Source: Bacteroidales bacterium (GTDB lineage Bacteria; Bacteroidota; Bacteroidia; Bacteroidales; P3). Taken from it: a DNA stretch of 42,046 nt. Within the stretch, counting starts at the first letter, position 1, and each line of letters starts with the position of its first letter. Both the position numbers and the translations under genes were made by a program. This document shows, one piece after another, positions 1 to 42,046 of the stretch. The notes below the pieces were generated by a model. It was not told where the DNA came from. It searched no databases and saw nothing but the letters and a program-made list of their open reading frames with translations. The stretch is from the NCBI GenBank assembly GCA_017429685.1, contig JAFROL010000043.1, forward strand, positions 1 to 42,046, given 5' to 3'.

Positions 1-45
1 CTCTTTGTCAAATAATCCAATGCCTTGATTATTACGGTATTTCAT
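1..45 (-). CDS. Possible IS transposase, N-terminus only (runs off the window)
   Basis: Fifteen codons read from an ATG at position 45 towards the left edge, giving MKYRNNQGIGLFDKE. A short polar start followed by a LFD.E motif resembles the N-termini of IS5-type transposases of Bacteroidota, but this is too little for a firm family call. A good Bacteroidota promoter lies just upstream, which supports a real gene start. Everything beyond residue 15 lies outside the window. Confidence 0.4.
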   Translation of the reverse strand, partial: MKYRNNQGIGLFDKE

Positions 46-72
46 AGATGCTGTATTTTTCTGTTAATACTG

Positions 73-102
73 CAAAAATACGAAAAAATATTGATATAAC
101 AA
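73..102 (-). promoter_or_regulatory. Bacteroidota-type promoter for the leftward gene
   Basis: On the minus strand TATTTTTG (positions 80-73) matches the -7 consensus TAnnTTTG. A TTTG lies 19 bp upstream at about 103-100, which is the usual spacing. It points at the ATG at position 45. Confidence 0.5.
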
Positions 103-132
103 AATGAAATTTAGCTATTTAATTTATAGAAC

Positions 133-226
133 TCCCCATTAGTGAATTGTGGATAGACCGCGTCAGCCTCAGTTCTCCGTTCTCACATCTCCGTTCTCCG
201 CTCTCCGCTTTCCGCTTCTCCCGCCG
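133..226. repeat. Mixed simple-repeat element (GTGAAT arm, GACCGCGTCAGCC core, TTCTCCG/TTTCCGC arm)
   Basis: A short AGTGAATTGTGGATAG stretch leads into a GACCGCGTCAGCC core (about 156-168), followed by degenerate TTCTCCG and TTTCCGC heptamers up to about 226. The heptamer part encodes the last dozen residues of the neighbouring membrane protein on the minus strand. The same core and arms recur at many places in the window. Confidence 0.75.
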
Positions 227-1847
227 CCATCAGACATATGAACAGAGTCGAAAAAACACATCCTGCAAGAGTTTCAAGGGTATCTTCTGTAATAAAGGAT
301 ATTAGGACTATGCTGACGAACGCCAGCACTACTGGGATGCGCAGCAGCGACTGGCGGCGGAAAGCGTAGACGAAAAAGCAGCAGATAATACAAAAACCAA
401 CTATGCCAAACGAAACAAGAAACGTAATATACTGGTTGTGTGCGTGCTTATACGTACCTTGCAACGGCGATTGCCTAACGGCGAGCTCCCGGTGGCATTC
501 GTCCACCACATCGCCGGTACCGACACCAGCCACGGGATGCTTGCAGAAAGTGCACCAGGCATTTTTCCACAATTCGAAACGCTGCAGCATCGTGAAGTCT
601 TTGACAGCACCGAAATTTCTGTAGCATTCGTATTCGAAAAACATCACATAGTACATCTTGCGAAGCGACGAGCCGTTGACGTATACCGGATTGGCGATGC
701 CCTTCTCTATGGCACGCACATCGTCGTCGCCAAGCAGCGACACACCCACGCTGTCCTTGGTGGCACCAATGGCGTTGAGGTAGCGCAACAGCGTGGGATA
801 GACCGTATACTCATTGTCCGTAGTGTCGTCCAAACCCACAGAGCTGCGTTTTGCCCATTCGCGTTCCAGCTCGGAGCGGCAGATATAGTTGTTCACATAA
901 TTGCCGTTCTCTATCAGACCGTCCTGCTTATGCTGATAGGAATTGCCGTTGGCCGTAAGCGGACGCAGTGGCTCGTTGGCAAGGGGTATGGGGGTATAGT
1001 AGTCGTTATACATTCCCACCGAAACGAGCAGTGTAACCGCTACAACCAGCAATGCAGCAGACATTGCCATAAATGCCACGAACTTGTTGCCGATACGGCG
1101 CCAGAAAACGACAAGCAGCAGCACCGCCGTGACAAAAAGCATCACAAATGCAGTATAGGAGCGCAACTTGAACAGAAAATCTATCAGCGACACCGTCACA
1201 AGCAGCATCAGCCATAACAGCCAGTCAGCGTAAGGCCTGCGGGCCTTGCGTCCACCGGATGATGCACCCTCCAGCCTTTTGGCCCGCTCTACGCCAAACC
1301 AGGCAATCACGACGATGGCAAGACACACATTCATCGAAAACCGAATGTGCGAGATGAAAGGGATAATCTGACGATAAGGCAGGTCGGGGATCGTGGCGAT
1401 GCGTATGCGCCCAATGACGGTGGCCACAAATACCGTCGACACAAAAGTGAAAAGCAGCCACGTAAGCCGCTTGCGACCCAGTGGCCGCGAAGTCAACACG
1501 ACAAGGGGAATAGCCAACAAAGGCAGCTTCTTGAATATATCGTTCCAACCGTAAGCCACATTCTCGGTACCGATCATCCACACCAGATGGACGCCCATCA
1601 GCACAAGGAACGCCCACAGCAGCGGGCAGTTTCGTGCACGGTTCCATTTGGCACGCATATCCCATTCCAGAGCCCAGTTGACGGCCAACAATATCTCCAT
1701 TCCGCTCATCATAAAATTACTGACAGGCTGCGCGCCAATCAGCACAAAAAGCAGCAGGAAATATATGGCGTTGTGGACTGTGAGCCGCCACGAAACGGCA
1801 CCACTACTGTCAACAACCGGAGGAAAATATGTCTTTAATAAATTCAA
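183..1847 (-). CDS. O-antigen ligase/polymerase-like membrane protein (Wzy_C/RfaL type)
   Basis: 554 residues with about a dozen hydrophobic segments and one large non-membrane region (roughly residues 290-430). After it comes a motif typical of the Wzy_C/O-antigen ligase family: GVGTGD followed by KHAHNQY (roughly residues 445-475). Family members join or polymerise lipid-linked glycans on the periplasmic face of the inner membrane. The start MNLLKTYFPP is the first ATG of the frame. The extreme C-terminus (AESGERRTEM) is encoded by a GCGGAAA-type repeat, so the natural end of the protein has probably been replaced or extended. No other glycan genes are beside it. The family call is good; the substrate is unknown. 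Confidence 0.7.
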   Translation of the reverse strand: MNLLKTYFPPVVDSSGAVSWRLTVHNAIYFLLLFVLIGAQPVSNFMMSGMEILLAVNWALEWDMRAKWNRARNCPLLWAFLVLMGVHLVWMIGTENVAYGWNDIFKKLPLLAIPLVVLTSRPLGRKRLTWLLFTFVSTVFVATVIGRIRIATIPDLPYRQIIPFISHIRFSMNVCLAIVVIAWFGVERAKRLEGASSGGRKARRPYADWLLWLMLLVTVSLIDFLFKLRSYTAFVMLFVTAVLLLVVFWRRIGNKFVAFMAMSAALLVVAVTLLVSVGMYNDYYTPIPLANEPLRPLTANGNSYQHKQDGLIENGNYVNNYICRSELEREWAKRSSVGLDDTTDNEYTVYPTLLRYLNAIGATKDSVGVSLLGDDDVRAIEKGIANPVYVNGSSLRKMYYVMFFEYECYRNFGAVKDFTMLQRFELWKNAWCTFCKHPVAGVGTGDVVDECHRELAVRQSPLQGTYKHAHNQYITFLVSFGIVGFCIICCFFVYAFRRQSLLRIPVVLAFVSIVLISFITEDTLETLAGCVFSTLFICLMAAGEAESGERRTEM

Positions 1848-1872
1848 AATCTGTCGAAAATAAAGTTTAAAT

Positions 1873-1965
1873 TACTAGTGAACTGTAAATTGTAAATTGA
1901 ACTGTAAATTATAATATAAATAGAGAATAGTGAATAGTGAATTGACCGCGCCAGCCACTAACGCA
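1873..1965. repeat. Simple-repeat arms with GACCGCGCCAGCCACTAACGC core
   Basis: Repeats of AACTGTAAATTG and GAATAGTGAAT are followed by the core GACCGCGCCAGCC and ACTAACGCAATAA. This is the same composite layout as the elements near 160, 27400, 37220, 37940 and 38900. Confidence 0.7.
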
Positions 1966-1980
1966 ATAATACGTATTGTC

Positions 1981-2064
1981 CCTTTAACTTCCTTTAACTT
2001 CCTTTAACTTCCTTTAACTTCCCTTCTAACTTCCTTTAACTACCCTTTAACTTCCCTTTAACTC
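1981..2064. repeat. Decamer tandem array CCTTTAACTT
   Basis: Four perfect copies of CCTTTAACTT (1981-2020) are followed by four to five slightly altered copies (CCCTTCTAACTT, CCTTTAACTA, CCCTTTAACTT, CCCTTTAACT). The array ends 7 bp before the stop codon of the S41 protease gene and lies in the 3' flank of that gene. Confidence 0.9.
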
Positions 2065-2071
2065 CCCCAAA

Positions 2072-3730
2072 TTAACGCTTCAGCGTCTTATTGTACAACG
2101 CCTTATCGTGCAGCACCTCGCAGGCCTTAAGCACGTCGGGGTCCGTAACCAACGACCCTTCGAGGCGACCTGCCGCATAGTAGTAGCGAACAAGTATCTC
2201 GGCTTTAAGCATCTCACTGATTTCCTTGCGGAACTTGACCAAGTCGTCGCCCTTGTCTTTCTTCAGCTGCGATTCCAGTTGCTCAATGTTCTGCGACAGT
2301 GCCTCGTAGTAGTTTTCTTCTTTTGCGGATTCTTTCAAATCCTTGAGGATATGTTCCGTATTGGTAGAATAGCTGTAGTCTTTATCTGCCAAATAGTGGC
2401 AAAAATCGTCGTAAATCTCGTCGGTGACCTTGAATTCTGACGGTGAAGCAACCGTGGGGTGTTTTTTCACAAATTCAGTGACATAGTTGAAAATATGGAA
2501 TTTCGACACCAGTGTCGCTGCCAATGCCGACATATATTCCGGTTCGACCTCGATGTCGGGCTCGATACCGAAGCCGTCATACACCGTGCGGCCATTCAAA
2601 GTCTGGAACGCCGTCTTGAGCGAATCGGGCACCTTCGTTGCGCGTCCGTTTTCGTCCTTATGGCTATAGTCGAGCGCTTGGATGCAACGCCCACTGGGGA
2701 TATAGTATTTCGAAACCGTCACCTTCATCTGGCTGTTATATGCAAGCGGCAAAACGTTCTGCACCAAGCCTTTCCCGAACGAACGCGAACCGACAATGAC
2801 GGCTCGGTCCAAGTCCTGCAGGCTGCCCGCGGTGATTTCCGAGGCCGAAGCGCTGTAGGCGTTGATGAGCACCGCCACAGGCATTTCGGTATCTTCGGGA
2901 GCCATACGTGTATAACTTCTTGTATTTTTGGAGGCTATCTTGCCTTTTGTTTCGACAATCAGCTGACCCTTCTTGACAAAAACATTAACCAGATCGACAG
3001 CTTCGTTCATCAGACCGCCACCGTTGTTGCGCAGGTCGAGGATGAATCCTTCCATTCCGGGATTCTCTCGTTTCAGGCGAGTAAAAGCGTCGCGGACATT
3101 CTTGGCGGCATCCTGCGTGAATTCGTCGAGTTTCACATATCCGATATTGCCAGGCAGCATACCGCTATACGGCACATTGGGCAGTTTGATTTCGGCACGT
3201 GTGATTGTCTTCTCGAATGTCTTGCCATCGCGTTCAAGTTTTAGGACCAGGTCTGTACCTGCCTGGCCACGCATCGCCGAACTGACATCAGCGTTGTTTT
3301 TGCCTTCGGTCGACTCGCCATTGACAGCGAGGATGCGGTCGCCGGCACGCAGACCAGCCTTGTCGGCCGGAAGATCTTTGTAAGGCTCCGAAATATAGAT
3401 TTTGCCACCCTGCTGATGGATCAACGAGCCGATGCCGCCATACTGTCCCAGCAGCTGAAGCTTAACATCCTCCATATCCGACTCGGGATAGTAAACCGTA
3501 TAGGGGTCCAGCGACGAAAGCATTGCATCGATGGCTTTCTTCATCGTCGCTCCGGGGTCGACATCATCAACATAATTCAAATAGAGCGTCTGATACAGCT
3601 TGCTGAAAATCTCCAAGTTCTTCGACAACTCGAAACTGCGGTCGCTGGGCTGCGACGGCTGCGAGCACACAACGCCCAAATGCATCCAAATCAGGACTAA
3701 TGCAAAAATAGCTACGAATCTTTTCAACAT
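2072..3730 (-). CDS. S41 family C-terminal processing peptidase (CtpA/Prc-like)
   Basis: Periplasmic serine protease that trims C-termini of envelope proteins. I start it at the ATG at 3730 (MLKRFVAIFALVL), giving 552 residues with a signal peptide ending near CSQPS. The frame stays open 14 codons upstream, but that stretch overlaps a terminator-like hairpin. Order: N-terminal helices, a PDZ domain (around residues 90-170, with GLRAGDRILAVNG), then the protease core with the catalytic serine in YSASASE and the lysine in SFGKGLVQ. The C-terminal helical extension of about 180 residues is common in Bacteroidota members. Substrates are unknown. Confidence 0.93.
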   Translation of the reverse strand: MLKRFVAIFALVLIWMHLGVVCSQPSQPSDRSFELSKNLEIFSKLYQTLYLNYVDDVDPGATMKKAIDAMLSSLDPYTVYYPESDMEDVKLQLLGQYGGIGSLIHQQGGKIYISEPYKDLPADKAGLRAGDRILAVNGESTEGKNNADVSSAMRGQAGTDLVLKLERDGKTFEKTITRAEIKLPNVPYSGMLPGNIGYVKLDEFTQDAAKNVRDAFTRLKRENPGMEGFILDLRNNGGGLMNEAVDLVNVFVKKGQLIVETKGKIASKNTRSYTRMAPEDTEMPVAVLINAYSASASEITAGSLQDLDRAVIVGSRSFGKGLVQNVLPLAYNSQMKVTVSKYYIPSGRCIQALDYSHKDENGRATKVPDSLKTAFQTLNGRTVYDGFGIEPDIEVEPEYMSALAATLVSKFHIFNYVTEFVKKHPTVASPSEFKVTDEIYDDFCHYLADKDYSYSTNTEHILKDLKESAKEENYYEALSQNIEQLESQLKKDKGDDLVKFRKEISEMLKAEILVRYYYAAGRLEGSLVTDPDVLKACEVLHDKALYNKTLKR

Positions 3731-3760
3731 ATAAATAATATTTAGTGTTTCAATAAACGA

Positions 3761-3788
3761 ATATGGCCGCATTTTATTGCGGCCATAT
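3761..3788 (-). terminator. Hairpin between antiporter and S41 genes
   Basis: An 11-bp perfect stem (ATATGGCCGCA pairing with TGCGGCCATAT) with a 6-base loop. It lies downstream of the antiporter gene and upstream of the protease ATG at 3730. The T-run is weak, so it may be an attenuating rather than a strong terminator. Confidence 0.55.
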
Positions 3789-3804
3789 AAAATTAATTTA
3801 GTTT

Positions 3805-3897
3805 AGTGACCTGTGAGCAGTGACCTGTGACACGAACGAGTCAGCCCGCTTTCCGCTTTCCGTTTTCCGTTTTCCGCTTTTCGTTTTCCACTTTCCT
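3805..3897. repeat. Composite repeat: GTGACCTGTGA arm plus TTTCCGC heptamers
   Basis: GTGACCTGTGAGCAGTGACCTGTGA is followed by CGAACGAGTCAGCCC and then about eight TTTCCGC/TTTTCCG units. It reaches the last codon of the antiporter gene on the minus strand. Confidence 0.8.
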
Positions 3898-6142
3898 AAT
3901 CTCTCGTAAACTTGTGGATATCCAGCTCGTCGGGCGAAACGAACCATACGATGTCGCCCTCCTGGAAACGTGTCACAGAGCGCGGATTGAGGATTTGCTG
4001 GCCTGCGCGTTCGATGGCAATAATCATTGCGTGGTAATGCTGCGAGAACTGCGACTCCGCAATAGTCTGCCCTATAAACGGATTATTGTCGTGAACCGTA
4101 AGGCGGTAAATGTTAAGCTCGTTGTCGCTATGGTCGTGGATAAGCATATCCGGCTCGACCTCGAGCACAGTGCGCAGATGGGCTATCTGGTCCTCGCTGC
4201 CCATCACCGACAGGCGGTCGCCGGGCAGGATAAGCATCTCTTTCTGAGGCAGGTCGTAGACCGAACCCGCACGTTCGACGGAGACAACATTGATACCGTA
4301 GTCCTCACGGAAATTGGTGTCCATCAGGCGACGTCCGGCATAGGGCGAATACTGCGTGACGGGAATCCGCTCCAGATAGAAATTGTTTTCCAGCAGCGTA
4401 GGAATCTTGAACGACTGCTGAGCCTGGCGAGAGTTGAAATTCGACACAAACTGATTCTCGATGCGCTGGTAAAATCCGATAATACGCTTCGAAAACAGCA
4501 TCATAAGCACAATGAACACCGCCAGGATGATGAGGAAACCAACAGCAAGATGGATGTAGCGGCCAATGACCAGTCCGACAAAAAACAGCGCAAGGAAATA
4601 GCGCAGCAGAAGCACCGGAATGACGATAGCCTGATTGTAGTCACTCGAATCCAACAATCCCTTTATTTTCAAACGATTGACACCACGCACAGCCAAAGCC
4701 CACACAAAGGGAAGTATGGCCACCAGCGTCGCCACCATACCTATCAGGTTGCCCCACAGCGACGGGTCGCCGCCGGAGGTCACGAAAAAGCGGTTAAGGA
4801 AAGGCTTCAGCAGCGTGAACGACAACAGGCAGATGGCTGCATTGATGACGCCATAGAGCAGTATTGACGAGAACTGTTTTTTCAGGAACGTGCGCACCTG
4901 GCTCGACTTGTTGGTCTGCTTGGCCGAGTTGCTGTAGCGGTCCAGAGCCTCCATCACGCGGCGCGGAATGCGGGGCTCGACCTTGTTGTAGATAGGCACA
5001 GCGCCCTTGATCATATAGGGCGTCACAAACGTGGTGACAATCGACACCGAAACGATTATCGGATAAAGGTCAGGGTTGATGACGCCAAACGAAAGGCCCA
5101 ACCCGGCAATGATGAACGAGAACTCGCCGATTTGGCAGAAACAGAATCCCGACTGGACTGCCGTCTTCAGGTTCTTGCCCGAAAGGGCGAAACCAAGCGT
5201 GGCGGCCGACGATTTGAAGATGATGACCGTGGCGGCGATGATAAGTATCGGCACAAGGTATTTGACCAGAATCTGCGGGTCGACAAGCATACCGACCGAC
5301 ACGAAAAACACAGCACAGAAAAGGTTTTTTATTGGCGTGATGATGCGGTGAATAACGTCGGCCTCAATCGTTTCGGCCAGGATGGCTCCCATCACGAAGG
5401 CTCCCAGAGCCGTCGAAAAACCAGCATACGAGGCCATCACAACCATTCCGAAGCACAGACCCACAGCCACGATACAGAGCGTCTCCTCGGTCATATAGCG
5501 GCGCATCCAACGCAAGAACGTAGGAATCAGGAATATGCCAAAAACAAACCAAACGATGAGGAAGAACACAAGCTTGACGAGACTCATAACCAGCTCTCCA
5601 CCGTCGAAACTCTTGCTGACCGACACCGTTGACAGTATAACCAGCAGCAGGACAGCTATCATATCCTCGACAATCAGCACCGCCGTCACCGACGACGTGA
5701 ACTTCTGCTGCTTAAGCTTCAAATCCTCGAACGACTTGATAATGATCGACGTAGACGAAATCGACAGCATACATCCAAGAAAGATGCAGTCCATCGCCTG
5801 CCAACCCAGCAACCGGCCCACACTGGAGCCAATGAGGAACATTATCGCCAACTCGGTCAGAGCCGTGATGGCACCGGTCGAACCGACCTTCTTCAACTTC
5901 TTGATACTGAATTCCAAGCCCAAAGCAAACATCAGGAAGACGATTCCGATGTCGCTCCACACGTGCACGTCGGCAGCATCCTTGATTGCGGGAAACCACG
6001 GAAAATAGGGACCAATGAAGAATCCCGCTACGATGTATCCAAGCACCAGAGGCTGCTTGAGCCATTTGAAAACCACGGTAATGACTCCGGCGGTAACCAA
6101 AATGATGGCAAGGTCGAGAAAGAGAGGCGGCAATGAGGACAT
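3896..6142 (-). CDS. CPA2-type cation:proton antiporter with two RCK_C domains
   Basis: 748 residues. The first ~390 form a Na+/H+-exchanger domain of the CPA2 family (KefB/KefC-like) with about 12 TM segments, including FLMFALGLEFS and the conserved STSIIIKSFEDLKLK and ALGAFVMGA stretches. A second set of about four hydrophobic segments lies at roughly 430-560. Two consecutive RCK_C (TrkA_C) regulatory domains follow (about 590-670 and 675-748, with LPGDRLSVMG and FQEGDIVWFV). It probably exports K+ or Na+ against protons, with ligand gating through the RCK_C domains. No NAD-binding RCK_N domain is visible. Start MSSLPPLF is the first ATG and lies about 65 bp downstream of a -7 element. Confidence 0.9.
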   Translation of the reverse strand: MSSLPPLFLDLAIILVTAGVITVVFKWLKQPLVLGYIVAGFFIGPYFPWFPAIKDAADVHVWSDIGIVFLMFALGLEFSIKKLKKVGSTGAITALTELAIMFLIGSSVGRLLGWQAMDCIFLGCMLSISSTSIIIKSFEDLKLKQQKFTSSVTAVLIVEDMIAVLLLVILSTVSVSKSFDGGELVMSLVKLVFFLIVWFVFGIFLIPTFLRWMRRYMTEETLCIVAVGLCFGMVVMASYAGFSTALGAFVMGAILAETIEADVIHRIITPIKNLFCAVFFVSVGMLVDPQILVKYLVPILIIAATVIIFKSSAATLGFALSGKNLKTAVQSGFCFCQIGEFSFIIAGLGLSFGVINPDLYPIIVSVSIVTTFVTPYMIKGAVPIYNKVEPRIPRRVMEALDRYSNSAKQTNKSSQVRTFLKKQFSSILLYGVINAAICLLSFTLLKPFLNRFFVTSGGDPSLWGNLIGMVATLVAILPFVWALAVRGVNRLKIKGLLDSSDYNQAIVIPVLLLRYFLALFFVGLVIGRYIHLAVGFLIILAVFIVLMMLFSKRIIGFYQRIENQFVSNFNSRQAQQSFKIPTLLENNFYLERIPVTQYSPYAGRRLMDTNFREDYGINVVSVERAGSVYDLPQKEMLILPGDRLSVMGSEDQIAHLRTVLEVEPDMLIHDHSDNELNIYRLTVHDNNPFIGQTIAESQFSQHYHAMIIAIERAGQQILNPRSVTRFQEGDIVWFVSPDELDIHKFTRD

Positions 6143-6207
6143 AGGGACTTTTTTATTTCGTTAGACTTGTGTTGTTTCGGGCGAAAAACAGTTTTCAAAA
6201 CAAAGTG

Positions 6208-6215
6208 CAAAGATA
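6208..6215 (-). promoter_or_regulatory. -7 element (TATCTTTG) for the antiporter gene
   Basis: Minus-strand TATCTTTG matches TAnnTTTG. No convincing -33 TTG is visible 19 bp upstream. Confidence 0.5.
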
Positions 6216-6256
6216 CGACTTTTTCGGGATATTAACAGTATTTTATTAATTTTTAC

Positions 6257-6264
6257 TAATTTTG
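6257..6264 (+). promoter_or_regulatory. -7 element (TAATTTTG) for the Mpv17-like gene
   Basis: Plus-strand TAATTTTG lies 60 bp upstream of the ATG at 6324, divergent from the antiporter promoter. The -33 element is not clear. Confidence 0.45.
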
Positions 6265-6323
6265 CAGAAGCTACAACACGCAAACCATACATCGAAACAT
6301 CACATATACAAATACTTAAAAAA

Positions 6324-7022
6324 ATGAAAAAACAAGACTGGATACTCATTTTGTGCGTCGTCGCCGTACTGGCGCCTTTTTTCATCCCCGCCACCGGCTT
6401 CTTCGACTGGTTCAACAGCGCCACGGCCAACCACCCCTACATTATGGCCTTCTTCAAGTTCGCCATCCTCGCCACCCTCGGCGAATGCCTGGCACTGCGC
6501 ATCCGCGAAGGCGTCTACAACAAACCCGGCTTCGGCATCGTCCCGCGAATGATGGTGTGGGGCTTCCTCGGTATGTGCATCGCTATGGCGATGGTCATCT
6601 TCAAGACCGGCGTACCTGCCTTCCTCGGCAGCCTCGGATGGAAAGAGGCCGCAGCCCTCTTTGCCGCGCCCACGCTGACGTGGGGCAAACTCGGCGTCGC
6701 ATTTGCAGTCAGCGTGCTGATGAACAGCATCTTCGCACCGGTGATGATGACCTTCCACAAGTGCACCGACATACATATCCTCGACAATGGCGGCACCGTC
6801 CGCGGACTGCTGCGACCGATGAAGATGCGCGAAATCTTCGCCACCAAGGTCAACTGGGACGTGCAGTGGAACTTCGTGATAAAGAAGACCATACCCCTCT
6901 TTTGGTTCCCGGCACACACCATCACCTTCATCCTGCCGCCCACCTTCCAGGTCCTCTTCGCAGCCCTGCTCGGCGTGGCCCTCGGCCTCATCCTGGCCCT
7001 CGCCGCCGGAAAAAGCAAATAA
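6324..7022 (+). CDS. Small polytopic membrane protein, Mpv17/PMP22-like
   Basis: 232 residues with about five hydrophobic segments. The C-terminal part has W-D-V-Q-W-N-F, then LFWFPAHTITFILPP and FQVLFAALLG. This follows the spacing of the Mpv17/PMP22 signature (W-P..Q..NF..VP..-RVL....-W), known best from eukaryotic organelle membranes. I see the pattern by eye; the homology is an inference. The gene stands alone, with its own -7 element upstream and a long palindrome just downstream. Function unknown; channel activity is proposed for eukaryotic members. Confidence 0.55.
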   Translation: MKKQDWILILCVVAVLAPFFIPATGFFDWFNSATANHPYIMAFFKFAILATLGECLALRIREGVYNKPGFGIVPRMMVWGFLGMCIAMAMVIFKTGVPAFLGSLGWKEAAALFAAPTLTWGKLGVAFAVSVLMNSIFAPVMMTFHKCTDIHILDNGGTVRGLLRPMKMREIFATKVNWDVQWNFVIKKTIPLFWFPAHTITFILPPTFQVLFAALLGVALGLILALAAGKSK

Positions 7023-7058
7023 TCCAACCCCTTCTAAAACCCTAAAAAACAACACCCT

Positions 7059-7165
7059 CTATGCCCGTTGTACGCTATATGTACGCTATTTGTACGGTAT
7101 TTGTACGCTTTCGAAGCGTACAAATACCGTACAAATAGCGTACATATAGCGTACAACGGGCATAG
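7059..7165. repeat. 107-bp near-perfect palindrome (52-bp arms, 3-base loop)
   Basis: Positions 7059-7110 and 7114-7165 are exact reverse complements around TCG. Each arm is itself built of related units of 10-11 bp (TGTACGCTAT, TGTACGCTAT, TGTACGGTAT, TGTACGCTT). No open frame or T-run accompanies it. It lies 36 bp after the Mpv17-like stop and 57 bp before the porin ATG. It would fold into a single very long RNA hairpin or extrude as a DNA cruciform. Confidence 0.97.
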
Positions 7166-7222
7166 CAGGTACCTCAAGGGTCTATCTATCAACCGAATAT
7201 AAAGAAAAGAACACACAATAGT

Positions 7223-8404
7223 ATGAAAAAGAGCGCCTTACTGATTTTATCGCTTGCGCTGGGTTTTGCAGTGCAAGCCCAAAACGATACCGACTCGAAG
7301 CCGTTCCGCTTTGATTTCCACGGCTTTGTCAATCCCCACTTCTACGCCGACAGCCGCTCGGTGGTCGGCGGCCGCGAGGATATGATGCTCTTCTACCCCA
7401 AGCCCATCGCCATCGACGCCAACGGACGCGACCTGAACGACGGCTGGCAGGCCAATATGATGAGCATCACCACGCGCCTGAACCTGGGCGTCACCGGACC
7501 TGACGTGCTGGGAGCCAAGACTTTCGCCTCCGTCGAAGGCGACTTCACGGGCAGCACCAATGCCAGCAACAACGACCTGCGCCTGCGCCACGCCTACATC
7601 AGCCTCGACTGGGAACGCGGCGGCGCGCTGCTGGTCGGACAGTACTGGTACGCTATGGTCATCCCCGAGATTATGCCGATGACCAACCCGCTCAATATGG
7701 GCGCGCCGTTCCACCCCTACGCCCGCTACAACCAGGTGCGCTACCGCATCCCACTGGGCCCGGTCGAAATCGCCGCCACGGCGATGTGGCAGCTCGACAA
7801 CGCCAGCCAGGGCCTGCTGAACGGCGCAGCGGCGACCAGCACCCTCTTTGCACGCAACAGCCTGATACCCGAACTGAATCTCCGCGTGATGTACTGCACT
7901 CCGTCACTGCTTTTTGGCGGCGCCGCCAATCTCAAAACCATCCAGCCCATCGTGCCCGACGTCGAACAGCGCCTGCACTCGTCGCCGAGCTACACCATTT
8001 TCGGCAAGGCGAGAGTCGGACAACTCGACATCAAGGCGCAGACGCTGCTCAACAACAGCCTCTACGAGGGTTGCTCGCTGGGCGGATACCTGATGCTGGC
8101 CGACTCGACCTTCAGCGACTGGCACTTCAACACCGTGTGGGTCGACCTTTCGCGCAACGCAGGCCATTGGCGGCCAGGCCTTTTCCTCGGCTACGCCAAA
8201 AACAAGGACTTCGGCAACACCGGCTATGCCAACTGCTTCGGCCGCGGCCACGACATCGAATACCTGTGGCGCATCCAGCCCCGCCTGACCTATCGAAGCG
8301 GCAAAGCCCTCAGTTTCACCGCCGAAGCGGAATACACCAAAGCTGGCTACAACACCCCCGTCGGCAATCTGCGACTGTCATTAACTATGCAATATGATTT
8401 CTAA
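7223..8404 (+). CDS. Outer-membrane porin-like beta-barrel protein
   Basis: 393 residues with a clear signal peptide (MKKSALLILSLALGFAVQAQ). The rest is made of alternating strands such as RFDFHGFVNPHFY, RLNLGVTGP and KTFASVEGDFTG, and ends in an aromatic residue (LSLTMQYDF), the classic outer-membrane barrel terminus. The pattern near residues 100-160 (RLRHAYISLDW..GALLVGQYW) resembles DcaP-like trimeric porins. Likely a diffusion pore in the outer membrane; the substrate is unknown. Its 3' end overlaps the PHP phosphatase start by 11 bp, so the two are probably translated from one message. Confidence 0.75.
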   Translation: MKKSALLILSLALGFAVQAQNDTDSKPFRFDFHGFVNPHFYADSRSVVGGREDMMLFYPKPIAIDANGRDLNDGWQANMMSITTRLNLGVTGPDVLGAKTFASVEGDFTGSTNASNNDLRLRHAYISLDWERGGALLVGQYWYAMVIPEIMPMTNPLNMGAPFHPYARYNQVRYRIPLGPVEIAATAMWQLDNASQGLLNGAAATSTLFARNSLIPELNLRVMYCTPSLLFGGAANLKTIQPIVPDVEQRLHSSPSYTIFGKARVGQLDIKAQTLLNNSLYEGCSLGGYLMLADSTFSDWHFNTVWVDLSRNAGHWRPGLFLGYAKNKDFGNTGYANCFGRGHDIEYLWRIQPRLTYRSGKALSFTAEAEYTKAGYNTPVGNLRLSLTMQYDF

Positions 8405-9263
8405 CTTCCACACCCACTCGCGCCACTGCGACGGCCGCGGCGAGCTGCGCGAATACGTCGAATACGCCCTCTCGAAAGGCTTCAAAGCCCTGGGCTTCAG
8501 TGGCCACGCTCCCGTCCCATTCCCCAACAACTTCTCAATCAAGGACGACGACTATCTGAACTACTGCAACGAGGTGCGCGCCCTCAAGGCCGAATATGCC
8601 GGCCGCATCGACATCCGCCTGGGACTCGAAATCGACTATATTCCTGGACTTTTGGAAGACTTCACCCCCCTCGTCGAACAGGGCGGCCTCGACTACACCA
8701 TCGGCAGCGTACACCTCATCCCCAACCCCAACGACGTCAGCGAGTTGCGACACCTTTCGGCCACCGCCAAGGGCGACGAACGGCAGCAGATACCCTACCA
8801 CCTCTGGTTCATCGACGGGCCGCGCCAGGAGACCTACGACAACGGCCTGCACCACATCTTCGGCGACGACATCCGCGCCGGCGTGCGCGCATACTTCTAC
8901 CAGCAAAACGCTATGATTGAGCAAAATAAACCCACCATCGTCGGCCACCCCGACAAGATAGTGATGCACAACCGCGAACGCTATTTCAGCTGCGCCGACC
9001 GCTGGTACCGCGACCTGTTGTTCGAAACCCTGCAGCTCATCGCCGAAACGGGCTGCATCTGCGAGCTCAACACGCGCGGACTCTATAAGGGCCGCCACAC
9101 CGACTACTACCCATCGAAGGAGGCCGTGCGCTTTATGGACACCCTCGGCATCCCCCTCCTCGTCAGCACCGACGCCCACCAGCCCTCGGACCTGGACTGC
9201 TCGGAAGGCGCCTTCGATTTCCTCGCCGAAATCGGCTACCGCAACATTGTATGCACAATATAA
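8394..9263 (+). CDS. PHP-domain histidinol-phosphatase (HisJ/HisK type)
   Basis: 289 residues. The PHP metal-binding motifs are in order: FHTHSRHCDG at the N-terminus, FKALGFSGHAP, LGLEIDY, GSVHLI, GHPDKI, ELNTRGLY and STDAHQP near the C-terminus. This is the layout of the TIGR01856-type histidinol-phosphate phosphatase, the last but one step of histidine synthesis. It is 289 residues, as expected, and appears complete. Other his genes are not in the window, so the exact substrate stays inferred. It overlaps the preceding porin gene by 11 bp. Confidence 0.85.
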   Translation: MISNFHTHSRHCDGRGELREYVEYALSKGFKALGFSGHAPVPFPNNFSIKDDDYLNYCNEVRALKAEYAGRIDIRLGLEIDYIPGLLEDFTPLVEQGGLDYTIGSVHLIPNPNDVSELRHLSATAKGDERQQIPYHLWFIDGPRQETYDNGLHHIFGDDIRAGVRAYFYQQNAMIEQNKPTIVGHPDKIVMHNRERYFSCADRWYRDLLFETLQLIAETGCICELNTRGLYKGRHTDYYPSKEAVRFMDTLGIPLLVSTDAHQPSDLDCSEGAFDFLAEIGYRNIVCTI

Positions 9264-9287
9264 GTTTTTCCAATAAAAGCAAAAGAT

Positions 9288-9809
9288 ATGCCAAAACGCA
9301 AGTCAAATATCGACACATCGACTATGATCAATGTCGCCGACATTGAGACTTCTGATTTGGAGTACAAAGACGAAGTTATCGCTTCATTGAACGAGGCGGA
9401 GAACTATCTTATGGGGTTCGATTGGTGTGTGAAGATAATCGACGGTTGGATTGCAGCATCTTTTGGATACATTCTCAATATCTTCCTCTTCAGAGTACAG
9501 ATCTACGGCAAGCCTTCCAAAAATAACTATTTCTGGATTATTGTCGGCGATATTCCACCCGCATATTTCGATTTTGCCAGCACCCCGACCAAGTACGACG
9601 CATTGAGAGCATACATCAACGTTATGCAAGATTGGGTCGATAACGTAAACGGCGGCAACTCTTTGGAACTCTGCTATCCCGTAAACGTCCCGCCAGAAAA
9701 GAAATATGCTGATATGCTGGACATCCGGCTGCAGCTGCTAAGAGAGGATTATCTACCGCTAATACAAAGAACCGTAATAATAGAACAATATGGAGACCCC
9801 TATTCTTAA
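9288..9809 (+). CDS. Conserved-looking protein of unknown function
   Basis: 173 residues with no signal peptide and no TM segment I would trust. It is mostly alpha/beta in composition, with an acidic N-terminus (DIETSDLEYKDE) and an aromatic central part (NYFWIIVGDIPPAYFDF). I do not recognise the family. The composition recalls small cytosolic accessory or immunity-type proteins, but this is only an impression. Base composition is more AT-rich than that of its neighbours, suggesting separate acquisition. It follows the PHP gene by 24 bp and overlaps the AlaX-like gene by 20 bp, so it is translated in the same transcript. Confidence 0.7.
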   Translation: MPKRKSNIDTSTMINVADIETSDLEYKDEVIASLNEAENYLMGFDWCVKIIDGWIAASFGYILNIFLFRVQIYGKPSKNNYFWIIVGDIPPAYFDFASTPTKYDALRAYINVMQDWVDNVNGGNSLELCYPVNVPPEKKYADMLDIRLQLLREDYLPLIQRTVIIEQYGDPYS

Positions 9810-10257
9810 CGAACACAACAAACAAGAGTATCCGCCGATGCATACGGCTGAGCATATTTTGAACCAGACGATGGTTCGTATGTTCGGCTGCCCGCGGTCG
9901 AGAAACGCGCACATCGAGCGCAAGAAGAGCAAGTGCGACTACCAGCTGGCGTCCTGCCCCACCGATGAGCAGGTGCAGGAAATCGAGCGCCGCGTCAACG
10001 AAGTGATTGCGCAAGGCCTTACAGTCAGCTACGAATTTGTGAAACGCGACGAGGTGCCGCCCGAAGTCGACCTCGGCAAGCTGCCCGACGACGCCAGCGA
10101 GACGCTGCGCCTGGTGCGAATCGGCGACTACGACCTCTGCGCTTGCGTCGGCACCCACGTGCAGAACACGTCCGAGATAGGCCATTTCAAAATCATAAGC
10201 CACGACTGGAACGAGGAAACCGGCACGTGGCGTATGCGATTCAAACTGGTAGAATGA
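9790..10257 (+). CDS. AlaX-like alanyl-tRNA editing (tRNA_SAD) protein
   Basis: 155 residues. It carries the two zinc/active-site halves of the second additional domain: HTAEHILNQ (H-x3-H) near residue 18 and CACVGTHV (C-x3-H) near residue 115. Stand-alone proteins of this size hydrolyse mischarged Ser- or Gly-tRNA(Ala) in trans. No synthetase catalytic domain is present, so it is an editing protein rather than an alaS fragment. It overlaps the preceding unknown gene by 20 bp and the next gene by 4 bp (ATGA). Confidence 0.82.
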   Translation: METPILNEHNKQEYPPMHTAEHILNQTMVRMFGCPRSRNAHIERKKSKCDYQLASCPTDEQVQEIERRVNEVIAQGLTVSYEFVKRDEVPPEVDLGKLPDDASETLRLVRIGDYDLCACVGTHVQNTSEIGHFKIISHDWNEETGTWRMRFKLVE

Positions 10258-10745
10258 AAAAAAAGCAAAAGAAAAAAACGGCACAAGAGCACCTGGAGCC
10301 GCTGGTCTACAGGGCCCGTCCCATATGCTACGTGAACATCGCAATGGACGGTGCACTTATTGTTTTTATTTGGTTGGTCCTTGGCCCAAGCATCCTATGC
10401 GTGGTGGCCAGTGTGCTTTTTTTGATGTTGGCTTACCCCGCGTTCAGGCACCGCAACGACTGCATTACGCTGACCGAGAAGGGCATCGGCCTCGACCACG
10501 TAAGGGTTGTTGAATATGGCAAGAAAACCGAGAGGCTTGACCACGTGGACATCGAGTGGCGATATGTCAGAGATGTGGAATTGTATGTAGGCAGACAAGG
10601 CTATATAGATGTCAACGCCCACAACAAGACTTACACTGTGGATCTTGAATATTATATGGTTTTCGGCACAAAGTTGAAATCCTGGCAGAAGGCCATCAAG
10701 GAATACAGTCAAATGCCCGGCACCCACATCATCAAACGTTGGTAA
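10254..10745 (+). CDS. Two-TM membrane protein with cytosolic domain, unknown function
   Basis: 163 residues starting at the ATG that overlaps the AlaX stop (ATGA). A very basic N-terminus (MKKKQKKK) and two adjacent hydrophobic segments (about residues 25-65) are followed by a beta-rich C-terminal half (ITLTEKGIGLDHV, DVELYVGRQGYIDVNAHNKTYTVDL). This layout is like small membrane proteins with a PH-like domain, but the family assignment is tentative. It is the last gene of the unit that runs from the porin, and a tRNA gene points towards it from the other strand. Confidence 0.65.
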   Translation: MKKKQKKKTAQEHLEPLVYRARPICYVNIAMDGALIVFIWLVLGPSILCVVASVLFLMLAYPAFRHRNDCITLTEKGIGLDHVRVVEYGKKTERLDHVDIEWRYVRDVELYVGRQGYIDVNAHNKTYTVDLEYYMVFGTKLKSWQKAIKEYSQMPGTHIIKRW

Positions 10746-10779
10746 TCACTGGCAGTATGCAATAATATACAAAAGAAAA

Positions 10780-10799
10780 GACCACCCGATTGGGTGGTC
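10780..10799 (-). terminator. Terminator of tRNA-Val(GAC)
   Basis: Stem GACCACCC/GGGTGGTC with loop GATT. On the minus strand it is followed by TTTTCTTTTG. It sits one base past the CCA end of the tRNA gene. Confidence 0.85.
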
Positions 10800-10800
10800 C

Positions 10801-10878
10801 TGGTGATCTGCACAAGATTTGAACTTGTGACCTCTTGCCTGTCAAGCAAGCGCTCTAAACCAACTGAGCTAGCAGATC
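10801..10878 (-). tRNA. tRNA-Val (anticodon GAC)
   Basis: Read on the minus strand: acceptor GATCTGC/GCAGATC, D-arm GCTC..GAGC, anticodon stem CTTGC/GCAAG with loop TTGACAG (anticodon GAC, reads GUC/GUU), T-arm ACAAG/CTTGT with TTCAAAT, discriminator A and an encoded CCA. Confidence 0.95.
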
Positions 10879-11086
10879 ATTTTTCTTGTCGAAAGCGAGT
10901 GCAAAAGTACGAAGATTTTTCTAACCGACGAAAAAAATTTTCATTTTTGAAGAAAATTTTCATCCCTCACCATACTACAGCGTTTATTTTCAAAACAGTA
11001 ACGATAACAAAATTTTTTCTAATTTTTTACGTTATATACAAAACGCGACGGCAAAAAACCGCCAACAAACGAAAAAAACGACAAAA

Positions 11087-12007
11087 ATGAAGCTCTTTTT
11101 TGCACCCCTGCAAGGCTACACTGACCATATATACCGCAGCATCCACAACGAGGTGGCGGGCGGCATCGACGAATACTTCTCCCCTTTCGTGCGCTGCGAC
11201 GGCGGAACGGTGAGAAACAAGGACTTGCGCGACATCGCGCCCGAAAACAACCGCAGTGTAAGCTTTGTGCCTCAGATTATTGCCGCCGGTGTCGAAGAGC
11301 TGGCGCCGCTGCTTGCCGTCATTGAACAGGCTGGATACAGCCGCATCGACCTGAACTTGGGATGTCCATTTCCATTGCAGACTGGGCGCGGCCGCGGAGC
11401 GGCCGCACTGTCCAACCCCGACAAGGTCGAACAGATGATGCAAGAGCTAAAAAGACACGACACGCTGAAAGCCAGCGTCAAGATGCGCTCGGGCTTCACC
11501 TCGGCCGACGAAGGGCTGAAGACAATCGAAATCCTGAACGACTTCGATCTGGAATACATCACCATCCATCCGCGACTGGGCGTGCAGCAATACAAGGGGC
11601 AGCCCGACCTCGAGGCCTTTGCCAGGCTGAAAGAGGCTTCGCACCACCCCGTCGTCTACAACGGCGACATCACCTCGACGAACGATATCGGCCACATCGC
11701 CAGCCTTTTCCCCGACCTGTACGGCATAATGATAGGCCGAGGACTGTTGGCACGCCCCACGCTGGCACGCGAATGGCGCGAAGGGCGTGAATACAGCGAA
11801 GGCGAGCGGCTGGCGACGAGCCTCGAGATGCACCGCCGACTGTACGAATATGCCTGCCGCACCTTGCAGGGCGACCAGCAGGTGCTGGCGCGGATGCAGG
11901 CCTTCTGGGAATACCAAAAACCGCTTGTGGACAAGAAAGTCTACAAGCGGCTGATGAAGACGACAAGCCTGCGCAACTACGAAGAGGCCGTCAGAAGCTT
12001 AGAGTGA
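11087..12007 (+). CDS. dus: tRNA-dihydrouridine synthase
   Basis: 306 residues of the Dus TIM-barrel family, which reduces specific uridines of tRNA using FMN and NADPH. Seen motifs: FAPLQGYTDHIYR at the N-terminus; LNLGCPFPLQTGRGRGAAAL, with the catalytic cysteine in LGCP, at about residues 90-110; KMRSGF; YITIHPR; PVVYNGDI and MIGRGLLARP (FMN phosphate binding). It is slightly shorter than DusB of Escherichia coli. The upstream 150 bp are AT-rich. Its 3' end overlaps the convergent GIN-domain gene by 17 bp. Confidence 0.92.
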   Translation: MKLFFAPLQGYTDHIYRSIHNEVAGGIDEYFSPFVRCDGGTVRNKDLRDIAPENNRSVSFVPQIIAAGVEELAPLLAVIEQAGYSRIDLNLGCPFPLQTGRGRGAAALSNPDKVEQMMQELKRHDTLKASVKMRSGFTSADEGLKTIEILNDFDLEYITIHPRLGVQQYKGQPDLEAFARLKEASHHPVVYNGDITSTNDIGHIASLFPDLYGIMIGRGLLARPTLAREWREGREYSEGERLATSLEMHRRLYEYACRTLQGDQQVLARMQAFWEYQKPLVDKKVYKRLMKTTSLRNYEEAVRSLE

Positions 12008-13286
12008 CACCCAGAGTGTGGATCTTGTCGGCATCGGTGCCGGTGCGGAAAGTGGGCAGCAGGTCGTAGGTCAGACCTATCGAGCCGCCGAGAGCGGCTG
12101 GACTTCCCAAGCTTACGAATGCGCGCAGCTGCCAGGGATTCATCACATCGGTCTTTTCGCGAGTACGGTTCCAGCGGTTGTCGCTGCCCATAGTACGGGT
12201 CTCGAGGCGCTCGCCGAGATTGCACATTGCATCGACACCGAAGTTCAAGTAGAACGGTTTCTTGCCCGTTTCGGGGTTTCGCTGGCCGAAACTGTAGTTG
12301 AACTGCAGCTTCACGCCCAGATGCTCGGAATAGAGATGCTGCTGCGGTATTTCGCCCGAAGTTGGAGTGTTGAGCTGCAACGCGTTGCCGTTATAGCTGA
12401 CGCTGTTCAGCAGACGGCTCCAGTCTATATCAAAATTGAGCCACGGTTTGAACGTGAAGTTTTCGGCCAGACGGAACGGCTTGAGGAAAGAGGCAGCCAT
12501 CGTGATGCGGTAGTTCTCGCCGCGGTTGTAGGGCGAACCGCTTTTGTTGTTCATATAGAGCGGAACCGGCGAAGTGAGTCCAACGCTGACCGACACGCCT
12601 TCCAAGTGTTCCGTCCAGCTGCGGTTCACGTTCTTGACGCTTAGGTTGCGAGCGACGTCGGTTTGGTAGAGCGAACCGAAGCTATTGATATCGTTCCGGA
12701 CCTTGGTGTTGTTGCTGATGAGCACGGGGCAGTGCACGGTGGCTCTGTAGGCGCGCAGCAGCGTCAGTTCGTCGGCTGCCTGTAGCGTGTCGAGCCGCAG
12801 CGTCGCGTCGTGCTCCACATCCACCTCGAGCTCTTTCTCGCCCTTCCACGAGCGACCGCTGACGGTGGCGCCTTCAAAAATATTCACGTTGGCACCTTTG
12901 CCGTAGAACAACAGGTCGTCCGTTTCGACCGTCGCGTTCTTATTCACGCACAGATAGTGGAGCTTGTGCTTCAGCGTGATTTCCACGACCGTGCTTTTCG
13001 GCATCTGGCTGTTGCTCCGCAGGGTCAGCTCGCGACCTTTGACCGCGCTGACTTGCGGCTCATTACCTTCTTCGAAGAAGACGCTGCACGGCGTGACGAT
13101 GGTCACCGACGACTGCTCGCCGTGGCGGATGCGCACCTGCCATCCGTCGTAGATGTCGAGGCTGCTGATGCTGTCGGGTATGGGTTGGCTGATGCGGTAT
13201 TCGTTTTGTGCGCTTGCATTTGTGCCAAAGGCGAAAACGATAAGAACAATAAATGTTGCTGCTGCTAAAAGAGTTGATTTTTTCAT
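11991..13286 (-). CDS. Secreted GIN-domain (DUF2807-like) protein with C-terminal beta-barrel
   Basis: 431 residues with a signal peptide (MKKSTLLAAATFIVLIVFAFG). Residues about 25-210 look like the beta-helical GIN/auto-transporter-head domain: SISSLDIYDGWQVRI, VTIVTPCSVFF, VEITLKHKLHYLCVN. Residues about 225-431 are strands of an outer-membrane barrel and end in LGVTLSF. It is probably exposed at the cell surface with the barrel in the outer membrane. It lies 75 bp behind the anti-sigma-like gene in the same direction, so it may be a target or sensor of that sigma system. Its last bases overlap the dus gene. Function not known. Confidence 0.72.
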   Translation of the reverse strand: MKKSTLLAAATFIVLIVFAFGTNASAQNEYRISQPIPDSISSLDIYDGWQVRIRHGEQSSVTIVTPCSVFFEEGNEPQVSAVKGRELTLRSNSQMPKSTVVEITLKHKLHYLCVNKNATVETDDLLFYGKGANVNIFEGATVSGRSWKGEKELEVDVEHDATLRLDTLQAADELTLLRAYRATVHCPVLISNNTKVRNDINSFGSLYQTDVARNLSVKNVNRSWTEHLEGVSVSVGLTSPVPLYMNNKSGSPYNRGENYRITMAASFLKPFRLAENFTFKPWLNFDIDWSRLLNSVSYNGNALQLNTPTSGEIPQQHLYSEHLGVKLQFNYSFGQRNPETGKKPFYLNFGVDAMCNLGERLETRTMGSDNRWNRTREKTDVMNPWQLRAFVSLGSPAALGGSIGLTYDLLPTFRTGTDADKIHTLGVTLSF

Positions 13287-13361
13287 TTTGATACGATTTT
13301 TTGTGTTTCTGCCTTAAAGACGAACGACACTCGGATTTCTTACAGTTTTTTTCGAAAAAAG

Positions 13362-14066
13362 TTAGAATGCACTGGTTCCTATGCCAATGGTAGTACCTGT
13401 GCTTGAGATATTTGTGAAAGCAAAACGGGGCGAATCCTCTTGGCTGGGACGCACTTCGGGACGGCACCCCGAGCCACAGACCAGACGTGAAGAGGTACGC
13501 TCGTAGACAATCGGAGATGTGGGATGCGAGATGTTAGTTTCGTTCTCCGTTCCCCTATTTCCATTTTCCGTTTCCTCGGCAAAAAGCGGTTCGTCGGGCA
13601 AAACGGTGGCCGTTTCAATAGCGGTTTCTTTCTCTTCAATTTCATCCTGCCGCGACTCGGGCGACTGCACCTCAGCCGGCGTTTTGCTTTGCGCAAGAAT
13701 CGGAGATGTATGCGGCTTGAGCACCGGTACGACGACATCGGTTTGCGTAGCGGGGATGCCTGCAGTCGAATCGACAGCAGTTGTCGGGTGCGGTTTGGTT
13801 CCGGCAACCAACTGCTGCTGAGACGGCGAAGTGCTGTTCTGCGAAAGGATGTGCAGCCCTACGCTGGCCAGCAGCAGGATGCTGGCGGCAATACCCGCAT
13901 ACGTCCAAAACAGACCGCCTTTCGCTTTCCGCTTTCCGCTTTCCGCTTTCCGCTCGCCTTCCGCCAGGCGGTCAATCATATCGCTCAGCTGCTGCTGGCG
14001 GCGCTGGTCGGCCTCGCGGCGTCGCGCGGCCTCGAAAAGTTTGTCTATATCCTGATTGTTGTTCAT
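13362..14066 (-). CDS. Single-TM anti-sigma-like protein with repeat-derived inserts
   Basis: 234 residues. The N-terminal ~50 are charged and helical (DIDKLFEAARRREADQRR). One TM segment follows (about residues 53-72), then a long low-complexity, Ser/Thr/Pro/Glu-rich periplasmic part. This topology and the 4-bp ATGA overlap with the upstream ECF sigma gene suggest an anti-sigma factor, although no zinc-binding anti-sigma motif is present. Two stretches come from GCGGAAA-type repeats: AESGKRKAK just before the TM (about residues 35-49), and ENGNRGTENE further on (about 164-175). The first lies where a sigma-binding segment would meet the membrane. Confidence 0.65.
   Translation of the reverse strand: MNNNQDIDKLFEAARRREADQRRQQQLSDMIDRLAEGERKAESGKRKAKGGLFWTYAGIAASILLLASVGLHILSQNSTSPSQQQLVAGTKPHPTTAVDSTAGIPATQTDVVVPVLKPHTSPILAQSKTPAEVQSPESRQDEIEEKETAIETATVLPDEPLFAEETENGNRGTENETNISHPTSPIVYERTSSRLVCGSGCRPEVRPSQEDSPRFAFTNISSTGTTIGIGTSAF
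13541..13576. repeat. Degenerate TTCTCCG/TTTTCCG repeat inside the anti-sigma gene
   Basis: Units TTCTCCG, TTCCCCT, ATTTCCA, TTTTCCG and TTTCC read in frame on the minus strand. They give an ENGNRGTENE-like stretch in the periplasmic part. Confidence 0.65.
13921..13964. repeat. TTTCCGC heptamer array inside the anti-sigma gene
   Basis: About five heptamer units plus degenerate flanks. On the coding strand they read ERKAESGKRKAK immediately before the TM segment. Confidence 0.85.
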
Positions 14067-14560
14067 ATCTTAAGGGTTTTGATTTTATCTTTCAATGATT
14101 GTATTGCACGCGAAATTGTTGTGTAGACATTGTTGCTGCTCATCTGCAGGGCCTGTTCGATGTACTGCGTGTCGCGTTCTTCGACATACTTCATCCGCAA
14201 GGCCCGCCGTTGTTTTTCGGGCAGTTCGTCAAGCAGATGGTCCAGCAGGGCGGCATCGTTTCGTGTTTCCTCGACCTGCATCGTCACCTCCTTGTCGCTC
14301 AGATAGGCAATCTGCTCGTTGTGGAAAGCGTCACGTTTGCGCTTGCGAATCAGGTCGATGCATCGCAGGCGCACCATCTGCAGGCAATAGGAATCAAGCT
14401 TAACAACGCGATCCAGCTCGTCGCGCCGACTCCACAGGGCAACAAACACGTCCTGCACAACATCCTCGGCGTCAGCCACATCGCCAAGCATACGCTCGGC
14501 CAGCAGCTGCATCGGGCTTTGCAGCGGGATTATATGTTCCTTGAACTTTGTTTGGTCCAT
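14063..14560 (-). CDS. ECF-type RNA polymerase sigma factor
   Basis: 165 residues when started at the ATG at 14560 (MDQTKFKEH). The frame runs 24 codons further upstream, but that extension is poor. Region 2 shows AEDVVQDVFVALW (about residues 30-50), then a linker. Region 4 shows LPEKQRRALRMKYVEERDTQYIEQALQMSSNNV with a helix-turn-helix near the C-terminus. It directs RNA polymerase to extracytoplasmic-function promoters, probably including its own. The next gene overlaps by 4 bp and encodes the likely anti-sigma factor. Confidence 0.9.
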   Translation of the reverse strand: MDQTKFKEHIIPLQSPMQLLAERMLGDVADAEDVVQDVFVALWSRRDELDRVVKLDSYCLQMVRLRCIDLIRKRKRDAFHNEQIAYLSDKEVTMQVEETRNDAALLDHLLDELPEKQRRALRMKYVEERDTQYIEQALQMSSNNVYTTISRAIQSLKDKIKTLKI

Positions 14561-14838
14561 TCCTGTTTGTATTTGACTATATGACGAACGGGCGGGCGAT
14601 TTCTTACACAAAAACGGAAAATTTTTTTTCAAATTATTTTTCCTGTTACAAAAGTGTTCAAATTGTCAAAAAAAAAGTGAAAATTTTATCATCTTGACGC
14701 GTTCTGCCAACAACAAAAGCAAAAAAAAGGAGAATATTTACCGCGCACAAACCACTGGTTTACAACTAGCAGAACAAAACAAACGACAAAAGATGCAAGA
14801 TTTTGGTTCAAAACAAACTACGTTTTAAAAAAAAGTTG

Positions 14839-14846
14839 TACTTTTG
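14839..14846 (+). promoter_or_regulatory. -7 element (TACTTTTG) of tRNA-Val(CAC)
   Basis: TACTTTTG lies about 50 bp before the mature tRNA. No clear -33 element is seen. Confidence 0.6.
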
Positions 14847-14896
14847 CACCCGTTTTTGAGAGGGACAAGCGGCTTAGTCCCACCGTACAAAACAAT

Positions 14897-14971
14897 GGTC
14901 TGTTAGCTCAGTTGGTTCAGAGCGCTTCCTTCACACGGAAGAGGTCTACAGTTCGAATCTGTAACAGACCA
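14897..14971 (+). tRNA. tRNA-Val (anticodon CAC)
   Basis: Acceptor GGTCTGT/ACAGACC, D-arm GCTC..GAGC, anticodon stem CTTCC/GGAAG with loop TTCACAC (anticodon CAC, reads GUG), T-arm TACAG/CTGTA with TTCGAAT, discriminator A. CCA is not encoded; the sequence continues CTTTTTATTTT, which may act as a terminator tail. Confidence 0.95.
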
Positions 14972-15122
14972 CTTTTTATTTTAATGCGTACGCGGCAACA
15001 TTAAGGTTAAAGTTAAGGTTCATCCGACTTTCAGTTCTTCTTTTTATGTCCGAAAAATCAGGCAGTTGAAAAACAGCATCAAAATTTTTGACAATTACGG
15101 CCTTATATTCGGAAATTCTTCG

Positions 15123-15130
15123 TAAATTTG
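15123..15130 (+). promoter_or_regulatory. -7 element (TAAATTTG) of the tubulin-like operon
   Basis: TAAATTTG lies 31 bp before the ATG at 15161 and fits TAnnTTTG. It is the only promoter-like site seen ahead of the four-gene operon. Confidence 0.55.
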
Positions 15131-15160
15131 CATTTTATTTAAATAAATATTTTCTATAAA

Positions 15161-16813
15161 ATGAGACAAACAAAGACAGCCGTTCTGCTCGTTTTTGCCT
15201 TTATGATGGCGATAAACACCACCGTTTCGCAAAACGTGGCCCTGCAGGTAGTCAACAACGACTACCCCAACCTGATGGAACTCTACCGCCAAAAAGGCGA
15301 TGCGCTTGGCAATCAGAAAGCTCACCACATCTTCGCCATCGACGTGTCGACTTTTATGCGGAAAAACATCAATGAAATCCGTCCGCAAATCAACGACTTC
15401 ATTATGGCTCTGCCCGACGGCGACCAGGTAACGCTGATCCGCAAGTCGTCGACCGACAAGACCGACTATGTAGGCGGCGTGGTCAACCTTGAAATCAACA
15501 GTGAGTCGCGCCAAACGCTGCGCAACATCCTGACCAGCGACGCCTTCGCCGTGCAGGATGCCGGCTCGGATGGCTATACAATGACCTCCAAAATACTCGA
15601 CGCCATAATGAACCCGATGAGCGAAGGCCTAGTTTTCGTCTTTATGTTCACCGATTTTGAATACTGGACCAGCGCCAACGGCTACGACAAAAGCAAAGAA
15701 GACTGGGAAGCCCTCAAAACAAAGTTCAAACCCTTCATTGACCTGACGAGCGGCGACCAGAGCCGCGTGGTGCTGCCCTACGCCTTCTACTACCGCGACA
15801 ACGACTACCGCGCAGCCTCTGACTACCGTCCCGAACTGGAGTCGATTTTCGGATGCAAACTGAACCAGCCCCCCACTGGCGACGCCGTGATTCTGCGCAA
15901 CTTCTTCAACAAAATGGAGACCAACGCTCTGGTATTCCGGCTCAAATACCTGATCTATCAAGACCTGACAAAAACCAACGTCACCTCAGCGCTGTCGCTA
16001 TCGGACAACAAAGAGATTCTGATGACGACAGACCTTGACGGACTACAGATTTTCGACAACTACACCTACGACATAACCAACGAGCCCGAATGTCTCGAAA
16101 AGGCTTTTGTACGGCAAAACAACGCCGAACTGGCTTTCGGCAACGGCGCTGCATTATACAATTTCAACAACAAATACTCCCCCCTCCTGCCCCACTGGAC
16201 CATCCTGCACGGCAAAATGGCGTACACCATTCATCCGGTGTGCAAAACAAATCTGGCCGTTGAACTCGACAAGCTCAATGCTCTCGACGAATCGCTCGTG
16301 CTCGACTACAAGCGGCCCTACGACCTCGAGGCACAGCTTCCGTCGGGATGGTTCTACTCCCACATCCTTCCGGCATGGGTCGGCATAGCCCTCGTGCTGC
16401 TGTTGCTGGCCTACGGCATTTGCTGGTTTATAACCCTCCTGCTCAACAAGTTCGGCAAAATTTACCGCACTTGGAACATCATTGTCACAACCGACGATGG
16501 CGAAAATCAGGAAACCTTCTCGCACAGTTTCCCGAAAGCAAAAAAAGTCACCGTATCGCCATCGACACTGGGCATCCCCAATGGCGGCAGCTGGAAATTC
16601 GACATCATCACCGTCGACGGACCCATCTACCGCCTGTGGCACCAACGCGGCTACTACATACGCCGCGGTTGCCCGATGAACATCGAACGCAAAGGCAAGA
16701 CAAAAGCATTGCCAAACAAGGAATACCGCGTTACACCCCTGAAAAAATGGGGACAAGGATGCAAACTGAAATTCAAGAACGACAATATGGATTATGTCGT
16801 TAAAATCCAGTAG
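15161..16813 (+). CDS. Periplasmic VWA-like protein with one C-terminal TM (gene 1 of tubulin operon)
   Basis: 550 residues: a signal peptide (MRQTKTAVLLVFAFMMA), a large periplasmic part, one TM at about residues 402-428 (PAWVGIALVLLLLAYGICW), and a cytosolic tail of about 120 residues. The segment HIFAIDVSTFMRKNI (D61-V-S63-T-F65) and a later FMFTDFEYW (near 164) look like a VWA Rossmann fold. Its metal site is incomplete: the third MIDAS residue is Phe instead of Ser. It probably binds a partner without, or with weakened, metal dependence. It is first in a four-gene operon, 57 bp before the tubulin-like gene, and could connect the periplasm to that cytosolic protein. No closer family is recognised. 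Confidence 0.8.
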   Translation: MRQTKTAVLLVFAFMMAINTTVSQNVALQVVNNDYPNLMELYRQKGDALGNQKAHHIFAIDVSTFMRKNINEIRPQINDFIMALPDGDQVTLIRKSSTDKTDYVGGVVNLEINSESRQTLRNILTSDAFAVQDAGSDGYTMTSKILDAIMNPMSEGLVFVFMFTDFEYWTSANGYDKSKEDWEALKTKFKPFIDLTSGDQSRVVLPYAFYYRDNDYRAASDYRPELESIFGCKLNQPPTGDAVILRNFFNKMETNALVFRLKYLIYQDLTKTNVTSALSLSDNKEILMTTDLDGLQIFDNYTYDITNEPECLEKAFVRQNNAELAFGNGAALYNFNNKYSPLLPHWTILHGKMAYTIHPVCKTNLAVELDKLNALDESLVLDYKRPYDLEAQLPSGWFYSHILPAWVGIALVLLLLAYGICWFITLLLNKFGKIYRTWNIIVTTDDGENQETFSHSFPKAKKVTVSPSTLGIPNGGSWKFDIITVDGPIYRLWHQRGYYIRRGCPMNIERKGKTKALPNKEYRVTPLKKWGQGCKLKFKNDNMDYVVKIQ

Positions 16814-16870
16814 ACCATCATTCATTATTCAAATTTTCATCAACGTAAACAAATCATTAACTTAATACAT

Positions 16871-19800
16871 ATGCCAAAGGGAATTTTTATCGGAATTGGT
16901 GGCACAGGTGTCACCACCGTTGCAAGACTTAAAGCACTGCTTTTCCAACGTGCTTATGGTTCAAACAAAGCAGAAATGGATGCCGACTGCACGTTCATTT
17001 TTTACGACACCGATTCCGGTGCCAAGAACAAGGCTTTAGCCGATGCCGAGTTGAAAAGAATGATGGGAGGCTATCCCGTTATCGACGAAGGAAATGAATA
17101 TGTGGATGCCGGTCCTACGGCCCCCTACAATATATATATGAACGCCCTGGCCACCGCCTCCGAGCCCGGTAGCCAAAGGCTGCTGGAATGGGCTATTGCA
17201 CCAAACGTGCAAGGCCACTTCCAATTGCCGCAAAAACAACTGAGAGAAGGCGCCGGAGCTCAACGTATGGCTGGCCGTACGGGCATATTCAACTGCCACG
17301 ACAAAATGGAAAAACGCATCAGGACAGGCCTTAACGGGATGACTAACCTAGCCAATCAAGGTGCCAATATGGAAGTGGAACACCCAGCCATCTGGGTCTT
17401 CTCGTCAAGCAACGGCGGCACCAGCAGTTCGGCGCTGCTCGACGTGCTCTATATGGCCGACAGGCTGTACAAGGCTCACGTGGTCGACACAACCCCCTAC
17501 CTTCGACTGGTTCTGTATATGCCCAAGGCCTTCATCGACGCGAACAGCAAAAACGCTATCACATACGGGCGCAACGCATACGCTACTATGTGGGAATTGA
17601 ACGAATTCCGCTACGATGCCTACGAACGCATGGACGGCAACAAGTTCGGTTCGTTTGCAGTAATGCCCGACAAGACGGATTGGAAAGTCAGAACGCCCTG
17701 GAGCGTATGTTCGTATGTTATGGGGGTAGACACCGAAAGCCAGTCGGGCAGTGTGTCGATTGACCAAATGTATGCCAACACCGCCGAGCTGTGCTACTTC
17801 CTGCACACCGGTGCCGCCGGCAGAACAATGATCAGCAACATCGACAACGACCTGGCTAACGAAGGTCCTTACGCTCACAGCTTGAAAACTTCAACCGACG
17901 ACCCATTCCAGTGGACCAAGTTTATCGTCGGCTCAGGATACAAAGCCATCACCAAGGCCGACGACTTTATGAAGGAATATGTGCGCAGCCGTATCCACTA
18001 CGACCTCTTTGGCTACGGACTTCTGGGACTCCCTATGGAAAAGATACTGCGGACCCCTGAAGAAAGGATGGCCGCCGCCGAGAAATTCACTACGGAATAC
18101 ATAACCAAGCACCTTGCCAACATCTCGAAACTCGACAGCTCGCCAAAAGACAGCCTCTACAACCGATACAAGGTCGAATTCGACAACGTTATGATCCCGT
18201 CCGAAAGCGAAGTCCCGTCAAAAGAGGAATGGGCCGAAATGGGCTCGATTTTCATCGGCAACTGCAAAGAGGTCGTTCAGAAGCTGCAGAACCGGTTCAA
18301 CGATCCCACCCAGTCCGGCTCGAAGGTGTGGACCCTTGGCGAAATCGAAAAAAGCGTAATGAAAGGCGTCGACAAAAACATCATCGACTTCGGTCTCAAC
18401 TACACCCACATGCTACTCACACTGGTTGACGACGACTATTGCGAAAAAACCATCCTCGGCAAACTGAAGCAAAAAAACAACCTTGCGGACATCGAAACTG
18501 AAATCAACGACATCATCGCCAACAACAGACCCAAAAAAGGCATCGGCGACCTGGTCGCAAAGATGACCGAATATCGCAACAGCTGCCTCAAAGAACTCGC
18601 CATAGAGCACATCCGGACCATCATAGCGAGCATAACAAAAGAGAATGAGGGCCTGCTGGAATATATCCGCAAAGGCAATATGAGCCACAAGGGCATTTCC
18701 GGCCTTATGGAAACTGTCAACTCCGCTTTGGGCACCTACAAAAAGCAATATCAGGAACTGGCTTCCACCTTCAAGAAAACCGAACAGGAGGTATGCTCCG
18801 ACTATTTCCCCCAAGTGCACAAATTTGTGGAAACCGGCGACATCTGGGTACGCAACAACATCTTCGAGACGAAATACTCGACCATCCTGCCATTAGACAC
18901 CACCGATGGCGCCGAAGTGTTCGAAAGCACCAACTACGGATGTCCGCCGATGAGAAAAGTCGGCGACAAAGGCCTTGCCTGTATGCTTGGCGAGATTAAA
19001 GCACGCATCCCCAACCGTGCGCTCCTTTATGCCGAAATGGTGTTGAGCAATCCTCAGACACAGTTCACTGCGATCTATTCCGAATTCATAAAACACCTTA
19101 ACAAGTACATCGAAAGCCTCTTCAGCGCTACAAACGATGTCAAAACTTGGCTGGAGCAGCCGCTAAGTACCGTATTCGACGAATATTTCTCTAAAGACGG
19201 AGATATCGACGAGTCACAACGTCAACAGTATATAACAAAATTCACGGCCTCAGTCCCTGTTTTCTATCCCTGCTCGACGGGCGCCAGCCCTGATGTTACA
19301 GAAAGATGGATCTATGTCGGCGCCTCCCAGAGTTTTGCACAAACTCTGGGATTCAGGGACGACGCACCTGAGAAACAGTACGTTCCCGACAACAGCATCG
19401 GGAACCGCTTTTTAGTATGCAAAATCGAAGTCGGACACAACTTCTACGATTACAAGTATTTCCGCACTGTCAAGAATTACTACGAAGATGAGAAGCGAGT
19501 AATTGAAAACGAAGGCAGCGGATGCCATATCCACAAAGATTTTGTGCGCCGTAATATTGAAACACCATTCGAACAGCACAAACAGAAAAAATTCAGCGAT
19601 TTCATCTCTTTATGCTGGTACGATAGCTTCTTTGAAAGCCTGAACGAAATGCAGGACAAGACCTATATCGAGACATTCTTTGGACGTCCTATGGCGTTAC
19701 CAAAAATGCCAAATCCGGGAAATGCTATGTCCGGTATGCCATTCCCCAACGGTGCTATGCCTGGTATGCCCGGCCAGCAACCCGCTATGCCTGGTGTGCC

Positions 19801-20545
19801 CGGCCAGCAACCCGCTATGCCTGGTATGCCCGGTCAGCAACCCGCTATGCCTGGTATGCCCGGTCAGCAACCCGCTATGCCTGGTATGCCCGGCCAGCAA
19901 CCTGCTATGCCTGATATGCCCGGTCAGCAACCCGCTATGCCTGGTATGCCCGGCCAGCAACCCGCTATGCCTGGTATGCCCGGCCAGCAACCCGCCATTC
20001 CTGGTATGCCAGGCCAGCAACCCGCCATTCCTGGTATGCCAGGTATGCCCGGTCAGATGCCCAATATGCAAGCGACAGCAATGAACCCCGACATCGAAAA
20101 CGGATACAAACCGTTTGTATCCATTAATAATATCGGTCAATTGAAAATCAAATTTGATCGATTGGTCGTGTACAACAACATTCTCGGCTTTGAAAGGAAT
20201 AACTCTCACGAGCTCTCGTTCGCAAACTCTTACTCCTTCACCGACATCTGGCGCAACATCATTAATTACGATGAGGTGTACTACATTGAAGATTATGTCA
20301 CACTCATCAGCCAAATCTTCAAAAAACTATCTTACAACAAGAAAAAAGAATTTCAACAGCTTTTCTACTCTCAGTCATACATCTACAACAACAACGGCAA
20401 CTTCTATGGCGAAGTGTGGAACCGCTTCATAAAGAAAATAGAACCACTCACCCAATTCTATGGCGGCACAAACACCGACGAGGCCGTATGGTATCATATG
20501 ATAACCACCATCTACACCCTACTTTCCAAAAACATCTTCTATTAA
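16871..20545 (+). CDS. Large tubulin/FtsZ-superfamily protein (Tubulin_2-like) (gene 2 of operon)
   Basis: 1224 residues, cytosolic, without signal peptide or TM. The N-terminus IFIGIGGTGVTTVARLK is a Rossmann-type glycine loop. IFYDTDSG follows near residue 45, and SSSNGGTSSSALLD at about 178-191 corresponds to the tubulin/FtsZ signature loop GGGTGS/T that holds the nucleotide phosphates. This fits the Pfam Tubulin_2 (PF13809) group rather than FtsZ. A long helical region (about 430-900) has no match I know. Residues about 964-1053 are nine copies of PGMPGQQPAM, probably a flexible linker, followed by a folded C-terminal domain of about 150 residues. It lies between two VWA-type membrane proteins with 12-57 bp gaps. 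GTP binding and polymerisation are inferred, not shown. Confidence 0.85.
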   Translation: MPKGIFIGIGGTGVTTVARLKALLFQRAYGSNKAEMDADCTFIFYDTDSGAKNKALADAELKRMMGGYPVIDEGNEYVDAGPTAPYNIYMNALATASEPGSQRLLEWAIAPNVQGHFQLPQKQLREGAGAQRMAGRTGIFNCHDKMEKRIRTGLNGMTNLANQGANMEVEHPAIWVFSSSNGGTSSSALLDVLYMADRLYKAHVVDTTPYLRLVLYMPKAFIDANSKNAITYGRNAYATMWELNEFRYDAYERMDGNKFGSFAVMPDKTDWKVRTPWSVCSYVMGVDTESQSGSVSIDQMYANTAELCYFLHTGAAGRTMISNIDNDLANEGPYAHSLKTSTDDPFQWTKFIVGSGYKAITKADDFMKEYVRSRIHYDLFGYGLLGLPMEKILRTPEERMAAAEKFTTEYITKHLANISKLDSSPKDSLYNRYKVEFDNVMIPSESEVPSKEEWAEMGSIFIGNCKEVVQKLQNRFNDPTQSGSKVWTLGEIEKSVMKGVDKNIIDFGLNYTHMLLTLVDDDYCEKTILGKLKQKNNLADIETEINDIIANNRPKKGIGDLVAKMTEYRNSCLKELAIEHIRTIIASITKENEGLLEYIRKGNMSHKGISGLMETVNSALGTYKKQYQELASTFKKTEQEVCSDYFPQVHKFVETGDIWVRNNIFETKYSTILPLDTTDGAEVFESTNYGCPPMRKVGDKGLACMLGEIKARIPNRALLYAEMVLSNPQTQFTAIYSEFIKHLNKYIESLFSATNDVKTWLEQPLSTVFDEYFSKDGDIDESQRQQYITKFTASVPVFYPCSTGASPDVTERWIYVGASQSFAQTLGFRDDAPEKQYVPDNSIGNRFLVCKIEVGHNFYDYKYFRTVKNYYEDEKRVIENEGSGCHIHKDFVRRNIETPFEQHKQKKFSDFISLCWYDSFFESLNEMQDKTYIETFFGRPMALPKMPNPGNAMSGMPFPNGAMPGMPGQQPAMPGVPGQQPAMPGMPGQQPAMPGMPGQQPAMPGMPGQQPAMPDMPGQQPAMPGMPGQQPAMPGMPGQQPAIPGMPGQQPAIPGMPGMPGQMPNMQATAMNPDIENGYKPFVSINNIGQLKIKFDRLVVYNNILGFERNNSHELSFANSYSFTDIWRNIINYDEVYYIEDYVTLISQIFKKLSYNKKKEFQQLFYSQSYIYNNNGNFYGEVWNRFIKKIEPLTQFYGGTNTDEAVWYHMITTIYTLLSKNIFY
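19760..20029 (+). repeat. Nine in-frame 30-bp repeats (PGMPGQQPAM)
   Basis: Each 30-bp unit begins CCTGGTATGCCCGG and encodes PGMPGQQPAM, with variants PGV, PDM and PAI. Near-identical third positions show recent expansion. The stretch continues as PGMPGMPGQMP. Confidence 0.97.
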
Positions 20546-20557
20546 TAGTAATGTATT

Positions 20558-23500
20558 ATGAATGCTCTTTGGATCATAGACTTGACAGAATCGCAGAACG
20601 CCATTAAGGCGTTCTACGATTCTTTTTGGCAAGCCTTTCTCGACAACCAGAAAGACCCAAACTATCCCGTCGGCAAACGCGAACCGTGGTTCCATATCTC
20701 CACTCCCGAACAGTTAGGGCTGACCATCAACGACAACGACTCCCCTCAGGACATAAGCGACAAAATTTACTCCGCCGTCAGAAAAGCCGACAACCTTATC
20801 AACCCGCAGAATGGAATGATAAAATATGACTTCGCTAACCAAAACGAGCTCAACCGTATCCTGGTCATTCTGATTGGCGACACCAATACCACTGACACTC
20901 AACGCTTTTTCCTACCTCTGGCTACAAGCCTCAAATACGACACGCAGCAGCCTACGCACTGGAACCCAACAGGAAACGTTTACTTCTACGGTATGCTATA
21001 CCGCCGGCAGGAAGTGGCATCAGGCAATTTCCTGCAGGACAACGAGAAGGCCTTCCTCAACCAGATGCACAACATACAGAACGTATGGAACACCTTCAAC
21101 CACGTCCTCTTTTTCGAAAAACCCGAGACACAGAAAGATGAAGCCATAAAGAATATGGCTCTAGCATCATTGCATCTGGCTTTCGAGGACTCGCACGACC
21201 ACCACGTGCTGAGAAAATACGAAAACCGCGCCACCATCCCCACCTACCTCAACGCCGGAGCCAGCGGCATCTATTTCGAACGAGAAGTCGAAAACGACCG
21301 CGAGGCTTTCGTTACAGGACACACCCTGCTCGACGCTTTCGTCAACAGCACGGACAAGGAATTCTACAACCTCGATGCCGCCAAGGAAAGAGCCAAGAAT
21401 ATTTCTGTGTTCAAAAACAACGAACTCGACGAACACAACCTCTACCGTAAACTGTCGGCCAATATGCCCGAACTGGACACCAAGGATTTTGATGTCGAAA
21501 TGCCCATCAGCCCCGGAAGTCCGCAAGTGCGCAAAGTCTGGCCCCGCTATTACGACAGCCAGAATGGCTATATCGCCAACGTCAAAGCCAAATTGGTCAA
21601 CAACGTCAAACTAGCACTGGCTATACACGAACACGAGTACCTGAAACAGCTGGCCAACAATCAGCTGGACTGGATCAAAGCGCAGTCAGCAGCCATCGAA
21701 AACGGCATCTTCGACGTCTTCGACGACGAGCATCCCGACACGCACTGCAGTATGAACCAAGCCATCGAAGTGGCCAAACAAGCCGAAATCCTCGCCGCAA
21801 AACAAACTCTTAGCATTGAAAACATCCGCCTCGAAGAAGACGGCCTTCCGCTGAGACCTATCAAAATTCCCAAACGCTATCAAAAAGCATACGATACAGC
21901 TCAAATAAACGGCGAAAAATCTACTCAGGCTGTACTGAATGAACTCGACAAGATGCTCAGACGGCATCCCGTATTTATGTTTTCCACCTTCAGTCGTGCT
22001 CTGCTTATCGCCATCATCCTCTTCGCCTATTTCCTCTTCATCAGCCCCATCGCCGCCGCCATCCTGTTCGTCGCCGCCATCGCCGCCTATTTCGTGCACT
22101 ACAGATGGTTTATGAACAACCTCCGTAGCCTTCAGGACCGATATGTGGCCATTTCGCTTTACGAACTGAACAACAAGTTGCTTCTTAACTACAAGAACGC
22201 CATCCACAAATCGCAAAGCGACATTCGCGACTACTGCAAATGGAACTGGGAAAAGCGCCTCGCAATGCTGCGCAACAACCTCGGCGTATTCATTCCGAAG
22301 AGTTACCATTTCGAACCTTTCGACGAATTCCAGCCTCTGCTTACCGACAACCTCATCATCGACCCGAGAGAAAAATTCCAAAAAGTGGTAAGAAACGACG
22401 AAAAGCCGAACAACGAACCACTTATGAAACCCGGTGCTTTCGACGACATCGCTTTGCTCAAAGACTTGCCAAACTTCGATGTCGCTCTCAGTTGGTCGGC
22501 AAACAGCAAAAGCGTGCTGGATCTGGACAACGCCGACAAACAGCGACTCATCTACGACCTGATGAAGCAAACCGCTCAAGTGCCACAACGCCTCGAAGAA
22601 AACCTCGACCCTGCCAAGATGGTTGTCAACACCGGCGGCAGCGTAACGCTTATGCTCGATGTGTCGGGAAGTATGTGTGGCAAACCGCTCGACGACCTCA
22701 AACAGGCTGTCAATGACCTAAAAGACAAATTCGGCGACAGCGTGCGTTGGGTTGCTTTCGCAAGCCAGGCAACACTTGACACCGATGTCGACAACGACAT
22801 CGACAAAGCCTACGCCTCCTGCGGAGGCGGCACTGCCTATGTTCCCGCACTCGATCTACTTATGACGGCAAACCAAAAAGGACAAATCGAACTCGAAAAA
22901 CTAGTCATCATCAGCGACGGCGAACCGTTCGACGTAGAGGAATCGCGCAACAAAATCCTGGAGCTCGGTTGCGAGGTCGATGTCATATATATCGGCAACG
23001 GCAACGAGGCATTCCTCAAGGAACTCGCTGAGTCGACAGGCGGAACGCTTCAGCAGGTCGACGACGTCAAAAGCGCCAATATCCAGACCGTCGTTGCCGA
23101 AGGCATCGCCACAAGCTTCAAACTCGGACAGGCAGGCAACTTCCCATTCGGCGACCTGCTCAGGAAAAGTGCCCTCAAAGAATGTATGCTCGCCCTGCTC
23201 ATCTTCACCAAGGACATTATGGTTTCAGGCCACAAGTCTATCGAGGCCACTATTGCCGACAACGGCAACAACGCAGGTCTCATCAACTGGCTACAGCAAA
23301 GGGCCAAAATATGCACCACCAACCCAGGTGCCGTCCTCGACTCGACCGACATCTTGCTGAAAAGTTCCGGAATAGAGCAAGAACGTATGTGTCAAATGCT
23401 GCAATCTCTTTGCCCTGCATTCAGCAACAATGCCGACAACATCCGCAGGTATAAGCTCGTAACACCTGTCGACCACATCGGCGACAAATCCTACTCGCCC

Positions 23501-23695
23501 GATTCGCCCGACATACTGCTTACCCAGCTGCACATCCAGCCCCTCAAAGGCATTGGCGACCTGGCCTGGTCTTTCGACGCTTTCAACGACAAGCAGATCA
23601 ATTCCGATCCAAGATTCGATATGCTTTTCCGTTCGTACTTCAACTTTAATCCAAACTACACTTTTGTCAACATTTTTAACCAACCAATCGCTTAG
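20558..23695 (+). CDS. Membrane protein with cytosolic VWA domain, intact MIDAS (gene 3 of operon)
   Basis: 1045 residues. The N-terminal ~465 residues are soluble and unfamiliar; the start MNALWIIDLTESQNAIKAF itself resembles a Rossmann strand. A TM hairpin at about 470-516 (SRALLIAIILFAYFLF, then AAAILFVAAIAAYF) is flanked by basic residues on both sides, so both halves should be cytosolic. The VWA domain begins near 693. It has a full MIDAS: DVSGSM (about 701), GGGTA (about 755) and SDGEP (about 786). After it come about 220 residues of unknown fold. It starts 12 bp after the tubulin-like stop. VWA domains with full MIDAS bind partner proteins through a metal; here the tubulin-like protein is the obvious candidate. 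Confidence 0.85.
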   Translation: MNALWIIDLTESQNAIKAFYDSFWQAFLDNQKDPNYPVGKREPWFHISTPEQLGLTINDNDSPQDISDKIYSAVRKADNLINPQNGMIKYDFANQNELNRILVILIGDTNTTDTQRFFLPLATSLKYDTQQPTHWNPTGNVYFYGMLYRRQEVASGNFLQDNEKAFLNQMHNIQNVWNTFNHVLFFEKPETQKDEAIKNMALASLHLAFEDSHDHHVLRKYENRATIPTYLNAGASGIYFEREVENDREAFVTGHTLLDAFVNSTDKEFYNLDAAKERAKNISVFKNNELDEHNLYRKLSANMPELDTKDFDVEMPISPGSPQVRKVWPRYYDSQNGYIANVKAKLVNNVKLALAIHEHEYLKQLANNQLDWIKAQSAAIENGIFDVFDDEHPDTHCSMNQAIEVAKQAEILAAKQTLSIENIRLEEDGLPLRPIKIPKRYQKAYDTAQINGEKSTQAVLNELDKMLRRHPVFMFSTFSRALLIAIILFAYFLFISPIAAAILFVAAIAAYFVHYRWFMNNLRSLQDRYVAISLYELNNKLLLNYKNAIHKSQSDIRDYCKWNWEKRLAMLRNNLGVFIPKSYHFEPFDEFQPLLTDNLIIDPREKFQKVVRNDEKPNNEPLMKPGAFDDIALLKDLPNFDVALSWSANSKSVLDLDNADKQRLIYDLMKQTAQVPQRLEENLDPAKMVVNTGGSVTLMLDVSGSMCGKPLDDLKQAVNDLKDKFGDSVRWVAFASQATLDTDVDNDIDKAYASCGGGTAYVPALDLLMTANQKGQIELEKLVIISDGEPFDVEESRNKILELGCEVDVIYIGNGNEAFLKELAESTGGTLQQVDDVKSANIQTVVAEGIATSFKLGQAGNFPFGDLLRKSALKECMLALLIFTKDIMVSGHKSIEATIADNGNNAGLINWLQQRAKICTTNPGAVLDSTDILLKSSGIEQERMCQMLQSLCPAFSNNADNIRRYKLVTPVDHIGDKSYSPDSPDILLTQLHIQPLKGIGDLAWSFDAFNDKQINSDPRFDMLFRSYFNFNPNYTFVNIFNQPIA

Positions 23696-23700
23696 GAGGA
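23694..23700 (+). promoter_or_regulatory. Strong Shine-Dalgarno (AGGAGGA) overlapping a stop codon
   Basis: AGGAGGA starts within the TAG of gene 3 and lies 7 bp before the ATG at 23708. Such strong sites are uncommon in Bacteroidota and support coupled translation of genes 3 and 4. Confidence 0.75.
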
Positions 23701-23707
23701 CAAGGCT

Positions 23708-25165
23708 ATGACTATAAACAAAATAATTTGGATTGCAACATTATCTTTGCTTGGACTTTCACTCTTGCTATTCCTTTTCAGGCTCCTGTTTCGCAAGCGT
23801 CTGCTCTCTGGCGTTGCCGACGATGCGGCCAAGCAGGTCTTCAACTTCAAGGAATTCCTCAAAATGGCCTACCCCTCCGCTTTGCTCTATTCGCTACTCT
23901 ACCTCCTCTTCCTCATCGGCTTAATCGTTTACTACAGCCACTCAGCAGACACAGCAAGCATCGACGGCATTCGCAACGCCCTAGAAAACGGTTCCGACGG
24001 CATCAATGCCGCCAGCTGGATGCCCGCCCTCATCTGTTTCTTCTTAGGCATCTGGCTCACAATGCATATCGTCGATATGGACTGCCGCAGCCGCAACCGG
24101 CCCTTCGCCCTTTTCCTCAAGGCTCTGAACACCAACACCGGTGCCAGCACGTGGAACTACGTCATCCTTGTCTCTTCGTTCGTCATCCTTGTCTTTTCCA
24201 TCATCACCCTGGTTTCATCTCACCGCTACTACATCTGCATGCCCCTGTTCATCGCCATTTTTGTCGCTATGCTGACCAACATCTTTTGGGGCGGCAGCAA
24301 CGACGACTGGAATGTCAAAAAACCATCCCAGTCAAAATGGACTCCCGGCGACGACAACAAACACGTCAAAATCAAAGCCGGAACACAGGACAGCGATGGT
24401 CGGACACCTGAAGGAAAAACACCCGTAGAACTCACCTTCAGATGGAACCTCGCAAAAAAATGGGGCATCAACTCCGACAGCTCCGACACCGTCAAACTGA
24501 CCCTCTACAAAGAAGACTGGGACGAACCCGACTCTCAGCTCCGCAAAAAAAATCCATTCTACGGCATCTCCGACGATGGCACCACTATGAACTGGCTCTT
24601 CGCCATAGGACAAAACATCCACCAGTCGGCCACACAAGTGGTCGGTGGTCCCGACGACGACCAATACCAGAGCGAGCAGGATGCTTTGGACCTTATTGTG
24701 CAGAGTGCTATCGACATAGCCGACAAATACGGGCTCGCCGACTTCGAAGTGCCCGAATTGCTCCTCTCCTTCTCTCAAAGCGACGAAATCAAGTACAACG
24801 AAGACCAAAACTCGGCACCCATCAACAAATTCAACATCACCGACGCTGACGGCACACAACGCCTCGAATACTTCCGTTTCGCCGCCGAAACTCTCTACGA
24901 CCGCGAAGGCGACTGCGACTGCAAATCCGTACTCGCCTACCGATTACTGAAAACCCTCGGTATGGATGTCAAACTCATCGATATATGCGACAAAGGGGCA
25001 TCGACACCCACCCACGCCGCCATTATGCTCAAAGACGACACCAACCGATACCCCAAGTGCACCAAATATCCCGAATACACCTACTGCGAAGCCACATCAA
25101 ACGGTTGGCGCATAGGCAACATTCCCGAAGATTTTGACCCCCTATCGATAGGCATCCTCGCCTAA
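23708..25165 (+). CDS. Polytopic membrane protein with C-terminal transglutaminase-like domain (gene 4 of operon)
   Basis: 485 residues with about five TM segments in the first 200 (roughly 6-26, 55-76, 103-120, 150-170, 175-195). Basic loops (FRKRL, CRSRNRP) predict that the C-terminal part is in the cytosol. Residues about 340-485 look like a transglutaminase/papain-like fold: EGDCDCKSVLAYRLLKTLGM (candidate Cys near 402-404), PTHAAIML (His near 436) and YCEATSNGWRIG (third residue, Glu, near 461). Such domains act as proteases, acyltransferases or inactive binding modules. It is the last gene of the operon. A processing role on the neighbouring proteins is speculation. Confidence 0.8.
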   Translation: MTINKIIWIATLSLLGLSLLLFLFRLLFRKRLLSGVADDAAKQVFNFKEFLKMAYPSALLYSLLYLLFLIGLIVYYSHSADTASIDGIRNALENGSDGINAASWMPALICFFLGIWLTMHIVDMDCRSRNRPFALFLKALNTNTGASTWNYVILVSSFVILVFSIITLVSSHRYYICMPLFIAIFVAMLTNIFWGGSNDDWNVKKPSQSKWTPGDDNKHVKIKAGTQDSDGRTPEGKTPVELTFRWNLAKKWGINSDSSDTVKLTLYKEDWDEPDSQLRKKNPFYGISDDGTTMNWLFAIGQNIHQSATQVVGGPDDDQYQSEQDALDLIVQSAIDIADKYGLADFEVPELLLSFSQSDEIKYNEDQNSAPINKFNITDADGTQRLEYFRFAAETLYDREGDCDCKSVLAYRLLKTLGMDVKLIDICDKGASTPTHAAIMLKDDTNRYPKCTKYPEYTYCEATSNGWRIGNIPEDFDPLSIGILA

Positions 25166-25211
25166 AACTGGAGGAGCGTACCCCGTGTACGCCCGGACAA
25201 CAAAAAACAAA

Positions 25212-25241
25212 AAAGCGGAGAGTGACACCACTCTCCGCTTT
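25212..25241 (-). terminator. Terminator of glyA (13-bp perfect stem)
   Basis: AAAGCGGAGAGTG pairs with CACTCTCCGCTTT around ACAC. On the minus strand it is followed by TTTGTTTTTTG. It lies between the convergent tubulin operon and glyA and may end both. The stem shares GCGGA(A/G)A with the dispersed heptamer. Confidence 0.88.
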
Positions 25242-25263
25242 ACATTTATAAATCCATTCTATT

Positions 25264-26544
25264 TTACCACGCAAACAGCGGGCGGTTCTGCATCATCTCG
25301 TTGGCCTGGCCGGCAACGCGGGCGCGGACGGCCTCGTCGGTCGGATTGCAGAGAACGGTGTCGATCATATCAACAATCACCTTCATATCGCCTTCTTTAA
25401 GGCCACGGGTGGTGATAGCCGGAGTTCCGACACGCAGACCACTGGTCTTGAAAGCACTGCGGCTGTCGAAAGGAACCATATTCTTGTTGATGGTGATGTC
25501 GGCGGCAACCAGTGCGTTCTCAGCCTCCTTACCGGTCAGTTCAGGGAACTTGGGGCGCAGGTCGATAAGCATCAGGTGGTTGTCGGTACCGCCGCTGATG
25601 ACCTTATAGCCCTTGGCCATAAAGGCCTCGCTCATCACCTTGGCGTTCTTCATCACCTGCTGGATGTACTGGTCGTAGCTGTCGGTCAAAGCCTCGCCCA
25701 GAGCCACAGCCTTGGCGGCAATGACATGCTCCAGAGGACCACCCTGTGTGCCGGGGAACACGGCGCTGTCGAGCAGGGCGCTCATCTTCTTGATTTCGCC
25801 CTTCGGAGTGGTCTTGCCCCACGGGTTGTCGAAATCCTGACCCATCAGGATCATACCGCCGCGCGGTCCGCGCAGGGTCTTGTGGGTCGTGGTGGTGACG
25901 ATGTGGCAATACTTCACGGCGTTGTTCAGATACCCCTTGGCAATCAGACCACTGGGGTGGCTGATGTCGCCCATCAGGATAGCACCAATCTTGTCGGCAA
26001 TTTCGCGCATACGGGCCCAATCCCAGTCGCGGCTGTAAGCCGAACCGCCACCGATGATCAGTTTCGGACGATGCTCGAGAGCCTTCTTCTCCATATCGTC
26101 ATAGTCGACCGTACCGGTCTCTTCCTTCACCTGGTATCCAACCACTTTGTACATAATGCCGCTAAAGTTCACGGGGCTGCCGTGGCTCAGGTGACCGCCG
26201 TGGTTCAGGTCCATACCCATAAAGGTGTCGCCGGCGTTCAGGCAAGCCAGGAAAACAGCCATATTGGCCTGTGCACCGCTGTGGGGCTGTACGTTGGCCC
26301 AGCAGGCACCATACAGTTTCTTGGCACGCTCGATGGCGATAGTCTCGCTCTGGTCCACAATCTGGCAGCCGCCGTAGTAGCGCTTGCCGGGATAGCCCTC
26401 AGCGTACTTGTTCGTCATCACGCTGCCCATAGCTTCCATCACCTGGTCGCTAACAAAGTTCTCGGAGGCAATCAGCTCGATGCCTTTAGTCTGACGCTCA
26501 CGCTCTTTCTGTATGAGGTCAAAAATCTCGTTATCTCTTTGCAT
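25264..26544 (-). CDS. glyA: Serine hydroxymethyltransferase
   Basis: 426 residues, full length. The PLP enzyme interconverts serine and glycine and supplies one-carbon units to tetrahydrofolate. Seen: [11 protein letters not shown] near the N-terminus, [24 protein letters not shown], and [14 protein letters not shown] with the PLP-binding lysine near residue 230. The start [18 protein letters not shown] is typical. It has a good promoter upstream and a strong terminator downstream, so it is probably a single-gene unit. Confidence 0.97.
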
Positions 26545-26585
26545 ATCAATGATATTAAATTATTTTTAACATTATTTGTAAAATG

Positions 26586-26615
26586 CAAAGATACAACAAT
26601 TATACCATTCAGCAA
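26586..26615 (-). promoter_or_regulatory. Promoter of glyA
   Basis: Minus-strand TATCTTTG (26593-26586) with TTG at 26615-26613, separated by 19 bp: the canonical Bacteroidota arrangement. The ATG is at 26544. Confidence 0.75.
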
Positions 26616-26787
26616 AATATTTTTTATTTTACACTCTTTTTGTGAAAAAACATAAAGCCGTTTAATGAATGATGATTGGTTACCCTTTAAAAATAGCCGC
26701 GTGGCGTGGCGTGCTGTAGGCTCTGCCAATAAACGGCACAACATAATAATACAATTCCATATATGATAAATATTGAAAAAATATTTG
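26616..26787. other. AT-rich intergenic stretch, no gene seen
   Basis: Between the glyA promoter and the lipoprotein promoter. It contains a short GC-rich patch (CGTGGCGTGGCGTGC near 26700). No convincing frame, RNA or hairpin was seen. Confidence 0.5.
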
Positions 26788-26795
26788 TATATTTG
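26788..26795 (+). promoter_or_regulatory. -7 element (TATATTTG) for the lipoprotein gene
   Basis: TATATTTG lies about 75 bp ahead of the ATG at 26871 and fits TAnnTTTG. Confidence 0.5.
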
Positions 26796-26870
26796 TAGAG
26801 ACAAAGCTGATGTCATTTTTAATTCAAAACACTATAAAATAACCAATTATGAGAAAAAAATAGGTTTAAA

Positions 26871-27392
26871 ATGAAACACAGTATTGTTATCGGAATCGCG
26901 TTCTGCCTCACTCTCTCCGGATGTGAATCTTGGATGGAAGAGCATTTAGGCAGAACCATCGTTGATTTTCAGAATAATACAGAATACGAAATATCAGTAT
27001 ACTCAATACTGATCCCCCCGTATAGTTTACATACAATAATATATCCTGATACAAGTTTACCTTTTGCGATTCCACGAGTCGTCGACGTAAAAGCCGGAGA
27101 CTATCAGACAATTTACGATTCAAGAACCAATTTGGAGGATTTTTATAAAGAATATAGTACGGACACAATCTCCTTATTTGTATTTTCAACGGAACTGATG
27201 CATACAGCAGGGTGGGATTCCATTCGAAATTTCTATGCTGTTTTGCAACGATATGACATTAGCTTGAATGATTTTCGTTCGATGTTCTACCACCCGACCT
27301 TTCCTCCAACAGAAGAAATGCGGAACATAAAGATGTGGCCTCCATACGGAACATACGACTCAACCGGACAAGTTAATGCGCTAATTCGTTAA
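26871..27392 (+). CDS. Small lipoprotein of unknown function
   Basis: 173 residues with a lipoprotein signal (MKHSIVIGIAFCLTLSGC, lipobox LSGC, Cys18). The mature part is beta-rich (TIVDFQNNTEYEISVYSILIPPYSLHTIIYP) with a helical C-terminal half. No family recognised. It is more AT-rich than its neighbours, suggesting a different history. Its last codons (VNALIR, stop TAA) are made of the GTTAATGCG-type repeat that follows, so the original C-terminus may have been replaced by the repeat. It has its own -7 element and no co-directional close neighbour. Confidence 0.75.
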   Translation: MKHSIVIGIAFCLTLSGCESWMEEHLGRTIVDFQNNTEYEISVYSILIPPYSLHTIIYPDTSLPFAIPRVVDVKAGDYQTIYDSRTNLEDFYKEYSTDTISLFVFSTELMHTAGWDSIRNFYAVLQRYDISLNDFRSMFYHPTFPPTEEMRNIKMWPPYGTYDSTGQVNALIR

Positions 27393-27477
27393 TGTGCTAA
27401 CGTGTTAATGATACCGCGGCAGCACTAATACATTAACACATTAACACATTAACGCATTAACAGACTAACGCATTAAC
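27371..27477. repeat. GCGTTAAT-type hairpin element with ACCGCGGCAGCACTAA core
   Basis: Left arm of GTTAATGCGCTAATTCGTTAA-like units, core ATACCGCGGCAGC, right arm of ACATTAACACATTAACGC units. The arms are largely reverse complements and would fold into a long imperfect hairpin. It supplies the stop codon of the lipoprotein gene. Confidence 0.85.
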
Positions 27478-27529
27478 AACTGATTTCAAATTTCAATCCT
27501 CAATTTTCAATTATTTCAAATTCTTTTCG

Positions 27530-27537
27530 TATCTTTG
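27530..27537 (+). promoter_or_regulatory. -7 element (TATCTTTG) for the WG-repeat gene
   Basis: TATCTTTG lies 30 bp before the ATG at 27568 and fits TAnnTTTG. Confidence 0.6.
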
Positions 27538-27567
27538 CATTTTGTTTTGATAATATAAAAAGGCAAT

Positions 27568-28920
27568 ATGAAAAGAATCTTTTTGCTGATCACATTGACG
27601 GCATTTGTCGCCATAAACGCTGACGCTCAAAAACTTGCAATGAACGCCAGCACCAAGACCTACGGCTACAAAAACAACGAAGGCGCTTGGATGATTGCAC
27701 CTCAATTCCAGTATGCGTTCGAATTCCAAGGCCATTTCAAACGCTTCGCCGTCGTCAAAATCGACCGCTTCTGGGGCTGCATCGACAACCGCGGAAAAAT
27801 GATTGTCCGCAACATCTTCTTCACCAGCGACGAGGCCGAACAGGCCGGACGCGAATGGGAACGCGGCGACGAACCCGGCAAATGGCTCTACGCAGCTCAG
27901 AACCCCACCAGCGGCAAATGGGGCTTCGTCGACTACTACGGCAACTGGAAATTCCAGCCCGACTACGACGGCGCCTCGCAGTTCGAAGGCGACGAGCCGA
28001 TGAGCTTCGCCGCCGTCAAGACCGCAGGCCGATGGGGCTGTATCGACCGCAAAGGCGTGATGGTCATCGCCCCCACCTTTATGGAGATGGAACACGCACA
28101 ACTGGCAGGCAGACAATGGATCTACGGACGCCACTACGACACCTGGCGCTACCCCACCCGCGACAAGGAATCGGGCCGTTGGGGCTACGTCAACTACCTC
28201 GGCCGATGGGTCGTCGACGCCGAATACGAAGACTACGACTACTTCGGGCCCGACCACAACTACATCTACGCACAGGTGAAGCGCGACGGACGCTGGGGCT
28301 CCATCGACCGCAACGGCAACGTCGTATCCAAATGCATCTTCTTCACCCGCGACGACGCCGACTACGCCCTCAGCCAGAAAGAGCACGGACGCAACATCAA
28401 CGACTGGCGACTGCCAGTAACCGACATCGCCACAGGCAAATACGGATGGGTCGACTACGAAGGCGAATGGGCCATCAGCCCCATCTACGACGACGCCTCG
28501 CACTTCACCAACGACACCGGCCTCTTCGCCACCTGCAAGCTCGACGGCCGCTGGGGCAGCATCGACAACAACGGCGAACTGCTGTCGCAAATCGTCTTCA
28601 CCCTTAGCAGCGAAGCCTGGCAGGCAGGCTACGAATGGGACAACGACCAGGAGCTGGGTCACTGGCTCTACCCCATCCGCAACCCCGAAACGGGCTATTG
28701 GGGCTACGTCGACTTCAAAGGCAACTGGGTCATCGAACCCACCTTCGAGGACGCCAAGCTCTTCATCAAGACCTGGAACAACCGCGCTGCACCAGCCAAG
28801 ATGGACGGCCGCTGGGGCTGCATCGACCACACAGGCCAGTTCGTGGTCAAGAACATCTACAACACCTCCGCCGACGCCTACGAAGCCGCCCGCCGCTGGG
28901 CCGAGAAGAACAAGTTTTAA
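27568..28920 (+). CDS. Secreted WG-repeat protein
   Basis: 450 residues with a signal peptide (MKRIFLLITLTAFVAINADA). The rest is a chain of nine to ten WG-type beta repeats: WGCIDNRGKMIV, WGFVDYYGNW, WGCIDRKGVMV, WGYVNYLGRWVV, WGSIDRNGNVV, YGWVDYEGEWAI, WGSIDNNGELL, WGYVDFKGNWVI, WGCIDHTGQFVV. They alternate in two types (I-D and V-D/N), giving a double period of about 90-95 residues. WG repeats form beta structures thought to bind proteins or ligands. Probably periplasmic or surface exposed. The stop is directly followed by a GCGGAAA array. Confidence 0.85.
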   Translation: MKRIFLLITLTAFVAINADAQKLAMNASTKTYGYKNNEGAWMIAPQFQYAFEFQGHFKRFAVVKIDRFWGCIDNRGKMIVRNIFFTSDEAEQAGREWERGDEPGKWLYAAQNPTSGKWGFVDYYGNWKFQPDYDGASQFEGDEPMSFAAVKTAGRWGCIDRKGVMVIAPTFMEMEHAQLAGRQWIYGRHYDTWRYPTRDKESGRWGYVNYLGRWVVDAEYEDYDYFGPDHNYIYAQVKRDGRWGSIDRNGNVVSKCIFFTRDDADYALSQKEHGRNINDWRLPVTDIATGKYGWVDYEGEWAISPIYDDASHFTNDTGLFATCKLDGRWGSIDNNGELLSQIVFTLSSEAWQAGYEWDNDQELGHWLYPIRNPETGYWGYVDFKGNWVIEPTFEDAKLFIKTWNNRAAPAKMDGRWGCIDHTGQFVVKNIYNTSADAYEAARRWAEKNKF

Positions 28921-28967
28921 AAGCGGAAAGCGGAAAGCGGAAAGCGGAAAACGGAAAGCGGAAAGCG
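28921..28967. repeat. GCGGAAA heptamer array between WG-repeat gene and four-helix-bundle gene
   Basis: Six to seven nearly perfect GCGGAAA units directly after the TAA at 28918-28920. It ends 19 bp before the next ATG. Confidence 0.95.
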
Positions 28968-28985
28968 AATTTATAGATCAAGGAT

Positions 28986-29333
28986 ATGGCATATATTTTG
29001 CGCGACAAAAGCTTCGAGTTTGCTTTGAGAATTATCAAGCTGTACAAACATTTAACAGAAGACAAAAAAGAATTCGTCTTGAGCAAACAAATCCTGAGAA
29101 GCGGCACAAGTATAGGAGCCAATGTTCGTGAGGGCAAAAATGCACAAAGCAACTCAGTCTTTATCAGCAAATATTCAATAGCCTTAAAAGAGGCGGATGA
29201 AACACAGTACTGGATTGAATTATTATACGCTTCCCAATATATTGACCAGAAATCATACGAATCGATTGACGGTGATTTAAAAGAGATTATTGCGATTTTA
29301 ACCTCATCAATCAAAACAGTGAAAAGCAAATGA
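28986..29333 (+). CDS. Four-helix-bundle protein (S23/IVP, Avd-like family)
   Basis: 115 residues, all helical: FEFALRIIKLYKHL, EFVLSKQILRSGTSIGANVREG, SIALKEADETQYWIELLY, LKEIIAILTSSIKT. This is the TIGR02436-type four-helix-bundle family, first known from 23S rRNA intervening sequences and structurally like the Avd protein of diversity-generating retroelements. No reverse transcriptase is nearby. It lies between a heptamer array and pyrC and overlaps the pyrC start by 4 bp (ATGA). It is more AT-rich than its neighbours, so it probably arrived as a unit. Its function in this free-standing form is not established. Confidence 0.88.
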   Translation: MAYILRDKSFEFALRIIKLYKHLTEDKKEFVLSKQILRSGTSIGANVREGKNAQSNSVFISKYSIALKEADETQYWIELLYASQYIDQKSYESIDGDLKEIIAILTSSIKTVKSK

Positions 29334-30739
29334 ACGACAGCGGAAAATATGTAATTAAAAACGCCACTATAGTTAATGAAGGGAAAATTACAACCGGCGA
29401 TGTATATATTGACGGCGACAAAATAGCGGCAATCGACTGCGGCAGCTCCGCTTTCCGCTTTCCGCTTTCCGCTTTCCGCTCAATAGAGGCCTCCGGCCTC
29501 TATCTCCTTCCAGGAGTCATTGACTCTCACGTTCATTTCCGCGAGCCGGGGCTGACCGACAAGGCCGACATCGAAAGCGAGAGCCGCGCAGCAGTGGCCG
29601 GTGGCGTCACCTCGTTCATCGATATGCCCAACACCAAGCCGCAGACAACGACGATGGAGCTGCTGGAAGAAAAATGCCAGATAGCAGCCGAGAAAAGCGC
29701 TGCCAACTACGGCTTTATGCTCGGCGCCACCAACAGCAACATCGACCAACTGCTCGAGGCCGACCCGACGAAATACGCCGCCATCAAGCTCTTCCTCGGC
29801 AGCAGCACCGGCGATATGCTAGTCAACAACGAAAGCGCCCTCGAACGGCTCTTCTCCAAGTCACGCAAACTCATCGTCGCCCACTGCGAAGAAGAAGCCA
29901 TCGTACAGGCCAACCTGCACAACTTCAAGCTCGAATGCGCCGGCACCGACCGCGAAACGGCAGCACTCCACCCACAGATACGCACCACCGAAGCCTGCTA
30001 CGTCAGCACCTACAAAGCCATCGAACGCGCGCGCCGCTACAAAACGCGCCTCCACATAGCCCACATCAGCACCGCCACCGAGCTGGATCTGCTCAGCAAC
30101 CTGCCGCTCGAACAGAAACACGTCACCGCCGAAGTGACCCCCAACCACCTCTGGTTCGACGACCGCGACTATGCCGAGCTGGGCAACCTCATCAAGTGCA
30201 ACCCCGCCATCAAACGCAACGAGGACCGCATAGCCCTCTGGGCCGCCCTCTACGACGGCCTCATCGACACCATCGCCACCGACCACGCCCCCCACACCCT
30301 GGCCAGCAAGCAGCAGCGCTACTTCGACGCCCCAGGCGGCATCCCCAGCATACAGCACTCGCTGACGATGATGCTCGAGCCGCTGATGCACAACAGCTAC
30401 AACGCCGACGAGCAGCGCGAGTTCCGCGACAACTGGCTGCCTTTGATTGTCAAGCTGATGTGCCACAACCCAGCCAAGCTGTTCGGCATCGAAGGACGCG
30501 GCTTCATCCGCGAAGGCTACAAGGCCGACCTCACGCTGGTGCGGCCCAACGTCGAAAACCACGTCACAAAAGAAAGCCTGCTCTACAAGTGTGGCTGGTC
30601 GCCCGTCGAAGGACAGACCTTCCACAGCCGCGTCGAAATGACCTTCGTCAACGGACACATCGCCTACGAAGCGGAGAGCGGAAAACGGAAAACGGAAAAC
30701 GGAGAGCGGAAAGCAGAAAGACTGGTATTCAACCGATAA
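29330..30739 (+). CDS. pyrC: Dihydroorotase with two repeat-encoded segments
   Basis: 469 residues, class I type. The enzyme closes carbamoyl-aspartate to dihydroorotate in pyrimidine synthesis. Zinc motif DSHVHFREPG near residue 65, SFIDMPNTKP, HCEEE, LHIAHIST, EVTPNHLWFDD and TDHAPH are all present. Residues about 40-51 (SAFRFPLSAFRS) are encoded by a TTTCCGC array and lie on the N-terminal beta-sandwich edge, just before SGLYLLPGVIDSH. The extreme C-terminus (AESGKRKTENGERKAE) is a second array. Catalytic residues are intact, so the enzyme is probably active. It overlaps the preceding gene by 4 bp. Confidence 0.95.
   Translation: MNDSGKYVIKNATIVNEGKITTGDVYIDGDKIAAIDCGSSAFRFPLSAFRSIEASGLYLLPGVIDSHVHFREPGLTDKADIESESRAAVAGGVTSFIDMPNTKPQTTTMELLEEKCQIAAEKSAANYGFMLGATNSNIDQLLEADPTKYAAIKLFLGSSTGDMLVNNESALERLFSKSRKLIVAHCEEEAIVQANLHNFKLECAGTDRETAALHPQIRTTEACYVSTYKAIERARRYKTRLHIAHISTATELDLLSNLPLEQKHVTAEVTPNHLWFDDRDYAELGNLIKCNPAIKRNEDRIALWAALYDGLIDTIATDHAPHTLASKQQRYFDAPGGIPSIQHSLTMMLEPLMHNSYNADEQREFRDNWLPLIVKLMCHNPAKLFGIEGRGFIREGYKADLTLVRPNVENHVTKESLLYKCGWSPVEGQTFHSRVEMTFVNGHIAYEAESGKRKTENGERKAERLVFNR
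29446..29480. repeat. TTTCCGC heptamer array inside pyrC
   Basis: Five units of TTTCCGC read in frame as FPLSAFR, the stop-free reading of the complement strand. It is immediately followed by a perfect inverted repeat (ATAGAGGCC/GGCCTCTAT, 29483-29503). Confidence 0.95.
30668..30720. repeat. GCGGAAA/ACGGAAA array at the 3' end of pyrC
   Basis: About seven degenerate heptamers code for the C-terminal tail of dihydroorotase. The stop comes about 18 bp later. Confidence 0.9.
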
Positions 30740-30778
30740 ACATATAATAACGTATAACATATAAACAAATAAACCATA

Positions 30779-31207
30779 ATGAAAAAACTGATTCTCACCA
30801 TCATCGCCGTTGTTGCACTTTCGTTTGCCGCATCGGCGCAGATAACCCAAATCAAGAGCACCCAGCTGCCCGCGCAGGCACGCACCACCATCCGCAACGC
30901 CTGGAACGGTGCCCCCATCGTCGACGCCTGGCGCAACAAGCAAGGCCGCAAGGTGGAGTACAAAGCCTCGGTCGAAGACGGCTCCACCATCAAGTTCGAC
31001 GCCTCGGGACGCTGGATCGAGATGAAAAGCTACAGCGGCATCCCCACCAAAATGCTGCCGCAAGCGCTGCTCAAGCACATCGACAAATACTATGAAGGAC
31101 AGCAGATTGTGTGGGTCACCAAGACCCCCAAGCGCTACCAGGTGCAACTCACCGACGGCAGCAAGCTGGAATTCAACGCCAAAGGCGTATTCCAGGCCTT
31201 CCTGTAG
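30779..31207 (+). CDS. Secreted PepSY-like (DUF2874) protein
   Basis: 142 residues with a signal peptide (MKKLILTIIAVVALSFAASA). The mature part has two half-repeats of the PepSY-like type: VEYKASVEDGSTIKFDASGRW followed later by YQVQLTDGSKLEFNAKGVF, each a beta-hairpin ending in a G-x-x-F/W turn. These proteins are widespread in Bacteroidota and periplasmic. Their role is unknown; inhibition of proteases or regulation is proposed for PepSY. It is followed by a strong terminator. Confidence 0.85.
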   Translation: MKKLILTIIAVVALSFAASAQITQIKSTQLPAQARTTIRNAWNGAPIVDAWRNKQGRKVEYKASVEDGSTIKFDASGRWIEMKSYSGIPTKMLPQALLKHIDKYYEGQQIVWVTKTPKRYQVQLTDGSKLEFNAKGVFQAFL

Positions 31208-31266
31208 CATCGGACGGCATCCGTTTGCCGACCATCAACCCTTTAAACCCACAGACACACAAAAAC

Positions 31267-31297
31267 GCAGACAAGAATTCTTGTCTGCATTTTTTTT
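31267..31297 (+). terminator. Terminator after PepSY-like gene
   Basis: Perfect palindrome GCAGACAAGAA/TTCTTGTCTGC (31267-31288) followed by ATTTTTTTT. A classic intrinsic terminator. Confidence 0.95.
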
Positions 31298-31772
31298 GCA
31301 CCCGCCTCCCACCCCTGTCGCGTCTCGTCAAAAAAGGCCTCAATAACTTCCAAAAAACGCCATTTTAACAATCGGTGAGTTTTCTGCGAAATTTAACTTA
31401 ATTTTTTACGCACTACACTAAATTACAATCAATTACAAAACAATTTCAAAAAAGTTTAAAACACCCCGAAAAACTCGATTTTTGGGCTTTTTTAACTGCC
31501 TAAAAAACAGGACCATCTTCTTACCAAAGTTCACTCAAATTCTTACCAAACTTTTACCAAATTTCAGCGTCGTAGAATTTGGGCAAAATTTTGTCAGTTT
31601 TCTGTCCGACGGGGATGCGCGGCGGGTGGGTGACGACCGAATGACCGCTGAACAAAAAACGGGTGAAAATCGGGTGATGAACCGAGAATGCCTCAGGTCC
31701 CCATTCTCCTGCTACTCGAAGGCACAAAGAAGACCGTTCTGACGCCATTTTTGATATTTGAGCGCCAAAAAA
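31298..31772. other. 475-bp intergenic region upstream of aspA, no gene supported
   Basis: AT-rich. It contains an imperfect hairpin with T-run (31464-31495; CCCGAAAAA/TTTTTGGG) and three TTACCAAA motifs (about 31522, 31544 and 31554). An 86-codon frame (31482-31742) exists, but its protein looks random and I reject it. It could hold a 5' regulatory region or a small RNA. Confidence 0.5.
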
Positions 31773-31803
31773 TTGCAATATAGGAATAATGTTAGTACTT
31801 TTG
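31773..31803 (+). promoter_or_regulatory. Promoter of aspA
   Basis: TTG at 31773-31775 and TACTTTTG at 31796-31803, separated by 20 bp. The ATG is at 31876, giving a leader of about 65 bp. Confidence 0.7.
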
Positions 31804-31875
31804 CAGCGTGATTCGAAATTGTTTCATCACTATATCAAACTATCAATAAAACTATTAAACTAAAAAACATAAGCA

Positions 31876-33303
31876 ATGAACGATATAAAATTCCGTACAG
31901 AGAGTGACCTTCTGGGCACTCACGACGTTCCCGAAGAGGCATATTACGGCGTGCAGACCGCACGCGCTATGGAAAATTTTCATATCAGCGGACGCCTGCT
32001 GATGGACTACCACAACTTCATCAAGGGTATGGCAATGACCAAGAAGGCCGCTGCTATGGCCAACATCGAGGTTGGTATGATAACCAAGGAGCAGGGCGAA
32101 GCCGTAATTTGGGCTTGCGACCAGCTGATTGAGGGCAAATACCACGACCAGTTCCCCATCGATATGATTCAGGGCGGCGCCGGCACCAGCACTAATATGG
32201 CTGCCAATGAGGTGATTGCCAACCTGGCGCTGGAGCGTATGGGTCACAAGAAGGGCGAATACCAGTTCTGCTCGCCCAACGACGTTGTCAACGCCAGCCA
32301 GAGCACCAACGACGCCTATCCCTGTGCCATCCATATGGCTATGTTCCTTGAGCACGAGGCCTTCCTGCCCCACCTCGAGAATATGATCAGCGCTCTGAAG
32401 GCCAAGTCGGAAGAGTTTGCCCACGTCATCAAGATGGGTCGCACGCAGCTGCAAGACGCTGTGCCTATGACTCTTGGCCAAACTTTTGGCGGTTTTGCCG
32501 CTTCGCTGCGCGGTGAGGTGAACAACCTGAACCTCTCGGCTCGCGAGTTCCTGACGGTCAATATGGGCGCCACTGCCATCGGTACGGGCATCTGCTCGAA
32601 ACCCGGCTACAGCGAAGCCTGCATCAAGGCCCTGAAGAAAGTGACGGGATGGAACATCCGCCTGGCCGACAACCTGATCGAGGCCACCAGCGCCACCAGC
32701 TGTATGATTCAGTACAGTTCGGCATTGAAGCGCCTTGCTCTGAAAATCAACAAGATCTGCAACGACCTGCGCCTGCTCAGCAGCGGTCCGCGCTGCGGTC
32801 TGAACGAGATACACCTGCCCGAGCGTCAGCCCGGCAGCTCGATTATGCCCGGCAAGGTCAACCCCGTCATCCCCGAAGTGATGAACCAGGTGTGCTACAA
32901 GGTGATAGGCAACGATATGACCATCACCTTCGCCAGCGACAACGGCCAGCTGGAGCTCAACGTTATGGAGCCCGTCATCGCCTATACCCTGTTTGAGAGC
33001 ATCCACCTGTTGGAGAACGGTTTGGACACCCTCCGCACCCTCTGCATCGACGGCATCCGCGCCAACGAGGAACGCTGCCGCCAGCTGGTGGAGCACTCGA
33101 TCGGCATCGTCACAATGCTCAACCCCATCATCGGCTACAAGCAGAGCACCAAAATCGCAAAAGAGGCCAGCGAGACAGGCCGCGGCGTGTACGAGCTGGT
33201 GCTGGAGCACAAGCTGCTGACCAAGGAGCAGCTTGACAAGATCCTGCTGCCCGAGAATATGCTGAAGCCTATGGATCTTGAGAAGTTGAAAGCGAATAAC
33301 TAA
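31876..33303 (+). CDS. aspA: Aspartate ammonia-lyase
   Basis: 475 residues, full length. It deaminates aspartate to fumarate and ammonia, feeding fumarate respiration and succinate formation. Seen: ESDLLGTHDVPEEAYYGVQT at the start, then GAGTSTNMAANEV, SQSTNDAYP, MGRTQLQDAVPMTLGQ, and the fumarase/aspartase signature GSSIMPGKVNPVIPE near residue 320. It lies immediately ahead of nqrA, separated by a repeat element, and could be co-transcribed with the NQR operon. Confidence 0.96.
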   Translation: MNDIKFRTESDLLGTHDVPEEAYYGVQTARAMENFHISGRLLMDYHNFIKGMAMTKKAAAMANIEVGMITKEQGEAVIWACDQLIEGKYHDQFPIDMIQGGAGTSTNMAANEVIANLALERMGHKKGEYQFCSPNDVVNASQSTNDAYPCAIHMAMFLEHEAFLPHLENMISALKAKSEEFAHVIKMGRTQLQDAVPMTLGQTFGGFAASLRGEVNNLNLSAREFLTVNMGATAIGTGICSKPGYSEACIKALKKVTGWNIRLADNLIEATSATSCMIQYSSALKRLALKINKICNDLRLLSSGPRCGLNEIHLPERQPGSSIMPGKVNPVIPEVMNQVCYKVIGNDMTITFASDNGQLELNVMEPVIAYTLFESIHLLENGLDTLRTLCIDGIRANEERCRQLVEHSIGIVTMLNPIIGYKQSTKIAKEASETGRGVYELVLEHKLLTKEQLDKILLPENMLKPMDLEKLKANN

Positions 33304-33380
33304 CAGTGAATAGTGACCTGTGACCAGTGACCTGTGAGACGAGCGGGTTTGTTTCACTGGTCACAGATCACAGGTCACAC
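33304..33380. repeat. GTGACCTGTGA-type hairpin element between aspA and nqrA
   Basis: Left arm with GTGACCTGTGACCAGTG (33313-33329) and a further GACCTGTGAG. Middle ACGAGCGGGTTTGTTT. Right arm CACTGGTCACAGATCACAGGTCAC (33355-33378), the reverse complement with a 7-bp insertion. The nqrA ATG follows 10 bp later, so the element is the leader of nqrA. Confidence 0.88.
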
Positions 33381-33387
33381 ATATATT

Positions 33388-34743
33388 ATGAATACAATAA
33401 AAATAAAAAAAGGGTTAAACATCTGCATACCGGGGACCGCCGAAAAGCGTGTCTCCGATATGCATTTGCAAGGTTGCTTTGCTGTGAAGCCCACCGACTA
33501 TGTTGGCGTGGCCCCGCGACTGCTGGTCGCCGAGGGCACGGAGGTGCAGGCCGGCACTGCCCTGATTGAGGACAAAGGCAACGCGGCGGCGCGTTTTGTG
33601 TCGCCCGTCAGCGGCACGGTCAAAGCGATTGTTCGCGGCGAGAAACGCGCATTGCTGGCTGTGGTCGTTGAAGCCGACGGCGAACAGAAAAGCATCCGGT
33701 TCGACACCGACGCCACCGCTGCCGACGGAATACGCAAAACGATGATAGAGAGCGGACTGTGGACACTTCTGAAGCAGCGTCCGTTTGGCATCATTCCGCA
33801 AGGCGACGCCCAACCCAAAGCAGTCTTCATATCGGCTTTCGACTCGTCGCCCCTGCCCGTCGACCTGCCGTTTATGCTCGAGGGGCGCAAAGAGGATTTC
33901 CAAGCCGGAATCGACATTCTGCACACCCTTGCCGGCACGGTCCACCTTTCGCTGCAGGCGGGCAAAGAAAACTCGTTTTTGGGATCCATAAAAAACGCTG
34001 AAATACATTATTTTGACGGCCCCCACCCTGCCGGACTTGTGGGCACGCAGATTGCCGCCATCGACCCCATCAACAAGGGCGAGACGGTGTGGACTGTTAA
34101 TGCGCAGGATGTGGCAACTATCGGCCGTCTCTTCACAACGGGCGTCTACAACCCCGAACGGTTGGTGGCGCTGTGCGGCCCCGTGGTGGAAAAACCGCAC
34201 TACCTCCGCACTTTGGCCGGAGCCAGCATAGAAGCGGAAAGCGGAAAACGGAAAGCGAAAAGAGTCCGTTTCATCAGCGGCGATGTGCTGAGCGGCACGA
34301 CGATAGCTGCCGACGGATTCATCAGCGCCGCGTGCGACAAGGTGAGTGTCCTGCCAGAGGGCAACTACTACGACTTCCTCGGCTGGCTGCGTCCCAACTT
34401 CAAGAAATTCAGCTTCTCGCGCACTTTCTTAAGCGGATTTTTCAAGCGGAAAGCGGAGAGCGGAAAGCAAAGAGCGTTCACTTTTAATTTCGACACGGGT
34501 CGCCACGGAAGCGTCCGTCCGCTGTTTGTCACCGGCGAGTTCGAGAAGCTGGTGCCGATGGACATCTATCCGATGCAGCTCATCAAAGCCTGCATCGCCG
34601 GCGATATCGAGCAGATGGAGAACCTCGGCATCTACGAGGTGGAGCCCGAAGACCTGGCCCTCTGCGAGTTTGCCGACACGTCGAAAACCGAAATCCAGGC
34701 CGCCGTGCGCGCTGGTTTGGAGAAAATAAGAAAGGAGAGCTGA
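33388..34743 (+). CDS. nqrA: Na+-translocating NADH:quinone reductase subunit A, with two repeat-encoded segments
   Basis: 451 residues from the ATG at 33388 (MNTIKIKKGLNICI). The frame is open upstream, but that part is only repeat sequence. NqrA is the peripheral quinone-binding subunit. Recognisable: PVSGTVKAIVRGEKRA, FISGDVLSGT, VSVLPEG, FGIIPQG and PLDI-like PMDIYPM. Residues about 282-292 (AESGKRKAK) sit exactly where homologues have a charged loop before the ISG.VLSG motif. Residues about 353-363 (KRKAESGKQRA) replace a loop after FLSGFF. Both are read from GCGGAAA arrays. The rest is well conserved, so the subunit is probably functional. Confidence 0.95.
   Translation: MNTIKIKKGLNICIPGTAEKRVSDMHLQGCFAVKPTDYVGVAPRLLVAEGTEVQAGTALIEDKGNAAARFVSPVSGTVKAIVRGEKRALLAVVVEADGEQKSIRFDTDATAADGIRKTMIESGLWTLLKQRPFGIIPQGDAQPKAVFISAFDSSPLPVDLPFMLEGRKEDFQAGIDILHTLAGTVHLSLQAGKENSFLGSIKNAEIHYFDGPHPAGLVGTQIAAIDPINKGETVWTVNAQDVATIGRLFTTGVYNPERLVALCGPVVEKPHYLRTLAGASIEAESGKRKAKRVRFISGDVLSGTTIAADGFISAACDKVSVLPEGNYYDFLGWLRPNFKKFSFSRTFLSGFFKRKAESGKQRAFTFNFDTGRHGSVRPLFVTGEFEKLVPMDIYPMQLIKACIAGDIEQMENLGIYEVEPEDLALCEFADTSKTEIQAAVRAGLEKIRKES
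34231..34262. repeat. GCGGAAA array inside nqrA (first)
   Basis: Four heptamer units plus GCGAAAA, read in frame as AESGKRKAK. Confidence 0.93.
34445..34475. repeat. GCGGAAA array inside nqrA (second)
   Basis: Four units (GCGGAAA, GCGGAGA, GCGGAAA, GCAAAGA), read as KRKAESGKQRA. Confidence 0.9.
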
Positions 34744-34744
34744 G

Positions 34745-35938
34745 ATGATACTGAGAGATATGTTTGACAAGCTGAAGCCCAACTTCAGCAAGGGCGGCCG
34801 CTTCGAAAAGCTGGAGTCTACCTTCGAAGCTTTCGAGTCGTTCGCCTTCACGCCCAACACCGTCACCGGCGGCAAAGTGGGCAACGCCTACCGCGGCAGC
34901 CACATACGCGACGCCGTCGACCTGAAGCGCACCATCATCACCGTCGTCATAGCCCTGATGCCCGCCCTGCTGTTCGGAATGTGGAACATCGGCCACCAGA
35001 CGGCCTTGAGCTACGGCCTCGACTGGGGCTTCTGGCACCAGTTCTGGTTCGGATTCCTGCGTATGCTGCCCATCATCGTGGTCAGCTACGTCGTCGGTCT
35101 GGCCATCGAATTCCTTTTTGCTGAAATACGCCACGAGGAGGTCAGCGAAGGTTTCATTGGTACCGGCCTGATAATCTCGATGATAGTGCCCGTCACCGTA
35201 CCCCTTTGGCAGCTGGCACTGGCCGTTGCCTTTGCCGTCGTCATCGGCAAGGAGGTTTTCGGCGGCAGCGGCTACAACTTTCTCAACCCGGCCCTGGTGG
35301 CACGTGCATTCCTGTTTTTCAGCTATCCCAGCCATATGTCAGGTGACAGCGTCTGGATTGCAGCGCCTTTCCATTTTGCAGGCGACGCCGTTACCGGCGC
35401 CACACCGCTGGGTCAGCTGATGGCGGGCCAACCGCTGCAGGCGTCGGCCCTCGATATGTTTATCGGCACCATCCCCGGCAGCACCTGCGAGACCTCGGTT
35501 GTCGCCATCCTGCTCGGCGCACTGCTGCTGCTTGCCACCGGCATTGCCAGCTGGCGCATAATGCTTAGCGTCGTTCTGGGCGGCGGACTTATGGGCCTGC
35601 TTTTCAACGCCATCGGCGCAAACGAATATATGCAGGTGCCGTTCTACTACCACTACCTGATGGGCGGTTTCGCCTTCGGATGCGTCTTTATGGCCACCGA
35701 CCCCGTCACTGCCGCACAGACCAACACCGGCAAATGGATCTACGGCTTCCTCATCGGTGCTTTCGCCGTGATGCTCCGTGTTCTTAACCCCGCCTACCCC
35801 GAAGGTATGATGCTGGCAATCCTGCTGATGAACTGCTTCGCACCGCTGATCGACCACTGCGTGGTGGCGGCGAACATCAAAAAACGCCAACGCCGCTGGC
35901 AAGCGAAGTTGAATGTGGAAGAAAGGAGGACAGCATAA
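34745..35938 (+). CDS. nqrB: NQR subunit B (membrane, FMN- and riboflavin-binding)
   Basis: 397 residues with about ten TM segments. FMN is covalently bound to the threonine in VTGATPLG (near residue 218). FGGSGYNFLNPALVARAFLFFSYP is well kept. The start follows the nqrA stop by 1 bp, with AGGAG 8 bp before it. Length matches other Bacteroidota NqrB, and no repeat insertion is present. NqrB is the channel subunit that couples electron flow to Na+ transport. Confidence 0.97.
   Translation: MILRDMFDKLKPNFSKGGRFEKLESTFEAFESFAFTPNTVTGGKVGNAYRGSHIRDAVDLKRTIITVVIALMPALLFGMWNIGHQTALSYGLDWGFWHQFWFGFLRMLPIIVVSYVVGLAIEFLFAEIRHEEVSEGFIGTGLIISMIVPVTVPLWQLALAVAFAVVIGKEVFGGSGYNFLNPALVARAFLFFSYPSHMSGDSVWIAAPFHFAGDAVTGATPLGQLMAGQPLQASALDMFIGTIPGSTCETSVVAILLGALLLLATGIASWRIMLSVVLGGGLMGLLFNAIGANEYMQVPFYYHYLMGGFAFGCVFMATDPVTAAQTNTGKWIYGFLIGAFAVMLRVLNPAYPEGMMLAILLMNCFAPLIDHCVVAANIKKRQRRWQAKLNVEERRTA
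35924..35929 (+). promoter_or_regulatory. Shine-Dalgarno AGGAGG of nqrC
   Basis: AGGAGG lies inside the last codons of nqrB, 8 bp before the ATG at 35938, which overlaps the nqrB TAA by one base. A similar AGGAGG (36566-36571) precedes nqrD. Confidence 0.7.
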
Positions 35939-36588
35939 TGAAGAATTTCACCAACCGCTATATGCTGCTCTATTCGCTCGGGCTCGCCGCCGTGGTGGCT
36001 CTGTTGCTCACCGTTGTGGCCACCGGCCTCAAAGAGCGGCAGCAGAACAACATACGCAACGAGAAGATGCAGCAGTTGCTCGCCACCATCGGCATCGACG
36101 CCCCCCGCGACGGCGTGCAGCCCATCTACAACCAATACTTTAAGGAAGAACTGAATGTGGCACAGGACGGCCAAGAGCCCCTGACGCTGTATCTGTATGA
36201 AAAAGAGGGACAAAGCGGCTACGTCATACCCACCACCGGCAACGGACTGTGGGGCAAAGTCTACGCCAATGTGGCTCTCGCCGACGACCTCAACACCATC
36301 ACCGGCATAACCTTCAGCCACGACAGCGAAACGCCCGGTCTCGGAGCCGAAATCACCTCCGACGCCTTCTGCAACCAATTCATCGGCAAGCAGATACTCG
36401 ACAATAGCGGCAACGTCGTCTCCGTCGCCGTCGTCAAGCACGCCGACCCCAGCGACCCGCACCAGGTCGACGCCATCAGCGGCGGCACGATGACCAGCAA
36501 CGGCGTCAGCGCTATGCTGCTCGACGAGCTGAAACGCTATCAGGACTACATCTCTTCGCAACGAAAGGAGGCCAACAATGAACAGTAA
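35938..36588 (+). CDS. nqrC: NQR subunit C (covalent FMN, one TM)
   Basis: 216 residues: one N-terminal TM (MLLYSLGLAAVVALLLTVVA) and a periplasmic FMN domain. The FMN-linking motif reads SGGTMTSNGV near residue 180. The usual form is SGAT, so the alanine is glycine here while the flavin-bearing threonine is kept. It starts by overlapping the nqrB stop and ends by overlapping nqrD by 11 bp. Confidence 0.96.
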   Translation: MKNFTNRYMLLYSLGLAAVVALLLTVVATGLKERQQNNIRNEKMQQLLATIGIDAPRDGVQPIYNQYFKEELNVAQDGQEPLTLYLYEKEGQSGYVIPTTGNGLWGKVYANVALADDLNTITGITFSHDSETPGLGAEITSDAFCNQFIGKQILDNSGNVVSVAVVKHADPSDPHQVDAISGGTMTSNGVSAMLLDELKRYQDYISSQRKEANNEQ

Positions 36589-37198
36589 TCGCAAAAAACT
36601 AATAACCAACCCACTGGGCAAAAACAACCCCATCACCGTCCAAGTGCTGGGCATCTGCTCCTGCCTTGCAGTGACGGCACAGCTCAAGCCCGCCGTCGTT
36701 ATGGCCCTCTCGGTCACCGTCGTCGTCGCGCTGTCCAACCTCATCATCTCGCTGATGCGCAAAAGCATACCGCCACGCATCCGCATAATCGTCCAGCTCG
36801 TCGTCGTCTCCGCCCTCGTCATCCTCGTCAACCAGGTGCTTATGGCTTTCGTCTACGATGTCAGCAAGCAACTGTCGGTCTACGTGGGACTTATCATTAC
36901 CAACTGCATCGTTATGGGACGACTTGAAGCCTTCGCTATGACCAACAAGCCGTGGGACTCGTTCCTCGACGGCATTGGCAACGGACTCGGATACGGACTC
37001 ATCCTCGTCATCCTCGGCTTCGTGCGCGAACTCTTCGGACGCGGCACCCTCTGGGGATACCCCGTCTTCGAGAAGCTCGGACTCTACAACATCGGCTACG
37101 AAAACAACGGATTCATCATTATGGCCCCGATGGCCCTCATCCTCGTCGGCATCATCATCTGGATCCAGCGCAGCCACAACAAAGAACTGCAAGAATAG
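36578..37198 (+). CDS. nqrD: NQR subunit D
   Basis: 206 residues, six TM segments, homologous to NqrE and RnfE. Motif GLIITNCIVMGRLEAFA near residue 105 carries the half-site cysteine for the intramembrane iron centre shared with NqrE. It overlaps nqrC by 11 bp, with its own AGGAGG. Confidence 0.96.
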   Translation: MNSNRKKLITNPLGKNNPITVQVLGICSCLAVTAQLKPAVVMALSVTVVVALSNLIISLMRKSIPPRIRIIVQLVVVSALVILVNQVLMAFVYDVSKQLSVYVGLIITNCIVMGRLEAFAMTNKPWDSFLDGIGNGLGYGLILVILGFVRELFGRGTLWGYPVFEKLGLYNIGYENNGFIIMAPMALILVGIIIWIQRSHNKELQE

Positions 37199-37287
37199 TG
37201 CGTAAGTGCGTTAATGCGTTAGTGGCTGACGCAATAACACACTAACACAATAACGCAATAAAACAATAAAACAATAAAACAATAACA
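37199..37287. repeat. GCGTTAAT-type hairpin element between nqrD and nqrE, plus AAAACAAT tail
   Basis: Left arm TGCGTTAATGCGTTAGTG (37207-37224) pairs with right arm CACTAACACAATAACGCA (37240-37257) at 16 of 18 positions, around GCTGACGC. Five AACAATAA-like units then lead into the nqrE ATG. Confidence 0.9.
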
Positions 37288-37902
37288 ATGGAATATTTCA
37301 ACATCTTCATAAAATCGGTCTTCATCGACAATATGATCTTCGCATTCTTCCTTGGAATGTGCAGTTACCTGGCTGTGTCGAAGACGGTGAAGACCTCGTT
37401 TGGGCTTGGTGTGGCAGTAACCTTTGTTCTCGTCATCACCGTGCCGGTCAACTACCTCATCGACAAGTACCTGTTACAGCCTGGCGCTTTGGCTTGGATT
37501 AGTCCCCGTCTGGCCGAATTTGACCTCAGTTTCCTGAGCCTCATCCTCTTCATCGCCGTCATCGCTGCCATCGTCCAGATGGTCGAAATGGTCGTCGAGA
37601 AGTACTCGCCATCGCTCTACAACGCCCTCGGCATCTTCCTACCCCTCATCGCCGTCAACTGCGCCGTCCTCGGCGGCTCGCTCTTTATGCAGCAGCGCGA
37701 ATACGCCAACATCGGCGAGGTCACCTGCTTCGCCCTCGGCAGCGGAATCGGCTGGCTCCTCGCCATCGTCGGCATCGCCGCCATCCGCGAGCGTTTGAGC
37801 TATTCCGCCATTCCGCCAGCTCTCCGCGGCGTAGGCATCACATTCATTATCACAGGACTTATGGGCATCGCCTTTATGTCCTTTATGGGAATAAAAATAT
37901 GA
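37288..37902 (+). CDS. nqrE: NQR subunit E
   Basis: 204 residues, six TM segments. FFLGMCSYLAVSKTVKTSFGLG near residue 20 and AVNCAVLGGSLFM near residue 115 hold the cysteines of the intramembrane Fe centre. The start is the first ATG after the repeat element. No Shine-Dalgarno is seen because the leader is AACAATAA repeat, so translation may initiate by a different mechanism from nqrB-D. Confidence 0.96.
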   Translation: MEYFNIFIKSVFIDNMIFAFFLGMCSYLAVSKTVKTSFGLGVAVTFVLVITVPVNYLIDKYLLQPGALAWISPRLAEFDLSFLSLILFIAVIAAIVQMVEMVVEKYSPSLYNALGIFLPLIAVNCAVLGGSLFMQQREYANIGEVTCFALGSGIGWLLAIVGIAAIRERLSYSAIPPALRGVGITFIITGLMGIAFMSFMGIKI

Positions 37903-37982
37903 GTGCGTTATTGCGTGAGTGCGTTAATGCGTTAGTGCTGACGCGGTAGCCACTAACACAATAACACAATAACGCAATCGCA
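37903..37982. repeat. GCGTTAAT-type hairpin element between nqrE and nqrF
   Basis: Left arm of GTGCGTTAT/GCGTTAATGCGTTAGTG units, loop CTGACGCGGTAGC (37938-37950), right arm CACTAACACAATAACACAATAACGCAA. The nqrE stop overlaps its start and the nqrF ATG follows at once. Confidence 0.92.
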
Positions 37983-39374
37983 ATGACACAGACTATAATC
38001 GCTTCACTGGTCATCTTCCTGACCATCATACTCGTACTGGTTGTATTGCTGCTTCTGCTGCGCGCCAAGCTCGTGCCGCAGGGCAACGTCACCATCACCG
38101 TCAATAACGACAAACAGCTCACCGTACCCACCGGCGGCAGCCTCATCTCCACCCTCGCCGAACAGGGCATCCATCTGCCTTCGGCCTGCGGCGGCAAAGG
38201 CTCGTGCGGACAGTGCCGCTGCCAGGTCCTCAAAGGCGGCGGAAGCATCCTGCCCACCGAGGTCGGATTCTTCACCCGCAAAGAGATTCAGCAAGGCTGG
38301 CGCCTCGGATGCCAATGCAAGGTAAAAGAAGACCTCAGCATCGCCGTACCTGCCAGCATCCTCAGCATCAAAGAATACGAATGCACCGTCATCTCCAACC
38401 GCAACGTGGCCACCTTCATCAAGGAATTCAAGGTCCAGCTGCCCCCAGGCGAGCATATGGACTTCATCCCCGGCAGCTATGCTCAGATCAAGATACCCGC
38501 ATTCGACATCCACTACAGCGACTTCGACCGCAGCCTTATCGGTGACCAGTATCTACCCGCCTGGGAAAAGAACAAGATGTTCGACCTACACTGCGTCAAC
38601 ACCGAGCCCACCGTGCGCGCCTACTCAATGGCCAACTACCCCGCCGAGGGCGACGTCTTTATGCTCACCGTCCGCATCGCCACGCCGCCAATCGACAGAA
38701 CGGAGAGCGGAAAGCGCAGAGCCGAAAGCGGCGGAAGCCCCTTCATCAATGTCAATCCCGGCATTGCGTCGAGCTATATTTTCTCTCTCAAGCCTGGCGA
38801 CAAAGTCATTATGTCCGGCCCCTACGGCGACTTCCACGTCCGCGGCACCGAAAACGGAGCCATTGAAGCGGAAAGCGGAAAGCGGAAAGCGGAAAGCAAC
38901 CTTGACGCGTCAGCCACTAACGCATTAACGCATTCACACATTAACGCATTCTCTAACGAGATGATTTGGGTTGGCGGTGGCGCCGGTATGGCCCCGCTGC
39001 GTGCTCAGATTATGCACCTCACCCGCACACTCCACTGCACCGACCGACAGATGCACTACTTCTATGGCGCCCGCGCCCTCAACGAAGTCTTCTACCTCGA
39101 CGACTTCCATCAGCTCGAGAAGGACTTCCCCAACTTCCACTTCCATCTGGCCCTCGACCGTCCCGACCCAGCAGCCGACAAAGCTGGCGTACCCTACACC
39201 GCCGGCTTCGTCCACAACGTGATGTATGAGACCTACCTCAAGAACCACCCCGCCCCCGAGGACATCGAATACTATATGTGCGGCCCCGGACCGATGTCCA
39301 AAGCCGTCATCAATATGCTCGACAACCTCGGCGTCCAGCGCGAAAACATAATGTTCGACGACTTCGGCGGCTGA
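37983..39374 (+). CDS. nqrF: NQR subunit F (2Fe-2S, FAD, NADH oxidation) with two repeat-encoded inserts
   Basis: 463 residues, some 35-40 longer than most Bacteroidota NqrF. One N-terminal TM; 2Fe-2S motif CGGKGSCGQCRC near residue 70; FAD site RAYSMANYP near 210; NADH site GGGAGMAPLR near 330; C-terminal MCGPGPMS and FDDFGG. Residues about 239-251 (TESGKRRAESGG) and about 295-325 are repeat encoded. The second insert combines the heptamer (AESGKRKAES) with the ACTAACGCATTAACGC array (ATNALTHSHINAF) between the FAD- and NADH-binding lobes. All cofactor motifs are intact. Confidence 0.95.
   Translation: MTQTIIASLVIFLTIILVLVVLLLLLRAKLVPQGNVTITVNNDKQLTVPTGGSLISTLAEQGIHLPSACGGKGSCGQCRCQVLKGGGSILPTEVGFFTRKEIQQGWRLGCQCKVKEDLSIAVPASILSIKEYECTVISNRNVATFIKEFKVQLPPGEHMDFIPGSYAQIKIPAFDIHYSDFDRSLIGDQYLPAWEKNKMFDLHCVNTEPTVRAYSMANYPAEGDVFMLTVRIATPPIDRTESGKRRAESGGSPFINVNPGIASSYIFSLKPGDKVIMSGPYGDFHVRGTENGAIEAESGKRKAESNLDASATNALTHSHINAFSNEMIWVGGGAGMAPLRAQIMHLTRTLHCTDRQMHYFYGARALNEVFYLDDFHQLEKDFPNFHFHLALDRPDPAADKAGVPYTAGFVHNVMYETYLKNHPAPEDIEYYMCGPGPMSKAVINMLDNLGVQRENIMFDDFGG
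38698..38736. repeat. Degenerate GCGGAAA array inside nqrF (first)
   Basis: Units CGGAGAG, CGGAAAG, CGCAGAG and CCGAAAG code for TESGKRRAESGG in the FAD-domain loop. Confidence 0.85.
38865..38957. repeat. Composite element inside nqrF: GCGGAAA array, GACGCGTCAGCC core, CATTAACG array
   Basis: Four to five GCGGAAA units (38865-38897), TTGACGCGTCAGCC (38902-38915), then ACTAACGCATTAACGCATTC and CACATTAACGCATT up to about 38951. The complete composite element, known from intergenic sites, is translated here. Confidence 0.95.
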
Positions 39375-39415
39375 CAACGGAGCATCGGACTTATGATTAC
39401 CGACACAACGTTAAA

Positions 39416-39757
39416 TCACATATATGCAAAAAGCGAGACCTTATGGGTCTCGCTTCTCGTTTTGCTAAGTGGCGCGTCGACCTCCTTGTCCACCATCGCG
39501 GCACTCACCTTGTAGCGGAACGTACATATTCCTTCCTGCTTGATGGAGCGGCCGTCCTTCATCCGCAGCGTTATAATCTTGGGCAGCGACAGCAGCACGG
39601 CCATCACGCCCGCGGCCGACGCCGTGGTCGAGTCGACGATGTACTCGCACAGTTCCTTGGTCGACACGGGCTGGCCCTGTGTCACGGCAGTGACGCTCCA
39701 TTTTTCCTTGCCCTGCCATTTGCGTTTGATTTTCTTGATAAAAGCGATAATATTAAT
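39416..39757 (-). CDS. HU-like DNA-binding protein (HU-HIG type), no ATG start, tail runs through terminator
   Basis: The frame reads IIAFIKKIKRKWQGKEKWSV, then TQGQPVSTKELCEYIVDSTT and VMAVLLSLPKIITLRMKDGRSIKQEGICTFRYKVSA. This is the pattern of Bacteroidota HU-like (HU-HIG) proteins: a beta-strand start, helical dimer core and GIG/GIC..F turn. No ATG exists upstream before a stop at 39761. Only ATT codons (39757, 39751) or an internal GTG (39685) are available, and the GTG would delete the first strand. The last residues (KTRSETHKVSLFAYM) read through a terminator-like hairpin, which suggests loss of the original stop. It may be a decaying copy or use a rare start codon. Confidence 0.6.
   Translation of the reverse strand: MNIIAFIKKIKRKWQGKEKWSVTAVTQGQPVSTKELCEYIVDSTTASAAGVMAVLLSLPKIITLRMKDGRSIKQEGICTFRYKVSAAMVDKEVDAPLSKTRSETHKVSLFAYM
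39432..39454. terminator. Hairpin after nqrF
   Basis: AGCGAGACC/GGTCTCGCT around TTATG. On the minus strand it is followed by TTTTTGC, so it serves the HU-like gene best. It may also end the NQR operon. Confidence 0.7.
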
Positions 39758-39799
39758 ATTTTAAGTTGGGTAATAAAGGGTTTCCGTTTTATGCTCCGT

Positions 39800-39884
39800 G
39801 TCAAGGTCTCAGCCCGACACTGTCGAGGTCTCGACTCGACATCGTCAAGGTCTCAACTCGACACCGTCAAGTCGAGACCTCGAC
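39800..39884. repeat. Three 22-bp tandem repeats with inverted end (GTCAAGGTCTCAACTCGACA)
   Basis: Units at 39800-39821, 39822-39843 and 39844-39865 (GTCAAGGTCTCA.C.CGACA.). They are followed by GTCAAGTCGAGACCTCGAC. The 14-mer GTCGAGGTCTCGAC (39822-39835) and GTCGAGACCTCGAC (39871-39884) are exact reverse complements, so the array can form a hairpin. Confidence 0.92.
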
Positions 39885-40049
39885 AAAAGGCATTCACATA
39901 CCATCATCGTGCATCCCGCTATATATCCACGGATATTGATATTTTTTCCAAGGCCGCATCCTCCTTGTTGTAGGTAAAGCGATGGAGATGACATCAATTT
40001 GAATCGGGATGTTCATAGATGTTGCTGATTATATTCGTTGATAGACAGA
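39885..40049. other. Intergenic, nothing supported
   Basis: No frame with a recognisable protein. A short minus-strand reading with YNKEDAALEKISISVDI could be a remnant of a coding sequence, but this is too weak to call. Confidence 0.3.
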
Positions 40050-40532
40050 CTATTTCTTAATGTACTCCATCACACCAGGATTCCCTCCATGTCCAAAGAG
40101 CTGATCTCCCCCTTTGTCAATCTTCAAGGTATTGCCTGAAATCTCGAATGTATAAGTGCATTCTCTGGGAGTTTCGCCGTTATAATCAGGCTCGTAATAG
40201 GTGAAATCAGTGTCCTCGGAATTCATTATTCCATTGTGGTAGAGCTTGAGTTTGAGAATAGATCCATCAATGGTGTAAGGTCCAGTGAAACTGATGCCAT
40301 AGTGCCAAGCGCCGCCCTCAGGATAGGTGTCGTAGCAGGTGAACCACACAGACATAGTGCCGTCGTCTTTGAAAGACATTGTTTCCGTGTACTCACGGAC
40401 AATATTCGTATCTGTCTCGTGATACTCCCACGTACCCACAATGGGTGAAGTTTCATCCTTGTCGCAGGAAGCGAAGGTGGCCATCGCTGTCATCGCGAAG
40501 GCGACCATCAGAATTGAAAATACTTTCTTCAT
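40050..40532 (-). CDS. Lipocalin-like lipoprotein
   Basis: 160 residues with a lipoprotein signal (MKKVFSILMVAFAMTAMATFASC, lipobox FASC). The mature part begins IVGTWEYHE, followed by TMSFKDDGTMSVWF, GPYTIDGSILKL and YTFEISGNTLKIDKGGD. This is the strand-turn pattern of lipocalin-like domains common among Bacteroidota lipoproteins: GTW start, F.DDGT and Y.I.G..L. It probably sits in the outer membrane facing the periplasm or surface. Ligand unknown. No close co-directional neighbour; followed by 290 bp without genes. Confidence 0.82.
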   Translation of the reverse strand: MKKVFSILMVAFAMTAMATFASCDKDETSPIVGTWEYHETDTNIVREYTETMSFKDDGTMSVWFTCYDTYPEGGAWHYGISFTGPYTIDGSILKLKLYHNGIMNSEDTDFTYYEPDYNGETPRECTYTFEISGNTLKIDKGGDQLFGHGGNPGVMEYIKK

Positions 40533-40582
40533 AATGATTAAAATTTAATGATTAAAAAACTGATTAACGTATAAACACAAAG

Positions 40583-40653
40583 CCCCGGACGGAATCTCTG
40601 TGTTCCGAACGCGACCGAAGTGGAGCGAACGGAACATAGGGAATCGTCCGAGG
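40583..40653. repeat. Imperfect 25-bp inverted repeat
   Basis: CCGGACGGAATCTCTGTGTTCCG (about 40585-40607) and CGGAACATAGGGAATCGTCCG (about 40630-40650) pair with a few mismatches around a 22-base loop containing CGAC and GCGAAC. It could be a terminator-type or REP-like structure ahead of the ParE remnant. Confidence 0.65.
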
Positions 40654-40755
40654 CCGTGAATATCTTGACCAAAACGTCCCTCCCTCTCCGCTACTATCTG
40701 CTGGAGGTGGAGTGGGGTGAAAATCAGTGAGTTATGGACATTTATTTTCACTGGG

Positions 40756-41064
40756 CTAATCTTTTATCATTTGTGCGACCAAAATACGGTCGACCATTAC
40801 AAAATCACCTTCTATGTGAAATACGGCTGTCCATTTACGATTCATTATGGAACGTGTTTTGGCGTTCGGGTGTATAAGTCAGATGGAGTGTTTGCGGCTG
40901 TAGTGTAATGCGTCGGCTGTATAAGTCAGCGACTCCAACTGGCAAATCACACGGTCTTTGTAGCGCAAGGCACTCTCCAGCGTACGGATGGATGTGATAT
41001 AGGCGACCATTTCATCGAGGTCGCCTAACGATGCGTGGCTATAAATGAGCCTATAACTTTTCAT
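40756..41064 (-). pseudogene. ParE/RelE-type toxin gene broken by in-frame TGA
   Basis: From the ATG at 41064: MKSYRLIYSHASLGDLDEMV, then IRTLESALRYKDRVICQLESL and TADALHYSRKHSI. Then TGA at 40879-40881, and the same frame continues without a break as LIHPNAKTRSIMNRKWTAVFHIEGDFVMVDRIL up to TAG at 40756. The part after the stop is exactly the C-terminal strand pair expected for a ParE toxin (RSI.NRKW..VFHIEGD.V.VDRI). With the TGA read through, the length would be 102 residues, which is normal. So one nonsense mutation (or a TGA recoding or sequencing error) separates the two halves. The ATG overlaps the antitoxin stop by 14 bp. Confidence 0.82.
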
Positions 41065-41212
41065 ATGCCGCGCGTATTTTCTGCTCAAAAACGCGGTTGA
41101 ATTCCTCGGCCGAAACATAGCCTTCCGGAATTGGAGTATGGGTCTTCGCCTCTTTTCGTGCCTGCGAAATATTAGGTTTCATCGGCGTTGTGTATGCAAC
41201 TTGTGTTTCCAT
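41051..41212 (-). CDS. Short antitoxin of the ParE-type pair
   Basis: 53 residues from the ATG at 41212 (METQVAYTTPMKPNIS). The alternative TTG at 41236 lies in the promoter -7 box and is less likely. The C-terminal half (GYVSAEEFNRVFEQKIRAAYEKL) is one amphipathic helix of the kind that wraps a ParE toxin. The N-terminal half is flexible. No ribbon-helix-helix DNA-binding domain is evident, so autoregulation may need another protein. It overlaps the toxin gene by 14 bp. Confidence 0.72.
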   Translation of the reverse strand: METQVAYTTPMKPNISQARKEAKTHTPIPEGYVSAEEFNRVFEQKIRAAYEKL

Positions 41213-41233
41213 TTTGTTATTGTTTTCGATTTG

Positions 41234-41263
41234 CAAAAATACGAAGAATTATCGGATTGGCAA
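41234..41263 (-). promoter_or_regulatory. Promoter of the antitoxin-toxin pair
   Basis: Minus-strand TTG (41263-41261) and TATTTTTG (41241-41234), 19 bp apart. The antitoxin ATG is 21 bp further on. Confidence 0.7.
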
Positions 41264-41650
41264 AATGAATTTTTAGTATAGTGTTATTTCTTGCGGCAGG
41301 TGCAGGCAAATGCATTAAAAACAAAGAGAAACCCCGAAAGGGAACCGTGGTTTGCCGTCGGCTCGGCCGACAACACGGCTGAATATAATCCAATTAAAGT
41401 GTGGAAAGCCTCCCGACGATTACTTGTACAATTCGTAGGTGGGTAAAAATCAGCTAGTTACAAATAAATCTGTCTTTCATCCGAGAATCATTTACGCCCA
41501 CAATAACGCTTTCCTCCCAATTTTATTGCCCTCGTCCACAATAATTTTCTTCCGCCACGACGGAGCATAGAGTCGTGCCGAAGGTTGCGTGGCAGACCTG
41601 CCGCACTTGATGAGACAATACACGTGGAAACAAAACCATTACACTTATAA
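41264..41650. other. 387-bp intergenic stretch between toxin pair and Fic gene
   Basis: No coding frame supported. It contains AAACCCCGAAAGGGAACCGTGGTTT-like symmetry (near 41330), a CGGCTCGGCCGACAACACGG patch (41358-41377), and GGTAAAAATCAGCTAGTTA (41442-41460). The last matches GGTGAAAATCAGTGAGTTA (40716-40734) at 16 of 19 positions. This may be a worn interspersed element. Confidence 0.45.
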
Positions 41651-42046
41651 ATAAGTCAAGGAGAACCCTGCCAAAAGGAAAAGGGTGGCTATTGGCAGAC
41701 GGCTATAGGCCTTCAGGCTGCAGATGGCTTGACGGTGTCTAACTATCTGCAAGACACGGCACGCAAACACATTGAAGGTGATATCACCATCAACGATGCA
41801 CGGAAACTGGTCAATAAGTACTATATTACAAAGTCGGTCCGTAACGCCAACGACGAAGACAAAGAAGAGGCCGACCGCGTGTCGTCAAACATCGTAAAAG
41901 TACTGTCCAGCCCTACGTTCAACTTCACCACTGGCGGCTACCAATCGGTGCATCGGCGCATATTCGATGGCGTGCTGAAACACGCTGGCGAGTTCCGCAC
42001 ATACGATATCACTAAGAAAGAATGGGTACTGGAGGGCGACACAGTA
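41651..42046 (+). CDS. Fic family protein with VbhA-like N-terminal antitoxin region (partial, no ATG)
   Basis: 132 codons open to the window end. GGYWQTAIGLQAADGLTVSN, then ARKHIEGDITINDARKLVNKYY, is the VbhA-type helical antitoxin domain. EEADRVSSNIVKVLSS and FTTGGYQSVHRRIFDGVLKHAGEFRTYDI follow, the start of a Fic fold (IH..LF.GI..HAG..R). The Fic catalytic motif (HPF.EGN) lies beyond the window. The frame begins after TAA (41648-41650) with ATA AGT CAA; no ATG, GTG or TTG precedes the conserved part. The start may have been lost, or ATA is used. Fic proteins transfer AMP to targets, and VbhA-type helices block this. Confidence 0.75.
   Translation, partial: MSQGEPCQKEKGGYWQTAIGLQAADGLTVSNYLQDTARKHIEGDITINDARKLVNKYYITKSVRNANDEDKEEADRVSSNIVKVLSSPTFNFTTGGYQSVHRRIFDGVLKHAGEFRTYDITKKEWVLEGDTV

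Follow-up and report, generated by a model that had tools for sequence, protein, structure and literature searches.

A co-travelling operon of a predicted split tubulin-superfamily protein and membrane partners at an exchangeable tRNA-Val/glyA site in Bacteroidales

The window, by which we mean the whole 42,046-nucleotide stretch of Bacteroidales DNA analysed here, carries four genes (g1 to g4) that belong to one co-travelling operon. In all 47 loci of the arrangement that we call type A, gene order and strand are kept, and all four genes are present in 41, the remaining six being cut or having one gene that was not called. The first-pass annotation had proposed such an operon, and the contrary possibility, that the genes do not travel together, is rejected; because the type A loci were found via g2, the linkage is measured to type A g2 and not to every FtsZl1 protein. 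Our leading, tentative reading, to which we give slightly less than an even chance, assigns the locus to a separate clade of FtsZl1/Tubulin_2 systems, found mostly in Bacteroidota, and has its products make one complex across the inner membrane. Four elements of the present picture were not in the first-pass annotation: a fifth gene, g5, which most relatives have; the prediction that g2 has a complete tubulin fold, split in two; a possible tubulin fold in g3; and the exchangeable site in which the operon lies.

Organisation of the operon

The four genes lie on the forward strand with intergenic gaps of 57, 12 and 12 bp, as first described. The first (g1, 15161..16813) encodes a signal peptide, a predicted periplasmic VWA domain with a degenerate MIDAS (DVSTF, residues 61-65), a transmembrane (TM) segment at about residues 409-427 and a predicted cytosolic tail. 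It is followed by g2 (16871..20545), the Tubulin_2/FtsZl1 protein; by g3 (20558..23695), with an alternating beta/alpha N-terminal domain, a TM hairpin at about 476-530 and a second part that includes a VWA with an intact MIDAS (D701); and by g4 (23708..25165), with about five TM segments and then a transglutaminase-like domain (C403, H436, E461). The -7 element and the terminator hairpin of the original description were both located. The first is the string TAAATTTG (15123..15130, forward strand), read by eye from the sequence, a putative Bacteroidetes-type -7 box; it lies about 30 nt ahead of the g1 ATG and also occurs ahead of the first gene in two related loci, L064 and L076. The hairpin, AAAGCGGAGAG...CTCTCCGCTTT at about 25212..25241, was likewise read from the sequence and lies beyond g4 and beyond a convergent reverse-strand frame (25264..26544) that we presume from its sequence to be glyA (serine hydroxymethyltransferase); it is a probable bidirectional terminator common to the operon and glyA.

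Distribution and phylogeny

A search with the g2 protein found matches in four of 41 genomes (its own and 40 relatives), and among 393 evenly drawn genomes of the order only in its own (E<=1e-10). Within the family, 20 of 190 genomes had a match above the cut-off of the Pfam model Tubulin_2 (PF13809), and within the class 11 of 395; many weak matches are open frames of about 500 aa that look like ordinary FtsZ. Among the matches listed, 20 in the family exceeded 100 bits and were sorted by their neighbours into five of type A (the window, L064, L080, L081 and L082), two of type B (L076 and L077) and 13 that, among the gene maps listed, are mostly of a common type C, a tubulin of about 1030 aa with small secreted and membrane genes. 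In one type C locus (L057, 12619-13260) the partner after the tubulin has a MORN repeat (PF02493, 2.3e-7) and one predicted TM segment. Genome G453 carries both a type A (L064) and a type C (L073) tubulin, and in G006 there are two tubulins (L068 and L074) that fall within the tree's type C group.

The 47 type A loci come from a profile-guided scan of genome contigs, and by record title 44 of them are Bacteroidota, many from rumen or gut. The other three, one labelled Fibrobacter (L112) and two archaeal (L086 and L128), may be misbinned. L112 has the full operon and the longest g3 seen (1229 aa). Type A g1-g2 occur on the contigs of L086 (3512 bp, from a MAG labelled Heimdallarchaeota) and L128 (from one labelled Methanomethylophilaceae), either by misbinning or perhaps by transfer; few loci come closer to the window than L086 (35% in the best segment). 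In L091 (2782-6138) g2 was matched by tblastn and was not called as a single open frame. Five near-duplicate loci (L085, L096, L101, L115 and L124) were left out of the module comparison and the tree and are included in the counts over 47, 48, 44 and 42 loci or rows given here. In the tree, where the label type C means neither A nor B and L070 falls outside the main C group, the type A tubulins form one clade (support 100/99); L083, L086 and L064 share a divergent branch with the window, L086 and the window's pair being among those flagged by the long-branch warning of the tree program.

The tubulin-superfamily protein g2

Residues 5-374 of g2 match Tubulin_2 over model positions 1-349 of 356 (98.6 bits, cut-off 27), the sole PF13809 match in its genome at E<=0.001. 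The predicted structure has a GTPase half at about 1-425, a mostly helical insert at about 429-640 and a second tubulin half at about 640-894, these bounds being taken from the secondary-structure string, with the C-terminal part outside the model. By sequence and prediction, g2 thus appears to be a complete but split tubulin-superfamily protein, with a second (C-terminal/activation) domain besides the GTPase domain and, behind the latter, a predicted long stretch of helices or coiled coil, a trait of the Tubulin_2/FtsZl1 family. Its original assignment to the tubulin superfamily and to the FtsZl1/Tubulin_2 family of Makarova and Koonin (2010, PMC2875224) is supported, and the notion that its N-terminal domain has some other fold is rejected, since the structure prediction came out in favour of tubulin.

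The glycine loop that was first noticed, SSSNGGTSSS, is present; the window departs from the superfamily signature GGGTG(S/T)G, and most relatives have xGGTGSG. A 30-bp tandem repeat (19754-20040, 9.6 copies) encodes a Pro/Gln-rich MPGQQPA stretch that has no counterpart in the g2 of three aligned relatives. The g2 profile gave no significant match to the FtsZ proteins of nine loci (best E about 0.03), a comparison that is insensitive at such depth. Whether FtsZl1 has a second tubulin domain, and whether it can form filaments, were questions in 2010; the whole fold with a helical insert now predicted makes this testable on a defined domain.

The membrane partners

VWA_2 matches all 35 aligned g1 members at E<=0.5 (best 2e-10), which supports the exported VWA protein first described, even if the window's own copy reaches only E 0.1 against Pfam. 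The broken MIDAS is present as reported; it is private to the window. Among 48 g1 rows the motif reads DVSGS in 17, DVSGT in 14, DVSLS in ten, DISSS in two, DVSRS in one and DVSTF in one, three rows having no residues there, so that DxSxS or DVSGT is found in 44 of the 45 informative rows and the window is the one exception. The VWA domain is predicted to lie in the periplasm and the tail in the cytosol, a topology supported by a natural swap: g1 of L083 is a mosaic whose periplasmic part is nearer to L064 (0.60) than to the window (0.28) and whose tail is nearer to the window (0.68) than to L064 (0.25), with a break at about residue 426, just past the TM segment. The same swap indicates that the g1 tail goes with g2.

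The complete MIDAS reported for g3 in the window (DVSGS at 701, GGGTA, SDGEP) is indeed there, with a VWA_2 match of 25 bits against a curated cut-off of 27 (E 3e-5). Two VWA proteins are, however, no general feature of the system: Pfam VWA matches only the window among 32 g3 members at E<=0.5, and a few other g3 proteins have stray DxSxS strings with no VWA match. No Pfam family is common to more than three of the 32. A profile comparison of g2 with g3 did no better than shuffled columns (score 24.0, with two of 20 shuffles higher). g3 is possibly a membrane-anchored tubulin-like protein, which would make the system an unusual branch of the cytoskeleton, a tubulin polymer tied directly to a periplasmic receptor. 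Taken further, g2 and g3 could be an unequal tubulin pair, a soluble, complete but insert-split tubulin with an integral-membrane pseudo-tubulin that lacks the glycine-rich loop and has its membrane hairpin where g2 has the helical insert; their heteropolymer, fixed in the inner membrane, would link papain-fold enzymes to the VWA receptor in the periplasm, and the whole would be a conflict system that can be exchanged. We regard this extended proposal as speculative, its chance being nearer one in three than one in two. PMC2875224 offers one precedent for an FtsZ-like protein with TM segments, a Sulfolobus solfataricus protein with N-terminal TM helices, and our literature search found neither a membrane hairpin inside a tubulin fold nor such a tubulin pair.

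For g4, the window copy has no Pfam transglutaminase match even at E<=1; at E<=0.5 the family matches PF04473 in 23 of 33 members (best 4.4e-8) and PF01841 in 20 of 33 (best 1.6e-5). With C403, H436 and E461 in place, the transglutaminase-like C-terminus with a C/H/E triad stands as originally described for this predicted membrane protein. Among 44 rows the counterpart of Cys403 is kept in 16, that of His436 in 40 and the acidic residue at 461 in all 44; the full triad occurs in 16, the window included, and an active transglutaminase in all members is rejected. The proposed cytosolic location of this domain, which we infer, is supported in the window copy by a crude count of K and R residues. 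It is not supported in most relatives: the same count puts the C-terminus inside in 18 rows and outside in 26 of the 44, at odds with our own reading; g4 TM counts vary from two to seven, which makes parity unreliable here.

In 32 of 42 relatives with sequence there, g4 is followed by g5, the sole family that recurs beside the operon in many loci (32, the next families in at most seven). The zincin motif, HExxH with a downstream glutamate (HExxH...EGxA), is found in 21 of 31 full-length copies, and matches to Pfam peptidase families are weak. A crude K/R count puts the g5 C-terminus inside in 27 of 32, which disagrees with our own reading of its orientation. No g5 was found in the genome of the window or in G453, G440 and G434 by a search that finds it in G424. 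The g4 cysteine (16 of 44) and the g5 motif (21 of 31) indicate that the system keeps its folds and often loses its catalytic residues, so that its output need not be proteolysis.

The tRNA-Val/glyA site

The left edge of the site is a tRNA-Val (cac) gene (14897..14972, forward strand, by ARAGORN) and the right edge is glyA. On the left, a stretch of 1875 bp that ends at 14977, 5 nt past the tRNA-Val gene, is 95.3% identical in DNA to L064 (genome G453), and identity with L076 (G434) ends at 14972. On the right, L076 matches again from 25258 onwards (91.5%) and L157 (G364) from 25264 onwards (91.1%). What lies between differs. L064 carries a different type A allele (g1 39% over 169 aa) whose only DNA match to the window inside the operon is 86 bp long, in g1. 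Within the same flanks L076 has a type B system instead, with a gene 1 that has a VWA-like DCTTS strand and a weak profile link to g1, a Tubulin_2 protein (E 9.4e-48) and a membrane protein of 1248 aa that includes a papain domain (E 7.1e-18). In L157 the site is empty, tRNA-Val and glyA being separated by about 250 bp that contain nothing else. Each of these states rests on one genome. L130 was rejected as a further empty site, a run of N lying between its tRNA and glyA.

Of 40 fetched glyA flanks, two (L130 and L157) have tRNA-Val beside glyA; the tRNA-Val (cac) was not seen in the other 38, some of them short at contig ends, so that this site is no general feature of the genus. Core genes are much better conserved than g2: the GlyA protein is 95% identical to the window's in G008 and 89% in G440, g2 25% and 22%. 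No integrase model matches any of the four genes, and reading the sequence by eye showed no copy of the tRNA end at the right border. The site provides natural comparisons with, without and with a swapped system in close relatives.

Some neighbours of the site deserve a brief description. Just left of the tRNA-Val gene (13362-14632) lie an ECF sigma factor gene and, overlapping it, a gene whose one-TM product (no NCBIfam match) is probably the cognate anti-sigma factor; both genes are common to L064, L076 and L130. Another tRNA-Val gene (10801-10878, gac, inverted) lies about 4 kb from the first, and genes for NqrA and NqrB, from the Na+-translocating NADH dehydrogenase, occur at 33334-35938.

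Function of the system

In the reading that we favour, the membrane-spanning set of proteins suggested by the first-pass annotation, and supported by TM segments in g1, g3 and g4, would act as one complex. g2 would polymerise with GTP at the inner face of the inner membrane and dock via g3, perhaps a tubulin-like partner without the glycine-rich loop, and via the g1 tail. A ligand or peptide on the periplasmic VWA would alter the polymer through that tail, and the polymer would cluster and switch the transglutaminase-like g4 domain as output, joined by a membrane-anchored zincin in relatives with g5. In this way a periplasmic signal, passing through the VWA and the g1 tail, would reach membrane proteins of a transglutaminase-like or papain-like kind. 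Given its weakened glycine loop (NGGTSSS), its broken g1 MIDAS and its lack of g5, the window copy may work differently or be decaying.

The first-pass annotation suggested that such a complex may sense or shape the membrane. The features added here speak for an accessory system whose alleles are swapped, and not for a housekeeping one; this suggests a role in conflict, or in telling self from non-self, more than in the routine shaping of cells. Makarova and Koonin (2010) proposed membrane remodelling for the whole FtsZl1 family from genome context. An FtsZl1 polymer tied to membrane proteins, bending the inner membrane or forming vesicles, agrees with that argument, with the three TM-bearing partners g1, g3 and g4 and with the tubulin fold predicted for g2; it sits poorly with the accessory, allele-swapped distribution, leaves the peptidase-like partners unexplained, and was already doubted by a reviewer printed with the paper. 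We consider it rather unlikely, at about one chance in four. In the third role weighed, the system would assemble or anchor an apparatus for secretion or at the surface, positioned by the tubulin. It draws on a resemblance of g1 to VWA proteins that belong to envelope machines in Bacteroidota, namely TssR of type VI secretion: TssR_VWA matches four of 35 g1 members (best 3.4e-6). Against it, general VWA models match more members and match better, and only g5 recurs beside the operon in many loci. We regard this role as improbable.

Another rival casts the operon as a conflict system aimed at phages or competitors, the equivalent in Bacteroidota of the tubulin/vWA systems described by Kaur et al. 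(2020, PMC7159879). Formation of the polymer would be an assembly step driven by NTP, and the peptidase-like proteins would act as effectors; the idea stems from the site exchange and from that analogy. The GAP1-N2 theme of that paper has a tubulin and two vWA genes, with two tubulin genes in Firmicutes, and both the divergent alleles at the tRNA-glyA site and the alternative papain-bearing system of L076 fit. Catalytic residues are often lost, however, and no P-loop GTPase or GAP1 model matches the four genes at E<=1, the theme itself being stated there as confined to firmicutes and actinobacteria. PADLOC gave no match better than E 0.015 over the four proteins, and carriage by phage or plasmid is rejected, no relative being found in viral contigs or in phage or plasmid collections. 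Among 116 flank proteins of relatives (of 133 listed; 200-1300 aa, from the nearest few genes, those omitted being chiefly long proteins, together with the ones from L097 and some from L098, loci similar to L092), 12 PADLOC families appear at E<=1e-8, each in one or two members, including PDC-S01, PDC-S33 and MzaA beside housekeeping-type names (GlgB, DndA, SspA); this outcome is weak evidence either way on a defence island. No clear defence signal was seen in the 25 of 119 flank families listed. We judge this full conflict role unlikely, a little more so than remodelling, and the missing PADLOC, flank and mobile-element signals count against our favoured envelope complex as well.

Comparison with known systems

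The closest known systems are the FtsZl1/Tubulin_2 operons of PMC2875224, whose Figure 1 legend lists a member from Bacteroides caccae. They share with the present operon an N-terminal tubulin domain, a long helical region after it, a vWA partner (here g1) and membrane partners. They differ in that none of our four genes encodes an OmpA, kinase or GTPase protein, the partners here being the transglutaminase-like membrane protein, g3 and, in relatives, the zincin; g3, g4 or g5 may be one of the unnamed associated families of that paper. Its authors could find neither T6-H7 nor similarity of the C-terminal domain, whereas the structure predicted for g2 is a complete split tubulin fold.

The GAP1-N2 systems of PMC7159879 resemble the operon in their tubulin genes, their two vWA genes, one of them with a TM segment and an extracellular vWA, and their membrane focus; unlike them, it has no GTPase or GAP1 among its four genes and occurs in Bacteroidota and not in Firmicutes or Actinobacteria. 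Type B, as seen in L076, is alike in its VWA-like gene 1, its Tubulin_2 gene 2 and its tRNA-Val/glyA flanks. Its gene 3 encodes a membrane protein with a papain-fold enzyme (PF00112) in place of the transglutaminase-like one and its tubulin falls outside the type A clade, and in profile comparison its first and third subunits gave no convincing alignment to g1 and g3. Among the matches listed in the predicted-structure comparison, g2 has 10-15% identity to Tubulin, CetZ, TubZ and FtsZ, from all of which it is set apart by its degenerate glycine loop and by a predicted helical insert of about 200 residues that splits the fold.
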